This document shows positions 1 through 64,000 of a DNA stretch of 64,000 nucleotides, one piece after another; position 1 is the first letter of the stretch, and every line of letters begins with the position of its first letter. The notes beneath the pieces were generated by a model. That model did not search any database. It had not been told where the DNA came from and worked only from the letters and a program-made list of their open reading frames with translations. A program made the translations under genes and the position numbers. Source of the DNA: Candidatus Gastranaerophilales bacterium (GTDB lineage: Bacteria > Cyanobacteriota > Vampirovibrionia > Gastranaerophilales > Gastranaerophilaceae); the NCBI GenBank assembly GCA_947589425.1, contig CANQAV010000002.1, forward strand, positions 145,782 to 209,781. The letters run 5' to 3'.

Positions 1-1127
1 ACAAACCATAAATTACCGATAGCTCCCAAAAGCCACTTGCTTGTTATAAATGTCATTATGATTGATAAAATTGATGTTATCCAAACAAGGTTTGTCAGGG
101 GATGTTCAAAATCAAATCTTTTATTTTTTGCTTCGCATTTTTTAGCGTAATTAATTGTTATAACATTATTAATCCAATACGCAACAATTGAAGTTACAAT
201 CATTAAAAAGCGCATTGTAAATATCCATGTTAATAATTCAATTCTGTATTCTTTAAATACGGCAAGCAGAATAAAACTTACAAGAGCAACACCGGTTACG
301 CCGTAGGTTTCAAAACCGTCTGCCGAAGGCCCGATTGAATCTCCTGCGTTATCACCTGTACAATCTGCAATAACTCCGGGGTTTCTCGGGTCATCTTCTT
401 TAATTCCGAACTGAATTTTCATTAAATCAGAGCCTATATCGGCAATTTTGGTAAAAATACCGCCCGCAACACGAAGTGCGGATGCGCCCAGGCTTTCGCC
501 GATTGCAAAGCCGATAAAACATGCTCCCGCAAGTTCACCCGGAATAAACAATAAAATTACAAGCATTAAAATTAATTCAGTGCAAACCAATAATACACCT
601 ATGCTCATTCCTGCTCTTAAGGGTACATTTAAACAGTTAAAAGGTTTTGAGCGAAGTGCCAGAAATGATGTCCTTGCGTTTGCAAGAGTATTCATTCTGA
701 TGCCAAACCATGCCACAAAATATGAGCCTAAAATTCCTATTATTGACCATAAAAGAATTAATAACACGCTTTTAAAACCCATATGCTCCAATACCCCGAA
801 ATAATAACAGATAGATATTGCGATAAGGGCTTCTAAAACAATCAGGAATTTTCCCTGTTGTACAAGATATGTTTTACATGTTTCAAAAATTGTTGTTCCG
901 ACAGCTTCCATACAAGGATGAACTTTAATTTTTTTAATTCTTACAAATTCGATAAGTCCGAAAATAGCCCCCAATACTGCGGTTACAATACCTGCAAGAA
1001 GAATATTAAAGCTGAAGGGGCTTTCTTTGAAATTCGGTACAATAAGCGAAGCCTCGCTTGCAAATGTCGGAGCACATACCGCCAAAAGCGCCGATATGGC
1101 GAACATTTTCTTTAGCATCTTTTTCAT
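1..1127 (-). CDS. hppA: Membrane-bound ion-translocating pyrophosphatase, partial (runs off left edge)
   Basis: My reverse-strand translation (not in the ORF track because it is open at the edge) starts MKKMLKKMFAMSALLAVCAPTFASE and contains GGIFTKIADIGSDLMKIQFGIKEDDPRNPGVIADCTGDNAGDSIGPSADGFETYGVTG, the M-PPase core. GGAGG lies upstream of the ATG at 1127. Confidence 0.9.
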   Translation of the reverse strand, partial: MKKMLKKMFAISALLAVCAPTFASEASLIVPNFKESPFSFNILLAGIVTAVLGAIFGLIEFVRIKKIKVHPCMEAVGTTIFETCKTYLVQQGKFLIVLEALIAISICYYFGVLEHMGFKSVLLILLWSIIGILGSYFVAWFGIRMNTLANARTSFLALRSKPFNCLNVPLRAGMSIGVLLVCTELILMLVILLFIPGELAGACFIGFAIGESLGASALRVAGGIFTKIADIGSDLMKIQFGIKEDDPRNPGVIADCTGDNAGDSIGPSADGFETYGVTGVALVSFILLAVFKEYRIELLTWIFTMRFLMIVTSIVAYWINNVITINYAKKCEAKNKRFDFEHPLTNLVWITSILSIIMTFITSKWLLGAIGNLWF

Positions 1128-1260
1128 TAAAAAATAATCCTCCATCAAAAAAATATTACTTTTGTATTAAGTATACTATTTCATTTCTTAAATATCACTC
1201 CCCCCAACATATTAAAATAATCAGATTTGTTTTATTATTAAGAAAAGGTTTTAAGCGGGC

Positions 1261-2175
1261 ATGGAAAAAAGATATTATCCCATAAGCGAATATTTAAAAA
1301 AGACTTTTTCCAAAAAAGTATATAAAATAACTCTGGACGGCGGGTTTTACTGTCCCAACAGAGACGGCACAATTTCATCAGGCGGATGTATTTTTTGTGA
1401 TGAAACAGGAAGCTATTCAAGGTGTAATAATTTAAAAACAATAAAAGAACAAATAATATTCAGCATGGATAAACTTCAAAAACAGTTTAAAGCCGAAGCT
1501 TTTATGGCTTATTTTCAATCTTTTTCAAATACTTATAAGCCTTATTCGGAATTAGAGAAAATTTACAAAAGCGTATTTTTTGATGAGAGAATAGTGAGCA
1601 TCTCAATAGGGACGCGTCCTGATTGTGTTGATGATAAAAAGCTTGATTTAATCTCATCCTTAAAACATCCTTGGATTGAATACGGGCTTCAAAGTTCGCA
1701 TGATGAGACTCTTAAATTAATCAATCGGGGACACGATTTTAATTGTTTTAAAAATGCGGTAATTGAAACAAAAAAAAGAAATATTAAAGTCTGTGCACAT
1801 ATAATTTTGGGCTTTCCGAACGAAAATAAAGCCATGATGCTGGACAGTGCAAAAAGGCTTGCCGAGCTTGATATAGACGGTATTAAAATTCATATGCTGA
1901 CAATTTTAAGAGATTCTCCTCTTGCAAAAATATATCAAAAAGAGCCTTTTTATTTAATGAATATGGAGCAATACTGTGAAATTGTATGCGATATATTGGA
2001 AATATTGCCTAAAACAACAACAATTCAAAGAATAGCGGGAACCGGTTTCAGCGAAACAACTCTTGAGCCTCAATGGGTAAACCGCAGGTTTGAAATTTTA
2101 AATATGATAGATAAAATCCTTCTTCAAAGAAACAGTTTTCAAGGCAAAAATTATCTTAAACAAGCCATTCATTAG
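1261..2175 (+). CDS. Radical SAM protein, TIGR01212/YhcC-like
   Basis: YYPISEYLKKTFSKKVYKITLDGGFYCPNRDGTISSGGCIFCDETGSYS with the CxxxxxxxCxxC-type cluster of the YhcC/YtqA group. Confidence 0.85.
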   Translation: MEKRYYPISEYLKKTFSKKVYKITLDGGFYCPNRDGTISSGGCIFCDETGSYSRCNNLKTIKEQIIFSMDKLQKQFKAEAFMAYFQSFSNTYKPYSELEKIYKSVFFDERIVSISIGTRPDCVDDKKLDLISSLKHPWIEYGLQSSHDETLKLINRGHDFNCFKNAVIETKKRNIKVCAHIILGFPNENKAMMLDSAKRLAELDIDGIKIHMLTILRDSPLAKIYQKEPFYLMNMEQYCEIVCDILEILPKTTTIQRIAGTGFSETTLEPQWVNRRFEILNMIDKILLQRNSFQGKNYLKQAIH

Positions 2176-2854
2176 TTTCGACCGCCTTTTTTTCGCTTTT
2201 GCCGCTGAAAAGTTTTTCTAAAATAGTTTTTGTAAAATAGTCGCTTGATTTTAGAGGGTCTTTGATTTCTTTTCTTTTTTTAAGAGCTTCGACAATTTCG
2301 TTTTCGCTGACAGTGCCTGTAAGCACAACATCTTCAATCGGAATGTTTTGTGTCAGAATATATTCTATTGCGTGTTTTTTTTGTTCGTAAAGAGAGGATT
2401 TTTTTGCACTTTCACCAAACATTGAGTGGAATTTATATTTTTTTAATGTATCACAATCCAATACCGAAGGCTCGCAAAAGAGGATATTTTGGCTCCTTAC
2501 TTTAATATTTTCTTCATCAATCCTTCTTGTGGGTATTTTAATTGCACAAATTGACGTATAGCGCTGTAAACTTCTTAAGCAAATTCTTAAAAGCAAAGCC
2601 TCTTGCAGAGTTCTTGCCCAATCCTGCCAGAGTTCATTATCTTTCCAATGTTTTAAAAAATTGGCTAATTCAACCGTGAAAATTCCTTTATCTTCGTTAA
2701 AATATGTACTTGAAAAGCCTTTAACAACACCTGTTTGTTTGATGTCTTCAAGACTTCTTCCGTCGGTAAAATGATAAAGATATCGGGGAATTTTGTGTTT
2801 TCCTGCTCTTTTGGGAGTTTGAGAAATATTTGTTTGAAGAGAATTAATCGCCAT
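2156..2854 (-). CDS. Unknown protein, possible DarT/ART-like fold
   Basis: ORF with N-terminal RYLYHFTDGRSLEDIKQTGVVKG and C-terminal HAIEYILTQNIPIEDVVLTG, resembling ends of DarT-like (DUF4433) proteins. Confidence 0.5.
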   Translation of the reverse strand: MAINSLQTNISQTPKRAGKHKIPRYLYHFTDGRSLEDIKQTGVVKGFSSTYFNEDKGIFTVELANFLKHWKDNELWQDWARTLQEALLLRICLRSLQRYTSICAIKIPTRRIDEENIKVRSQNILFCEPSVLDCDTLKKYKFHSMFGESAKKSSLYEQKKHAIEYILTQNIPIEDVVLTGTVSENEIVEALKKRKEIKDPLKSSDYFTKTILEKLFSGKSEKKAVETNEWLV

Positions 2855-2934
2855 ATTGGTTTAAAACTCCTCAAAAAAATTTTTTCCGACAAAAAACTCT
2901 TTTAAATTCAAAGATTTTATAATAAAATAACAAA

Positions 2935-5814
2935 ATGGAAAAAATCTTTAACCTCAGTTTTAAAAAGAATGATATTGAAAAACTGCTTTTAAATCTTGAT
3001 CAAAATCCGTATTCTCAAAAAAATAAGGATTTCAGATATACTTTATCATTAATATATGAATTAATTGAAGAAGAATTTGCGGATACTTTTGATACCAAAA
3101 ATCCTATTTTAAGACAGACCGACATTAAATTTAACGGTAATGACGCAAGTTTTTTTATTACACCGCCATATAATTTTGATTACTATTTAAAGCAAAAAGG
3201 CTCTCTTTACCGCCTTCGCCCCCAGTATCAGGGAAGCGAGTACGGGTATAAAATAAATCCGGATATGTTTTTTGAATATTTTACGGGAGTGGATGAAAAT
3301 CTTGATTTATCCGATTGCTCAAAAAATTACAAATTTTATTTTAATTTAATTCAATTTGTCAAAAAAACGGTTGAAAAGCTCAATTTCACTCCTGCGGTTA
3401 ATTTCAGAAAAGATAGCTTCAGCATATTTTGGGAGCCGTATTTTAAAAATAAAGATTATACAAAAGCATATTGCGAAATTGTTGATAATGAATTTTTAGA
3501 TGATAAAACCACAAAAAAATTAATCGAGAGATATCTTAACTATTTAATTTTTACATTTTTATCGGTTAAAAATTATCGTTTTAAAGACCTTAAAGCTGCA
3601 TCATACCTTGTTAAAAATACTCTTCAAAAAAGAATGTTTAAAGGTAATGACTTAGCGGTTGATATTCAAAACTGGTTTGATGAAATGAGCCTCGGAAGCT
3701 ATGATATCATCCCCGTCTTTAATATTGAACAATTAAGCGACGAAAAATTTCTGCTCAAAATTTTGGCTAAAAAGAAAACCGAAAATAAAATTATTCCACT
3801 TGAAGATCTGTCCGAAGAAGAAGCGGTTATAATTGAAAAACAGATAAATTGGGCAACAAAATATATTGAAGATTTGGAAGATGTTCAAATGGAGCTTGAT
3901 TTATCGGGAGTTTATAAATTAATTACCCAAATAACATATTACTTATCTCAAGCCGGCATGGAGGTAAATCTTCCCGAAGGATTAAATAACGTTATAATTC
4001 CGCATGCTTCAATTAATGCAAAAATTAAAGCAAAAAGAATAGATGATGTTAAAGAACTTCTCCAAAACCCCGTAGGCTCGACCATATCTCTTGATGAAAT
4101 AATGAATTTTAAAGTGGAAATTGCCCTTGGGGATGATGAAAAGATTTCAGCCGAAGAATTCAGAGAGCTTGCAGAAAATTCACAGGGGCTTATAAAATAC
4201 AAAGAGAAATATATTTTAATTGATAAAGAAGAAACCGACAAGCTTTTAAAACGCCTTGAAAAATCTCCAAACTTCACGGTTAATAAAATGCAGCTTCTGC
4301 ACAATGCCCTGTCAGGCAAAATTGATGAATATGATTTTGATTATGACGAAGCATTTGCCCGTGTGATTTCGGACTTTACGAAGGTTGAAGATATTTCGCT
4401 TCCTCAAAAATTAGAGGGAACTTTAAGAGCCTATCAGCAAATAGGCTTCAGATGGCTTTATACCAACATAGTTAAAGGTTTTGGCTGTTGTATTGCGGAT
4501 GATATGGGGCTCGGTAAAACAATTCAGGTAATAAGCCTTATTTTAAAATTGAAAGAAGAAAATAAACTAAAAAAGCCGGTTATAGTTGTATGTCCGACAA
4601 CATTAATGGGAAACTGGAAAAGGGAGCTGAATACTTTTTCTCCTTCTCTTAAAGTCCTTGTATATCACGGTTTTAACAGGGAATTTTCTCTCGATTGCGA
4701 CGTTATTTTAACAACGTATGCAATTTTAAGAATTGATTCCGAAAAATTCCAAAAAACTCAATGGGATTTATTGGTAATTGATGAAGCTCAAAATATAAAA
4801 AATCCTACAACAAGCCAAACTCAAGCAATTAAGGCAATTAAATCTCAAATGAAGGTTGCAATGACGGGTACTCCCGTTGAAAACAGGCTTTCCGAATTGT
4901 GGTCAATTTTTGACTTTATAAACAAAGGATATTTAGGCTCTCTTAATGATTTTTCAAAAAATTATTCAATTCCCATCGAGCGCTTCAAGGAGCTTACAAG
5001 AGCGCAAAAACTTAAAAAAGCAATCAGCCCCTTTATGCTAAGACGTTTGAAAACAGATAAAACAATTATTTCAGACCTTCCCGAAAAAGTTGTGCTTGAT
5101 GATTACTGCTATTTAACAAAAGCACAGGTTGCCCTCTATGAGCGCATCTTAAAAGAATCCATGAATAATATCACAAAATCCGACAGCAAAATGGGCAGAC
5201 GAGGGGCAATATTTAAGCTTATTACAAATTTAAAACAGGTTTGCAATCATCCTTATCATTATCTTAAATACGGCGATATGTCGGCAAATGCTTCCGGAAA
5301 AACCCAAAAGCTTATTGATATATTAAAAAATATCACAGATAATGACGAAAAAGTGCTTGTTTTCACCCAATATAAGGAAATGGGCTCGATTTTGGAAAAT
5401 ATCATTGCGGAAGAATTTAATCAAAATCCCCTGTTTTTCCATGGCAGCTTAAATGTTAAACAAAGAGAAGAAACAATCAAAGCTTTTCAAGAGGATTTAG
5501 AGCAGAAAATCATGATACTTTCTCTTAAAGCCGGAGGTTTGGGGCTTAATTTAACGAGTGCATCAAACGTAATACACTATGACCTTTGGTGGAATCCTGC
5601 CGTTGAAGATCAGGCCACAGACAGAACATATCGTATCGGACAGGATAAAAACGTTATGATACACAGGTTTATAACCCTTTCTACTTTTGAAGAAAAAATT
5701 GATAAAATTATAAAAGACAAAAGAGAGCTTGCAAATGCCGCTGTTTTTGAAGGAGAGAAAACAATTACCGAATTGTCGGATGATGAAATATATGAAATAT
5801 TTTCTCTTGCTTAA
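2935..5814 (+). CDS. SNF2-family DEAD/DEAH helicase
   Basis: DDMGLGKTIQVISLI, VIDEAQNIKN, MTGTPVENRLSELWSIFDF, LSLKAGGLGLNLTSASNVIHYDLWWNPAVEDQATDRTYRIGQ. Confidence 0.95.
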   Translation: MEKIFNLSFKKNDIEKLLLNLDQNPYSQKNKDFRYTLSLIYELIEEEFADTFDTKNPILRQTDIKFNGNDASFFITPPYNFDYYLKQKGSLYRLRPQYQGSEYGYKINPDMFFEYFTGVDENLDLSDCSKNYKFYFNLIQFVKKTVEKLNFTPAVNFRKDSFSIFWEPYFKNKDYTKAYCEIVDNEFLDDKTTKKLIERYLNYLIFTFLSVKNYRFKDLKAASYLVKNTLQKRMFKGNDLAVDIQNWFDEMSLGSYDIIPVFNIEQLSDEKFLLKILAKKKTENKIIPLEDLSEEEAVIIEKQINWATKYIEDLEDVQMELDLSGVYKLITQITYYLSQAGMEVNLPEGLNNVIIPHASINAKIKAKRIDDVKELLQNPVGSTISLDEIMNFKVEIALGDDEKISAEEFRELAENSQGLIKYKEKYILIDKEETDKLLKRLEKSPNFTVNKMQLLHNALSGKIDEYDFDYDEAFARVISDFTKVEDISLPQKLEGTLRAYQQIGFRWLYTNIVKGFGCCIADDMGLGKTIQVISLILKLKEENKLKKPVIVVCPTTLMGNWKRELNTFSPSLKVLVYHGFNREFSLDCDVILTTYAILRIDSEKFQKTQWDLLVIDEAQNIKNPTTSQTQAIKAIKSQMKVAMTGTPVENRLSELWSIFDFINKGYLGSLNDFSKNYSIPIERFKELTRAQKLKKAISPFMLRRLKTDKTIISDLPEKVVLDDYCYLTKAQVALYERILKESMNNITKSDSKMGRRGAIFKLITNLKQVCNHPYHYLKYGDMSANASGKTQKLIDILKNITDNDEKVLVFTQYKEMGSILENIIAEEFNQNPLFFHGSLNVKQREETIKAFQEDLEQKIMILSLKAGGLGLNLTSASNVIHYDLWWNPAVEDQATDRTYRIGQDKNVMIHRFITLSTFEEKIDKIIKDKRELANAAVFEGEKTITELSDDEIYEIFSLA

Positions 5815-6464
5815 AGAAGCTTGTCTACTTCGGCTTTTATAATATTATGGATTTCTTCTTTGGGTTTTGTGCCGTCAAGTTCAATAAAACCGTATTCTTT
5901 TTTCAATTTTCCGTATTCTTCAAGACATCTTTTTTGATATATTTCAAAACTGTTATAAGTATCTACGCTCAGTCCTATATCTCGTCCCGATTCAAAGTAG
6001 TCTAAAACGCCGTTCTTTGCAATTAATCTTTTAATTAAAATATCCGGCGGAACATTTAAATAAAATACTAAATCAGGCTTCGGAGCAAAACTGTATAAAC
6101 TTTTTACCCAATTAATATCATGACCTCTCACGGAATCACGAACAAAAGCGGTATAGATGTATCTGTCCATTAAAACAACAAAACCCGCTTTTAGTGCCGG
6201 AATAATTTCGTTTTCAAGTCTGTCGGTATAGTCTGCTGCGTAAAGAAGAGAAAAAGTCGTTGTGTTCAGGAGATTTCTTTCTTTGGCATCATTTATCACG
6301 CCCGAAATTAATCTTGACGTTTTCCATTCGGAAACGGCAACGCCGTATCCTTTATATTTTATATATTCGTCTAAAAGGTTAACCTGTGTTGATTTTCCCG
6401 AGCCGTCAGTTCCTTCTATAACTATTAAAAGTCCTTCTCCGTTTTGGTTTTTTTTAATTTCCAT
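5811..6464 (-). CDS. Thymidylate kinase-like protein (paralog 1)
   Basis: P-loop EGTDGSGKSTQ, DRYIYTAFVRD; nucleoside monophosphate kinase layout. Confidence 0.8.
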   Translation of the reverse strand: MEIKKNQNGEGLLIVIEGTDGSGKSTQVNLLDEYIKYKGYGVAVSEWKTSRLISGVINDAKERNLLNTTTFSLLYAADYTDRLENEIIPALKAGFVVLMDRYIYTAFVRDSVRGHDINWVKSLYSFAPKPDLVFYLNVPPDILIKRLIAKNGVLDYFESGRDIGLSVDTYNSFEIYQKRCLEEYGKLKKEYGFIELDGTKPKEEIHNIIKAEVDKLL

Positions 6465-6466
6465 AT

Positions 6467-7147
6467 TTATCCTTCAATGTGTATCCCTCTTTTATTAAGC
6501 AATTCGGATACATTTTTTCTAATAAATTCTTGTTTTTGACGAATTGTCTGCATGGCATCAATTTTAATCAGACCAAATTCGTCCGTCATTTTTTTATATT
6601 GTTCAACAATCCTGTTTTGAAAGAGAACATAACTTTTGTACGGATTATTGGATAACTTCATATCCATGCCGGCTTCATAAAAGCCCGGCTGGCGATTTGA
6701 GCAAATGCGCTCAAGGCTGTCTTTGGGACTTACATCAAAGTAAAAAGTCATATCGGGTTTAATTGCAAATCCATACATATTTCTAACCCATTCAGGGTCA
6801 ACATCACGTGCTACATCACGGGCAAATGCCGTATATACATATCTGTCCGCCAAAACAACAAAACCCGCTTTAAGCGCCGGTTTAATAGTCCTTTCAAGCC
6901 TGTCTGCAAAGTCAACTGCGTGCAAAAGAGAAAACGTTCTTCCAGACAATAAGTTTTTCTTTTTCGCTTTTTTTGTAGTTTTTGATATTAATTCCGAAGA
7001 ATTCCACTGGGTTAAAACAACGTCAATTCCTTTTTGTTTTAAAAAGCTGTGTAACAGTTCAATCTGTGTTGATTTGCCTGAGCCGTCAATTCCTTCTACA
7101 CAAATTAACACCCCCTGATAGCTATGTTTTTTTGAAAATCTTAACAT
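6467..7147 (-). CDS. Thymidylate kinase-like protein (paralog 2)
   Basis: EGIDGSGKSTQIELL, DRYVYTAFARDVARDVDPEW; clearly related to the adjacent ORF. Confidence 0.8.
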   Translation of the reverse strand: MLRFSKKHSYQGVLICVEGIDGSGKSTQIELLHSFLKQKGIDVVLTQWNSSELISKTTKKAKKKNLLSGRTFSLLHAVDFADRLERTIKPALKAGFVVLADRYVYTAFARDVARDVDPEWVRNMYGFAIKPDMTFYFDVSPKDSLERICSNRQPGFYEAGMDMKLSNNPYKSYVLFQNRIVEQYKKMTDEFGLIKIDAMQTIRQKQEFIRKNVSELLNKRGIHIEG

Positions 7148-7221
7148 TTCTTACCTTGTTTTTTGCTGTGCATATAATATATTAATAATAGAATATATAA
7201 TGAGAAATGTATAGAGGAATT

Positions 7222-8055
7222 ATGATAATTAATTTAATAAAAAAATCATACGGAACAATCATGGAAAACCCGGCAATAATGCTTTTCTTTGTGCTGTTTT
7301 TAATGGTTTTTAATTATCTTGCATCTTGGGTTTTATTGGTTAACAGTAAAAATATTGCAATAATATTAATTGTATGTATGTTTTTATGCTGCTGTGCATT
7401 TTTTTCCGGCTGGCTTCAGGTTATAAAAGAAAGCCATGAAAAAGATAAATTTAAAGAAAAAAACATGGGCTCAATTTTTTTGGAAGGGGTCGGTAAAAAT
7501 ATAACTTCAATAATAATAGGTGTTTTATTGTACTCTGTCATTTCATTTTTAGTTGCTTTTTTATCAAGCGAGATTGCGCAAACGATTTTTGGAAGTCTTG
7601 ATGATATAGTTAAAGGATTTTTATCTGCATCTGCTCAGAATATAACTTTTAACCAATATTTCAACAATCTTTCCCTTGATGACAAATATATTGTTTATTC
7701 TTGGCAAATCAGTATTTTGTTGGGATTGGCATTAATGAACTTTATATTTTTGTTTTATTTTCCGGCAATTTTGGACGAAAAAAAATATAATTCCTTTTTA
7801 AAACCTTTTGTTGCAATAAAAAATATGTTTTGTTTTTTGTTCAAAAATTTTTTCGGGATTTTGGGTTTTTATATTTTAATTAACCTTTTTTATTTCGCCT
7901 TGATTGTCTTAAGGGCTTTAATGGGTGCAAATATTCTTTTGTCAATGATTTTCTTCTTTATTTATATTTGTTTTCTGTCTTTTGTTATTATGCTAATATT
8001 TAACTACTATGAAGAAAAAAATAGTTGTAATAACGGGTCCGACGGCATCGGGTAA
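7222..8055 (+). CDS. Multi-pass membrane protein of unknown function
   Basis: Several hydrophobic spans; GAGGAATT RBS before the ATG at 7222 (track start 7207 is less likely). Confidence 0.65.
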   Translation: MIINLIKKSYGTIMENPAIMLFFVLFLMVFNYLASWVLLVNSKNIAIILIVCMFLCCCAFFSGWLQVIKESHEKDKFKEKNMGSIFLEGVGKNITSIIIGVLLYSVISFLVAFLSSEIAQTIFGSLDDIVKGFLSASAQNITFNQYFNNLSLDDKYIVYSWQISILLGLALMNFIFLFYFPAILDEKKYNSFLKPFVAIKNMFCFLFKNFFGILGFYILINLFYFALIVLRALMGANILLSMIFFFIYICFLSFVIMLIFNYYEEKNSCNNGSDGIG

Positions 8056-8881
8056 GACGAGCGCCTCAATAAGTCTTGCAAAAGAGATTGATGCTTCAAT
8101 AATTTGCGCCGATTCAAGGATTGTATACAGGGGACTTGATATAGTAAGTGCGAAGCCTGCAACTTCCGAAAGAGAAGGAATTAAACATTATTTAATTGAT
8201 ATATTAGAGCCCCTAAGCGAGTTTTCGGCGGGTGATTTTGTAAAATATGCGGATGAAATCATTAATAATACCGATAAAAATATAATTATCTCGGGCGGAA
8301 GCTGGTTTTATATAAAAAGCCTGCTTGATGATTATGAGCTTATAAAAAGTTCTTCCGACAAAAAATTAAGAGAAGAATTGGAAAAATTAAATGCTTCGGA
8401 GCTTTGGGAAAAATTAAAATCTATTGATGAAAAAAGAGCAAATCAAATTCATCCGAATAACAAAGAAAAAGTCATACGCTCAATTGAAATGTGCCTTGAG
8501 CTTAAAATGCCCGTGAGCGAATATAAAAGAAAACCAAACAAAAAATATGATGCAAAATGGTATATGTTTGATTTTGAACGGGATGTTTTATATGAAAGGA
8601 TTAACGAAAGAGTAGATTTAATGATTAAAGTTGGTCTTTATGACGAGTGGAAAAAAAACAGTTTGCTATATCCCCATTCAAAAATTTTATATAATACAAT
8701 AGGATATAAAGAATTTTTTGAACTTGAAGAAGGAAAATATAAAACATTTGATGAAGCTGTTGATAAAATAAAACAACACACAAGAAATTTTGCAAAAAGA
8801 CAGCTTACTTATTTTAAAAGCAACAAAGAAATCAAAAAAATAAAAGATTATAAAGAAATTTTAAGGGATTTGAAGATATGA
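8009..8881 (+). CDS. miaA: tRNA dimethylallyltransferase
   Basis: VVITGPTASGKTSASISLAKEIDASIICADSRIVYRGLDIVSAKP; C-terminal QHTRNFAKRQLTYFKS. Confidence 0.95.
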   Translation: MKKKIVVITGPTASGKTSASISLAKEIDASIICADSRIVYRGLDIVSAKPATSEREGIKHYLIDILEPLSEFSAGDFVKYADEIINNTDKNIIISGGSWFYIKSLLDDYELIKSSSDKKLREELEKLNASELWEKLKSIDEKRANQIHPNNKEKVIRSIEMCLELKMPVSEYKRKPNKKYDAKWYMFDFERDVLYERINERVDLMIKVGLYDEWKKNSLLYPHSKILYNTIGYKEFFELEEGKYKTFDEAVDKIKQHTRNFAKRQLTYFKSNKEIKKIKDYKEILRDLKI

Positions 8882-9426
8882 AAAAGTTAACCGTTTTATT
8901 TATATTTTTACTTTTTTTATGCGCTTTTGCGCAGGATGAAGTCGTACAGGGCAGTATAAAATATAATGAAGCAACCGCAAAAATTGAAGCATTTAAAAAT
9001 GTTGAGAAAAAAATTGATATGCATAAATTCAAAGATTATTTTACGGATAAAAACAGAAAGCAAAATCTTGAACTTATGAAAAATGATATATTTCAAATTG
9101 AGACAAGAAGCCTTTTTCCTTTTTATGTGAAAGATGCGATTATTGCTTATGCAATTGTATATTCATCAGACAGCCGATACACTTTTTATTATAACTATAT
9201 AGGCAAATTGATGAAAATTGAAATACTTGAAGATGATATTTCAAAAAAGCGCACATTCGGATATTCAAGATTTGGTAATTTAATAAGCGTGTCCTTTGAA
9301 GCAGGGGACAATGAACAGTTTGTATACAATGAAAAAGGAAAATTGATTGCACATTGGCTTGATGATACATTGGTTTCCGAAAATAATAAAGATACAAGAT
9401 TCTTCAAAATTACCCGTTCAAAATAA
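8878..9426 (+). CDS. Secreted protein with YD/RHS-like segments
   Basis: Signal peptide MKKLTVLFIFLLFLCAFAQ; repeats YNYIGKLMKIE / YSRFGNLISV / YNEKGKLIAHW; ATGA overlap with miaA. Confidence 0.65.
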   Translation: MKKLTVLFIFLLFLCAFAQDEVVQGSIKYNEATAKIEAFKNVEKKIDMHKFKDYFTDKNRKQNLELMKNDIFQIETRSLFPFYVKDAIIAYAIVYSSDSRYTFYYNYIGKLMKIEILEDDISKKRTFGYSRFGNLISVSFEAGDNEQFVYNEKGKLIAHWLDDTLVSENNKDTRFFKITRSK

Positions 9427-9428
9427 AT

Positions 9429-9456
9429 AAGGTCAAGCAGGTAAATACTTGACCTT
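9429..9456 (+). terminator. Hairpin between convergent genes
   Basis: AAGGTCAAG-cag...ata-CTTGACCTT inverted repeat just after the stop; lacks a strong T tract. Confidence 0.4.
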
Positions 9457-9486
9457 GAAAATAGTTGAATTAACCGATTTTCTCAA

Positions 9487-9789
9487 TTAATCCGCTCCTT
9501 CGACCGAAATTGGGTCAAATCCCAATGTCTTTACAATGTGGTTTAGTTCCGCTTCTTCAAGTGTTGCCAATTCCTCTATTTCAAATTCTTCCACGAAGGC
9601 AAGAATTTCATCCTGACTCATTGAAAAAATAGGCGAAACATATCCTTTTTCGGATGATGATATCAATTCAAGTTCTTTGATATCAGTCTTCAAAGGAGCC
9701 TTGACTTCTTTTTGAGAAGACTTTAAAATTTCTTCTCTCAGAATTTGGGCAAGCCTTGTTTCTTCAGATGTCAGTTTTTTCCTTTCCAT
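9487..9789 (-). CDS. Small acidic hypothetical protein
   Basis: About 100-aa ORF MERKKLTSEETRLAQILREEILKSSQ...; AAAGGTG upstream. Confidence 0.5.
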   Translation of the reverse strand: MERKKLTSEETRLAQILREEILKSSQKEVKAPLKTDIKELELISSSEKGYVSPIFSMSQDEILAFVEEFEIEELATLEEAELNHIVKTLGFDPISVEGAD

Positions 9790-9876
9790 TGTTAACACAC
9801 CTTTCTTACTATGTTTATCGGCAGGTGCATATAAAAATTTAGAATTTATAACATCTTTTTTACAAAACTTTACAAA

Positions 9877-10887
9877 TTATTCCATGCCTATATAATTTTT
9901 AAGATTAACCGAAAGATTTTTATTTCGGCAAAGTTTCTTTAATTTTGCTATTGCACGGGTTTCGATTTGTCTTATTCTTTCTCTTGAAACTCCGTAGCGG
10001 GAGCCTATTTCATCAAGAGTTTTTTTCTGACCGTTGTTATCAAGCCCGTATCTCATGATTAAAACGTCTTTTTCTTTTGGATTTAGCTGATTGAGCATTT
10101 TTTGAACATCTTCAAGCAGATTTTCCTGGGTAACTTTTGTATCTGGAGTTGCGTGGGTATCATCCACAATAAAATCCGCAATTTTTGAAGTTTCGTCTTT
10201 TTGGTTTGCAGGTGTTTCAATTGATATTGTGCTTTGAGAGCTTTTCATTAATTGAACGAGCTTGTTGGGGGGCATGTCGACCCTTTTTGCAATTTCTTCT
10301 TTTGTGGGAACTCTGTTTAGTTCGGTTGAAAGCTCAATTGTTGCTCTTTTGATTTTTGACAGAGTTTCAATCATATGAACCGGAAGCCTTATCATTCTTG
10401 ATTTGTCGGCTATCCCTCTTGTAATTGCCTGCTGTATCCACCATGTTGCATAGGTTGAAAATTTATATCCTTTTGAATAGTCAAATTTTTCCGCCGCTTT
10501 CATAAGTCCGAGATTTCCTTCCTGAATTAAATCAAGGAAGGAGAGCCCTCTTCCTATATATTTTTTTGCGATTGATACAACAAGTCTTAAATTTGCATTG
10601 ATTAAAATTTCACGTGCTTTTTGAGAGTGATTTTCTTTTATCTGGCGGGCAACTTCAAGTTCGTCTTCAAAGCTTAAAAGGGGGATTTTTCCTATTTGCT
10701 GAAGGTAAATTTTAACCGAATCATCCGCAACTATTGATTTATAATCTTCTGTTTGTTTTTGTTCGTCTTGTTCATTATCTTCACTTTGCGAAGCTATATC
10801 GTTTTCAATTGCTAAAAGAGTATCGTCATCTATATCGTCATATAAAAAATCGCTATTGAAATTTTTATCCTCAATATTCTGTTTCAT
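9877..10887 (-). CDS. rpoD: RNA polymerase sigma-70 factor, RpoD/SigA type
   Basis: NLRLVVSIAKKYIGRGLSFLDLIQEGNLGLMKAAEKFDYSKGYKFSTYATWWIQQAITRGIADKSRMIRLPVHM; YGVSRERIRQIETRAIAKLK. Confidence 0.9.
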   Translation of the reverse strand: MKQNIEDKNFNSDFLYDDIDDDTLLAIENDIASQSEDNEQDEQKQTEDYKSIVADDSVKIYLQQIGKIPLLSFEDELEVARQIKENHSQKAREILINANLRLVVSIAKKYIGRGLSFLDLIQEGNLGLMKAAEKFDYSKGYKFSTYATWWIQQAITRGIADKSRMIRLPVHMIETLSKIKRATIELSTELNRVPTKEEIAKRVDMPPNKLVQLMKSSQSTISIETPANQKDETSKIADFIVDDTHATPDTKVTQENLLEDVQKMLNQLNPKEKDVLIMRYGLDNNGQKKTLDEIGSRYGVSRERIRQIETRAIAKLKKLCRNKNLSVNLKNYIGME

Positions 10888-10946
10888 TTTTTTCTCCCGC
10901 AATATGGCTATTATACATCATTTTGCGATTTTAGTAAAAATTGATT

Positions 10947-11702
10947 TCACTTTTTTGTCTTAATTTGCCTTAGAGCCTCATACATAATAATTGCAGATGC
11001 TAAAGATACATTTAAAGATTCAAAATTGCTTTCAATTTTTACGGTAAAATCCGCTTTGTTTAAAATTGTTTTGGATATGCCCGAGCCTTCGGAGCCCATA
11101 ACAAGGGCAAAATTCATATCCGTGTAATCAATTTCATAATAATTATCTTTAGCTTGCATTTGTGTAGCAATTACCCAGAAGTCGTTTTTTTTCAATAAAT
11201 CAATACCCGCTGACAGGCTAGTTGTTTTTATAATCGGAATATGATTTATTGCACCGGATGAAATTTTCTCAACCGTTGAATTAACGGGACAGCTTCTGTG
11301 ATTTGAGAGCATGATTCCGTCAAAACCTGCGCAAACCGCTGTTCTGATTATAGCGCCGAGGTTATGGGGGTCATTAATCGAATCAAGTATTATAAGTTTT
11401 TTATATCCTTCTTTTTTAATATTTAAAAAATCATCAAGTTCAATATATTCAACGGGTGAAACAGAAGCAATTACACCTTGAAAATTAACATCATTATCAA
11501 AATGTTCTTTGAATTTTTGTAAACTTGTTTTTTGAATTATGATTTTGTTCAAATTGGCGCAATCAATGATTTTCTTAAGTTTGTTATCATATGAAATATT
11601 ATTTTGAATGTAAATTTTGTTAATTCTTTTCGGATTGTTAAGAATTGCTTCAAGGGTTGGATTTTTTCCGTAAATTAAGGTATTGTTTTCTTTTGCATCC
11701 AT
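10947..11702 (-). CDS. rlmB: TrmH-family 23S rRNA 2'-O-methyltransferase
   Basis: IYGKNPTLEAILNNPKRINKIYI; LILDSINDPHNLGAIIRTAVCAGFDGIML; ALVMGSEGSGISKTIL; LNVSLASAIIMYEALRQ. Confidence 0.9.
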   Translation of the reverse strand: MDAKENNTLIYGKNPTLEAILNNPKRINKIYIQNNISYDNKLKKIIDCANLNKIIIQKTSLQKFKEHFDNDVNFQGVIASVSPVEYIELDDFLNIKKEGYKKLIILDSINDPHNLGAIIRTAVCAGFDGIMLSNHRSCPVNSTVEKISSGAINHIPIIKTTSLSAGIDLLKKNDFWVIATQMQAKDNYYEIDYTDMNFALVMGSEGSGISKTILNKADFTVKIESNFESLNVSLASAIIMYEALRQIKTKK

Positions 11703-11815
11703 TTTTGTCACCTATATAATGTATATTATTGTAAAGAAGTACTACCATTTTATTTTATTATTGTATTATAAAATAAAAGAGTACATGAATATTAAAAATA
11801 GAATTTTATAGAGAG

Positions 11816-13543
11816 ATGTTAAATTTTTTACCTTCAACAAACAAAGATAAGATTGTCGGAATTGCGGTAACTCCCGGTATTGGTTTGGAAGTGGTTGTTT
11901 TAAATTCCGCAAAACGAATCATTGAAAGCTATGGAAGAAGGGAACTTGATTATAATTTCCCCGGAAGAAACATTAAAGATTACGGTCAGTTCAAAATTGC
12001 AATGAAAGAATTGATGGATGAATTAAAAATCCCTCAAAAATCTCTTTGCTATGTAGTTTTACCTAATGTATATTTTGATTTTATTTATATGCCTGCTTCT
12101 TCACCAATTGATGAAGTTAAAACGGCAATAGTATCAAAAGCAGAAGATAATTATACTTTCCAAAAACAGGGAAGCGACCCTATATCAGGCTGGTGCGAAG
12201 TTATTAATGACGGCGGCGCCGAAATGAAAAAATACGCTTTTTCATCATTTAGAAGAAATGATGTTGATAGCTTAAAAATTTCAATAAATGAATTGGGTCT
12301 TAAACTTGCGGGCTTGGAAACATCTTACAGTGCTTCTTTAAGAGGTTTGTATTGTGCGGGTCTTGTGGATGACGTTGTTGAGGAACAAGCGCCCTGGACG
12401 GTTATGCTTGTTAACACAAACAGCTTTACGTTGTTCCAGATGCAGGGCGGGGCTTTTGTTGATTACAGCGATGTGCCTCTTGCAATTAAATCCTTCTCTC
12501 CCAAAGAAGCTTATCAGGCAATAGTTTCAAATGCGACCCAATTGCTTCAAAATTATACCACTTCAAGATTATATATAATAAGCCAAACGGATGAAATCAG
12601 CTCCGAAGTACTTAAAAAGCAATTAAATATAGGTGTTGATACCGTTGCTATTGATTCAAACAAATATTCAAAAGCACCTTTACTTGAAGTTATGTCTACT
12701 TCAGACTTTAACGTTGCAAATTCTCTTACCGTTACATCATTAGGTGCTGCAAATCCGAGATCGGCTTTCAAATTTGTTTTAAATTCTTTACAAGATGATC
12801 CGGATGCCGGATTTGGTGCATATTTTTCAACACATATGTTCGGTAAGCAGATTGAGATAACTTCCTCTCTTGTGCAGCAAACCTGCTTTACGTTAGCTTT
12901 TATTTTTGCTGTAATTTTTGGTGCAATCGGCGGTATTTCAATATTGGCGGATAACGGTTTCAAAGAGAAAATTTCAAATGCAGACAGTCAAATACAAGCT
13001 CTTAATCGACAAATTGATGAAATGCAAAAAGTTGATGAAAAGCAAGAAGTTGATATGACTGCTCTTATAGATTATGTTGAAAAAAATAACATTTCGGCAC
13101 TTACTTTATATGATTCAATATCAAGCGATATACCGAAAAATATTTGGTTGACAAAATATTACAGTAAAGACGGCAACAGAATTGCAATCCAAGGCATTGC
13201 GCAAAATATTGTTGATGTTTACGAATATTATAAAAATTTAAAAGTTGCTTCTCCCCAAACAGATATAAAATTAACGGAGTTAAAAGTTATAACGGAAAAT
13301 ACCAATATTCCGGAAAAACGTTATCTGTCAGGCGGTTTTTCAGAAACTCCCGGCGGCGAAAGATTGTACAGTTTTGAAATTTCAAATACATCAATACAGC
13401 AAGTTCAGCCTATAGGCTCTCAAAATGTTAATGAAACGGATATTATTATACGACCCAGCGGCGGCGGACAGAATGAACAAACTGACTCTCAAGCCCAACA
13501 AATGATAGATCAAACATCAAAACAAATGAAACCTGCGGGATAG
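11816..13543 (+). CDS. PilM-PilN-like fusion protein (type IV pilus inner-membrane platform)
   Basis: N-terminal PilM-like actin-fold region, then a TM segment (FTLAFIFAVIFGAIGGISIL), coiled coil, and PilN-like IWLTKYYSKDGNRIAIQGIAQNIVDVYEYYKNL...DIKLTELKV. Confidence 0.7.
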   Translation: MLNFLPSTNKDKIVGIAVTPGIGLEVVVLNSAKRIIESYGRRELDYNFPGRNIKDYGQFKIAMKELMDELKIPQKSLCYVVLPNVYFDFIYMPASSPIDEVKTAIVSKAEDNYTFQKQGSDPISGWCEVINDGGAEMKKYAFSSFRRNDVDSLKISINELGLKLAGLETSYSASLRGLYCAGLVDDVVEEQAPWTVMLVNTNSFTLFQMQGGAFVDYSDVPLAIKSFSPKEAYQAIVSNATQLLQNYTTSRLYIISQTDEISSEVLKKQLNIGVDTVAIDSNKYSKAPLLEVMSTSDFNVANSLTVTSLGAANPRSAFKFVLNSLQDDPDAGFGAYFSTHMFGKQIEITSSLVQQTCFTLAFIFAVIFGAIGGISILADNGFKEKISNADSQIQALNRQIDEMQKVDEKQEVDMTALIDYVEKNNISALTLYDSISSDIPKNIWLTKYYSKDGNRIAIQGIAQNIVDVYEYYKNLKVASPQTDIKLTELKVITENTNIPEKRYLSGGFSETPGGERLYSFEISNTSIQQVQPIGSQNVNETDIIIRPSGGGQNEQTDSQAQQMIDQTSKQMKPAG

Positions 13544-13549
13544 GAAAAA

Positions 13550-14131
13550 ATGGATAAGTTAATAAAAGAAAATCTTGTATATTTAATTTTGGTCATAGCT
13601 GCACTTGGTATTGGCATTTATTGGGATGTTAAACAAGGAAAAACGGCTCTTGAAAACTATAACATATCTGTTCAAAAGAATGATGAACTTAAAACAAAAG
13701 AACAAAAATTAAATCAGCTCAAAGAACAGAAAAGACAAGAAGAGGAAATGGAGAAGAGAGAAAACACAGGCTCGGGTAAACTAATACTTGAAGTATTGGG
13801 TGAGCAATTCAGTCCCGAAGCTTCTTTTGGCCCATTGTTTGAATTTGTTCTTGCAAACATAACAAACAGCGGTGTTAAAATTCGCTCAATTGACTATAAT
13901 TATTCCCCTGCAGACGATATGATATATTCTTCAAATGCGCCGGGTTACAATGTATGTGAATTATTATTTACAACTATAGGTACCTATTCGCAATTCCAGA
14001 ATTTATTTAAAAACATAGTTAAAAATAAATATTTAACAAGCGTTAATGAAATTTATATAGAGCCCTATGAGCCTGATAAAACCTTGCTGATTGCAAGACT
14101 TAAAATAAGACTTTACACTAAATCAATTTAA
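13550..14131 (+). CDS. PilO-like protein
   Basis: Short N-terminal TM, coiled coil and ferredoxin-like C-terminal domain; immediately follows the PilM-PilN ORF. Confidence 0.6.
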   Translation: MDKLIKENLVYLILVIAALGIGIYWDVKQGKTALENYNISVQKNDELKTKEQKLNQLKEQKRQEEEMEKRENTGSGKLILEVLGEQFSPEASFGPLFEFVLANITNSGVKIRSIDYNYSPADDMIYSSNAPGYNVCELLFTTIGTYSQFQNLFKNIVKNKYLTSVNEIYIEPYEPDKTLLIARLKIRLYTKSI

Positions 14132-14137
14132 CTTATG

Positions 14138-14161
14138 AAAACCGTTCAAAGAACGGTTTTT
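14138..14161 (+). terminator. Rho-independent terminator
   Basis: AAACCGTTC-aaa-GAACGGTTTTT directly after the PilO-like stop. Confidence 0.8.
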
Positions 14162-14229
14162 GTATATATAATTGAATTAAATATAAATTGTTGTATAATT
14201 AAATTTATCTGTTTAAAAAGGATGAATTT

Positions 14230-15540
14230 ATGGCAAAAGCTTACAGAGCAAAGTGGATAATCCCGTCTGACGGCAATGTTTATGAAGATTGCGCTCTTAT
14301 TGTCGACGAAGGGAAAGTGCAGGAGATAATTAAACAAAGCGATTTGGTTGAAGAAAACTACACCCATGTCAGGGATTTTGCAAATTCCGTTATAACTCCG
14401 GGGTTTGTTAATCTTCATAATCATCTTCAATACAGTGAGCTCTGCTATAATAAAACAAGCCTTAAAAGAAGACTAAAAAGGCTTTATACCGTATTTAAAA
14501 AACATTACTTTTTAGCGGGCATTTCAAAAAAATCTTTTATTTACCGCCTTGCAAATCTTTTGTCTGATTATTTCTGTATGACAAAAGAAGAAAAAATAGC
14601 TTCTTTCAAAAAAGGCATTGAATTAAGCCTTCTGAACGGTACAACGGCAGTTGTGCAGTTGTCTAAAGAGAGTAAATTTTTTGAATTATTAAATGAAACC
14701 CCTCTTAAAACATATCTGTTTTTTGAGCTTTTTTCAGATTCCGTTAAAACAAGCAAAGAAGAATTTCGCTCCATCAGAAAGAAGATAGAAAAATTAAAAA
14801 ACCAAAAATCCCAAAATACTTTCATAGGGATTGCTCCTCATAGTGTGTGCTGTGTTCATAAAAGACTTTTTAAAATCCTTGTTAAATATTGTAAGAAACA
14901 TAATATTTTGCTTACAATAAGGCTTGCCGAATCAAAAGAAGAAATTAACTGGCTTGAGCATGGTTTTTCGGATGTTGACCTTTTAAACGAATTTACGGGT
15001 CAGAAAAAGTTTGAGCCTTTGGCTTTGGAATTATCTCCCGCAAAATATTTAGAAGAATTGGGAGTGTTGTCCAAACAGCTTTTAATTTCTTACGGCAACT
15101 ATTTATCCGAAGAAGATTTAAAGCTTTTAAAAGAACACAAAGTATCTCTTGCATATTGCCCCAGAATAAGCGATGCTCTGCACGATAAAAAGCTTTCTTT
15201 TGAAACGGTACTTGAATATTTCCCTAATCGTTTCGGCTTTGGAGTTAATTCCCTTGCTTTTAATTCGGACCTATCTCTTTTAAACGAATTAAAATATGTA
15301 AATAACGGCAGGCTGGATGTTGTTGAAGCGCTGAGATATCTTACAATTGTTCCTGCTAAAATTCTTCGTTTAAACAATATTACAGGAAGCCTTGAAGCGG
15401 ATAAAGATGCTGATTTTAATGTGTTTAAGCTTGAAGAAGGGGAAGATTACAACGCTCTTTTAAATAAGGAAAGACCGGATAATGTCTATATTATGGGAAG
15501 ACGTGTTGTAAAAAGAGGGGAATTGAATATTAAAAGCTGA
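14230..15540 (+). CDS. Amidohydrolase-superfamily protein with degenerate active site
   Basis: VITPGFVNLHNHLQYSE, IGIAPHSVCCVHKRLF, SLAYCPRISDALHDKKL, FGFGVNSLAFNSDLSLLNELK: overall cytosine-deaminase/TrzN-like layout. Confidence 0.8.
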   Translation: MAKAYRAKWIIPSDGNVYEDCALIVDEGKVQEIIKQSDLVEENYTHVRDFANSVITPGFVNLHNHLQYSELCYNKTSLKRRLKRLYTVFKKHYFLAGISKKSFIYRLANLLSDYFCMTKEEKIASFKKGIELSLLNGTTAVVQLSKESKFFELLNETPLKTYLFFELFSDSVKTSKEEFRSIRKKIEKLKNQKSQNTFIGIAPHSVCCVHKRLFKILVKYCKKHNILLTIRLAESKEEINWLEHGFSDVDLLNEFTGQKKFEPLALELSPAKYLEELGVLSKQLLISYGNYLSEEDLKLLKEHKVSLAYCPRISDALHDKKLSFETVLEYFPNRFGFGVNSLAFNSDLSLLNELKYVNNGRLDVVEALRYLTIVPAKILRLNNITGSLEADKDADFNVFKLEEGEDYNALLNKERPDNVYIMGRRVVKRGELNIKS

Positions 15541-16171
15541 AAAGATGAAGCTTCCCATGCTCATCAGAGCCTCCCGTTTGAACTAAATCAAGTTCTTTTG
15601 CAATCTTCAACGGCAGTTTTCTTGAGCTGAATTTAATAATTCCTCTAAATCTGTCATAGGGGTAATATGTTTCAATGCCGTCTAAGCCAAGGTTTTTTAA
15701 GTTATGAACAAAATTTTTAAGGCTTATTACATTACAGCAGCAGGGATGCGCCAATATTGCAATTCCTTTTGCTTTATGTATTGCATCAATTACAGCCTTC
15801 GGATGCCTTGATTTTAAAAGCCTTATAAAATCATTTTTTTGTTCCCGTTCATTTTTTGCGCAAAGCGAATTAAGCTCTTCGTTTTCAATATCAATCCCGT
15901 AGCCTAAGATATGAAGAAGGGACATTTTATAAAAACAATCAAACTCAACTCCTTTAATTAAAATATTATCATCTTTATATTTTGAATTTTTATACCCTCT
16001 AACCGTGTTGTGGTCTGTGATTGAAATATATTTCATCTTAAGGTTTTTTGCCTGCTCAACTAAAGCATCAAAATTTTCAACTCCGTCCGAGCAATTTGAA
16101 TGAATATGAAGATTAACAGTATTATAAAAGTCCTTTTCTTCAAAACTTTTAATTAAGCTTTTAATATCCAT
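15530..16171 (-). CDS. PHP-domain phosphoesterase
   Basis: VNLHIHSNCSDGVENFDALVEQAKNLKMKYISITDHNTVRGY; GIAILAHPC; TGGSDEHG. Confidence 0.85.
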   Translation of the reverse strand: MDIKSLIKSFEEKDFYNTVNLHIHSNCSDGVENFDALVEQAKNLKMKYISITDHNTVRGYKNSKYKDDNILIKGVEFDCFYKMSLLHILGYGIDIENEELNSLCAKNEREQKNDFIRLLKSRHPKAVIDAIHKAKGIAILAHPCCCNVISLKNFVHNLKNLGLDGIETYYPYDRFRGIIKFSSRKLPLKIAKELDLVQTGGSDEHGKLHLFSF

Positions 16172-16272
16172 AAAAAAAGTATAATCTAAAAATGTTTAAA
16201 ACATATAACAATTTGCAAAAATGCTTCTTTACGTTTATTATATAATAAATTGATATCAAACAAGGAACTAAT

Positions 16273-18123
16273 ATGTTATCCGATTCGAGTATCGATATAT
16301 CAGACAGTGAAAATACGATTGAAGCAACTAAAGACACAAAAACGAGGATAGATAATACAAAATTTAAAGCAGTGCTCAGAGCTTTTTTGGCAAATATCGG
16401 AATTGCTCTTGTTAAGCTTATATGTTTTTTGGTTTCATACAGTTCGGCAATGCTGGCGGAAGCTATTCACAGCGGTGTTGATTCGTTTAACAGTATTTGC
16501 CTTATGGTCGGAATTAAAAGAGGCTCTCGTCCTGCCGACAGTGAACACCCCTTTGGTTATGGCTTAGAAGCCAATATATGGGCGATGTTTGCTTCTCTTT
16601 TAATGCTTGCGGGTACTTTTGTCGCTATATATCATGGTTTTAATAAACTTGTTAACAGCGAAGGAATTGATGAACTTTTAAAAAATTATAACTATATAGC
16701 ATTGGCTCTTTTGATAAGCATGTGTTTTGAAGGCTGGGCGGTATCAAGCGCTACCAGTGCAGTTTTGGAAGAAGCAATGGTGGTTGAAAAAAATCCGATT
16801 AAAAGATTTTTCCTCTCAATCCGCTATATAAGAAAAACAAATTCCCCCACAACAAAATTTGTCTGGTATGAAGATACATCCGCATTTATTGGTGTTGTTG
16901 TGGCTTTGGTATCATTAACCGTTTCAAAATTTATAATGCCTTATGATTTGGCATATATCCCCGATGCTGTTGCATCAATAATAATCGGCGGAATTTTGTT
17001 CTGCCTTGCAATATATTTAATCAGAAACAACGTCAGCTCTCTCACCGTTCAATCGGCAGAGCCCCGTGTTGAAGAAATAATCAGAAATGTTGCGGGTACA
17101 ATTCACGGCATTACAAAAGTGACCGACTTAAAAACAATGGATTTAGGGACTTCGGGTCTTGTTATTAATATGACAATTGAAGTTGCTCCCGAAACCCAGA
17201 TGAAAGATGCCGATGATATTGCTCAAATGCTTGAGCGCAAGATTAAAAAATATGTAAAAAACGTAAATGATGTGACAATTGAGCTTGAAGCGCATGATGT
17301 TGAAGATAACTGGGAAGAAAAATTTGAAAAAATAATCAAAGAAGGAAAAACAATCGGCGCTATTGATTCTCATGAAGCTTCAATGCTGTCTAATTTCTTT
17401 TCATTTGCAAATACGGTTGTAAAAGAAATTATGGTGCCCAGAGTGGACATTATTTTTGTCGATTCTCGCAGTACAATCTATGAGCTTGCCGATATAATAA
17501 TTAATTCAGGACACACAAGAATACCCGTTTATGAAGATAATACCGACAACATCATAGGGATAATTAATGCGAAAGATGTTTTGAAGGTAATTAAAAATAA
17601 CAACATTGATGAGAACTTTTCAATTAAAACTCTTGTAAGAGATATTTTAATTGTTCCCGAAAACAAGTTTATAAGCGACCTTTTATCTGATTTTACATCT
17701 TCCAAAAATCAAATTGCGGTTGTTGTCGGAGAACACGGCGGTATTGAAGGGCTTGTTACAATTGAAGATATTTTGGAAGAAATTGTGGGTGAAATTTATG
17801 ATGAATTTGATAAAATTGAAACACCCGAAATTTTAAGATTGGATGATTATACCCTTAGCGTTTCTTCAAAAACAAGCATTGAGGACTTGAACGAAAAGTA
17901 CGATCAAGATATCCCAAATGAGGATTTTCAGACAATAGGCGGATATGTGTTCGGTCTTTTGGGCAGAGAGCCCGAAATCGGTGATGTTGTTGAAGATAAA
18001 AATATAACATATACAATTTTGGCGCTTGACGGTATTAAAATTACAAGAATAAAAATGGTAAAAAATACTCCCTTTATTGAAGCAGGGGAGAAAGAAGAGC
18101 AAAACTTGAAGGAGCAGGAATGA
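16273..18123 (+). CDS. CDF cation-efflux transporter (SLC30A9-like) fused to CorC/HlyC CBS-pair module
   Basis: N-term AMLAEAIHSGVDSFNSICLMVGIKRGSRPADSEHPFGYGLEANIWAM and WYEDTSAFIGVVVAL; C-term VKEIMVPRVDIIFVD...HTRIPVYEDNTDNIIGIINAKDVL...VVVGEHGGIEGLVTIEDILEEIVGEIYDEFD plus transporter-associated domain, all in one ORF. Confidence 0.85.
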   Translation: MLSDSSIDISDSENTIEATKDTKTRIDNTKFKAVLRAFLANIGIALVKLICFLVSYSSAMLAEAIHSGVDSFNSICLMVGIKRGSRPADSEHPFGYGLEANIWAMFASLLMLAGTFVAIYHGFNKLVNSEGIDELLKNYNYIALALLISMCFEGWAVSSATSAVLEEAMVVEKNPIKRFFLSIRYIRKTNSPTTKFVWYEDTSAFIGVVVALVSLTVSKFIMPYDLAYIPDAVASIIIGGILFCLAIYLIRNNVSSLTVQSAEPRVEEIIRNVAGTIHGITKVTDLKTMDLGTSGLVINMTIEVAPETQMKDADDIAQMLERKIKKYVKNVNDVTIELEAHDVEDNWEEKFEKIIKEGKTIGAIDSHEASMLSNFFSFANTVVKEIMVPRVDIIFVDSRSTIYELADIIINSGHTRIPVYEDNTDNIIGIINAKDVLKVIKNNNIDENFSIKTLVRDILIVPENKFISDLLSDFTSSKNQIAVVVGEHGGIEGLVTIEDILEEIVGEIYDEFDKIETPEILRLDDYTLSVSSKTSIEDLNEKYDQDIPNEDFQTIGGYVFGLLGREPEIGDVVEDKNITYTILALDGIKITRIKMVKNTPFIEAGEKEEQNLKEQE

Positions 18124-19112
18124 AATTAACGGTTTTAGGGCCGGGCTGCTGGGGGCTTACCAGTGCAAAGCTGTTAAATAATAATTTTGATGAAATTTGT
18201 GTCTGGGGAAGAAAAGAAGATTTAACCCCGATGCTCTTAAATGAAAAAAGAATTGAAAAACCTTTAAAAATTGAGCTTGATAAAAAAGTTGAAATAACTT
18301 CAGACCTTAAAATTGCGCTTGAAGGTGCGGATATTATTCTTCTTGTTGTTGCAACTTCGGGAATAAGACCCGTTTGCGAGCAGATTAAAAAAATAGGTCT
18401 GAAAAAAGAACAAATTTTGGTAAATCTGTCAAAAGGTATTGAACTTCCTTCTCTTAAAAGAATGTCCGAAGTTGTTCTTGAAATTTTGCCGGATATTAAT
18501 TTTGCCGTTTTATCGGGCCCTACTTTAGCTCGTGAAATTATTGAAGGGCATCCTACTTTGGCTGTTATTTCATCAAATGATATGGAAGTTGCAAAACGGG
18601 CGCAACAATTATTGAATGTTAAATCTTTATTCAGATTATATACAAACCCCGATATGATTGGGGTTGAGCTTGGCGGAAGCTTGAAAAACGTTATTGCAAT
18701 TGCATCGGGCTTTGCTTCTTCCATGGGGCTGGGTGATAATTTAAGAGGCTCTCTTTTAACAAGGGGCATGGCGGAAATGGTGAGAGTTGGCACGGCACTT
18801 GGTGCTAAAAGCCAGACATTATACGGTTTATCGGGCATGGGCGATTTGATAGCAACGGCATCAAGCCCGTATTCAAGAAATTTTACCGTAGGCTCTTTAA
18901 TTGCAAAAGGTAAAAAAATAGACGACATTTTAGCGGAGCTGGGCTCTGTTGCGGAAGGTGTCAAAACTTCAAAAGCGCTTTGCGAGCTTGCAAAAAAATT
19001 AAATATAGATGTGCCGGTATCTTCTGCTATATATGAAGCGGTTTATACCGATATAACCCCGAAAGAAATACTTGATAAATTGATGAACAGGAAATTGAAA
19101 GAAGAAGATTAA
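18120..19112 (+). CDS. gpsA: NAD(P)H-dependent glycerol-3-phosphate dehydrogenase
   Basis: LGPGCWGLTSAKLL; LSGPTLAREIIEGHPTLAVIS; GVELGGSLKNVIAIASGFASSMGLGDNLRGSLLTRGMAEM. Confidence 0.95.
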   Translation: MKLTVLGPGCWGLTSAKLLNNNFDEICVWGRKEDLTPMLLNEKRIEKPLKIELDKKVEITSDLKIALEGADIILLVVATSGIRPVCEQIKKIGLKKEQILVNLSKGIELPSLKRMSEVVLEILPDINFAVLSGPTLAREIIEGHPTLAVISSNDMEVAKRAQQLLNVKSLFRLYTNPDMIGVELGGSLKNVIAIASGFASSMGLGDNLRGSLLTRGMAEMVRVGTALGAKSQTLYGLSGMGDLIATASSPYSRNFTVGSLIAKGKKIDDILAELGSVAEGVKTSKALCELAKKLNIDVPVSSAIYEAVYTDITPKEILDKLMNRKLKEED

Positions 19113-19537
19113 TGAAAAAGATTTTTATTGCCTTAATGTTATTTTTAAGTGCTTTTGCGCTTGCAGATTACAGTTTTACAAAAGACGGAAGAAATATAAA
19201 ATTTGCGGATGATGAATTAAAATTTTATGAAGGCGATATTGTGCTTAATGAAAATCAGGTGAAGGAAATGTTTAAAGATTATGAAATTATAAAAATATCC
19301 CGATTTGATAAAAATAAAAAATATGAAATTAAAAATTCGCCTTTTAAGTCAAGAAAAATTCTTTTATTTAACGATACAAACAGAACTTTTCACGGCTTTG
19401 AAATTTATCCGATAAGCTCAAGAGATATGTTTGAAGGCAAATACGGCGCAATTAAATCTTTAATTACAATTTACGGAAAGAAAAATACCCGCTTAAAACA
19501 CGAAGGCGGAGACGAATTTGAAATTGTCGTTAAATAA
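19112..19537 (+). CDS. Small secreted hypothetical protein
   Basis: Signal peptide MKKIFIALMLFLSAFALA; TAATG overlap with the gpsA stop. Confidence 0.6.
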   Translation: MKKIFIALMLFLSAFALADYSFTKDGRNIKFADDELKFYEGDIVLNENQVKEMFKDYEIIKISRFDKNKKYEIKNSPFKSRKILLFNDTNRTFHGFEIYPISSRDMFEGKYGAIKSLITIYGKKNTRLKHEGGDEFEIVVK

Positions 19538-19608
19538 TTAAAATAAGATTAATTTTAGAAAAATTTTAAAAAATCCTTATAAAATGTAAATATAAGAAAG
19601 GGTTTTTT

Positions 19609-22188
19609 ATGTTCGACAATTTGACAAATTCGGCTCAAGAATTAATGTATAAAGCTCAGGCTGTTTCACTTGAAAACCATAATACCATGATTGAGCCTGT
19701 TCATTTTTTATATATTATGGCAAATTCAGATATTGAATCTGCCGCATTATTGATGAGTGAATTAAAATTAAACACAAGCCTTTTTTTGCACGATATAACA
19801 AATGCGCTCAATAATGTTCCTAAAGTTCAGGATATACAAGATAAAACATATTTAAGTAAAAATTCTCTTTCTTTGCTTGAAAAAGCAGCTCAAAAGGCTA
19901 AAGAATTAAAAGACAAGTATGTATCAATTGAACACATACTGCTTGCTTTAATTGAGGTCGATGATGCTGATATTAAAAGAATAGTTGAAAAGTATCAGCT
20001 TACAAATTCAAAAATTCTTAATGCCATGAAAAATATGAGAGGTGATAAAACTGTGGATACAAAAAATGCTGATGAAGATTATAAAATTATAGAAAAATTT
20101 TCAATAGATTTAACCCGTCTTGCCCGTGACGGTAAATTAGACCCCGTTATCGGAAGAGATGAAGAAATAAGAAGAATTATTCAGGTATTAAACAGAAGGA
20201 CAAAAAATAACCCCTGTTTAATCGGCGAGGCAGGTGTCGGAAAAACCGCAATTGTAGAAGGCTTGGCCCAAAGAATTATAAGAGGGGACGTGCCTGAAAG
20301 TCTTAAAGATACAACTTTGATTTCGCTTGATATGGGCGCTTTAATTGCAGGTGCAAAATATAGAGGCGAATTTGAAGAAAGATTGAAAAAAGTTTTAAAA
20401 GAGGTTGAAAAATCAGACGGTCAAATAATTATGTTTATTGATGAACTCCATACCGTAGTGGGCGCAGGGGGCGCCGAGGGTACTGCGGATGCGGGCAACC
20501 TTTTAAAACCGATGCTCGCTCGTGGTGCAATGAGGGTTTTGGGAGCTACAACGGTCAACGAATATCGAAAATATATTGAAAAAGACCCTGCGCTTGAGCG
20601 TCGTTTCCAGCCGATTTTGGTGGATGAGCCTACCGTTGATGATACAATTTCAATTTTAAGAGGTTTAAAAGATAAATATGAAGTACACCACGGAATAAGA
20701 ATTAAAGATTCCGCTCTTGTTGCTGCGGCAAAATTATCCCAAAGATATATAACCGACAGATTTCTTCCCGATAAGGCAATTGACCTTGTTGATGAAGCAT
20801 CTTCCGCAGTAAGAATTGAAATTGATTCAATGCCCGAAGAACTTGATAAGCTTGAGCGTCAAAAATTACAGCTTCAAATTGAACTTCAATCCCTAAAGGA
20901 TGATAACGACGAAGAAAAAATTAAAAATGTCGAAGCTCTTTTAAATGATGTTAATTCAAAAGCTGAAGTTTTGAAAACGCAATGGGAAAAAGAAAAATCT
21001 TCAATTAAAGGGGAAGCTTCAATTAAAACCGAAATAGAAGAAGTTAAACACCAAATTGAAAAAGCCCAAAGAGATTATAACCTTGAACTTGCCGCAAAAT
21101 TACAATACGGCAGACTGCCCGAGCTTGAAAACCAATTGAAAGAATGTAAAAATAACGAACACAAAGGCGCTCTTTTAAAAGAAGAAATTGATGAAGAAGA
21201 CATTGCTCAAATTATATCAAAATGGACAGGAGTTCCGGTTTCAAAACTTGTTGAAGAAGAAAGCCAAAAACTTCTTGATATGGAAAAAGTTCTTCATACT
21301 CAAGTAATCGGTCAAGATGAAGCGGTTGAAGTTATATCAGATTCGATAAGACGTGCAAGAAGCGGACTTTCCGACCCTAAAAGACCGATTGGAACATTTT
21401 TGTTTTTGGGTCCTACAGGGGTTGGTAAAACCGAACTAGCTAAAGCCTTAGCCAAATTTATGTTTTTGGATGAAGAAAGTCTTATCAGAATTGATATGTC
21501 AGAATACATGGAAAAACATTCTGTTGCAAGGCTTATAGGCGCACCTCCGGGATATGTCGGATATGATGAAGGAGGACAGCTCACCTCTGCCGTTCGCAAA
21601 AAACCCTATTCCGTTATTCTTTTTGATGAAATCGAAAAAGCACATCCCGATGTATTTAACATCATGCTTCAAATGTTTGATGACGGCAGATTGACGGATT
21701 CAAAAGGAAGAACGGTAGATTTTAAAAATACCATTATAATTTTAACATCTAACATAGGCTCAAACATTATCCTGGATAATGCCCTGAAAGGTATGATGAA
21801 TCCGACTAATAAAGAACAAGTTAAAGAAGAAATTACTCAAAAGTTAAGAGAATACTTTAAGCCCGAATTTTTAAACAGGATTGATGAAACAATATTCTTT
21901 GATGCTCTTACTTTGGATAATCTTTCTCATATTGTTGATATTCAGGTTGAATACCTGCGTGAATTATTAAAAGAAAGAAAAATTGAGCTTGTAATTACAA
22001 AAGATGCGAAAGAACACCTTGCGCTTCAAGGATATAATCCTATGTACGGGGCAAGACCTCTTAAGCGCACAATAAGACAGCTCATTGAAAATCCTTTATC
22101 AAAAGCACTTTTAAAAGGTGATTTTAAAGACGGAGATAAAATTGAAATAGATTATCAAAATGAGGAAATTGAATTTAAAAAAGTCTAA
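19609..22188 (+). CDS. clpB: ATP-dependent chaperone ClpB
   Basis: Two AAA+ modules ([35 protein letters not shown]) with the middle coiled coil and Clp_N domain. Confidence 0.95.
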
Positions 22189-22206
22189 GACAGATAAAAA
22201 AGCATT

Positions 22207-22240
22207 AAAAAAAGCGGGTTGTAAACTCTCCCGCTTTTTT
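22207..22240 (+). terminator. Rho-independent terminator of clpB
   Basis: AAAAAAGCGGG-ttgtaaactct-CCCGCTTTTTT. Confidence 0.85.
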
Positions 22241-22249
22241 AAGACTTTT

Positions 22250-22411
22250 TTAAACTAACCCTAAAACCTTCTTGTACCAGCTGAATGTTTCAAGCTCTAA
22301 ACCGTTGAATGTTGTTTTCAAACATTGTTTTTTCAAATAATGTTGAAATTCATCATTGAATTTGGTTTTTTGAGCGGTCTGGGTCTGTGTTTCTTGAGCG
22401 GAAATTGACAT
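22250..22411 (-). CDS. Short ORF (53 aa), unknown
   Basis: Not in the track (too short): MSISAQETQTQTAQKTKFNDEFQHYLKKQCLKTTFNGLELETFSWYKKVLGLV*; strong RBS CTAGGAGGTTCTCATG. Confidence 0.6.
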   Translation of the reverse strand: MSISAQETQTQTAQKTKFNDEFQHYLKKQCLKTTFNGLELETFSWYKKVLGLV

Positions 22412-22650
22412 GAGAACCTCCTAGCACTTTACAACTAACAACTTAACTTTAACTTGCTCTATATTATAACACAAAAATTAATTTGTGTAAGCTTTTTTTT
22501 AAAAAAATAACCCGATTATGCTAGGAAACCCGCACAGATATTGTTTATTTTACTTTTGTAGTAATTGTAACATTTTCTTTACTAAAAGCAAGTCAATTTT
22601 TTTTCTTCTCTTGTTTTAAAAGATTATGTAACATTTTAGGACATTTTTTT

Positions 22651-24366
22651 ATGAAAATAAATTCTGTAATAAATCTTAATAATTCTAATTTAAAAAATTT
22701 AAGGCATGGCAATTATAAACAAAATTTAAATTCGGTTGAATATAAAAAACCTCAAAGTTATCTTCCGACAAAAATGTTTTTAAGTTTTCAGGGCGGTTAT
22801 ACTCTTAATTTGAAAGATACTTACGATAATCTTGAATGGGGTGAATATCCGCAGGATATCCTTCCTGCAATTGAAAAGGAATTAAATTTTAATCCTTCAA
22901 CAAAGAAAACCCTCTATGATATTCATTTTGATAAATATAAAGAAATTTTAAACTGTTTTTCTCTTGATGAATTAAAAGAAAAATTCCCCGAATTTCAAGA
23001 CGTTTTGTCGGTTGAAGATGTTGAAGCAAAAGATGAAAGTTTTATCGGCAGATTTAAAAATAATCAGCTTGAAGGTTTTCCAAACGATGAAGATTTAACC
23101 CTTCAATTAATAAAATTATACTGGGGACAAGGATTTTCCTTGAATGACCTTTCTGATTACGCTGCTCAAAATTCCCCTCAGGGAAACAAAATTTCGCTTT
23201 TATATACAATGAATAAATTAAACATTCCCTTAATGCAAAGGCACTACGCATCCGTTTTGAAGCTTTCAAATAAAGAATATAACGAACGCTATACAAAAGA
23301 GATGTCCGTCAGGTCAAGGGAAGCAAAGGAAGAAAAACAACAGCGCTCGGAAGGTGAAGCGGTATATATTCCGACAGTTGAAATGACGCCCGAGAGAAGA
23401 AAACATATTTCGGAAGCTCTAAAAAAATATTATAAAGAAAACCCCGAAGCGCTTGTTCGTATGTCAAAAAGGCAGAAGGATTTTTACGAACAAAACCCTA
23501 AATATAAAGAAGATTTGTCTCTTGTTATGGATTACGCATGGAATAAAACACAGGAAGGTAAAAGTATTAAAAAATATCTTTCCAAGTTCTTAAAGAAATA
23601 TCATCAAAATCTGGATATTTCTTCCGATGAATTATCTTTAAAAAAAGCTATGTCTTATGAAAACCGCTGCGCTTTAGATGAATTTTGGTCTAAAAATGAT
23701 TGGGCGAAAGAAAAGTTTTCAATTGCAGTTCAAAACGGATGGAATTATATATCTCTTCATCCCGAAGCATCCGAAAAAAGTGTGTTGAACATTGATATAC
23801 CCATACCTAAAGAATGCACAAAGTTTGATACTATACCAAAAACACTTAAACAAAAAATATATAATTTTGCACTTTCAAAAGGCTATCCTTTTAAAAACGT
23901 AACTTTCGGGATTGCATTTTTCTATGGAGATAAGCCCGTTGAAGGGAAAGAAAAATTTGCAAAACAAGCAGATTACGCACAATCGGTTATAGATGAATTT
24001 TTGAATAAAAACCCCAAAGAAGCTGATTTATCAACAACCGCAAAGCAATATGCGCTTTTGAGAATGGTAAATATATTGAAATATAATATTAAAAGTAAAT
24101 TACCCAAAAGTGTTACAAAAGAAAAATCGCAAATTTTGGTACAAATGATGAGTCAAATCAATAAAGAAGTTTCAACAATTTTTTATATTGATGCCAAAGG
24201 CGATTTCCATCCCCTTTCTTCCGACTTTGATAAGGTGGATGAATTCTATAATGCATTTATGTATCAAACGCATTTAATGGGATTAAAAGATTTTCCCGAA
24301 TATGCCGATAAAATGTTTGATGATTGTTATTTATATTCCTGTAAAATGTTTAATGATGTTGAGTAA
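22651..24366 (+). CDS. Large hypothetical protein with N-terminal 'LSFQGGY' leader
   Basis: 571-aa ORF; central [40 protein letters not shown] segment. Confidence 0.65.
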
Positions 24367-25231
24367 TCGATTGAGCCATTCTTTCAAGATATAAACCGTA
24401 GCCGTTTTGTTTATATTGTTTTGCCAAATCTTTCAACTGCTGTGTTGTGATATAACCCATACGGCAGGCAACTTCTTCAATTGATGCGATTTTCATTCCC
24501 GTATTAATTTCCATGGATTGAACAAAGTTTGCCGCCTGCAAAAGACTGTCAAAAGTTCCCGTGTCAAGCCAAGCAAAACCTCTTCCCAAAATTTCAACTT
24601 TGAGCTTATTTTGTTTTAAATATATTTTATTTAAATCGGTAATTTCCAACTCCCCTCTTTTTGAAGGTTTAAGCGATTTAGCATATTCAACAACGTGTTT
24701 ATCATAAAAATATAAACCTGTTACTGCGTAATTTGATTTTGGTTTTTTGGGTTTTTCTTCAATGGAGATTGCTTTGTTGTTCTTGTCAAATTCAACAACG
24801 CCGAATCTTTCCGGGTCATGTACCTGATAGCCGAATATGGTTGCCCCTTGTTTTCTTTTTGCAATTTCTTTAAGAATGTCCGAAAAACCGTGTCCGTGGA
24901 ATATGTTATCCCCTAAAATAAGAGCTACGGGCGAATTTTTAATAAAATCTTCCGCTATTATAAAACTTTCCGCTATCCCTCTGGGAACTTCCTGGACTGC
25001 GTAAGAAAATCTTGCTCCTATTTGAGAGCCGTCTTGCAAAACTTTTTTAAAATTATTTATGTCATTAGGGCTTGTAATGATAAGTATGTCTTTTATTCCC
25101 GCCAATAAAAGGGTTGTGATGGGGTAGTATATCATCGGTTTATCAAATACGGGTAAAAGTATTTTCGATATTGGTAAACTTGCCGGAAACAGTCTTGAGC
25201 CTGCACCTGCTGCAAGAATTATGCCTTTCAT
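24350..25231 (-). CDS. rfbA: Glucose-1-phosphate thymidylyltransferase
   Basis: [69 protein letters not shown]. Confidence 0.8.
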
Positions 25232-25321
25232 TTTTTCTCCTCTTTTTTATTATTGTAGTTGAAAAATGAATTGGTGTATAGTTTGTAACATTGCCCTTAC
25301 AAATATTTTAAAAAAGCAAAT

Positions 25322-25355
25322 AAAAAATGCGCAAAAATTTTTGCGCATTTTTTTT
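25322..25355 (-). terminator. Rho-independent terminator downstream of hpf
   Basis: AAAAAATGCGCAAAAATTTTTGCGCATTTTTT palindrome. Confidence 0.75.
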
Positions 25356-25367
25356 CTTTATTTTGTT

Positions 25368-25727
25368 TTATGCTTCAACTTCTTCTGTTTGTGCGGAAGT
25401 TCTTATGGATTCAACTCCGCCTTTTGATTTTGATAATCCTTTTTCTTTGAATTTTCTAACCTGACGGTCTAATTTATCGCACACAAGGTCAATCGAAGCA
25501 TACATGTTTTCGGCTTTTTCTTCTACTCTTATGGTTTCACCGCCTATTTTACAGTTGATTTCAGCAATGTGCGAGTCATTAACGGAGGGATTTTTAATTA
25601 CCGATAAAACAACATCAATAGCATCAATTTGTTCATAGTGGTTTGCCACTTTTCCGGCTTTTTCTTTTACATAAGCTTTGATTGCTTCAGTAATTTCAAT
25701 GTTACGACCATTAACGTGAATATGCAT
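25368..25727 (-). CDS. hpf: Ribosome hibernation-promoting factor / RaiA family
   Basis: MHIHVNGRNIEITEAIKAYVKEKAGKVANHYEQIDAIDVVLSV...AEINCKIGGETIRVEEKAENMYASIDLVCDKLDRQVRKFKEK. Confidence 0.9.
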   Translation of the reverse strand: MHIHVNGRNIEITEAIKAYVKEKAGKVANHYEQIDAIDVVLSVIKNPSVNDSHIAEINCKIGGETIRVEEKAENMYASIDLVCDKLDRQVRKFKEKGLSKSKGGVESIRTSAQTEEVEA

Positions 25728-25887
25728 AGTTTTCTCCGTTTCTAGCGCAGATAGTCACCATCTCGCTTTTTCTATTATACCCTATTTCAACATTTTTTTA
25801 AAGAAAATAATTTAAAAAGTAAAATTAATTTACTTAATCTATAATATTTGTGTATAATTTACTTATAACACTAGTTTAGAGGTAAGT

Positions 25888-27126
25888 ATGGATAAAGAAA
25901 TTTTTAATAATCAAATAAAAAACATGTCAAACTATATCATGTTTATAATAAAAGCGAAGCAGGTTGAATTAACCCCTTTCTTGAAAGCTAAAAACAGAGC
26001 CCCAATAGCGCTTTCCATGGGCGCACCGGTGGATAAAGTTCCTGATTTTGTAATTAATAAAGCAAAAGAATATCTTGATATTCCCTCGCTCCACACTTAT
26101 TCAACTCCCAAAGGGGAAATGAAGTTTTTGGAAGCCGTTTCAAAAAGAATGAAAGAGCGCTTCGGGGTTGAATTAAGCCCTAAAGATGAAATTTTTTCTC
26201 TTATAGGCTCAAAAGAAGGTATATCAAATCTCCTCAAGGCATTAATTAACCCGAAGGAAATTGAAGAAGAAAAAGATGTTATTTTAATTCCCGCACCGGG
26301 GTATGCTTCTTATTCTCAAATGATTAAAGCACAAGGCGCAAGAGCATACGGCATAAGCCTGAATGAAGAAAATAACTATATGCCGAACCTTGACGAAGTC
26401 TTTGATAAATATATAAAAGAAGGTAATGACCCTAAAAAAATTAAAGCTCTGTTTATAAATTATCCGAATAATCCTCTGGGTGCTACCGCAACAAAAGAAT
26501 ATCTTGCTCATTGTGTTAATTTTTGTTTGAAGCATGGAATACTTTTGGTTTCGGATAATGCATATTGCGAAATGTATTTTGATGAAGACTATAAACCGCA
26601 TTCGGTTTTTGAATGCGAAGGAGCAAAAGACTGCGCCGTTGAAATGTACAGCTTTTCAAAATCTTATGCCATGACAGGCTGGCGTTTGGGCTGGGCTTGC
26701 GGTAATTCAACCATAATTACAATGTTATCCCGTGCAAAAGGCACTGTTGATACAGGTATATTCAAGGTTCTTCAATACGCAGGAGCCGACCTTTTAGTAA
26801 GCGAAGAAGGTCAAAAATACATTGATAATCAAAACGAAAAATTTAAAAATAAAATTCAAAAGTTTGTTTCGGGGCTTAATTCTTTGGGATATAAGGTTAA
26901 AATGCCAAAAGCCGCATTTTATTTGTGGGTTGAAATTCCAAAAAGATATAAAGACTGTGTTCAATTTGCGGATGAATTGTTGGAAAAATCAGGTATTGTA
27001 GTTGTTCCGGGAACTGCTTTTGATAAAAATGCACTTCGTCACATAAGGCTTTCCGTTGTAGCATCTGACGAAGATTTGTCGGAAGTTATAAGACGCATGA
27101 GAGAAGACGGTTTTAGTTTTGAGTGA
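25888..27126 (+). CDS. Class I/II PLP aminotransferase (DapL/AspC-like)
   Basis: LHTYSTPKGEMKFLEAVSKRM; NYPNNPLGATA; SFSKSYAMTGWRLGWACGN. Confidence 0.9.
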   Translation: MDKEIFNNQIKNMSNYIMFIIKAKQVELTPFLKAKNRAPIALSMGAPVDKVPDFVINKAKEYLDIPSLHTYSTPKGEMKFLEAVSKRMKERFGVELSPKDEIFSLIGSKEGISNLLKALINPKEIEEEKDVILIPAPGYASYSQMIKAQGARAYGISLNEENNYMPNLDEVFDKYIKEGNDPKKIKALFINYPNNPLGATATKEYLAHCVNFCLKHGILLVSDNAYCEMYFDEDYKPHSVFECEGAKDCAVEMYSFSKSYAMTGWRLGWACGNSTIITMLSRAKGTVDTGIFKVLQYAGADLLVSEEGQKYIDNQNEKFKNKIQKFVSGLNSLGYKVKMPKAAFYLWVEIPKRYKDCVQFADELLEKSGIVVVPGTAFDKNALRHIRLSVVASDEDLSEVIRRMREDGFSFE

Positions 27127-27706
27127 TATAGTTATAATTGATTATAATTCAGGTAATACAAAAAGCCTCGGGAATATGCTTGAGAGCTTAGGATATCACT
27201 ATATTTTATCAGACAGAAAAGAAGATATCCTGAGTGCAAAAAAGCTTTTGTTTCCGGGGCAGGGTCATTTTGAACAGGCAGTTAAAAACCTTGAGGCAAA
27301 AGGGCTGAAAAATACAATTATAAAGGCTCTTGATAAAGGGATAGATTTTTTGGGAATATGCCTCGGGCTTCAAATTCTTTTTGAAGAAAGCGAAGAAGCT
27401 CCCAATATAAAAGGGCTTGGTATCTTAGAAGGCAGTGTCAAAAAATTTCAGGGAATTAAAACTCCTCAAATCGGGTGGAACAAAATTAAAACAAGAGGAA
27501 ATTCAAATTTTGACGACGATTATTTTTATTTTGTAAATTCATATTATGTCATGCCAAAAGATGAAAATATAATATCTTCAACTTGCGAATACGGAATTGA
27601 ATTTACTTCAAGCATAAAAAAAGATAATCTTTCCGCCGTTCAATTTCATCCCGAAAAAAGTGCATCAGCGGGTGTTAAATTTTTCAAAAAGTGGTTAGAA
27701 TTGTAA
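27119..27706 (+). CDS. hisH: Imidazole glycerol phosphate synthase, glutamine amidotransferase subunit
   Basis: IVIIDYNSGNTKSLGNML; FPGQGHFEQAV; FLGICLGLQILFE; VQFHPEKSASAGVKFFKKW; TTG start. Confidence 0.9.
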   Translation: MSDIVIIDYNSGNTKSLGNMLESLGYHYILSDRKEDILSAKKLLFPGQGHFEQAVKNLEAKGLKNTIIKALDKGIDFLGICLGLQILFEESEEAPNIKGLGILEGSVKKFQGIKTPQIGWNKIKTRGNSNFDDDYFYFVNSYYVMPKDENIISSTCEYGIEFTSSIKKDNLSAVQFHPEKSASAGVKFFKKWLEL

Positions 27707-27708
27707 TT

Positions 27709-28356
27709 ATGAAAAAAATTTTGTTATTAGTTTTCATATTGAATATTTTAGCGGTAAATGCCGATGTAATACCGAGCTATATAAATTCAATCAAAAAATA
27801 CGGCTCGGGTTTTACGGAAATTAAATCTCCTCTTGTAATGTATGAAACTCCGTCTAAAGAGGGGAATATAGTTGAAATGTTGAACTTTGATTACAAGGAT
27901 AAAATAAGCTGTAATATAAATCGAAACAGATGTGAAGCGGATGAAGTTTTTGCACTGTATTCCCAATCAAAAAAAATTGCGCTTTTAACAACTCTCGACG
28001 AGAGCGAAGGGTGGAATTTTGTTTGTTTTAATCAGCTTGAAAAACCCGTTTGCGGCTGGGTCGAAGGGGATAAAAACAAATTTTATAATTGGCTTGATTT
28101 TTTTAATATATTCGGCAAAAAATACGGACTTTATCTTTTTAAAGATTTAAATAAATCAGATAAAATTTTATATGCATCTCCTTCAAGACAAACAAATTCA
28201 ACAGGCACTATCACCCTTGCAAAATATATAACTCCTTGGCTTGTAAGAGGGAACTGGATACTTGTTAAAGTAATTGATATAGATAACGAGCAAAAAACCG
28301 GCTGGGTTAATTTTCGTGATAATGAAGGCAAATTAAAACTTTTTGTTAAGTTCTGA
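27709..28356 (+). CDS. Secreted protein, SH3-like repeats suspected
   Basis: Signal peptide MKKILLLVFILNILAVNA; GWNFVCFNQLEKPVCGWVEGD and GNWILVKVIDIDNEQKTGWVNFRD. Confidence 0.6.
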   Translation: MKKILLLVFILNILAVNADVIPSYINSIKKYGSGFTEIKSPLVMYETPSKEGNIVEMLNFDYKDKISCNINRNRCEADEVFALYSQSKKIALLTTLDESEGWNFVCFNQLEKPVCGWVEGDKNKFYNWLDFFNIFGKKYGLYLFKDLNKSDKILYASPSRQTNSTGTITLAKYITPWLVRGNWILVKVIDIDNEQKTGWVNFRDNEGKLKLFVKF

Positions 28357-28424
28357 TAATCAATTTATCGCAAAAAAATTTTTTTTATGTTAATTTTATT
28401 TTAACGAATAAAAAGGGTTTTAAA

Positions 28425-28655
28425 ATGTTAAAATTTTTCTATTTTACACAAATGATATCAGCAATATTCAGCATAATTCTTGTACTTTTGCATTCCCCCA
28501 AAGGAGACGGTATTGCTTCAATCGGTGCTGCAAGCCAGTTATTTTCATCACAAAAATCAACCGAAAAGGGCTTAAACAAAGTTACTTATCTTTTTGTCGG
28601 AATATTTGTTATTTCAAGCTTTGTTCTCGGATTTTTGTGGAAATATTTGAAATAG
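28425..28655 (+). CDS. secG: Preprotein translocase subunit SecG
   Basis: LHSPKGDGIASIGAASQLFSSQKSTEKGLNKVTYLFVGIFVISSFVLGF with two TM segments. Confidence 0.9.
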   Translation: MLKFFYFTQMISAIFSIILVLLHSPKGDGIASIGAASQLFSSQKSTEKGLNKVTYLFVGIFVISSFVLGFLWKYLK

Positions 28656-30009
28656 TTTTTTTCAAATCATTTAATTTATTAAAATCACAAGTTTCAATAT
28701 AAATTCTTAAAAGCGGCTCAGTTCCGCTTTTTCTGATTAAAAGAGAAGTTTTATCATCATCAAAAAATATTTTTTCTCCGTCTATCAGAAGTCTGTCTTT
28801 TACTTTTAAGCCTTCAAGTTCTTCTAAGGCGCCGAATTTTTCTTCGATGATATCGGCTTCTTCGTCGTTTTTAACTTTTATATCCACTCTGTCACAGTAA
28901 AATTCGCATCCGATAAAATCTTTTATTTCCTGAACAAGCTGATAGAGAGGCTTGTTTTCGCTTGCCATCATTTCAATTATTAAAAGATTGGCATAAATTC
29001 CGTCTTTTTCGGGTATGTGTTCTCCTGCTGACAAACCGCCAGAATCCTCGCCCGCTAAAATTGTTTTATTTTGTCTCATTTTCTCGGACAGCCATTTAAA
29101 GCCTACGGGAGTGGTAATTGTTTCAATATTTAACTTTTGAGCCGTTATATCAACCGCTCTTGAAACACCGGTTGTTTTAATCATTTTGCCTGTTTTGCCT
29201 TTTTTGGACAGATATTTTAAAAGCATTGCTAAAACAATATTCGGGCTGATGTAATTTCCTTTTTCGTCAATTATGCCGTATCTGTCTGCATCTCCGTCAT
29301 TTGCAACCGTAATATAACCTTTTTCTTTATATTTCATCCATTTTTCTTTAGGCTCGGGTAATCCTCCGCCAAAGTCCGATGAGTGAAGAGTGTTATAACT
29401 TTTAAATTCAATATTATTTCTTTTTAAAAGTTCGTCAAAATAGCCTATTGATGAGCTAAATAAGCCGTCATAGATAATTTTGGGCTGATTTTTTTTGATT
29501 ATATTAAAATCAATTATTTTTTCAATATGCGAAAAATATTCTTCTTCCAAATTTGAAACCTCAATAGTGCCTTCTTTTTCCTCGGGCATTTTTTTATCCA
29601 GATATGAAAGAATTTTATCCGTGATTTCTTTTGAAGCGGGGCCTGCATAATCGGGAATAAATTTTATTCCCTGATATTCTTTAGGATTATGAGAAGCCGT
29701 GAGCATTATTGCACCGGTTGAATCGGGATAATATTTTGCGCAATATGCAACAATCGGAGTGGGTACAACTTTGGAAGATAAAATAACCCTAAAACCGAAT
29801 TTTTTTAAATTCTCCGCACAAAACAAGGCAAAATCATAAGCCATAAATCTCGGGTCATAGCCTGTTATAATGGTATTTTTTTCGGAATTTAAACTTTTCA
29901 GATAAAGACAGATTGCCTTAATTATTCTTTCAACATTACAAAAAGTAAAATCTTTTGCGATTATTCCCCTGAAACCGTCTGTTCCGAATTTTATATCAGT
30001 ATTTTTCAT
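28609..30009 (-). CDS. Phosphoglucomutase/phosphomannomutase family
   Basis: FGTDGFRGIIAKDFT; MLTASHNPKEYQGIKFI; NDGDADRYGIIDEKG; RKSGTEPLLRIYIE. Confidence 0.9.
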   Translation of the reverse strand: MKNTDIKFGTDGFRGIIAKDFTFCNVERIIKAICLYLKSLNSEKNTIITGYDPRFMAYDFALFCAENLKKFGFRVILSSKVVPTPIVAYCAKYYPDSTGAIMLTASHNPKEYQGIKFIPDYAGPASKEITDKILSYLDKKMPEEKEGTIEVSNLEEEYFSHIEKIIDFNIIKKNQPKIIYDGLFSSSIGYFDELLKRNNIEFKSYNTLHSSDFGGGLPEPKEKWMKYKEKGYITVANDGDADRYGIIDEKGNYISPNIVLAMLLKYLSKKGKTGKMIKTTGVSRAVDITAQKLNIETITTPVGFKWLSEKMRQNKTILAGEDSGGLSAGEHIPEKDGIYANLLIIEMMASENKPLYQLVQEIKDFIGCEFYCDRVDIKVKNDEEADIIEEKFGALEELEGLKVKDRLLIDGEKIFFDDDKTSLLIRKSGTEPLLRIYIETCDFNKLNDLKKTISNISTKIREQSLK

Positions 30010-30057
30010 AATTTAATTATATCCAAAAATATATTTTTGTGTTAAAAAGGTATTATG

Positions 30058-31065
30058 ATGAAAGTTTATTTAGGTATCGATGTAGGTTCCGTTACTACAA
30101 AAATTGCTCTGGTTGATGAAAACGGTAAATATGTAGACAGCTACATGACTCGAACTGCGGGTCAGCCTGTTTTGGCAGTTCAAAAATGTTTGGATAATAT
30201 TTTGCTTCAAGCGCAAGGCAGGGAATACGAAGTGGCATCATCAGGCACAACCGGCTCGGGACGCAATTTGGCAGGTGCTTTAATAGGAGCTGATGTTATA
30301 AAAAATGAAATAACTGCCCATGCCGTTGCCGCAACCAATTCAATTCCCAATGTTCAAACGATTTTGGAAATCGGCGGACAGGACTCTAAAATTATTATTT
30401 TAAGGGACGGAATTGTTGTTGATTTTGCAATGAATACCGTATGTGCTGCGGGCACGGGAAGTTTTTTAGACCATCAGGCGCAGAGATTAAATGTAGATAT
30501 AAAAGATTTCGGCGATATTGCGCTTAAATCCCAATCTCCCGCCAGAATTGCGGGAAGATGCGGTGTTTTTGCGGAGTCTGATTTAATCCATAAACAACAG
30601 TTGGGCTATGCCGTTGAAGACCTTTTATACGGTTTATGTCAGGCATTGGTAAGAAATTATCTTGCAAACCTTGCATTGGGCAAAGAGCTTTTGCCTACAA
30701 TATCTTTTCAGGGCGGGGTTGCAACAAATAAAGGCATGGTGAAAGCTTTTGAAGAAGAATTGGGACAAAAAATCGTCGTACCCGAAAATCACCAGACAAT
30801 GGGTGCAATAGGCGCTGCCATGCTTGCTATGGAACATCATCAATTTTCGGCTCAAAAAACAAAATTTAAAGGCTGGAAAATAAAAGACATGGAATTTCAC
30901 AGTGTTGCCTGCACTTGCAGCGGATGTTCAAACAACTGTGAAGTTATAACGATTTTAGAAGGAAAAGAAGAACAGCAAAAAGAAAAAATCGAGAAAATTT
31001 CCGATATTAAAGGAAATATTATTGCCCGCTGGGGCGGAACATGCGGAAGATGGGATATTTCCTAA
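30058..31065 (+). CDS. BadF/HgdC-type ASKHA ATPase (2-hydroxyacyl-CoA dehydratase activator-like)
   Basis: YLGIDVGSVTTKIALVDENG; ILEIGGQDSKIIIL; MNTVCAAGTGSFLDHQAQRL; RIAGRCGVFAESDLIHKQ. Confidence 0.9.
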   Translation: MKVYLGIDVGSVTTKIALVDENGKYVDSYMTRTAGQPVLAVQKCLDNILLQAQGREYEVASSGTTGSGRNLAGALIGADVIKNEITAHAVAATNSIPNVQTILEIGGQDSKIIILRDGIVVDFAMNTVCAAGTGSFLDHQAQRLNVDIKDFGDIALKSQSPARIAGRCGVFAESDLIHKQQLGYAVEDLLYGLCQALVRNYLANLALGKELLPTISFQGGVATNKGMVKAFEEELGQKIVVPENHQTMGAIGAAMLAMEHHQFSAQKTKFKGWKIKDMEFHSVACTCSGCSNNCEVITILEGKEEQQKEKIEKISDIKGNIIARWGGTCGRWDIS

Positions 31066-31125
31066 ACTTTACGTAAAATTATGAAATGGTAGAATTAGGA
31101 TAAGTCGAAGTTAAGGTATTTGTTA

Positions 31126-32517
31126 ATGATTAAATTAAATTATTCCAATGTTACAACTCAAATAATAGGTGATGAAGGGCTTGACGTTGAAAAAAGCTTT
31201 CTTGAATATGCCCCTAAAATTCAAGAAATTATTACCAACCTTAATATGAATAAGGATAAACCCGGCTTTTGGCTTCAGTGGATGAATTTGGGTTATAACG
31301 AAGAAACTGTTTGGTACGTTAAAGAATTTGCGGCAATGGTAGAGGGCAGGTTTGACAATGTTCTTGTTTTGGGAATAGGCGGGTCGGCTCTCGGCGCAAA
31401 AGCTTTATCGGAAGCCCTTTTAAAACCTTATTGGAATTTGCTTGATAAAGAAAAAAGAGAAAATCTCCCCAGAATATTTTTTGTTGATAATATTGACCCT
31501 GATGAAATTAACGCTTTATTAGATGTTTTGGATTTGAAAAAAACTCTCGTTAACGTAATTACAAAATCGGGCTCGACTGCCGAAACAATGAGCCAATTTA
31601 TGATTATACAGGAAAGATTGAAAAATCTTTTAGGGGATGATTACAGAAAAAATATTGTTGCAACAACGGATAAACAAGCGGGAATTTTAAGACAGCTTGC
31701 AAATGAAGAAGGATATAAAACATTTGTTGTTCCGGATGACGTCGGCGGGCGTTTCAGCGTATTTTCAGCCGTAGGGCTTGTTCCTTTGGCTCTTGTGGGC
31801 ATTGATGTCGATGAAATCATAAGAGGTATTAAAATCATGGATTTAACCTTGAAAAATACCGACATCACAAAAAATATCGCAGCTCAAAATGCCCTTTTAC
31901 ACTATCTTTTAGACAGGGAAAAAGGCAAATATATTTCCGTTATGATGCCTTATTCACAAAGGTTGAAATATGTTTCCGATTGGTATGTTCAATTGTGGGC
32001 AGAATCTTTGGGAAAAGAATATGACAGAAATAATAACAAAATAAATAACGGCCCGACGCCCATAAAGGCGCTCGGCGCAACAGACCAGCACAGCCAAATT
32101 CAGCTTTATAACGAAGGCAAAAACGATAAAGTTATCACTTTTATAAGAGTAAATGAATTTGACAGCGAGCTTCAAATTCCGAACATTTTTGAATATACGG
32201 GGCTTAATTATCTCGGCGGAAAATCAATCAACCGCTTAATTAATGCCGAAGCGGATGCAACCGCTGTTGCTCTTTGCGATTATAAGCGTCCGAATATTAC
32301 AATTACTCTTCCTAAAATTAATGAATATTATCTTGCTCAACTGTTTTATATGTTTGAAATGCAGACTGCCATAATAGGCGAATTGTATAATATTAACGCA
32401 TATAACCAGCCCGGTGTGGAGCAGGCTAAAAATTATACCTATGCTCTTATGGGAAGATTGGGCTATGAGGAATCAAAAGAAGAATTGGATATGAAATTAA
32501 GCCGTTTTTCTTCTTAA
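31126..32517 (+). CDS. pgi: Glucose-6-phosphate isomerase
   Basis: VLGIGGSALGAKALSEALLKPYW; VITKSGSTAETMSQFMII; DDVGGRFSVFSAVGLVPLALVGID. Confidence 0.95.
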   Translation: MIKLNYSNVTTQIIGDEGLDVEKSFLEYAPKIQEIITNLNMNKDKPGFWLQWMNLGYNEETVWYVKEFAAMVEGRFDNVLVLGIGGSALGAKALSEALLKPYWNLLDKEKRENLPRIFFVDNIDPDEINALLDVLDLKKTLVNVITKSGSTAETMSQFMIIQERLKNLLGDDYRKNIVATTDKQAGILRQLANEEGYKTFVVPDDVGGRFSVFSAVGLVPLALVGIDVDEIIRGIKIMDLTLKNTDITKNIAAQNALLHYLLDREKGKYISVMMPYSQRLKYVSDWYVQLWAESLGKEYDRNNNKINNGPTPIKALGATDQHSQIQLYNEGKNDKVITFIRVNEFDSELQIPNIFEYTGLNYLGGKSINRLINAEADATAVALCDYKRPNITITLPKINEYYLAQLFYMFEMQTAIIGELYNINAYNQPGVEQAKNYTYALMGRLGYEESKEELDMKLSRFSS

Positions 32518-32533
32518 AAAATTGAGGAATATA

Positions 32534-33370
32534 ATGTTAAAAGGTCCTTTTTTATCAAAAGATTTTATCGGTGCAAACCCTGATTATAATTCATCTAAAA
32601 TTGTTCTTTTGGGCGAGCCTTATGATTGTACCTGTTCAAATAGATCCGGCAGTCGATTCGGACCCCAGTGCGCAAGGCTTGAAAGTATCGGGATTGAAAC
32701 TTACTCTCCTTATTTTGATGAAAATATGGAAAACGCTTTGTTTTTTGATGCCGGAGATTTGGAATATCCTTTCGGAAATGCCCAAAGGGCTCTTGAGATA
32801 ACAAAAGAAAATGTTGATATAATTTACAAAGATAATAAAAAACTCCTTGCAATCGGCGGAGAGCATCTTTTAACTTTGGCAAACGTTCAAGCGGTATCTC
32901 AAAAATATGATAACCTTGCGGTTATTCAATTTGATGCTCATACCGATTTAAGAAAAGAATATCTCAAAGAGGAATTGACCCACAGCGGGGTTATGTACAG
33001 AATTGCCCAATTAATCGGATATGAAAATATTGCTCAAATCGGCATAAGAAGCGGTGAAAAAGAAGAATTTGAGATTATGAAAAAATATTCCTCTCAAAAA
33101 ACCAAAAAAGAGGAATTGGATAAATTTAAGGGCAAAAATATTTTCTTAACGATTGATTTAGATGTTCTTGACCCTTCTTTAATGTCCGGTGTCGGAACTC
33201 CGGAAGCAGGCGGATTTACTTATATTGAGCTTATGGATTGGCTTTTGTATCTGAAAGATTTTAATATTATAGGCGCAGACATTATGGAGCTTGCGCCCGA
33301 TATTGATATTACAAAAACTTCGACTGCAACCGCCTGCAAGCTTATAAGAGAAGTTCTTATGCTTCTTTAG
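32534..33370 (+). CDS. speB: Agmatinase / ureohydrolase family
   Basis: LLGEPYDCTCSNRSGSRFGPQCAR; AIGGEHLLTLANVQAV; QFDAHTDLRKEY; TIDLDVLDPSLMSGVGTPEAGG. Confidence 0.9.
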   Translation: MLKGPFLSKDFIGANPDYNSSKIVLLGEPYDCTCSNRSGSRFGPQCARLESIGIETYSPYFDENMENALFFDAGDLEYPFGNAQRALEITKENVDIIYKDNKKLLAIGGEHLLTLANVQAVSQKYDNLAVIQFDAHTDLRKEYLKEELTHSGVMYRIAQLIGYENIAQIGIRSGEKEEFEIMKKYSSQKTKKEELDKFKGKNIFLTIDLDVLDPSLMSGVGTPEAGGFTYIELMDWLLYLKDFNIIGADIMELAPDIDITKTSTATACKLIREVLMLL

Positions 33371-34298
33371 GTATTTGCGCAATTAATACCATTTCGCACA
33401 ATGCATTTTTTATTATCGGCTGGGTTATTTTAAATTCGTAACCTAAGTTCCAAGACTCTATTAAAGGTTTGATATCAAGAAGGTCTGAGCCTGTATGATA
33501 AATGCTTATCATAAGAGTGGGTTTAAATTTTTCAATTGTTTTTTTCGCACCTTGCAGTAATTGCCCTTCAAAGCCTTCGACATCGGTTTTTATAAGTCCT
33601 ACGTTCAGATTGTTTTCTTCGCTGTATTTATCAAGAGTTGTAATATTGATTGTTTCGTGTTTAAACTTTGTTTTTTCATTTCCTATAATGGAGCTTGCCA
33701 TTCCGATAATTGTAATTTCGGAAGTTTCTTCTTTGCTCCCCAGAGCATATTTTACAGGAACAATTTTTTGTGCATTATTTAAAGCGATTGTTTTTAACAT
33801 ATAATTATAGTTTTTGGTCGTAGGCTCAAAACTGTATACTTTTTTATTCGTATATTCCTGAAAAACAAGGGCAGAGTCCCCTACGTAACCGCCTGCGTCA
33901 ATTATATCTTTATCTTTGAAGTATTCGGTGTTAATGAGAGTATCGAGATGATGTCTGTAATAAAATACACTCGGCTCAAAGTGTGAAATCGGCAATTTGT
34001 ATTTTTGCCATATATAACATTCGGGGGAGAATGAAAAGATTGATTGTTCAAATTCTTTTTTGATTTTATCAATTTCTTTCATTTCATCAAGAGTGAAAAT
34101 ATTGTATATATCTTCATCTTCCTGTGCAAAAAGATTTATTCTTCCCAAAAAACGATTAAAGCATTTAATGCTTTCATCATCAAGGTTTTTAATTAATTTT
34201 TGATATCTTTCTTCAAAATTTTGGTTGTAGATTTCGCAATAAATTTTTCGTGCTCTTTCAACGTCACAGTCTTGCCGGCTTATATATATATAAGTCTG
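33357..34298 (-). CDS. FkbM-family methyltransferase, main (C-terminal) part of a split ORF
   Basis: IIDAGGYVGDSALVFQEYTNKKVYSFEPTTKNYNYM...LIKTDVEGFEGQLLQGAKKTI. The track starts it at a TTG (34148), but the frame is open to 34298 (QTYIYISRQDCDVERARKIYCEIYNQNFEERYQKLIKN...). Confidence 0.85.
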   Translation of the reverse strand, partial: QTYIYISRQDCDVERARKIYCEIYNQNFEERYQKLIKNLDDESIKCFNRFLGRINLFAQEDEDIYNIFTLDEMKEIDKIKKEFEQSIFSFSPECYIWQKYKLPISHFEPSVFYYRHHLDTLINTEYFKDKDIIDAGGYVGDSALVFQEYTNKKVYSFEPTTKNYNYMLKTIALNNAQKIVPVKYALGSKEETSEITIIGMASSIIGNEKTKFKHETINITTLDKYSEENNLNVGLIKTDVEGFEGQLLQGAKKTIEKFKPTLMISIYHTGSDLLDIKPLIESWNLGYEFKITQPIIKNALCEMVLIAQIPKEA

Positions 34299-34450
34299 TT
34301 AAATGTTTTTATCATATTTTTTATGAATAACCATCTGCTTTTTGTTTTAAATTTAATTCCGAAAATTGTAATAACTTTATGGGTTTCTTTATTCCTTATT
34401 GAAAATATATTTTCAATAAAAGTATTTTTTTCACGATGTTCTACAACCAT
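34280..34450 (-). CDS. N-terminal fragment of the same FkbM gene, terminated at a (TA)n tract
   Basis: MVVEHREKNTFIENIFSIRNKETHKVITIFGIKFKTKSRWLFIKNMIKTFNRLIYI*; strong RBS AAGGAG-tttat-ATG; stop lies inside TATATATATATA. Confidence 0.75.
   Translation of the reverse strand: MVVEHREKNTFIENIFSIRNKETHKVITIFGIKFKTKSRWLFIKNMIKTFNRLIYI
34281..34292. repeat. (TA)6 dinucleotide tract at frameshift point
   Basis: Read directly: ggct-TATATATATATA-agtc. Confidence 0.95.
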
Positions 34451-34613
34451 ATAAACTCCTTATATAAAAATATCAGACATTTTTATCCTATCATGGATAA
34501 AATCTTTCGTAAACGATTGACAATTTTTAAATAATCATTAAACATAAAAAATCCATAAAATATATTATGGAAATTCTATTCGCTATTTTATAAACTATTA
34601 ATTGAGGTATATT

Positions 34614-35429
34614 ATGTCTTACAAAAATGACCACGCTCTGACAATTGCAAATAAATACAGCTCCGCAAGCTCTGCGGCAAAAGCCGAACTGTATGAAACC
34701 TATGACAGATTAAGAGATTTAACCGTTTCGGGCTCAACTGCAACAGGCTCAGGTTTTGGCTCCGTCGGAGGTTTTTTGTGGCAATTGGCAAATTTATTTT
34801 CCCCTTCAAGCTTTATGCCGACACTGGGCGGGCAGGCAATGATGAATATACCCGGAACTTCTTATTGGTCGCCGAATTATGCCACTAATTCATATCTTGA
34901 TTCAGGTACAAATGCTTTTGGAGTATCCGGATTATCAAGCTATTCGGGCTTCCCTTCGGGAGCCGCAGGGATTTCACTGGGCTTTGGTTTGGAAGGCGCT
35001 CCTACGGGAGGTGCCGCAGGCTTAGCCACGGGATATGCCGTTCCTGCAGCAGCTGTTGCAGGGATTAACAGTGCTTCATATCTGACAGGCGCAACATCAG
35101 GCTTTGGTTTCGGGCAAAATATAGTTCTTCCTCTGGCGGGTCTTGTTTCGGGCTGGGGCGGATTATTACAGGCGATTGCTCCTTATGCGGGCGAATTTGG
35201 TCTCGGTGCGATTGTTGCGGGTAATTTAATGCAGGGCACGGGCTCTGCTGCTTTGGGAGCATATCAAAATATCACCGGAAATATCACAAATAATGCCGAT
35301 GTTATTTTGGAAGATAAAGTAAGAAACATCGAAACAATATGCAAAATGCTTGATACACAAGCTGATATTGTAAGACAGACCTTAAAATCAGATATGGAAT
35401 CTGATTCTAAACTTGTGGATGATCTGTAG
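34614..35429 (+). CDS. Gly/Ala/Ser-rich hypothetical protein
   Basis: Long Gly/Ala-rich core (GGAAGLATGYAVPAAAVAG..., LGAIVAGNLMQGTGSAALGAYQ) between helical polar ends. Confidence 0.65.
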   Translation: MSYKNDHALTIANKYSSASSAAKAELYETYDRLRDLTVSGSTATGSGFGSVGGFLWQLANLFSPSSFMPTLGGQAMMNIPGTSYWSPNYATNSYLDSGTNAFGVSGLSSYSGFPSGAAGISLGFGLEGAPTGGAAGLATGYAVPAAAVAGINSASYLTGATSGFGFGQNIVLPLAGLVSGWGGLLQAIAPYAGEFGLGAIVAGNLMQGTGSAALGAYQNITGNITNNADVILEDKVRNIETICKMLDTQADIVRQTLKSDMESDSKLVDDL

Positions 35430-35432
35430 TTG

Positions 35433-35666
35433 TTAATCTTTTTCCGCTTGTTTTTTAAGAGCTGTTTCAAGAGTTTTGATTTTGTTTTCAAGAGTTTTAA
35501 CTCTTAAAGAAGAATCGTCCATGCCGATTGATTTCTTTTCGTATTGTCTTTTAAGCGCTTTGAGTTCTTTTTGAAGTTTTGAAATATAAAATAAAAATAT
35601 TATACTTGCAAGAATGAAGCCCGATAAAATATAGCAAAAATCAAAAAATTCGAAATTAATGTTCAT
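35433..35666 (-). CDS. Small membrane-anchored coiled-coil protein
   Basis: One TM (YILSGFILASIIFLFYI) followed by K/E heptads. Confidence 0.55.
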   Translation of the reverse strand: MNINFEFFDFCYILSGFILASIIFLFYISKLQKELKALKRQYEKKSIGMDDSSLRVKTLENKIKTLETALKKQAEKD

Positions 35667-36615
35667 TTTTATTGCTCCTTAAAAAATTTAATACTTTGAT
35701 AAAATCTTCGCTGAAATCTTCATATTTTAATTCAAATTCCATTTTTTCGTTTGTTTTGGGATGATAAAAAGAAAGGTAATAAGATTGCAAAAGCTGTTCA
35801 TTTGTTTTTATGTTTTTAAATTCATTTTTCAAATATCCCCTTGCACCATAGAGGTTGTCGCCGAAAATCGGATGATTGATTGAATTCAGGTGTGCTCTTA
35901 TCTGGTGAGTTCTTCCCGTTTTTAATTCAAGTTCAACAAGCGCAGCTCCTTCAAATTGTTCAATAACTTTATAATTTGTTACGGCTTGAAGTCCTTTTTC
36001 TCCTACTCTCATTTTAACATCATCTTTGATATAATGCACAAGAGGTTTATCAATTGTCCCTTCTTTTTCTTTAAATTCACCCAGAGCAAGGGCAAGGTAT
36101 TTTCTTTTTGCTTTTTTTTCTTTTATCTCTTGTGCCAAAATTTGATGCGAAGCGTTGTTTTTTGCGGTTATTATAAGCCCTGCGGTATTTTTATCAAGCC
36201 TGTGGACAATTCCCAATCTGTCAGACCCAGCTATATCGGACAATTCCTTTGTATGGTATAAAAGAGCATTTACAAGGGTTTTTTCTCTTTCATATTTTGT
36301 CGGATGAGAGAGCATATTTTTCGGCTTATTAATTACCATTAAATCATCATCTTCATACAGGATATGAAGTTTATAACGGAAGGGCTCAAGTTCTTGATTT
36401 TGGTTAATTGAGTTTTCAATATCTTCAATTTCAAGTTCTATAATATCATTTTGTTTTAGCTTGTAAGAAGGTTTTTGGGGTTTTTGGTTAACGTATATAA
36501 TTTTTTTTTCAATCAATGATGAAATTTTTGACCTCGGATATTTGTTGTTAAAATAATCAGCCAAAAATATATCAAGTCTTTTTTTTGCGCTATTTTGTTC
36601 AACTTTGATTTTCAT
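35656..36615 (-). CDS. rluD: RluA/RluD-family pseudouridine synthase
   Basis: S4-like N-terminus; GIVHRLDKNTAGLIITAKNNASHQIL; LKTGRTHQIRAHLNSINHPIFGD. Likely start at MKIKVEQNSAKKR. Confidence 0.9.
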   Translation of the reverse strand: MKIKVEQNSAKKRLDIFLADYFNNKYPRSKISSLIEKKIIYVNQKPQKPSYKLKQNDIIELEIEDIENSINQNQELEPFRYKLHILYEDDDLMVINKPKNMLSHPTKYEREKTLVNALLYHTKELSDIAGSDRLGIVHRLDKNTAGLIITAKNNASHQILAQEIKEKKAKRKYLALALGEFKEKEGTIDKPLVHYIKDDVKMRVGEKGLQAVTNYKVIEQFEGAALVELELKTGRTHQIRAHLNSINHPIFGDNLYGARGYLKNEFKNIKTNEQLLQSYYLSFYHPKTNEKMEFELKYEDFSEDFIKVLNFLRSNKNEH

Positions 36616-37096
36616 TTTGCTCCTTTTTTTTGGGGTTTTCAAATAAAACGAACAAAATATACAAAAATACACCCCCGCAGATTAAAATATCGGAGAAGTT
36701 AAACACCGGAAAATTAATAAAATTAAGTTTAATATAGTCTATGACATATCCGTATTCAATTCTTTGAGCCAAATTTCCGATTGCGCCCGCATTAAACATT
36801 GTAAGAGCTAACAGCTCAATTTTATCCTTAAATTTTACTTTTTTGATGACATAAACTGAAAGAAAAATAATTGCACAAAGCGCAAAAATTATTAAAAAGG
36901 AAGATTGATTTTGAAATAAACTGAAGGCGCTTCCCGTGTTATTAAGATGAACAATTGAAAAAATCGGGTTTTTTGTATTTAAAAAATAAGGATTATAGCT
37001 TAATTTTGCGACCTGATTTGAAAAATCCACAAAAATAATACTCATAAGAAAATAAAAAACAAATGCTTTTTTATCAAATCGGAATTTATTTTCCAT
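36599..37096 (-). CDS. lspA: Lipoprotein signal peptidase
   Basis: IVHLNNTGSAFSLFQ; AGAIGNLAQRIEYGYVIDYIKLNFINFPVFNFSDILI; four TM segments; both catalytic Asp retained. Confidence 0.85.
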   Translation of the reverse strand: MENKFRFDKKAFVFYFLMSIIFVDFSNQVAKLSYNPYFLNTKNPIFSIVHLNNTGSAFSLFQNQSSFLIIFALCAIIFLSVYVIKKVKFKDKIELLALTMFNAGAIGNLAQRIEYGYVIDYIKLNFINFPVFNFSDILICGGVFLYILFVLFENPKKKEQNENQS

Positions 37097-37965
37097 TATT
37101 TTCCTTGTTTTTCCTGTACTGCCGAATTAAGATTAACTCTTCTCATAAGATATGCCATACCTAAAAGTTCAATCCTTGCTTTTGACATTTCTTTGTTTAC
37201 GGAAATTTTAGTCAAGCCTAAAGATGCAATCGCATATTCATCTTTGTTTGAGCCATTGGCTTTAACAATTCTTTCAAGCCCGCCTTCTTCGGGGATTTTT
37301 CTGAATTTTTCCTGATAATCTTTGGCAGGATAAGTTATTTCATCATTTGAAATGGAAGCAAGAGCAATTATATCATTAGGTTTTTTAATTTTAAGGGATA
37401 TGTCGTATTCTTGATTGGGGTTAACATAAATCGGAGCGGCAAGGCTCATGTCAATTCGTTTTGCCATGCCGAATTTCAGAGATGTTTCTTCCATGATTAT
37501 GTCATCAGCATATATTTTCCAGCCTTCATTGCTTTTTTTCATGTAAGCAACATAGACGCTTTTTCCTTCCAATTCGCCCATTTTTTCATTTTTTGCTTCT
37601 TTGTTGTTTCCCGGATAAACTTCCGCTTTTGTTACGTCGGCTAATTCCGCAAGTGCCCAATCGTCGTATATTGTGACATTGGTAACCTTTGTTTTATATT
37701 TGAGATTTTTATATGTGCTTTGGGCTTTATCAAACATTTGAGAAAGTTCATCAAAGTCAAAACCGTCCGAGCTTTTATAATTTTCATCATAAAAAGCCCT
37801 GACTTTTTTGCTGTCATGACTGTTCATTGCTTTATCGTACAGACGTATTGTTTTAATTATTTCTCTTTTTGGCGAGTTAAAAATATTTTGAGACAAATCA
37901 AAGCAATGAGCTTGCAAGCCAAGATTTAAAATTAATGTTATTGTGAATACGGAAATTTTTTTCAT
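37096..37965 (-). CDS. Secreted protein with NTF2/SnoaL-like domain
   Basis: Signal peptide MKKISVFTITLILNLGLQAHC; IIKTIRLYDKAMNSHDSKKVRAFYDENYKSSDG. Confidence 0.6.
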   Translation of the reverse strand: MKKISVFTITLILNLGLQAHCFDLSQNIFNSPKREIIKTIRLYDKAMNSHDSKKVRAFYDENYKSSDGFDFDELSQMFDKAQSTYKNLKYKTKVTNVTIYDDWALAELADVTKAEVYPGNNKEAKNEKMGELEGKSVYVAYMKKSNEGWKIYADDIIMEETSLKFGMAKRIDMSLAAPIYVNPNQEYDISLKIKKPNDIIALASISNDEITYPAKDYQEKFRKIPEEGGLERIVKANGSNKDEYAIASLGLTKISVNKEMSKARIELLGMAYLMRRVNLNSAVQEKQGK

Positions 37966-37966
37966 C

Positions 37967-38551
37967 TTATAAATCCTTTTTGAATAAAATGTAGTATTTT
38001 TTCTCACCGTAATATAATATCATATTCCAATAAGTTCCTTCATCCTGAAATTCAATGAAAGTTTCGGGGATTGGAGTTCTTTGGTTTTTCTTTCCCCATT
38101 TTGTTCCTATGAAATCCATTGTTTTGTTTCGCACTTTTTCATACGCATTAGGTTTTTTCCGCTCAAGCTTTTCGTTATAAAAATTAGGCGGAACAAGCTC
38201 TTCTTTATATATCGGAATTGTATATTTTACTTTGCCGTTATCTTTAAATAAGATATATGTTTTTCCGTTTTTTTCCCTGGGGGTTAAAAGATAGTAGCCG
38301 GGAGTAATTGTTTGAGATTTAAATATTAAATTTACACCCGTTCTGAACAAAGGATAAGGAGAGAACATATATCTTTGATATTCATCCGTCTGTTTCGGGT
38401 CAATTCCGAAAATGTACTTAAAATCGGGCTCTTGAATATTTTCATAAATTTCATCGTAATTATCTGTATTTATTCTTGAAATGTTTTCATTTTGTGCGAT
38501 AGCGCCCGCAATAAAAAATATGTAAATAAAAAATGTTAACAGAATTTTCAT
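37967..38551 (-). CDS. Secreted hypothetical protein
   Basis: Signal peptide MKILLTFFIYIFFIAGAIA; C-terminal WNMILYYGEKKYYILF. Confidence 0.6.
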   Translation of the reverse strand: MKILLTFFIYIFFIAGAIAQNENISRINTDNYDEIYENIQEPDFKYIFGIDPKQTDEYQRYMFSPYPLFRTGVNLIFKSQTITPGYYLLTPREKNGKTYILFKDNGKVKYTIPIYKEELVPPNFYNEKLERKKPNAYEKVRNKTMDFIGTKWGKKNQRTPIPETFIEFQDEGTYWNMILYYGEKKYYILFKKDL

Positions 38552-38552
38552 A

Positions 38553-39590
38553 TCAGCAAATTGTTAATCTTTCGTCTTTTAAAAGTTTTTCAGTGTCTAA
38601 TATTTGATAAATTTCGCCGTCTTTTACAAATTCGTTCATTTTTCCTTCTTCCTGATTTTTCAACCTGTTTTGAAGGATTTCTTCATAGTTAATATCTAAG
38701 CTTTCGCATATTTCGTCCGCCAAAATTCCTATTTTAAATTCATCCGAGTTTAAAATTATTATAGTGGATTTTTCTTTAATTGTTGTTTTTATGTTGTTAT
38801 AAAATAACCTTATATCAATTATTGTAATATATTCACCTTTTATATTAACCAAACCCATTATAAAATCGGGCGTATTCGGTATTTTTATAAATTTGGAATT
38901 ATTGACCTTAAAAAATTCTTTCACGGAAGCCATGTTTATATAGTATTTAATATTATTTATAAGAAAAGATACGCCCCTGTCATATAAGGGTGCTGCGGTT
39001 TGGATTTCTTTTGATAATCCTGATAAAAATTCTTTTCTTTTTTTCAGCCTTTGTTTGCTTTCACTGTCATTTATGATGTAGCGGGAGCTGTTTTCACGGT
39101 TAGTAAATTTTTCCGGATTTGCACTGATGTAATCTTTAATATTTTGAATATTCAGGATATAAACATTTTCACTTCCGTCGATATATACGCCGTCATAAAA
39201 AGGTTTTTCGTTTTGATAGGGAAGAGGGCGGATTTTTTCGGTTTCAATTTTTTTAATATCAATTATTTTGTCGCAAACAAATGCGGAAATTTCATTTTGT
39301 GTTTTTATTATGATGATTTTTGAAGATAAGTCGTAAACTATTCTTTCCTGTTTCAATATTTCTCTAAAGTCAATAACTCCCGTGGGAGTTTGTTCGTATT
39401 TTATAATTCCTAAAATACAGGAAGGCATTTCATTCGGATAGTCAAGTTCTATCATTTTGATAATTTCCAAAACGTCCAGAGCCTTAACGGCAAATATTTT
39501 TTCACTTATTTCAATCAGCAAAAATTCTTGTACTTCGGCGTTTTTCTGTGCGGGCATATTTTTATAGTTTAATGATGAATTGTTTTGCAT
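38553..39590 (-). CDS. Tandem CheW-domain protein
   Basis: Two CheW-like repeats (EFLLIEISEKIFAVKALDVLEIIK...; VSFLINNIKYYINMASVKEFFKV...IMGLVNIKGEYITIIDIRLFYN). Confidence 0.75.
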   Translation of the reverse strand: MQNNSSLNYKNMPAQKNAEVQEFLLIEISEKIFAVKALDVLEIIKMIELDYPNEMPSCILGIIKYEQTPTGVIDFREILKQERIVYDLSSKIIIIKTQNEISAFVCDKIIDIKKIETEKIRPLPYQNEKPFYDGVYIDGSENVYILNIQNIKDYISANPEKFTNRENSSRYIINDSESKQRLKKRKEFLSGLSKEIQTAAPLYDRGVSFLINNIKYYINMASVKEFFKVNNSKFIKIPNTPDFIMGLVNIKGEYITIIDIRLFYNNIKTTIKEKSTIIILNSDEFKIGILADEICESLDINYEEILQNRLKNQEEGKMNEFVKDGEIYQILDTEKLLKDERLTIC

Positions 39591-39713
39591 GTAAATTCCT
39601 GTTATATCTTAATTTGAATGCTTTATATCATTTATAATAATTATTACTTTTTTGTCATTATTTAATTTATTTACTATAATAGAATTATACATTTTTTTAT
39701 TTAAGGGTGGAAT

Positions 39714-40775
39714 ATGTTAAAAAGATTAAATGATGACAAAAAAGAAAACAAAAAGAATATCAATAAAGAGTTAATAAGAAAGTTTACTATTGATTATGCA
39801 TTTGTAGTTATTCTTTTGTTTTTATTGTGTTACATAGTAACTCGTTTGAAAATTGATGAAAACGCTCTCTATTTAGTCTTTTTTGCTTGCATTCTCGTTG
39901 TTGCTTTTGCTTTCCATTCTTCTACCAATACGGTTAAAAAATATTTGATTAATTTGGTAAACGATAGTGCTGATAAAACGAAGGACGAGCTTATTAATAT
40001 TGTTCGTAAGAATAATTCGCAGAAAGAAAACAATAATATTTCAAAAGTAAAAATAAACGATATTAAGCGTTTAATTGAAAATCTTCAAAAAAATTCAGAT
40101 GATATGCAGGTTTTAACCGATAAAACAAGAGAAAAAACAGATAAATCGATTGATTTTACAAACAGCGAATTTAACGCAGTTAAGACTAATATTGAAAAAA
40201 TGTTTTCTATAAGACATAAAATTCAAACAATAGCCGAATTAATACTTGAACTGTCAGATTTTGTTCAATCCATATCATCAACCATAGGGCTTGTTGAAGA
40301 TATAGCCGAGCAGACAAACCTTCTTGCCCTAAACGCAGCAGTTGAAGCAGCAAGAGCGGGAGAGCACGGTAAAGGCTTTGCCGTTGTTGCATCCGAAATC
40401 AGAAAACTTGCGGATGAATCAAAACAATCTACAAGTAAAATTATTGCTCTTATTAACGATATTCAACAGACTGCTAATTCAACCGTTTTAGCAACCGAAG
40501 AAGGTACGAAAGAAATTGAATCCGGACTTGAATTGGCACATGCAATTTCAGAAGATGTTGAACAGTTAATCACTGCAATGAATGAAGTTTCGGATAATAT
40601 GGAAGAGATAATCATTTCCGCCAAAAAAATGAATAACGATACAAAACGAACTGAAAACTTCATGGGAGAAATTTCTCAAATGCTTGAAAAAAGTAACTTG
40701 CTGACGTTAGAAAACGATGAAAGTTACGAAAGAATTGAAATTGCTTCTAATGATTTAAGGCAGTCTATTGTCTAG
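39714..40775 (+). CDS. Methyl-accepting chemotaxis-type receptor without periplasmic sensor domain
   Basis: Two close TMs and signalling tip [45 protein letters not shown]. Confidence 0.9.
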
Positions 40776-40793
40776 CTTTTTATCGGAGCAAAA

Positions 40794-43793
40794 ATGGAAT
40801 TTCAACGGGAAGAACTTGATGAAATATTAAATATTTTTCAACAGGAAAGCATCGAAATTATTGCTGCAATGGATGAAAAACTTTTGTTTTTGGAGCGTGA
40901 GCCGAACAATCCCGAAATTGCAATGCAATTGTTCCGTGATGCGCATTCCTTAAAAGGCTCCGCCAGAATGCTGGGTTTTAACGATATTCAAAATATTGCT
41001 CATAAAATAGAAGATATTATAAGCCTTGTAAGAGAAGAAAAGCTGGTCCTTACCGTTAAAGTAGGAGATACAATTTCCGAATGCCTTGATTTTATTTCGA
41101 CATTGATAAATAAAACTGTTTCCCTAAAACAAGCTTATAAGAGCCCGGATGTTGATTTATATATTAAAAAATTGGATGATTTAATATATGGCAGCGAAGA
41201 TGATGATAATTTTACCAAAAAAAGTTTTTTCCTGAAATTTGAAAATATAGAACGTGTTGCAATAAATATTCTCTATATTGTAACTTATGCCCATGAGCAT
41301 GAAAACTATATGAATATTTTCGAGCTTGAAAATGAACTTAATACATTGTTGTTTTTGTTTGAAAAAACAAATGATGAAGGAATTAACGAAATTAAATTAT
41401 GCATAAGAAATGTTTTATTTTCGCTTGAAAAATATAAAGATGCCGAAAACAAAAAAAGTGTATTTGTTGAACTTTTTGATACCGTGCATGCTTTTATAGA
41501 TACCCTGGGGGCATACGCAGATAAACAGCATATAAAAAGAAGCAATTATTGGGAAGCGGTTGAGAAAAAGTTGAACTCCCCTAACGATAACGATAAAAAT
41601 ATCACCCCTTTTAATATAAATCGTACTAAAATCGAAGAGATAATACAAAAACTTCCAATGATGGAGATAAATTGCGATTATTACGATGAAGCATTTAAAA
41701 CCATAAACCAAATAATAACGGCAGAACAGAATGATGATATAAGACATATATTATCCTGCGCAAAACAAATTTTATTGATATATAAGAAAAAGAATAAGAC
41801 CCTTGTTCAGGATGTGTCTTTGGGGTTGATGGAAGTTTTTGAAGCGGTTAAGTCGGAAGATGCCGGTGTTATAAAAGAAGCCAAAGCAAAAATTGATGTC
41901 ATAAAAATTATGACACAATTTGAAAATGATATGCCAAAAAGACCGAGAGAAGTCAGCAAGACAAGCCAAAAAGATATATTAAATACAATTACAAATTCTC
42001 AAATTAAGACATTAAGAATTGATTCCGTAAAATTGGATAATTTGGCAGTTCAAATAGGAGAACTTATTGTATCAAAAATCAAAACAAATGAGGAACTCTC
42101 TATTGCCAAAAAAATTAATAATGAACTTATTGAATGGCAGAAAAATTTTAATAAGATGAGCTATTATATAAAATATTTTGACAAAAAATATCTGTCCGAA
42201 TCCTTCGGTGGTGGGGATGATTTAAGAAAAATTATTTCATATAATAAACAGCTTTCAACTCTTGCCCAATCACACAGTGATAAAATAACCGAAATCATTC
42301 GGGAAACATCCCGACTTTTTAAACACTTGCAGGAGAGCGAAACAAAGTTAAACGCAACAACGACTGAAATTAAAGAAATGGTAAAAAATATGAGAATTTT
42401 ACCCCTTCAGACAATATTTCAGCTTTTTCCGAGAATGGTGCATAATATAGCTCGAGATCAGAACAAGAAAATAGATTTATTTATTGAAGGAGCGGATATT
42501 ACAGCCGACAAAACAATAATTGAAGAAATAAAAATCCCTCTTATGCATATTATAAGAAATTCAATTGACCATGGGATTGAAGATGTTGATACAAGAAAAT
42601 TTTTAGGCAAAAATCCGATAGGAAGAATTGAAATCAAAGCATCCTTAAAAGATAACAAAGTTGTAATTGATGTTAAAGACGACGGCAGAGGGCTTGATAT
42701 TGAAAAAATTAAGGCAAAAGCGCTTGAAAAACACATTTTAACCGAAGAAGAACTTAATGTGGTCGGGGAAGAGGAGATTACAAACTTGATTTTTTATCCC
42801 GGATTTTCAACCGAAGATGTCGTTACGGATTTATCAGGCAGAGGGCTTGGGCTTGATATAGTTAATAATAAAATAAGTCAGCTTCAAGGAAGAATTGATA
42901 TATTTTCTCAGGTTAAAAAAGGTACGGTGGTCAGAATTACTCTTCCTGCCGTAATTGCAACCAAGAAGGTGTTTGTAATTGAAGAAAATAAACAGCTTTT
43001 GGCAATTGAAACATCCGCAATTAAAACTATCGTGAGAATTAACGCCGACGAGGTTTTTGAAAAAGATAACAACAACTACTATGTATATAACGGAATTGCA
43101 ATTGCGGTTTATACTCTTTCTCAAATTTTAAATTATGAAAATACTCCGAGGGAAACTTTTAAATATACACTGATGATTATTGAGGCGGATAATCTTACCT
43201 TTGGTGTGATTGTTGAAAAGTTGATTGCCGATCAGGAAATTGTTCACAAAAAGCTTGCCGCACCTTTGTATAAAGTTAAAAATATTTCGGGGATTACGAC
43301 TTTGGCAAACGGAGAAGCTTGCTTGATTTTAAGTGTTCCCGATATTATTGCAGCCGTTAACTCCAAAAAAATCGGCAGTAAAATTATATTAAAAAACGGC
43401 AGAGTAAGAACAAGGAATAATTTTAAATATAAAATTCTTGTTGTTGATGATTCCGCCACAACAAGAATTCTGCAGAAAAATATACTGGCAAATAACGGTT
43501 ATAATGTGTCAACCGCTACAAGTCCGATTAGTGCTCTTGAAAAGATGAAAGAAGATAATTATGACTTAATTATTTCGGATGTACAAATGCCTGAGATGAG
43601 CGGGTTTGAATTTATTGATGAATTCAGAAAAATAAAAAACTATGCTTCGACACCCGTGATAATAGTAAGCTCAGAGCCGAGAGAGTTTTATGAAAAAGAG
43701 ATTTCAAACAATAATATTTTAACCTACATACAAAAAAATCTCTTTAAACAGGACGAACTTTTAAAATGCCTTGAAAATACCCTTAATTATTAA
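40794..43793 (+). CDS. CheA-type histidine kinase with C-terminal receiver domain
   Basis: Hpt DAHSLKGSARMLGF; HATPase HIIRNSIDHGIED and DVVTDLSGRGLGLDIV; CheW-like; REC ILVVDDSATTRILQKNILANNGYNVSTA...IISDVQMPEMSG. Confidence 0.93.
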   Translation: MEFQREELDEILNIFQQESIEIIAAMDEKLLFLEREPNNPEIAMQLFRDAHSLKGSARMLGFNDIQNIAHKIEDIISLVREEKLVLTVKVGDTISECLDFISTLINKTVSLKQAYKSPDVDLYIKKLDDLIYGSEDDDNFTKKSFFLKFENIERVAINILYIVTYAHEHENYMNIFELENELNTLLFLFEKTNDEGINEIKLCIRNVLFSLEKYKDAENKKSVFVELFDTVHAFIDTLGAYADKQHIKRSNYWEAVEKKLNSPNDNDKNITPFNINRTKIEEIIQKLPMMEINCDYYDEAFKTINQIITAEQNDDIRHILSCAKQILLIYKKKNKTLVQDVSLGLMEVFEAVKSEDAGVIKEAKAKIDVIKIMTQFENDMPKRPREVSKTSQKDILNTITNSQIKTLRIDSVKLDNLAVQIGELIVSKIKTNEELSIAKKINNELIEWQKNFNKMSYYIKYFDKKYLSESFGGGDDLRKIISYNKQLSTLAQSHSDKITEIIRETSRLFKHLQESETKLNATTTEIKEMVKNMRILPLQTIFQLFPRMVHNIARDQNKKIDLFIEGADITADKTIIEEIKIPLMHIIRNSIDHGIEDVDTRKFLGKNPIGRIEIKASLKDNKVVIDVKDDGRGLDIEKIKAKALEKHILTEEELNVVGEEEITNLIFYPGFSTEDVVTDLSGRGLGLDIVNNKISQLQGRIDIFSQVKKGTVVRITLPAVIATKKVFVIEENKQLLAIETSAIKTIVRINADEVFEKDNNNYYVYNGIAIAVYTLSQILNYENTPRETFKYTLMIIEADNLTFGVIVEKLIADQEIVHKKLAAPLYKVKNISGITTLANGEACLILSVPDIIAAVNSKKIGSKIILKNGRVRTRNNFKYKILVVDDSATTRILQKNILANNGYNVSTATSPISALEKMKEDNYDLIISDVQMPEMSGFEFIDEFRKIKNYASTPVIIVSSEPREFYEKEISNNNILTYIQKNLFKQDELLKCLENTLNY

Positions 43794-43844
43794 ATAGTAT
43801 ATTTTTATGACGACAATAAATTTTGATTTAGGTAGAATTAGCTT

Positions 43845-45005
43845 ATGAGTTTTTTAAAAGATAACAAAGTAATTTTAATAATAATATTATTTTTGGGTTT
43901 TGGTTTAAGATTGTGGAACATCAATTGTCCCGAGGGTTTTTGGGCAGATGAATACAAGGCATTTTCTTTTGATATATTTAAATATCACGTAGGTTTTTTT
44001 GAAGCCCTTAAAACAAATTGCTATGCGCCTCTTCATCATTTTTATTTAAAAATTTGGACAACAATATTCAACAATAGCAGTTTTATGATTAAAATGTCAT
44101 CCCTTGTACCTAATTTATTAGGTTGTTTTGTAATGTACCACGTCGGAAAAAATTATCAGACAAAACACCATTCAATTGAAATCGGTCTTGCGTGTGCCTG
44201 CGTGGGCGCAATAAGCTCATTTTTAATATATTTTGCTCAGGAAGCAAGAATTTATTCTTTAATATTTTTGCTATCCTCTCTTGTTTTATTATATTCAATT
44301 AAAATGTATGAATTTCCATGTCAAAAAAATGCGTGGTGGCTTACTTTTTATTCAATTCTTTTAATTTTAGAGCACACCATAGCCTTTGTATTTGTTATAT
44401 TTAATATTTTCGGCTTAATTGCATTTCGGGAAAGAAAAAAGAAAAATATAGACCCCTATATGCCTCTTGTTGCGGGGTTAATTCTTTGTCTGCCTTTAAT
44501 TCCTTTTTTGTTGAGGCTTTTTGCTCATCCTACATATATTTCAAGGTGGTGGTCGCCATTTAACTGGTCAAACATAGGCTTTTTCTTTACGGATTTATTT
44601 TCGCCCGTCTTGAAAAACCTTACAACGCATCCTGTTGATTTTTATCATCAAATAGTAGGTACAAGCTCAATAAATATAGGTTTTGTTTTGTTTGCCCTTG
44701 TGAGCGCAGTTATGGCTCTTGTGATGATAATTCGCTCAAATATTGATGCAAGAAGAATAAACAAATATTTTTTAAGCGTGTCTCTTGCGGTATTTTTAAC
44801 GCTTTTAATCACTGCAATTGCAGATAAGCTTGCCTTTTTAACAAAATATTATGCCGAATTATACCCGATGTTAATTTTAATGTGTGCAATAGGCTGGGCA
44901 CGGATGAATTCAAGAAATTCAAAAATTACCTGTGCTACGATTTATATTTTTATGACGCTGTTTTTTATTTTAGTATCTCACCTGAGCTCAATTAAGCTTG
45001 TTTAA
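43845..45005 (+). CDS. GT-C/GT39-like polytopic glycosyltransferase
   Basis: NCPEGFWADEYKAFSFDIFKYHVGFFEALKTNCYAPLHHFYLKIW, many TM segments. Confidence 0.7.
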   Translation: MSFLKDNKVILIIILFLGFGLRLWNINCPEGFWADEYKAFSFDIFKYHVGFFEALKTNCYAPLHHFYLKIWTTIFNNSSFMIKMSSLVPNLLGCFVMYHVGKNYQTKHHSIEIGLACACVGAISSFLIYFAQEARIYSLIFLLSSLVLLYSIKMYEFPCQKNAWWLTFYSILLILEHTIAFVFVIFNIFGLIAFRERKKKNIDPYMPLVAGLILCLPLIPFLLRLFAHPTYISRWWSPFNWSNIGFFFTDLFSPVLKNLTTHPVDFYHQIVGTSSINIGFVLFALVSAVMALVMIIRSNIDARRINKYFLSVSLAVFLTLLITAIADKLAFLTKYYAELYPMLILMCAIGWARMNSRNSKITCATIYIFMTLFFILVSHLSSIKLV

Positions 45006-45659
45006 TTTATCTATTTCATAAAGCCCTTCAACAAGGGCAAATCTTCCTATGGGGATAACTTCCGTATATTGGGACAGGCTTTCGATGAAACATTTGTTTT
45101 CGCAAAAGCCCCCGCTGATAAAAAGTTTTTTGGGTCTTTTGGCAAAATTATAAGCATTAAAGGCAATGCCGTGGACAAATTTTGCAACCGCAGTTTTTGA
45201 ATTAACCCCTTTTGCAACATCATCCATTATTTTTTCCAGACCGAAAATCCCGCAGGTGATTGAATATTTTTCATTTGTATATTTTAATTCATCGGGATTT
45301 ATGTCGTAAAATTTTAAAAGCATCTCTACGGTTGCCCCCGTTGCGCTTGCACAGGTTGTATTCCAGTCCATATCTTTAAACTTGTTATTTTGAAATTCGA
45401 CATATTTTATATCTCTTGAACCTAAATCAAGCGCAATGAAGTTATCTTCAAGATATTTTTTTGCTCCCCATGCAAGGGCAACAACTTCGTTTTCGTATAT
45501 GCCTTCCTTTTTTTCTATGCTGTGTCCCGTTGCTTTTGTATATTTTAAATCGGCTAAATTTATATCACGGGTCAAACTAACACTGTAGTCTTTTTTTTCG
45601 CCGTTTACTTTTAAGATTTTTACTCGGGTAGTGCCTGCATCAATATAAATTTTTTCCAT
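44988..45659 (-). CDS. Miniature HgdC/BadF-type ATPase ('archerase-like')
   Basis: IDAGTTRVKILKV; IALDLGSRDIKYVEF; WNTTCASATGATVEML; SITCGIFGLEKIMDDV; LFISGGFCENKCFIESL. Confidence 0.7.
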   Translation of the reverse strand: MEKIYIDAGTTRVKILKVNGEKKDYSVSLTRDINLADLKYTKATGHSIEKKEGIYENEVVALAWGAKKYLEDNFIALDLGSRDIKYVEFQNNKFKDMDWNTTCASATGATVEMLLKFYDINPDELKYTNEKYSITCGIFGLEKIMDDVAKGVNSKTAVAKFVHGIAFNAYNFAKRPKKLFISGGFCENKCFIESLSQYTEVIPIGRFALVEGLYEIDKLNKLN

Positions 45660-45661
45660 AA

Positions 45662-46393
45662 CTACCTCAACTTTAAAAACGCTTCTATTTTTGCTTTTGC
45701 GCTGTTTGTGGGAATTGCGTCAATATCTATAAAAAGCCCCTGATATTTGTTTGCAAGGTGTTTAGCTAAAAGAGTTTTTGAACAAAAAGCCTGTGTAAAA
45801 AATATCGTGGGAAGTTCTTTATCAACATAAGTTTCAAGTTCAAAATCCCCCGGATATCCCGCTTCAACAGAGCGAAGCCAGCCGAATATTTCAGTATTGC
45901 AAGGGAAAAGATTTAAAATATCAAGGTCGTTTGGCGGTACTCCCCAGAAGCCGAACGAGGGTTTTTGGGGCTTTAAATAATCGTAATTTTTTCTTTCATA
46001 TATATTTTTTGTAATTAACTCAACCTTTTCCTTAAGGGGAATTGCGCTTTTTGAAATCGGAATTTTTATTTTATTTATATTCGGACATTTATCTTCAAAA
46101 ACGGATTGCACAATATCAAATTCATTTTTTAATAATTCCGATATGAAATATGCGCTGTCGCATTTATCTTTCCCTTTGGGCGCAAGAATTTTAATTATTC
46201 TGTCTTTAAGATAAAAAGCATTATTTATAATGTTTTTGATAATTGTGCAATAGTTATCGGGCGTAAGCTTTAAATCGGGATAATTGTAATTTATGTCTAA
46301 ATCTACCCAGAGCGCATCAGGGTAGATTTGTTTCGTTTCTTCAATAAGTTCAATTCTCGGATATCCCCAGAAAGCTATGATATCTTTTTTCAT
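45662..46393 (-). CDS. Unassigned Cys-containing protein, partner of the mini-archerase
   Basis: 243-aa ORF between recA and the HgdC-like ORF, 2-bp gap; FWGxP occurs twice (IIAFWGYPR, FGFWGVPPN). Confidence 0.6.
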   Translation of the reverse strand: MKKDIIAFWGYPRIELIEETKQIYPDALWVDLDINYNYPDLKLTPDNYCTIIKNIINNAFYLKDRIIKILAPKGKDKCDSAYFISELLKNEFDIVQSVFEDKCPNINKIKIPISKSAIPLKEKVELITKNIYERKNYDYLKPQKPSFGFWGVPPNDLDILNLFPCNTEIFGWLRSVEAGYPGDFELETYVDKELPTIFFTQAFCSKTLLAKHLANKYQGLFIDIDAIPTNSAKAKIEAFLKLR

Positions 46394-46402
46394 CTTGATA
46401 TT

Positions 46403-47464
46403 TTAGTTTTCTTCTTCCTGAGCTTTATTTTTGTTAGAAATTTTTTCTCTTATTTTAAGTTCAATTTCTTTTAAAATTTCAGGATTTTGTTCAAGAAATT
46501 CTTTTGCTTTATCTCTTCCCTGTCCGAGTTTTTCATCGTTATAGCTAAACCATGCGCCCGCTTTTTTGATGATATCAAAATTTACGGCAACATCAATTGT
46601 GTTTCCCAGAGCACAGATACCTTTTCCGTATATAATATCAAATTCTGCGGTTTTAAAAGGCGGTGCAACTTTGTTTTTTACAACTTTTACTCTTACACGG
46701 TTTCCGATATCTTCGTTATCTTTGTTTTTAACGCTGTCGCATCTTCTTATATCCAATCTTACGGAAGAATAATATTTAAGCGCCTGTCCGCCTGTTGTTG
46801 TTTCGGGATTTCCAAACATTATACCGATTTTTTGTCTTAATTGGTTAATGAAAATAACGGTTGTGTTTGTTTTTGCTACAACTGCGGTTAATTTTCTGAG
46901 ACCTTTTGACATAAGACGTGCTTGCAGACCCATTTGCTGTTCGTCCATCGCTTTTTCAATTTCAGCTTTAGGTACAAGTGCCGCAACGGAGTCTATTACA
47001 ATGACATCAATTGCACCTGAGCGGACAAGCTCTTCCGCAATTTCAAGGGCTTGTTCACCCGTATCGGGCTGCGAGATAAGAAGCTGGTCAATATCAACCC
47101 CTAAATTTCTTGCATATTCAGGGTCAAGTGCATGCTCGGCATCAATAAACGCCGCTATTCCGCCCATTTTTTGAGCATTTGCAACAATGTGCTGTGCTAA
47201 AGTTGTTTTACCTGAAGATTCGGGTCCGTATATTTCAATAATTCTTCCTCTCGGCACTCCGCCTATTCCTAATGCTATATCAAGAGCCAAAGCGCCCGTC
47301 GGGATACATTCGCAATTAACGCTTGTTTTATCACCCAAGCGCATTATTGAGCCTTTTCCGAAATCTTTTTCAATTTTATCCAAAGCAAGCTTCAGTGCTT
47401 TGTTTTTTCCTTCCTGTATGGCTTTTTGGTCATTTTCTTCTATTTCTTTAACGGCAGGACACAT
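46403..47464 (-). CDS. recA: Recombinase RecA
   Basis: [89 protein letters not shown]. Confidence 0.98.
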
Positions 47465-47515
47465 AATTTTTTTCCTCACTTCCCTATTGTTAGTTTATAT
47501 TATATAATAAATTTT

Positions 47516-48334
47516 ATGAAAACTCTAAAACTTAACAATTTTGAAATAGGCGGGTCAAAACTTACAATTTTGGCGGGACCTTGCGCTATGGAATCATATG
47601 AGATTTGCTATAAAACCGCTAAAAAACTAAAAGAAATTACAAAAAAGCTCGATATTAATTTTGTTTTTAAAACTTCTTTTGATAAAGCAAATCGTTCCTC
47701 GCTCAATTCTTACAGGGGTTTGGGAATGGAAGAAGGATTGAAAATTTTATCCGAAATTAAAAAAGAGCTCGATATTCCGATTGTAACGGATATCCACGAG
47801 CCCTATCAGGCTGAAATTGCTGCTCGTACTGCAGATATCATTCAAATACCCGCATTTTTGTGCAGACAGACGGATTTACTTGTTTGCGCAGCTAAAACGG
47901 GAAAAATCGTAAACATAAAAAAAGGACAGTTTTTATCTCCTCATCAGATGAAATCAATTGCAAAAAAAGTGTCTGAAAGCGGAAATGACAATATTTTAAT
48001 AACGGAACGGGGTGCATCATTCGGCTATAACAATCTTGTTGTCGATATGAGAGGTGTTTCAATTATACAGGATGAAATAGGATATCCTCTTGTATTTGAT
48101 GCAACTCACAGTGTCCAAATTCCGGGGGGTCATGGCTCATCTTCTTCGGGAGAAAGAAAATTTGTTCCTCTTCTGGCAAAATCAGCAGTTGCGGCAGGAG
48201 CAAAATGCCTTTTCTTTGAAATTCATCCGAGTCCCGAAGATGCCCTTTGCGACGGGGATAATATGCTTCCTTTGGATGAGTGTGAAGAAACTTTTGATAT
48301 TTGTAATAAAATATTTAAATTGGTGTTAAATTAA
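47516..48334 (+). CDS. kdsA: 3-deoxy-8-phosphooctulonate synthase (Kdo-8-P synthase)
   Basis: LAGPCAMES; FKTSFDKANRSSLNSYRGLGMEEGLKIL; FLCRQTDLLVCAAKTGKIVNIKKGQFLSPHQMK; FDATHSVQIPGG. Confidence 0.95.
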   Translation: MKTLKLNNFEIGGSKLTILAGPCAMESYEICYKTAKKLKEITKKLDINFVFKTSFDKANRSSLNSYRGLGMEEGLKILSEIKKELDIPIVTDIHEPYQAEIAARTADIIQIPAFLCRQTDLLVCAAKTGKIVNIKKGQFLSPHQMKSIAKKVSESGNDNILITERGASFGYNNLVVDMRGVSIIQDEIGYPLVFDATHSVQIPGGHGSSSSGERKFVPLLAKSAVAAGAKCLFFEIHPSPEDALCDGDNMLPLDECEETFDICNKIFKLVLN

Positions 48335-50070
48335 ATTTCTTCTTCAAACAGCATATCGGCAAGCTCGTGTTCCGTTGTGCCGTTTAATCTTTTGGAGATT
48401 TTTTTCAATTTTTGGCTCATAACTTCCATTTGAGTTGTCCAGATGAAATTATCGTTAACATATTTTTCGCCTTTTTGAAAATCGCCTTCCATTTGAATTT
48501 TAATTATTTCAGACAGCATTTCCCTTGCCGTGGGTACCATTTCGTCAATGTTAACATATAAAACCCCTTCATCCGAAATGCTCATTGCACCTTTTTTGAT
48601 AAAATAATAATTTTGCATAACAGAGCGCACTCTGTGGGCTTGAGAGAGCGTCGGCTTTGATTTAAGCATGTTATCCGATGCATAAGTTACAATTATTTTA
48701 TCTCTTTCTTCTTTGGTATAAAGCCCTGCTTCAACCAATATATCAAGCATTGAAAGGCTTACCATATCGGCTTTATTTTCTTCAATTATTGATTTATATT
48801 TTCCCAAAGCTTCGCATCCTTCTTTCGGGCCCAAAGAGTGTCCGTTTTCGTGTCCTATTGTAAAAGGATGATCCATTTTATCGTCATAATATTGATGAAG
48901 GGACTTATCAAGAATATTATCAAGTCTTTCCTGAAGCTTTTGTTTGGCATCTTCGCTTGTGATAAAGCGGATTTGCCTGTGGTAAACATTTCTTCTTCCT
49001 CCCCCTATTGTAAGAGAGAGTTTATCATTGTTCGGCAGGTTTTCGGCCAATGTTATACCCGCACGAAATGCGCCGACATCCCCCGCAACTTCAATTAAAT
49101 CTACATCTACCATTGTTTGAGAAATATCGTCTTTTTTTGATATAACTTGTTCGTATTGGTCGCAAAACGGCATATTCTGCGCCATTAAAGGAAGAAAATC
49201 TTTAACTTTTAAAATATAGTCCGTTCCTTCTTTGTTTACAATTCCGACTCTTGCCCCCAGATAATCTTTTGAAATTACATCAATATTATGTTTTTCTAAA
49301 AGTGCGGACAATTTCTCGTTTTCAAGGACTGTTTGAGTCATTTCATCGGAATAGTTTTCTCTTGTAATTGTAAATTCTAAAGGGGTGTTTTGTAATTGCG
49401 CCCATTTTTTATCCGCATAAGCATCAAGCATTGCATCCGCTTTTAAAAATGCTTCCGATTGCAGTCTTAAATATTCTCTGAAATCAAGGTCGGTTGAAGT
49501 ACAGCTTGCCCTTAATAAAAGTTGCGCAGCTGCTTTAAAATCTTCGCTGAATTTATCAACGTAATCTATTGCAATAAGCTCATCCCCCTTGCGTTCTACT
49601 ACGCTTCTTTGATTGAGGATTTTTTTAACTTCATCAATTTTATTTTCTTCAATCATTTTGATTAAAATATTATGAAATTCTTCTTTTTCAAGGTCTTCGG
49701 GATAAAAACCGCATCCGGGCTTTTTTTCAAGTCCTTTTGCCAAAATAACAAGGTTTGATTCGCAATCAAGAGCAAAAATGCCCTTTTGAGCATCAAAAAG
49801 TATTTTTGTTAATTTTGCTTTTTTGCTTCCTTTTTTAATTTCATCCTCAAGAAATTTTTTAAAAGGCAGATTGTGTCTGCTATCAAGCTCCATGTTGATT
49901 TTTTCTATAATTCTTGCAGCTTTAACAAGACATTTAAGGGTATATTTATCGCCGTCGGCAAGATTTTTAAATTCAATTGAATTTTTATCCAGCATTTTTT
50001 TAACGACAAGACAATCTTTTGAAGCCCTTTTTTCAAGTTCTTTTGTGCTTAAACCATAGTCATATTTCAT
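48331..50070 (-). CDS. Putative zinc metallopeptidase, dipeptidyl-peptidase III (M49)-like
   Basis: IGHENGHSLGPK (HEXXH) with EENKADMVSLSML downstream. Confidence 0.6.
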   Translation of the reverse strand: MKYDYGLSTKELEKRASKDCLVVKKMLDKNSIEFKNLADGDKYTLKCLVKAARIIEKINMELDSRHNLPFKKFLEDEIKKGSKKAKLTKILFDAQKGIFALDCESNLVILAKGLEKKPGCGFYPEDLEKEEFHNILIKMIEENKIDEVKKILNQRSVVERKGDELIAIDYVDKFSEDFKAAAQLLLRASCTSTDLDFREYLRLQSEAFLKADAMLDAYADKKWAQLQNTPLEFTITRENYSDEMTQTVLENEKLSALLEKHNIDVISKDYLGARVGIVNKEGTDYILKVKDFLPLMAQNMPFCDQYEQVISKKDDISQTMVDVDLIEVAGDVGAFRAGITLAENLPNNDKLSLTIGGGRRNVYHRQIRFITSEDAKQKLQERLDNILDKSLHQYYDDKMDHPFTIGHENGHSLGPKEGCEALGKYKSIIEENKADMVSLSMLDILVEAGLYTKEERDKIIVTYASDNMLKSKPTLSQAHRVRSVMQNYYFIKKGAMSISDEGVLYVNIDEMVPTAREMLSEIIKIQMEGDFQKGEKYVNDNFIWTTQMEVMSQKLKKISKRLNGTTEHELADMLFEEEI

Positions 50071-50294
50071 AGTTTCTATCCTTTATTACAATAAAATTAT
50101 ACATTTTGGAGCTTTTATTGTAAAGAATTATACTTTTATTCTTTTTCCATGGCAAATGATGCTAAAGAGCCGAATGCATTTTTAACTTGTTTTAATTTAT
50201 ATCTCAAATAATTTTCATTATTTTTTTTCGCTTATTTAACTGATTGTTAATTTAATTTATATTTTGTAAAATCTTAAAAAAAGGAAGTGTTGCA

Positions 50295-51335
50295 ATGAAA
50301 TATTTTAGAGGCTCATATATATTCACGATAATTGCCCTTATAACAGCGTGGTTTTGGTCGCATCATGCGCATTTGGGACATGAAGCATCGTGCTTTTTTA
50401 TAATTTTTGTATTAAGCGTTTTGGAAATAAGCTTATCTTTTGATAATGCCGTTATAAATGCCGCAAAACTTGAAAAAATGTCCCCTCTTTGGCAGCACAG
50501 ATTTCTTACCTGGGGGATTGTAATTGCGGTATTCGGGATGAGATTTTTATTTCCCGTTTTAGTTGTGAGCATATTTTCGCATCTCAATTTTATAAAAGTT
50601 GTTGATATGGCATTAAATGATGCGGATAAATATGCCCATTATCTGCATATTTCGCATCCTTCAATCATAACTTTCGGCGGTGCATTTTTGCTTATGCTTT
50701 TCCTTAATTATTTCTTTAATCCCGAAAAAGAAGTTCATTGGATAAAGTTTTTAGAGCACAAATTTAAACTCATGGGAGAAGTAAAAGCAATCGGCGTTAT
50801 TATAACTCTTCTTGTTTTGTTTTTAACACAAAATTATGTTGCGCCCGATATAAGGTATGAAACATTAACTTCCGGAATTTGGGGTATTGCGGTCTATCTT
50901 TTAATTGACGGAATATCCTGTGCTCTTGAAAAAGGAAGCGAAAAGTTTAATTTAAAAGCTCAAAATTGTCCTGCTAATTTTAATCTTAAAAATACATGTT
51001 TTATTAACTTTTTATATCTTGAATTAATAGATGCTTCATTCTCTTTAGACGGTGTTTTAGGAGCATTTGCCCTGAGTAAAGATATTGTTATTATAACGCT
51101 CGGGCTTGCAATCGGCGCTATGTTTGTGCGTTCTTTAACCATTATGCTCGTTGAGAAGAAAACTTTAAAAAATTATATATATCTTGAACATGGCGCACAT
51201 TATGCAATCGGCGCTCTTGCAATTTTGATGTTTATTTCATCTTTCCATGAAGTAAATGAAGTTGTGACAGGGCTTGTAGGACTTGTATTTATTATAGCTG
51301 CGTTTGTTGCTTCCGTCAGAAGCAAAAAAGCTTAA
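50295..51335 (+). CDS. DUF475/TerC-like integral membrane protein
   Basis: LEISLSFDNAVINAAKLEKMSPLWQHRFLTWGI; LIDASFSLDGVLGAFALSKDIVII. Confidence 0.85.
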   Translation: MKYFRGSYIFTIIALITAWFWSHHAHLGHEASCFFIIFVLSVLEISLSFDNAVINAAKLEKMSPLWQHRFLTWGIVIAVFGMRFLFPVLVVSIFSHLNFIKVVDMALNDADKYAHYLHISHPSIITFGGAFLLMLFLNYFFNPEKEVHWIKFLEHKFKLMGEVKAIGVIITLLVLFLTQNYVAPDIRYETLTSGIWGIAVYLLIDGISCALEKGSEKFNLKAQNCPANFNLKNTCFINFLYLELIDASFSLDGVLGAFALSKDIVIITLGLAIGAMFVRSLTIMLVEKKTLKNYIYLEHGAHYAIGALAILMFISSFHEVNEVVTGLVGLVFIIAAFVASVRSKKA

Positions 51336-52891
51336 TTCTTTTTTGCTTTATCGGCTAATTCGCTGTCCAGCCTTAAAAATACGGGTTTGATATCTTCTTT
51401 TGAGATTAATTTACCCGTTTTAATGTTATTTAATTTAATATCATCAAGCTTTAAGGTAATATCATATTTAAGTTCATCCGCCATACGCTTTGCAATATTC
51501 GGACAATAAGGATATATAAGAGAAGCTATCACGCACATAACTTCTAAAACGGCGTATAAGACTTCTCCGCACTCTTTCATTTTGCCTTCTTTTGCAAGCG
51601 CCCAGGGGGCAGAGTTTGTAACAAATTTATTTGTTTTATCAACAAGCTCAATTATTTCAGAAGCCGCTTCCTGTATTTCAAAAAAGTTAAAATGATGTTT
51701 AACGCTCTCTATTGTCTTTTTTGCATCCTCAAAAAGAACAGGGGTATTAATAAATTCTTCTTTTATCACGCCGTCAAAATATTTATCAAGCATTGAAAGA
51801 GTTCGATTTAAAAGATTTCCCATGGAATTTGCAAGGTGAGCGTTAACTTTTTCTTTAAAATCATCATCGGAATAGTTGCCGTCTTTTCCTAAAGGTGCTG
51901 CTGATGCCATATAGTATCTTAGGGGGTCCGCTATATCAAGATTGAATGATTTCATTATACCTTCGGGAGAAACAACATTACCCAAAGATTTTGACATTTT
52001 TGTTTCATCAATTGTAATCCAGCCATGGGCTAAAATGTGCTTTGGAAGTGGAAGATTAAGCGCCATTAAAATTGCGGGCCAGTATATGCTGTGGAATTTT
52101 AATATATCTTTTCCGATAACCTGAACATCCGCACTCCAGTATTTCCTGAAATCGTCGCTGTTTTCTTCGCAATTATATCCTAAAGCCGTAATATAGTTTG
52201 ACAAGGCATCAATCCAAACGTATATAACCTGCTCATCATCTCCTAAAACATCAATTCCCCAGCTTACATTTTTCTTTGCTCTTGAAACGGAGATATCTTC
52301 AATGTTTTCCAATTGGTTTAAAACTTCTTTTACCCTGAAGGAAGGGATTATAAAATCAGGATTTTGATTGATGTGTTTAATTATTGCATCTTTGTATTTT
52401 GTCAATTTAAAAAAATAGTTCTCTTCTTCAACCACTTCGGGTTTTTTCTTGTGCACGGGGCACAAGCCGTTTTCATCAAGGTCTTTTTCGCTTAAAAACG
52501 CTTCACAGCCCGAACAATAAAGCCCCTTATAAGCGTGTTTATATATATCACCCTGTTTTAGAAGCTTATCAAATATTTTTTGAACGGCTTTTTTGTGTTG
52601 TTCATCGGTTGTTCTGATAAAACGGGAATAGTTAATATCAAGCAATTTCCAAGCATCAATAAATTTTTGGGTATTGATATCGCAAAATTCTTTGGGGGTT
52701 ATTCCTAATGAAGCAGAAGTTTTTTGGATTTTAATACCGTGTTCGTCAACTCCCGTCAACATAAAAGCATTATCAGTTCTTTGACTGTAGTGCCTTGTTA
52801 TGATATCCGTTAATATTTTTTCATAAGCATGTCCGATATGAGGAGCGCCGTTAACGTAATCTATTGCGGTCGTTGTATAAAACTTATCCAT
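51332..52891 (-). CDS. metG: Methionyl-tRNA synthetase
   Basis: TTAIDYVNGAPHIGHAYEKILTDII; GVDEHGIKIQ; KMSKSLGNVVSPE (KMSKS). Confidence 0.95.
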   Translation of the reverse strand: MDKFYTTTAIDYVNGAPHIGHAYEKILTDIITRHYSQRTDNAFMLTGVDEHGIKIQKTSASLGITPKEFCDINTQKFIDAWKLLDINYSRFIRTTDEQHKKAVQKIFDKLLKQGDIYKHAYKGLYCSGCEAFLSEKDLDENGLCPVHKKKPEVVEEENYFFKLTKYKDAIIKHINQNPDFIIPSFRVKEVLNQLENIEDISVSRAKKNVSWGIDVLGDDEQVIYVWIDALSNYITALGYNCEENSDDFRKYWSADVQVIGKDILKFHSIYWPAILMALNLPLPKHILAHGWITIDETKMSKSLGNVVSPEGIMKSFNLDIADPLRYYMASAAPLGKDGNYSDDDFKEKVNAHLANSMGNLLNRTLSMLDKYFDGVIKEEFINTPVLFEDAKKTIESVKHHFNFFEIQEAASEIIELVDKTNKFVTNSAPWALAKEGKMKECGEVLYAVLEVMCVIASLIYPYCPNIAKRMADELKYDITLKLDDIKLNNIKTGKLISKEDIKPVFLRLDSELADKAKKN

Positions 52892-52929
52892 AATAAAATC
52901 CTAATTTATCTTCAACAAATTGGATTATA

Positions 52930-54369
52930 TCATAAACCGTAAGAGAAGCCTATATTTTTAGCAGGTCTTTTGCTTTTCGGAAGATATTTTTTCTCGTCAA
53001 TTTTTTCAATATTTGTTATTTTGACTGCCTGAATAAAATCTTCTTTTGATAATTCCCTGTTTTTCCTGTAGGCGATTTTAGACGCTTCAATTATTAATTT
53101 TGAAATGTTATCAGGACTAAAGCCGACTAAAAGAGAGGATAATTCTTCTAAATCCTTTTTATTTTCCATAATTGGTTTACCCTTAGAAAATTTGGAAAGA
53201 AGTTTTTCCAGAAGTGTTTTTATTTCTTCTTTATCAGGCAAACCTATGTAAGAATTAAGATTAATCCTTCTTTTTACCGCACTGTCAAGAGAATCATACA
53301 TATTTGTTGCGCCGATTATAATGATATTATTTTCTATTGCTTCATTTATCATTACAAGAAGGGCATTAACCACTTTGTTGTCTTCTAAGCCTCCTTCGGA
53401 TGAACTTATTTCAGACCTTTTTGAATACATTGAATCCATTTCATCCATAAATAAAATGACGGGCTTTTCGCTTTTACTTGCAATCTTTTTCAGTTCTTCA
53501 AAACCGCTTTTGATATTTAAAACGGTACCGTTTATATAGGTTGAGCCTACGGTAGATAAATCCATTTTATACATATCACAGCCTGATTTTGCCGCTATGG
53601 CTTGCGCAAGCATTGTTTTACCGCATCCGGGCGGACCGTGGAAAACAATGAAATGCGGAATTTCAATTCCGTATTCTTCTTCTCTTTTTTTAGCTTCTTC
53701 TTTATGCTCAAGGGGATATATGATTAAATCTTCAACATCTTGAACAATATCTTTAATACCCACAACATCATCAAGAGATTTAGGCGAAGTTTTTGAAGGA
53801 ATATATTTTTCAATTAAAGGCTGTCTTCCGCTTTTTCCCGCCGTACCGTATGCGCTTGAATTTAAAGAAGGTTCTTGTTCATAAGTATATATAGTATAGC
53901 TTTGCGCATCCTGCTCCGCTTCATATTCTGTCATTTCATCATATTTACACCCTAAATCATCTCTCCAGGTATGAGCCTGTAAAAGCTGAGGGTTTGAATT
54001 AATAACTTCTTGAATTGTTGCATTATCCATAGTCTTATCTGTTATACGATAAGACTCCTCGTCATAATGTTCAATATCTCTTCTTGCATAATCCAATTCG
54101 GGGTATAGATATTCAATTTGCCTGTAAAGATAGCATTTTGCATCAATTAAAAATTTTGAAAGCAGATTAATTACCCTGTAATATTTAATTGTACCCTTTC
54201 TTTCGCAGTTTCTTATTTGATTTTCGCAAAAATTACAAACATCGTTAATTTGTAAAAGAGTTTGATTCATGGGGCTTTGCGGGTTTGTGTTTAATTTTTC
54301 TTTAAGTTCGTTATCAAGTTTCTTACTGTATCCGAAATTGATTTTAGAGTTAACGGGAGTAATTTGCAT
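52930..54369 (-). CDS. AAA+ ATPase with long N-terminal extension
   Basis: FHGPPGCGKTMLAQAIAAKSGCDMYKMDLS; ILFMDEMDSMYSKRSE; GATNMYDSLDSAVKRRINL; N-term MQITPVNSKINFGYSKKLD. Confidence 0.85.
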   Translation of the reverse strand: MQITPVNSKINFGYSKKLDNELKEKLNTNPQSPMNQTLLQINDVCNFCENQIRNCERKGTIKYYRVINLLSKFLIDAKCYLYRQIEYLYPELDYARRDIEHYDEESYRITDKTMDNATIQEVINSNPQLLQAHTWRDDLGCKYDEMTEYEAEQDAQSYTIYTYEQEPSLNSSAYGTAGKSGRQPLIEKYIPSKTSPKSLDDVVGIKDIVQDVEDLIIYPLEHKEEAKKREEEYGIEIPHFIVFHGPPGCGKTMLAQAIAAKSGCDMYKMDLSTVGSTYINGTVLNIKSGFEELKKIASKSEKPVILFMDEMDSMYSKRSEISSSEGGLEDNKVVNALLVMINEAIENNIIIIGATNMYDSLDSAVKRRINLNSYIGLPDKEEIKTLLEKLLSKFSKGKPIMENKKDLEELSSLLVGFSPDNISKLIIEASKIAYRKNRELSKEDFIQAVKITNIEKIDEKKYLPKSKRPAKNIGFSYGL

Positions 54370-54432
54370 AATATATTTTCTCTCATGGGTTTTAAAAATT
54401 ATAATGTCCCTGAAAAAAAATTTTTGCCAAGT

Positions 54433-54975
54433 CTAATATTCATATTTATAATATAATTCTTCGCTTCTTTGGCTGTATTTTTCATATAATTCGGGATTCA
54501 TCAGCCTTAAAAAACCGTCTATTAAACCGACATTATCCCTTTTTCTCAATTCAATCGAGTCGTTTTTTATTCTTTTTGCCATTCTTCTTGAGCTCATTGA
54601 AGCAGGAAGCGCAGCTCCCGTTAACATTGTATTTGAAGAGGCAAGTTTTAATTTTTTAATTCTTTCTTCTTGGGGGCTGAAGCGCCATGTCCTTCCGATT
54701 AGTTCATATTCAAGATTTTTCAGCCTTTCTTCATCGCTGAATTCGGGGTAGGTTCTGGGGAAGTGTCTTTTTTCCATGATTTCTATTGCCTTTAAATCTT
54801 TTTCGGAAAATTTAACGGGATATGGTGTAGGTTTTGCGCTCATTATATCTTCTTTTGTAATTGTTACGGTCTGAACAGGCTCATAACAATAACATGCCAA
54901 AGGAAGAAAAACCGAATAGAAAATTAGCGCAAATACAACGCTGTAGCAGATTTGAAATTTTATATATTTATTCAT
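54433..54975 (-). CDS. Membrane-anchored or secreted hypothetical protein
   Basis: N-terminal hydrophobic segment; repeated ERLKNLEYELIGR / ERIKKLKLASSN. Confidence 0.55.
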   Translation of the reverse strand: MNKYIKFQICYSVVFALIFYSVFLPLACYCYEPVQTVTITKEDIMSAKPTPYPVKFSEKDLKAIEIMEKRHFPRTYPEFSDEERLKNLEYELIGRTWRFSPQEERIKKLKLASSNTMLTGAALPASMSSRRMAKRIKNDSIELRKRDNVGLIDGFLRLMNPELYEKYSQRSEELYYKYEY

Positions 54976-55166
54976 GGAAAAACTTAGTCAAATTAATCTG
55001 AATTAAATTTACGACATTTTAAAAATAGTTTCATTCCCTTTTATGGCAAGGTTTTCAGGCAATATTAATTTTTGTAAAAAAATGAAAGAAAATCATAAAG
55101 TATATTATAAAAATTCCGTTAACCATGATAACGAGAATATATTATGGATGCTTAAGGTTGTAAAAA

Positions 55167-55736
55167 ATGAGAAAAATTATTGTATTACTATGTCTGATTT
55201 TCAGCTTAGTATTTGGCTCATCGCAGTGCTTTGCCCTTGATTATTCGAAGATTTCCACAAACACAAAGATTGTAGCGGCACTGAATGCACTTGAGGGAAT
55301 TAACAGACGAGACGTAATTGCTATTTTGTACGGACACAATGCCACAAAAAAACCCATTAGAGTCATGTTTAGAGATTTTGCTTTATTCGGCTATCAAGAT
55401 TGTGAAGCCGTTACGATACAGACAAAGAACAACGGTTTGGTTATATATATAAATTCAGAGCATAAAGGCGCAAGCCCCGAATGTATTGCTTGTTTAATAG
55501 CGCATGAGTCGCAGCATCATACTTATACCAATTCCAGACAGGAAGAGCTGAGAGCCTGGATATCGGAATCGCAGGCATGGAATGAATTGACAAAAAGAAA
55601 CAGAGCACTTTTAACTTCAAATGAGCCTTTAGCCAAAAGAGAAAATTATATAGCCAAATTGAGAACTAAAAACGGTATAGTCGGAATACAAAAACTTATT
55701 GCATCAAACCCTGTTTATGCAGGCTTAGCAAATTAA
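55167..55736 (+). CDS. Secreted putative Zn-metallopeptidase
   Basis: Signal peptide MRKIIVLLCLIFSLVFGSSQCFA; IACLIAHESQHHTYTNSRQEELRAWISES (HEXXH). Confidence 0.6.
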   Translation: MRKIIVLLCLIFSLVFGSSQCFALDYSKISTNTKIVAALNALEGINRRDVIAILYGHNATKKPIRVMFRDFALFGYQDCEAVTIQTKNNGLVIYINSEHKGASPECIACLIAHESQHHTYTNSRQEELRAWISESQAWNELTKRNRALLTSNEPLAKRENYIAKLRTKNGIVGIQKLIASNPVYAGLAN

Positions 55737-55762
55737 AAGCCCCGAGGTATACGTTTAATAAG

Positions 55763-55803
55763 GCAAAATAAACCCTATTTTACGGGCGAGATTTTGCTTT
55801 TTT
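55763..55803 (+). terminator. Probable terminator
   Basis: GCAAAATaaACCC...GGGcgagATTTTGCTTTTTT. Confidence 0.5.
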
Positions 55804-55895
55804 CATATTATATTTTGATGCCTTAAATCCGAATAAAAATAAAAGAAGGGTTTAAGAATATATTTATTCAAAAATTAATATGCTAAAATTGCAAT

Positions 55896-57161
55896 ATGAA
55901 AAAGTTTTGTATCAAATCTTTAGGCTGTAAGCAAAACCAGCTTGAAGGGCAAATTATTCAAAATGAGCTTGAAAGATTGGGCTTTCAATATGAAGAAAAT
56001 ATTGCTTTGTGCGATATTTATATTCTTAATTCTTGCTCTGTTACATCTCACAGCGACAGCTATACGAAGTACCTTCTTAATAAGGTAAAAAGGCAAAATC
56101 CAAACATTAAAACAGTTTTAACGGGATGCTGTGCTCAAACAATTAAAGATAAAAAAAATTTCGATTATTCAAATATAGATTTAATTTTGGGCAACAGCGA
56201 AAAAATGAATATTGAAAAATATATTCCTAATCTTGATAATAATTTAAAATATGTCGGAGATATTTTTGAAGTTAAGGAATTTGAGAATAAATTCCTGCAA
56301 AATCCTAATTCTACAAGGGTAAGCATTAAAATTCAAGACGGGTGCGACAATCGCTGTTCATATTGTATAATTCCCTATGCAAGAGGAAATTCCCGCTCGA
56401 ACAGTATTGAAAATATTATCAAACAAATAAATATTGTTATTGAAAAAAATGTTAAAGAAATTGTTTTAACGGGTATCCACATCGGTCAGTGGGGCAGGGA
56501 ATTTAATAAAAATCTTTTGGATTTATTAAAAGAAATTGAGAAAACTTCAATCCTGCGCTATCGATTGGGCTCGTTATATGTTAATGAATTAGATAATGAA
56601 CTTATTGATTTTTTATCAAAATCAAAAAAATTCTGTCCCCATTTTCATTTGTCTTTGCAATCATTGTGCGACAAGACTTTAAAAAATATGAACAGAAGCT
56701 ACAGCGCCTCTTATGCGCTTGAAGTGATTGAAAAGCTTCATAAATCCTTTAATCTTCCCTATCTTGGCTGTGATATAATAGTTGGTTTTCCCTATGAAGA
56801 TGATGATGATTTTAACATTACTTTTAATAATTTAAAAAAAGCAAAACTTTCCTCAATTCATTGTTTCCCATATTCAAAAAGAGAGGGCACAAAAGCTTAT
56901 TCAATGCCTCAAGTTAAAGACAGCGTTAAAACCTCTCGTGCGAAAAAAATCATGGAGCTTTCGGGGGAATTAAAAAAAGAGTTTTTGGAAAGAAATAAAA
57001 ATACTTCTCATCAAATTTTAATTGAGAAGAAATCTCCCAAAACAGGCTGTTATACTGCGATGACGGAAAATTACATAAGAATAAAATTTAAAAGCGAAAA
57101 TGATAATTTAAGGCATACCATAAAAGAAATTAACCTTAAAGATTGTGAAATAATTGAATAA
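55896..57161 (+). CDS. mtaB: MiaB-like tRNA (t6A37) methylthiotransferase
   Basis: SLGCKQNQLEGQII; DGCDNRCSYCIIPYARGNSRS; TGIHIGQWG. Confidence 0.9.
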   Translation: MKKFCIKSLGCKQNQLEGQIIQNELERLGFQYEENIALCDIYILNSCSVTSHSDSYTKYLLNKVKRQNPNIKTVLTGCCAQTIKDKKNFDYSNIDLILGNSEKMNIEKYIPNLDNNLKYVGDIFEVKEFENKFLQNPNSTRVSIKIQDGCDNRCSYCIIPYARGNSRSNSIENIIKQINIVIEKNVKEIVLTGIHIGQWGREFNKNLLDLLKEIEKTSILRYRLGSLYVNELDNELIDFLSKSKKFCPHFHLSLQSLCDKTLKNMNRSYSASYALEVIEKLHKSFNLPYLGCDIIVGFPYEDDDDFNITFNNLKKAKLSSIHCFPYSKREGTKAYSMPQVKDSVKTSRAKKIMELSGELKKEFLERNKNTSHQILIEKKSPKTGCYTAMTENYIRIKFKSENDNLRHTIKEINLKDCEIIE

Positions 57162-57196
57162 AAAAATACCTTGTTTAATTAAACAAGGTATTTTTT
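57161..57196. terminator. Bidirectional terminator between mtaB and pnp
   Basis: Perfect palindrome AAAAAATACCTTGTTTAATTAAACAAGGTATTTTTT. Confidence 0.85.
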
Positions 57197-57208
57197 TTCA
57201 TTTATGTT

Positions 57209-59347
57209 TTATTGCAACTGTGCTTTTTCTTCCTCTGTTACCCCTTTGATTGTGAGGTTAACCCTGCCTTTGTCGTCAATTTTTTGAACTTTAACGACAA
57301 CTTCCTGTCCTATGGTTAAATGAGGCTCGATTGTTTCAATTCTTTCGTTGCAGATTTGTGAAATATGTACCATTCCGTCTTTTCCGGGGGCTAATTCAAC
57401 AAAAGCTCCGATTGGAATAATTCTTACAACTCTGCCTCGGCAAACCATACCGACTTCAGCTTTAAATGTGAGGTCTTTAATCATTTTACGAGCAAGGTCT
57501 GCGCCTTCTTTATCGTTTGATGTGATTGTTACTTTGCCGTCATCTTGAATATCAATTTCAGCGCCCGTTGCATCAATTATTCCTCTAATTGTCTTTCCGC
57601 CGGGTCCAATTACCGTTCCTATGTCTTCAACAGGTATTGTCATAGACATTAAGCGAGGAGCATTCGGCGAAATATCGGGACGTGGTGCTGATATTGCTTC
57701 TCTCATGCAGTTCATTATGTGCAATCTGCCTTCTTTAGCTTGTGCCAGTGCACGTCTTAGTGTGGGATTTGAAATTCCTTTTATTTTCATATCCATTTGA
57801 AGAGCGGTGATACCTTCTTCATTACCCGTTACTTTAAAATCCATATCGCCTAAGAAGTCTTCAATTCCTTGAATATCAGTTAAAACGATATCGGTATCTT
57901 CTTCATGGATTAAACCCATTGCAACACCGCCTATCATACATTTAACGGGAACACCAGCATCCATTAAAGCCATTGAGCTTGCACAGGTTGAGCCCATTGA
58001 AGTAGAGCCGTTTGATTCAAGTACATCTGAAGTTACTCTTATTGTATAAGGAAATTCATCATGTGATGGTAACGCCGGAACATTAGCTCTTTCCGCTAAA
58101 TTTCCGTGTCCCACTTCACGACGTCCGGGGCCTCTTAAGGGTTTAACTTCACCCACAGAGAAGCCGGGGAAAATGTATTTGTGCATATAGTCTTTATTTC
58201 TTACGGGGTCAACTCCGTCTAATTCTTGTGCCATTCCGGGGCCTGCTAAAGTTGCAACCGATAAAATTTGAGTTTGACCTCTTGTAAATACGGCGCTTCC
58301 GTGAACACAGGGCAGGACTCCCACTTCACACCATATCGGGCGAACTTCGGTTGTTGTTCTGCCGTCTGCTCTTATACCTTCGTTTTTAATCATTGCACGC
58401 ATGATTTTCTTTTCAAGGTATTTGAATTCTTCCGCAACAAAATCAATTCCCGTTTCTTCAATCATTTTAGCGATGGGGTGTTCTTCTCCCAAAGCTTCGA
58501 TTTTTTCTTTTACAACTTCTTTGATTTTATCGAGTTTTTCGTTTCTTTGGTCACGGTCTTGAGTGTGGTATGCATCAACCACGGCATCATACGCAGTTTC
58601 TTTAATTATTCCCGCAAGTTCCGTTGTATCATAGGGATTAACAAATTCTTCACGAACTACATTGCACTCTTGTGCAAATTGAATTTGAGCTTCGCATTGT
58701 TTTTTAATTTCAACTTGAGCAAATTCAACCGCTGCCATAATATCATCTTCGCTAACAAATTTACATCCTGCTTCAACCATAATAACAGAGTCCATTGTTC
58801 CTGCTATTACTATATTCATATCGGATTTTTCATCTTGAGAATGTGTGGGGTTGGCGATAAATTGACCGTCAATTCTTCCGACTCTTATAGCTCCGACAGG
58901 GCCTTCAAAAGGTGCGCCCGATAACATTAAAGCGGTTGAAGCACCGATAATTGACAAAATATCGGGTTGTTCTTCCTGATCATAAGCGAATAATTGCGAA
59001 ACAATTTGAACATCGTTTCTGTATCCTTTTGGCCACAAGGGGCGGATAGGTCTATCTATTAATCGTGAGATTAAAATTGCTTTTTCGCTTGAGCGTCCTT
59101 CCGTTCTTGTATAACCGCCGGGGATTTTGCCTATTGCGGACATTCTTTCTTCATAGTCAATCAAGAGAGGGAAGAAATCTATTCCGACACGGGGCTCTTT
59201 GCTAACGGTTGCGTGAACAAAAAGCATTGTGTTTCCGCATCTTACCGTTACCGAGGAAGTCGCTTGTTTTGCGTATTTTCCTGTTTCTACTTCTACGGTT
59301 TTCCCACCAACCGTTAGAATCATTTTTTTACTTTCAGGTTTGTTCAT
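57209..59347 (-). CDS. pnp: Polyribonucleotide nucleotidyltransferase (PNPase)
   Basis: GGYTRTEGRSSEKAILISRLIDRPIRPLWPKGYRNDVQIV; KH GTVIGPGGKTIRGIIDATGAEIDIQDDG; S1 domain. Confidence 0.97.
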   Translation of the reverse strand: MNKPESKKMILTVGGKTVEVETGKYAKQATSSVTVRCGNTMLFVHATVSKEPRVGIDFFPLLIDYEERMSAIGKIPGGYTRTEGRSSEKAILISRLIDRPIRPLWPKGYRNDVQIVSQLFAYDQEEQPDILSIIGASTALMLSGAPFEGPVGAIRVGRIDGQFIANPTHSQDEKSDMNIVIAGTMDSVIMVEAGCKFVSEDDIMAAVEFAQVEIKKQCEAQIQFAQECNVVREEFVNPYDTTELAGIIKETAYDAVVDAYHTQDRDQRNEKLDKIKEVVKEKIEALGEEHPIAKMIEETGIDFVAEEFKYLEKKIMRAMIKNEGIRADGRTTTEVRPIWCEVGVLPCVHGSAVFTRGQTQILSVATLAGPGMAQELDGVDPVRNKDYMHKYIFPGFSVGEVKPLRGPGRREVGHGNLAERANVPALPSHDEFPYTIRVTSDVLESNGSTSMGSTCASSMALMDAGVPVKCMIGGVAMGLIHEEDTDIVLTDIQGIEDFLGDMDFKVTGNEEGITALQMDMKIKGISNPTLRRALAQAKEGRLHIMNCMREAISAPRPDISPNAPRLMSMTIPVEDIGTVIGPGGKTIRGIIDATGAEIDIQDDGKVTITSNDKEGADLARKMIKDLTFKAEVGMVCRGRVVRIIPIGAFVELAPGKDGMVHISQICNERIETIEPHLTIGQEVVVKVQKIDDKGRVNLTIKGVTEEEKAQLQ

Positions 59348-59396
59348 CTTTTTCTTCTTTCTTTTTTATTACAAGAAAATTTTATTATAAACAATT

Positions 59397-59429
59397 AAAA
59401 AAAGATAGGGTTTATTCCCTATCTTTTTT
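59397..59429 (-). terminator. Rho-independent terminator
   Basis: AAAAAAAGATAGGG-tttatt-CCCTATCTTTTTT. Confidence 0.75.
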
Positions 59430-59452
59430 CGGATAATTTATATTATAAGTCT

Positions 59453-59815
59453 TTATGAGCTGAAAGACATTAATGCTTTTACGGAACGAGCCGTGTCCTG
59501 CACTTCTTTTTCGGAGTGCATTGTGATTGTATCATCAAGAATTTTAATTGCTTCTTGTTTGTCTTTAAGAGCTAAAAGTTCGTTTATTGCGCTCATTGCA
59601 ACGTGTGCTGAAAGGTCGTTGATGCCTTTTCCTTTGTTTACGATTACAATTTCAAGAGCATCGTGGGTATTTTTTTTGATAAGCGCTTTGCTGGTGAGTT
59701 CTCTTATTTCATCAATCGGGCAGTTAGTTCCAAGCTCGTTTAAAACTTTGATTGATTCTTCATCTTTGTGTTTGCCTAAGGCTTCAATAATATTTTTTAC
59801 TTTTCTGTTATTCAT
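59453..59815 (-). CDS. HEAT-repeat-like hypothetical protein
   Basis: IIEALGKHKDEESIKVLNELG...LLALKDKQEAIKILDDTI helical repeats. Confidence 0.55.
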   Translation of the reverse strand: MNNRKVKNIIEALGKHKDEESIKVLNELGTNCPIDEIRELTSKALIKKNTHDALEIVIVNKGKGINDLSAHVAMSAINELLALKDKQEAIKILDDTITMHSEKEVQDTARSVKALMSFSS

Positions 59816-60284
59816 TGCCCGCTCCTTGTAATTCTTTTTCTAACATGGTCCTTAGTTCACCTACAGGTTGATTTTGCAGATTTGAAACATTATATTTGAA
59901 TATGTTTAAATCAACTTCTTTGTTTGCAATTTCTTGAACTTTGTTTGTGAAGGCTATTGTATTTTCTTTGATTTTGTTTCCAAAAGCAATAACATTTGTT
60001 TTTATTGATGAAAACTTATTTATTGTTCCAACCCAGGCAGAAGTTAAAAGTTTGCCGGTGTTTTGGAGTTTTTCTTTAATTGAATTTCCTGCGGTGTTAG
60101 AATTTGTTTTGTCGGTTTTTTCAAAAACATCCATTTGAATAACCGCACCTTTGAAGCTTATTCCAAAGGGATTTGTTGAAGCTGCGTTATCAGCTTTTTT
60201 TGTTTCGTTGTTTTTGCCTGCTCTGAGTGCTTTAAATTTGTTAAAAGCCTCTATGCTTGACCTTAAGGGGGAAATTTTCTGCAT
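59808..60284 (-). CDS. Hypothetical protein with ISFKG motif
   Basis: MQKISPLRSSIEAFNKFKALRAGKNNETKKADNAASTNPFGISFKGAVIQMDVF; 8-bp overlap with the downstream ORF. Confidence 0.55.
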   Translation of the reverse strand: MQKISPLRSSIEAFNKFKALRAGKNNETKKADNAASTNPFGISFKGAVIQMDVFEKTDKTNSNTAGNSIKEKLQNTGKLLTSAWVGTINKFSSIKTNVIAFGNKIKENTIAFTNKVQEIANKEVDLNIFKYNVSNLQNQPVGELRTMLEKELQGAGNE

Positions 60285-60379
60285 TTTTTCTGCCTTTCTT
60301 ATTTTTACTTACAATAGTTTATCCTTTTAAGAAAGTACCATAGTTAGCAGATGAAAAAATCAATCTTTTGATGTAAATA

Positions 60380-60892
60380 TTAAAATTTTATTATTCCTAA
60401 AAGTGTGATGTTGTTTGAATTGTATATTAAAAGCCAGCCGTTTTTTTCGGGTATATATTGTATTTGAGCCGTTTTCCAATCTATTTCCGAAGGATTTTCA
60501 CCTTTTAGGTATTTCCTGTACTCTTTTTCTTGATATTTCCTGTATTGTGAATAGCTCATTTTTTTTATTTTCGGCTGTCGGGGGTTGTTGGTTTCATGGA
60601 GTTTGGTTTCAATTACGGGAATTTTAGCTTTTAATTTTCCGCCTTGATATATAAGAAGAAAATCCTGATATTTATCTGGAATTACGTTATAAAAGCCTTT
60701 TTTGAGACCTTTTCCGGTATTAGGGTCGATGATATCATCTTCAAGGGCGAGGATTGGCATATCGTTTTTTTGAGAATATTTATCAATCAGGGTTGTTTCT
60801 TCTTTTTCCCCGCTGGTATAGACTTCTTTCGGTACAAAAAGATTTTTGTAATATTCGTATGCTATTAAGTTGTTATCAATTGTCATATTCAT
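60380..60892 (-). CDS. Hypothetical protein, resembles ORF 37967..38551
   Basis: C-terminal layout GFYNVIPDKYQDFLLIYQGGKLKAKIPVIETKL...IQYIPEKNGWLLIYNSNNITLLGI; start uncertain. Confidence 0.5.
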   Translation of the reverse strand: MNMTIDNNLIAYEYYKNLFVPKEVYTSGEKEETTLIDKYSQKNDMPILALEDDIIDPNTGKGLKKGFYNVIPDKYQDFLLIYQGGKLKAKIPVIETKLHETNNPRQPKIKKMSYSQYRKYQEKEYRKYLKGENPSEIDWKTAQIQYIPEKNGWLLIYNSNNITLLGIIKF

Positions 60893-61128
60893 TATTTTAA
60901 CGTTGTTTTTTGAAAAGCGCAAAATTTTTCCGACAGGTTTTTTGGTTGATATTTATTTTTGAGCATTGTAAAATCAATTACGAATTTCATGCGGGTCATA
61001 TGTTCGGTCTGAATATATGCGTGCGGTACGCTCAGTTGGCGGTTTGATATTTTGCGAAAGCAAAATTCAAACAAATATAGAAAACCCACTCTATCCAACT
61101 GAACACACAGCAAAAAATTGAATATTAT

Positions 61129-61202
61129 GCGCCTGTAGCTCAGTTGGATAGAGTGTTTGGCTACGAACCAAAAGGTCGGGGGTTCGAATCCCTCCAGGCG
61201 CG
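61129..61202 (+). tRNA. tRNA-Arg (anticodon ACG)
   Basis: GCGCCTG TA GCTC AGTTGGATA GAGT G TTTGG CTACGAA CCAAA AGGTC GGGGG TTCGAAT CCCTC CAGGCGC G; CCA not encoded. Confidence 0.93.
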
Positions 61203-61207
61203 ATTTT

Positions 61208-61231
61208 AAACTCCCTTACGGGGAGTTTTTT
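61208..61231 (+). terminator. Terminator after tRNA-Arg
   Basis: AAACTCCC-ttacg-GGGAGTTTTTT. Confidence 0.8.
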
Positions 61232-61370
61232 AATTCGGAGGGATTCTCACCCCAAGGAGTTCTCCCCTCCAAAATACGTGTTTTGCAAGTGCAAAACACT
61301 ACAAAGAGTACGGCTCATTCTTCGCCTACTCCTTGCATACGTTTTGGAGTCCTTCTCCAGGCGCGCCATA

Positions 61371-61395
61371 AAGAACCCTAAAGGGGTTCTTTTTT
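61371..61395 (+). terminator. Second terminator-like hairpin
   Basis: AAGAACCC-taaag-GGGTTCTTTTTT, just after a second copy of the tRNA 3' end. Confidence 0.75.
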
Positions 61396-61470
61396 AATGG
61401 CGACACCTGTCGGGATGCGACCTCAAGGGTCGCCCTCTCCTCAAAAGCAGGGTGTCTGTAGTTAATTGAG

Positions 61471-61694
61471 TAGTTTGATATTTACGGTTAGTTTGATTTT
61501 TTCGGTGGTGTTGGCTTCCTGTTTGGGTTTTAGCTGTCGGAAATAATCAAACTATCCGTTCAGGAAAACGGTCTTTTTGGACTTTTATTGGTGAAGCGTT
61601 TAGTTTGCGTATTACGGAAAGTTGACTTAAAATTATTTTCCCACCTGTATTTCGGCTGTGTGTTTGAATTGTACGTTTAGTTTGCGTATTTCAA
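61471..61694. repeat. Iteron-like 17-bp repeat cluster
   Basis: TAGTTTGATATTTACGG 61471-61487; TAGTTTGATTTTTTCGG 61489-61505; TAGTTTGATTATTTCCG on the minus strand 61538-61554; TAGTTTGCGTATTACGG 61601-61617; TAGTTTGCGTATTTCAA 61678-61694. Confidence 0.7.
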
Positions 61695-61797
61695 AAAAGT
61701 CCAATTTGAAAATGGTTAAATTAAATTAATATCTATATATAAATGTTTGTGCTATTCTTAAATAAAGGCAAAAATAAAGAATAGGTTATAAAATGAT

Positions 61798-62883
61798 ATG
61801 AAAAAGGCTTTAATAACAGGAGTAACAGGACAAGACGGAAGCTATCTATCCGAATTATTAATTTCAAAAGGCTACGAAGTGCATGGAATAAAAAGACGTG
61901 CGAGTTCTTTTAATACTCAAAGAATTGACCATATATATCAAGATATACACGACAGCTCAAATTTTATTCTTCATTACGGAGATTTATCCGATTCATCAAA
62001 TCTCATAAAATTAATACATGATATTGAGCCTGATGAAATCTACAATCTGGCTGCACAATCACACGTGAAAGTTTCGTGGGATTGTGCCGAATATACTGCA
62101 GATATTGATGCTTTAGGCACATTAAGGCTGCTTGAAGCAATAAGGCTTAATAAACTTGAAAATAAAACAAAATTTTATCAGGCTTCAACTTCAGAGTTAT
62201 ATGGGCTTGTTCAAGAACCGATACAAAAAGAAACAACGCCTTTTTATCCTCGTTCTCCTTATGCTGCGGCAAAATTATATGCTTATTGGATTTGTGTTAA
62301 TTATCGTGAAAGTTTTAATATATTTGCTTCAAACGGAATATTATTCAACCACGAATCACCAAGGCGAGGCGAAACTTTTGTTACAAGAAAAATAACAATG
62401 GCAGCATCAAAAATAAAAATCGGGCTTCAGGATAAATTATATTTAGGCAACCTTAATGCAAAACGAGATTGGGGACATGCTAAAGATTATGTTGAAGGAA
62501 TGTATTTAATATTGCAAGCCGAAAAACCGGATAATTACGTTTTAGCAACAGGTGTTACAACTTCAATAAGAGATTTTTGTAAAAAAGTTTTTGCTCGTTT
62601 AGATATAGATTTGGAATTTATAGGCTCAGGGCTTGATGAAAAAGGAATAGATAAAAAAACGGGCAAAATTGTTATTGAGGTTGACCCACGCTATTTTAGA
62701 CCGGCAGAAGTTGATTTGCTTTTAGGCGACAGTTCAAAAGCAAGAAACGAACTTAATTGGAAACCAAAGTATAATCTTAATATGTTAATTGATGAAATGG
62801 TTGAAAATGACCTTGAACTGGCTAAAAAAGAAAAAATGCTGAAAGAAAACGGATACAAAGTGTATAATTCTTTGGAGATATAA
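61798..62883 (+). CDS. gmd: GDP-mannose 4,6-dehydratase
   Basis: [82 protein letters not shown]. Confidence 0.96.
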
Positions 62884-63824
62884 TGAAAAAAGAAGATAAA
62901 ATATTTGTTGCAGGATACAAGGGACTTGTCGGTTCTGCAATAACAAAAGAATTAAAAGAAAAAGGTTATAACAATTTAATTCTTAAAAATCACAAAGAAC
63001 TTGATTTATCCGACTCTTTTGCCGTTAGTGAATTTTTTTCAATAAATAAACCCGATTATGTTATTCTTGCTGCGGCTAAAGTAGGGGGAATATATGCCAA
63101 TAATACATATCCTGTTGAATTTTTTATTGAAAATATGAAAATTCAGCTTAATGTTATTGAAAATTCGTATAAATATAATGTAAAAAAACTGTTATTTTTG
63201 GGTTCAAGTTGTATATATCCCAAAAATGCTCCGCAACCTTTAAAGGAAGAATATTTACTTTCTTCAAAACTTGAAAAAACAAATGAAATGTATGCATTGG
63301 CTAAAATTGGCGGATTAAAGCTGTGTGATGCTTATAATAGAGAATATGGCACTGATTTTATATCTGTTATGCCTTGTAATTTGTATGGTTTTAATGATAA
63401 TTATCATCAACAAAATGCCCATGTTCTTCCCATGCTTTTAAAAAGATTTCATGATGCAAAAGTTTCAAACGCTGAATCTGTTACGGTTTGGGGAAGCGGA
63501 AAACCTTTAAGAGAATTTATGTTTGCAGGTGATTTAGCGCGCGCCGTTATATATCTTATGGAAAACAAAACCGCAAAAGATATAGGAGAAACAATTAACA
63601 TAGGTACGGGAGAAGAAATCTCCATATCGGAGCTTGCCGATTTAATCAAAGAAACAGTCGGTTATAAAGGTAAAATAATTTTTGATAAAACAAAGCCTGA
63701 TGGTACAATGAGAAAAGTTATGGATATTTCAAAAATAAATTCTTTAGGTTTTAAGGCAAAAACTTCTCTTAAAGAGGGTATAAAAAAGGTTTATGAAGAT
63801 TTTTGCAACAATTTAACAAATTAA
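62883..63824 (+). CDS. fcl: GDP-L-fucose synthase
   Basis: VAGYKGLVGSAI; AAKVGGIYANNTYPVEFFIENMKIQLNVI; GSSCIYPKNAPQPLKEEYLL; YGFNDNYHQQNAHVLPML. Confidence 0.95.
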   Translation: MKKEDKIFVAGYKGLVGSAITKELKEKGYNNLILKNHKELDLSDSFAVSEFFSINKPDYVILAAAKVGGIYANNTYPVEFFIENMKIQLNVIENSYKYNVKKLLFLGSSCIYPKNAPQPLKEEYLLSSKLEKTNEMYALAKIGGLKLCDAYNREYGTDFISVMPCNLYGFNDNYHQQNAHVLPMLLKRFHDAKVSNAESVTVWGSGKPLREFMFAGDLARAVIYLMENKTAKDIGETINIGTGEEISISELADLIKETVGYKGKIIFDKTKPDGTMRKVMDISKINSLGFKAKTSLKEGIKKVYEDFCNNLTN

Positions 63825-63840
63825 CATTCCTAAGCTGCAG

Positions 63841-63969
63841 GGTGGACTTCAGTCCACCGAGTCCACCAAGAATGTTTAAACGGTAGCAGTAGGGTGGGCT
63901 TCAGTCCGCCAAATCCACCGAGCCCGCCAAATCCGCCAAGAATGTTTAAACGGTAGACTAAAGTCTACC
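63841..63969. repeat. REP-like palindromes with a 21-bp direct repeat
   Basis: GGTGGACTTCAGTCCACC (63841-63858), GGTGGGCTTCAGTCCGCC (63893-63910), GGTAGACTAAAGTCTACC (63952-63969); CCAAGAATGTTTAAACGGTAG at 63866-63886 and 63936-63956. Confidence 0.8.
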
Positions 63970-64000
63970 CTACTACCCTACGGATAAAACAGGATAAACA

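Follow-up and report, generated by a model that had tools for sequence, protein, structure and literature searches.

The window, a 64-kb stretch of DNA from a Candidatus Gastranaerophilales genome, carries a gene of the FkbM methyltransferase family on the minus strand (34450-33357). As read from the sequence, the gene occupies two reading frames, with the break at a (TA)6 tract (34281-34292). It is solitary and lies outside any glycan cluster. In the direction of translation its features are:

34456..34461, minus strand: Shine-Dalgarno sequence AAGGAG (read from the sequence)
34280..34450, minus strand: N-terminal half, a 56-aa ORF from the ATG at 34450 (ORF, module HMM, alignment with FkbM homologues)
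34281..34292, minus strand: (TA)6 tract, TATATATATATA, with the TAA stop of the first frame inside it (sequence, alignment)
33357..34298, minus strand: FkbM methyltransferase body in a separate frame, open from 34298 and with its stop at 33357 (ORF, Pfam)
34146..34148, minus strand: internal in-frame TTG, where a truncated enzyme might be weakly initiated (sequence, ORF)
34080..34082, minus strand: internal in-frame ATG upstream of the methyltransferase domain (sequence)

This layout agrees with an earlier note, made from the letters of the sequence, that described an ATG at 34450 with an AAGGAG ribosome-binding site (found at 34461-34456), a stop inside the tract and a body open in another frame from 34298, which runs on to the stop at 33357. 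The arithmetic of the note is also borne out. The span from ATG to stop is 1094 nt (3n+2), and with one TA unit fewer, i.e., five, the halves join in one continuous ORF. More generally, 5 or 8 units give a single ORF, and 4, 6 or 7 leave the halves apart. The body has no further lesion in its reading frame. The note erred in allowing the body only the TTG at 34148 and no ATG, as an in-frame ATG is also present at 34082. Both internal starts precede the methyltransferase domain, and the out-of-frame locus therefore need not be a strict null. The same arrangement would suit a split gene that is functional without switching, through a truncated enzyme begun at either codon or through ribosomal frameshifting at the tract. 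However, inspection of the sequence before the TTG and the ATG found no Shine-Dalgarno-like sequence, no slippery heptamer was evident by eye at the tract, and homologues have kept the N-terminal part, making this account quite improbable.

The gene upstream, a divergent neighbor at 34602-35429 on the plus strand (275 aa), has no Pfam match. It is an unusually conserved protein, 83-86% identical in three species of the same genus (G008, G013 and G015). Conserved synteny was considered and rejected, given that neither an FkbM gene nor an agmatinase gene was found beside its homologue in any of the three.

The assignment of the body to the FkbM family, as proposed in the earlier note, is upheld by a match to PF05050 of 58.2 bits against a cut-off of 22.7, covering profile positions 1-172 of 173. 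The domain takes up residues 130-284 of the 309-aa translation that starts at 34286. The N-terminal half bears a module, 'FIENIFSIRN..HKVITIFGIKFK', that is common to other glycan genes of the genome, and it is found by a module HMM in a leave-one-out search with the window sequence excluded (E=5.9e-9). Over the one million bases scanned, about ten ORFs contain the module, and most of these have a poly-G tract of 8 or more. The alignment with FkbM homologues that the note had called for does recover both halves in single proteins. The sole other FkbM gene in the genome, an intact paralogue on contig C1 that is 48% identical, has a 'FFENIFSVKN' module, a linker and a body in the same order as the window gene, and this order is also seen in alignments of several more distant homologues. 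Judged from these related proteins that have both halves, the split at (TA)6 is real gene anatomy. The predicted product probably acts in the O-methylation of a surface or secreted glycan.

The C1 paralogue also carries a repeat, a G10 tract that aligns with the (TA)6 of the window gene in the same linker. Given this position, a change in length there should cost the protein least. The TA tract is absent from the more distant FkbM homologues, and a close copy of the gene is missing in most relatives. FkbM homologues in two species of the genus, G011 and G016, bear G9-G11. In G016, one FkbM gene is seemingly broken across two contigs, the start of C16 and the end of C58, exactly at a G10 tract (L244:5, L252:3886).

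The length of the tract at the FkbM gene is within chance. About 1.3-4.1 (TA)6 sites are expected per genome under Markov models of order 2-5 (0.3 at order 1), and four TA tracts of 6 or more units are observed, in keeping with the caution in the earlier note that six units is short. The chance-compatible length favors the main rival to a switch, a fixed or recent loss-of-function frameshift, where a mutable tract gained one TA unit and the gene is becoming a pseudogene with no selected switch. The solitary position of the gene and the missing close copy in most relatives also fit such a loss. Against it, the rest of the gene and its ribosome-binding site are intact, indicating that the break is at most recent, and a repeat is also present at this linker in the paralogue, with further repeats in many other glycan genes. 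A fixed frameshift is rather unlikely when these points are taken together. An otherwise intact gene would likewise be seen if an assembly or sequencing error had altered the true number of TA units in a gene that is simply whole, and repeat indels are a common type of error. But short reads easily span a tract of 12 nt, and the assembly is clean, its contigs meeting at exact 77-nt overlaps with no tract at the ends; an error is very improbable. No tract heterogeneity was seen at the contig ends of this assembly, which overlap by repeats or k-mers. No other allele of the FkbM locus was found in the genome and viral contigs searched, whether the query was the protein or a pattern of the flanks with the tract length left free.

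The strongest support for a switch comes from outside the window, from the G10 of the C1 paralogue, from a second TA tract in a glycan gene and from poly-G tracts in glycan genes. Two of the four TA tracts in the genome are intergenic, and the other two lie within glycan genes, both exactly at a frame break. One of this pair is the FkbM tract. The other is a (TA)10 (G000:C1:191971-191990) that breaks a GT2 gene adjoining the FkbM paralogue (L002:434-1423 and 265-504), and it is longer than chance predicts, as are the poly-G tracts. The C-terminal part of the broken GT2 gene is 57% identical to a homologue in G027 but lies in another frame, and the in-frame tail gives no comparable match. The surrounding cluster, named partly by eye and partly from Pfam, presumably includes UDP-galactopyranose mutase, GalE, GT8 genes and sugar-nucleotide enzymes.

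Poly-G tracts (e.g., at L210, L215, L217, L218, L138 and L111) are abundant for a genome of 33.6% GC. The census gave 42 tracts of 7 or more, 36 of 8 or more and 23 of 9 or more, the last against 0.2-4 expected from Markov models. Poly-A/T tracts of 9 or more are nearly absent, with 9 in 788 kb versus hundreds to over a thousand expected. For fifteen of the 36 poly-G tracts (a raw count), the sense ORF that holds the tract or borders on it has a glycan-related Pfam domain. The genes concerned include GT2, GT8, GT9, GT90, polysialyltransferase, pyruvyltransferase and FkbM genes, and other tracts are located in short-chain dehydrogenases, a TPP enzyme and genes without assignment. Some of the genes are intact through the tract and several are split. 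A GT90 pair has both states, with one gene split at G8 and the neighboring paralogue intact at G9; the halves of the split gene are 58% and 89% identical to the intact copy. As far as sequence can tell, broken and intact repeat-bearing glycan genes in one genome are the anatomy of contingency loci. The genome also encodes two near-identical 1146-aa proteins, repeat-rich and with signal peptides, that have a G11 tract immediately before each ATG (G000:C5:78852 and 82626; L216:3853 and 7627).

The account favored here, at slightly better than an even chance, is that the FkbM gene was assembled as the OFF allele of a simple-sequence-repeat contingency gene. The gene would belong to a set of such genes in this bacterium. 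TA slippage in the unconstrained linker that connects the N-terminal module to the enzyme body would change the reading frame, so that alleles with 5 or 8 units would make the full-length protein and those with 4, 6 or 7 would meet an early stop; the assembled allele, with 6, would be OFF. The repeat unit is not divisible by three, lies in a coding region and joins two parts of one protein, as in a contingency locus. A possible link to surface structures comes from the FkbM family and from the paralogue in a glycan cluster, with the window gene itself solitary. This reading gains from the G10 at the aligned linker of the paralogue, the GT2 gene broken at (TA)10 and the poly-G tracts of glycan genes, and it is weakened by a (TA)6 that is chance-compatible and short for a switch. 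We infer that the tract slips often enough to act as one and that the substrate of the enzyme is a glycan. Thus, for the phase-variable glycan-modification gene proposed in the earlier note, the FkbM identity and the genuine frame break stand and a glycan role is probable; switching at the (TA)6 itself is a plausible hypothesis.

Most descriptions of phase variation driven by repeats concern host-adapted Proteobacteria, Campylobacter and mycoplasmas. A partial literature search found no report of it in Melainabacteria or Gastranaerophilales. The kind of system is already known, as in Campylobacter, where the poly-G loci (PMC6321876) share several attributes with those described here: a genome rich in AT, poly-G found for the most part on the coding strand of surface-glycan, methyltransferase and similar genes, a minority of dinucleotide tracts, and frame switching by slippage. 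They differ in lineage, in the MutS found throughout the genus of the window genome, and in that the window tract is TA rather than G at a locus known from one allele. The PhasomeIt survey of Campylobacter accepted six or more dinucleotide units as a candidate, which puts (TA)6 at its lower limit (PMC6321876). In Haemophilus influenzae, most five-unit dinucleotide tracts showed no length variation (PMC2651432). The switching (TA)9-11 tract at hifA/hifB of that species (cited in PMC2651432) is likewise a case of TA dinucleotide slippage, but it is longer than the window tract and acts on promoter spacing, not on a reading frame. A repeat in an FkbM gene has been seen before, in ntHI0694 of H. 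influenzae 86-028NP, an FkbM-family gene with a G12 tract (PMC2651432). As in the window gene, the repeat is in the 5' part, and the product is thought to methylate surface sugars; unlike the six TA units of the window gene, it is a mononucleotide tract of 12.

Tracts of G9 or longer are concentrated in a few relatives. Four of the 28 species of the genus (the window genome, G011, G016 and G027) have 15-27 of them, and the rest have 0-2. A single origin of this richness within the genus was rejected, as the best MutS tree, though weakly resolved, does not group the four species as a clade. Loss of MutS as the cause of the tracts was also rejected, with MutS_I present in 28/28 species. Two contig ends of the sister species G016, on C23 and C67 (L246:7290, L254:7431), share a tract whose length differs, G10 on one contig and G9 on the other, with flanks that match exactly for 40 nt upstream and 67 nt downstream. 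The simplest reading is that tract length varied within the population sampled; a second copy of the repeat or a poly-G sequencing error is a possible alternative.

Poly-G of 10 or more is found in 92/117 genomes of the family, with up to about 120 tracts per genome. In three other genera (G048, G036 and G037), 25 of 30 sampled tracts precede a prepilin-like 'FTLAE/FTMAE' motif (L316-L345). The typical layout in G048 and G036 is a ribosome-binding site and ATG, a short leader, a tract of G10 to G14 and further leader, and 12/15 tracts in these two are out of frame with the upstream ATG under a loose start rule. In G037, most have another ATG after the tract. It is moderately probable that the whole family has a large repertoire of repeat-driven phase variation, with poly-G and a few TA tracts in glycan genes in the genus of the window genome and, in other genera, dozens of prepilin-like genes that have G10-G14 in their leaders. 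The subset of surface glycans and pilin-like proteins made by each cell would then keep changing, and the FkbM gene of the window would be a minor member. If this is true, a large family would have a Campylobacter-like set of switches, which would be a sign of strong pressure on its surface from immunity or phages, and many apparent pseudogenes in its assemblies would be reversible switches. Switching is directly testable, as existing metagenome reads give the tract lengths.

The idea that TA tracts always lie in glycan genes was rejected, as (TA)8-12 tracts in the family are also found in frame within membrane proteins or in intergenic DNA. Tracts of (TA)8-10 lie directly upstream of prepilin-like genes in two species of one genus, G005 (L059, L060, L061 and L065) and G012 (L062, L063 and L066), where they may act as switches in the promoter or the leader. 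An acyltransferase-3 gene of G008 is seemingly put out of frame at a (TA)11 tract, with the usual C-terminal motif in another frame.
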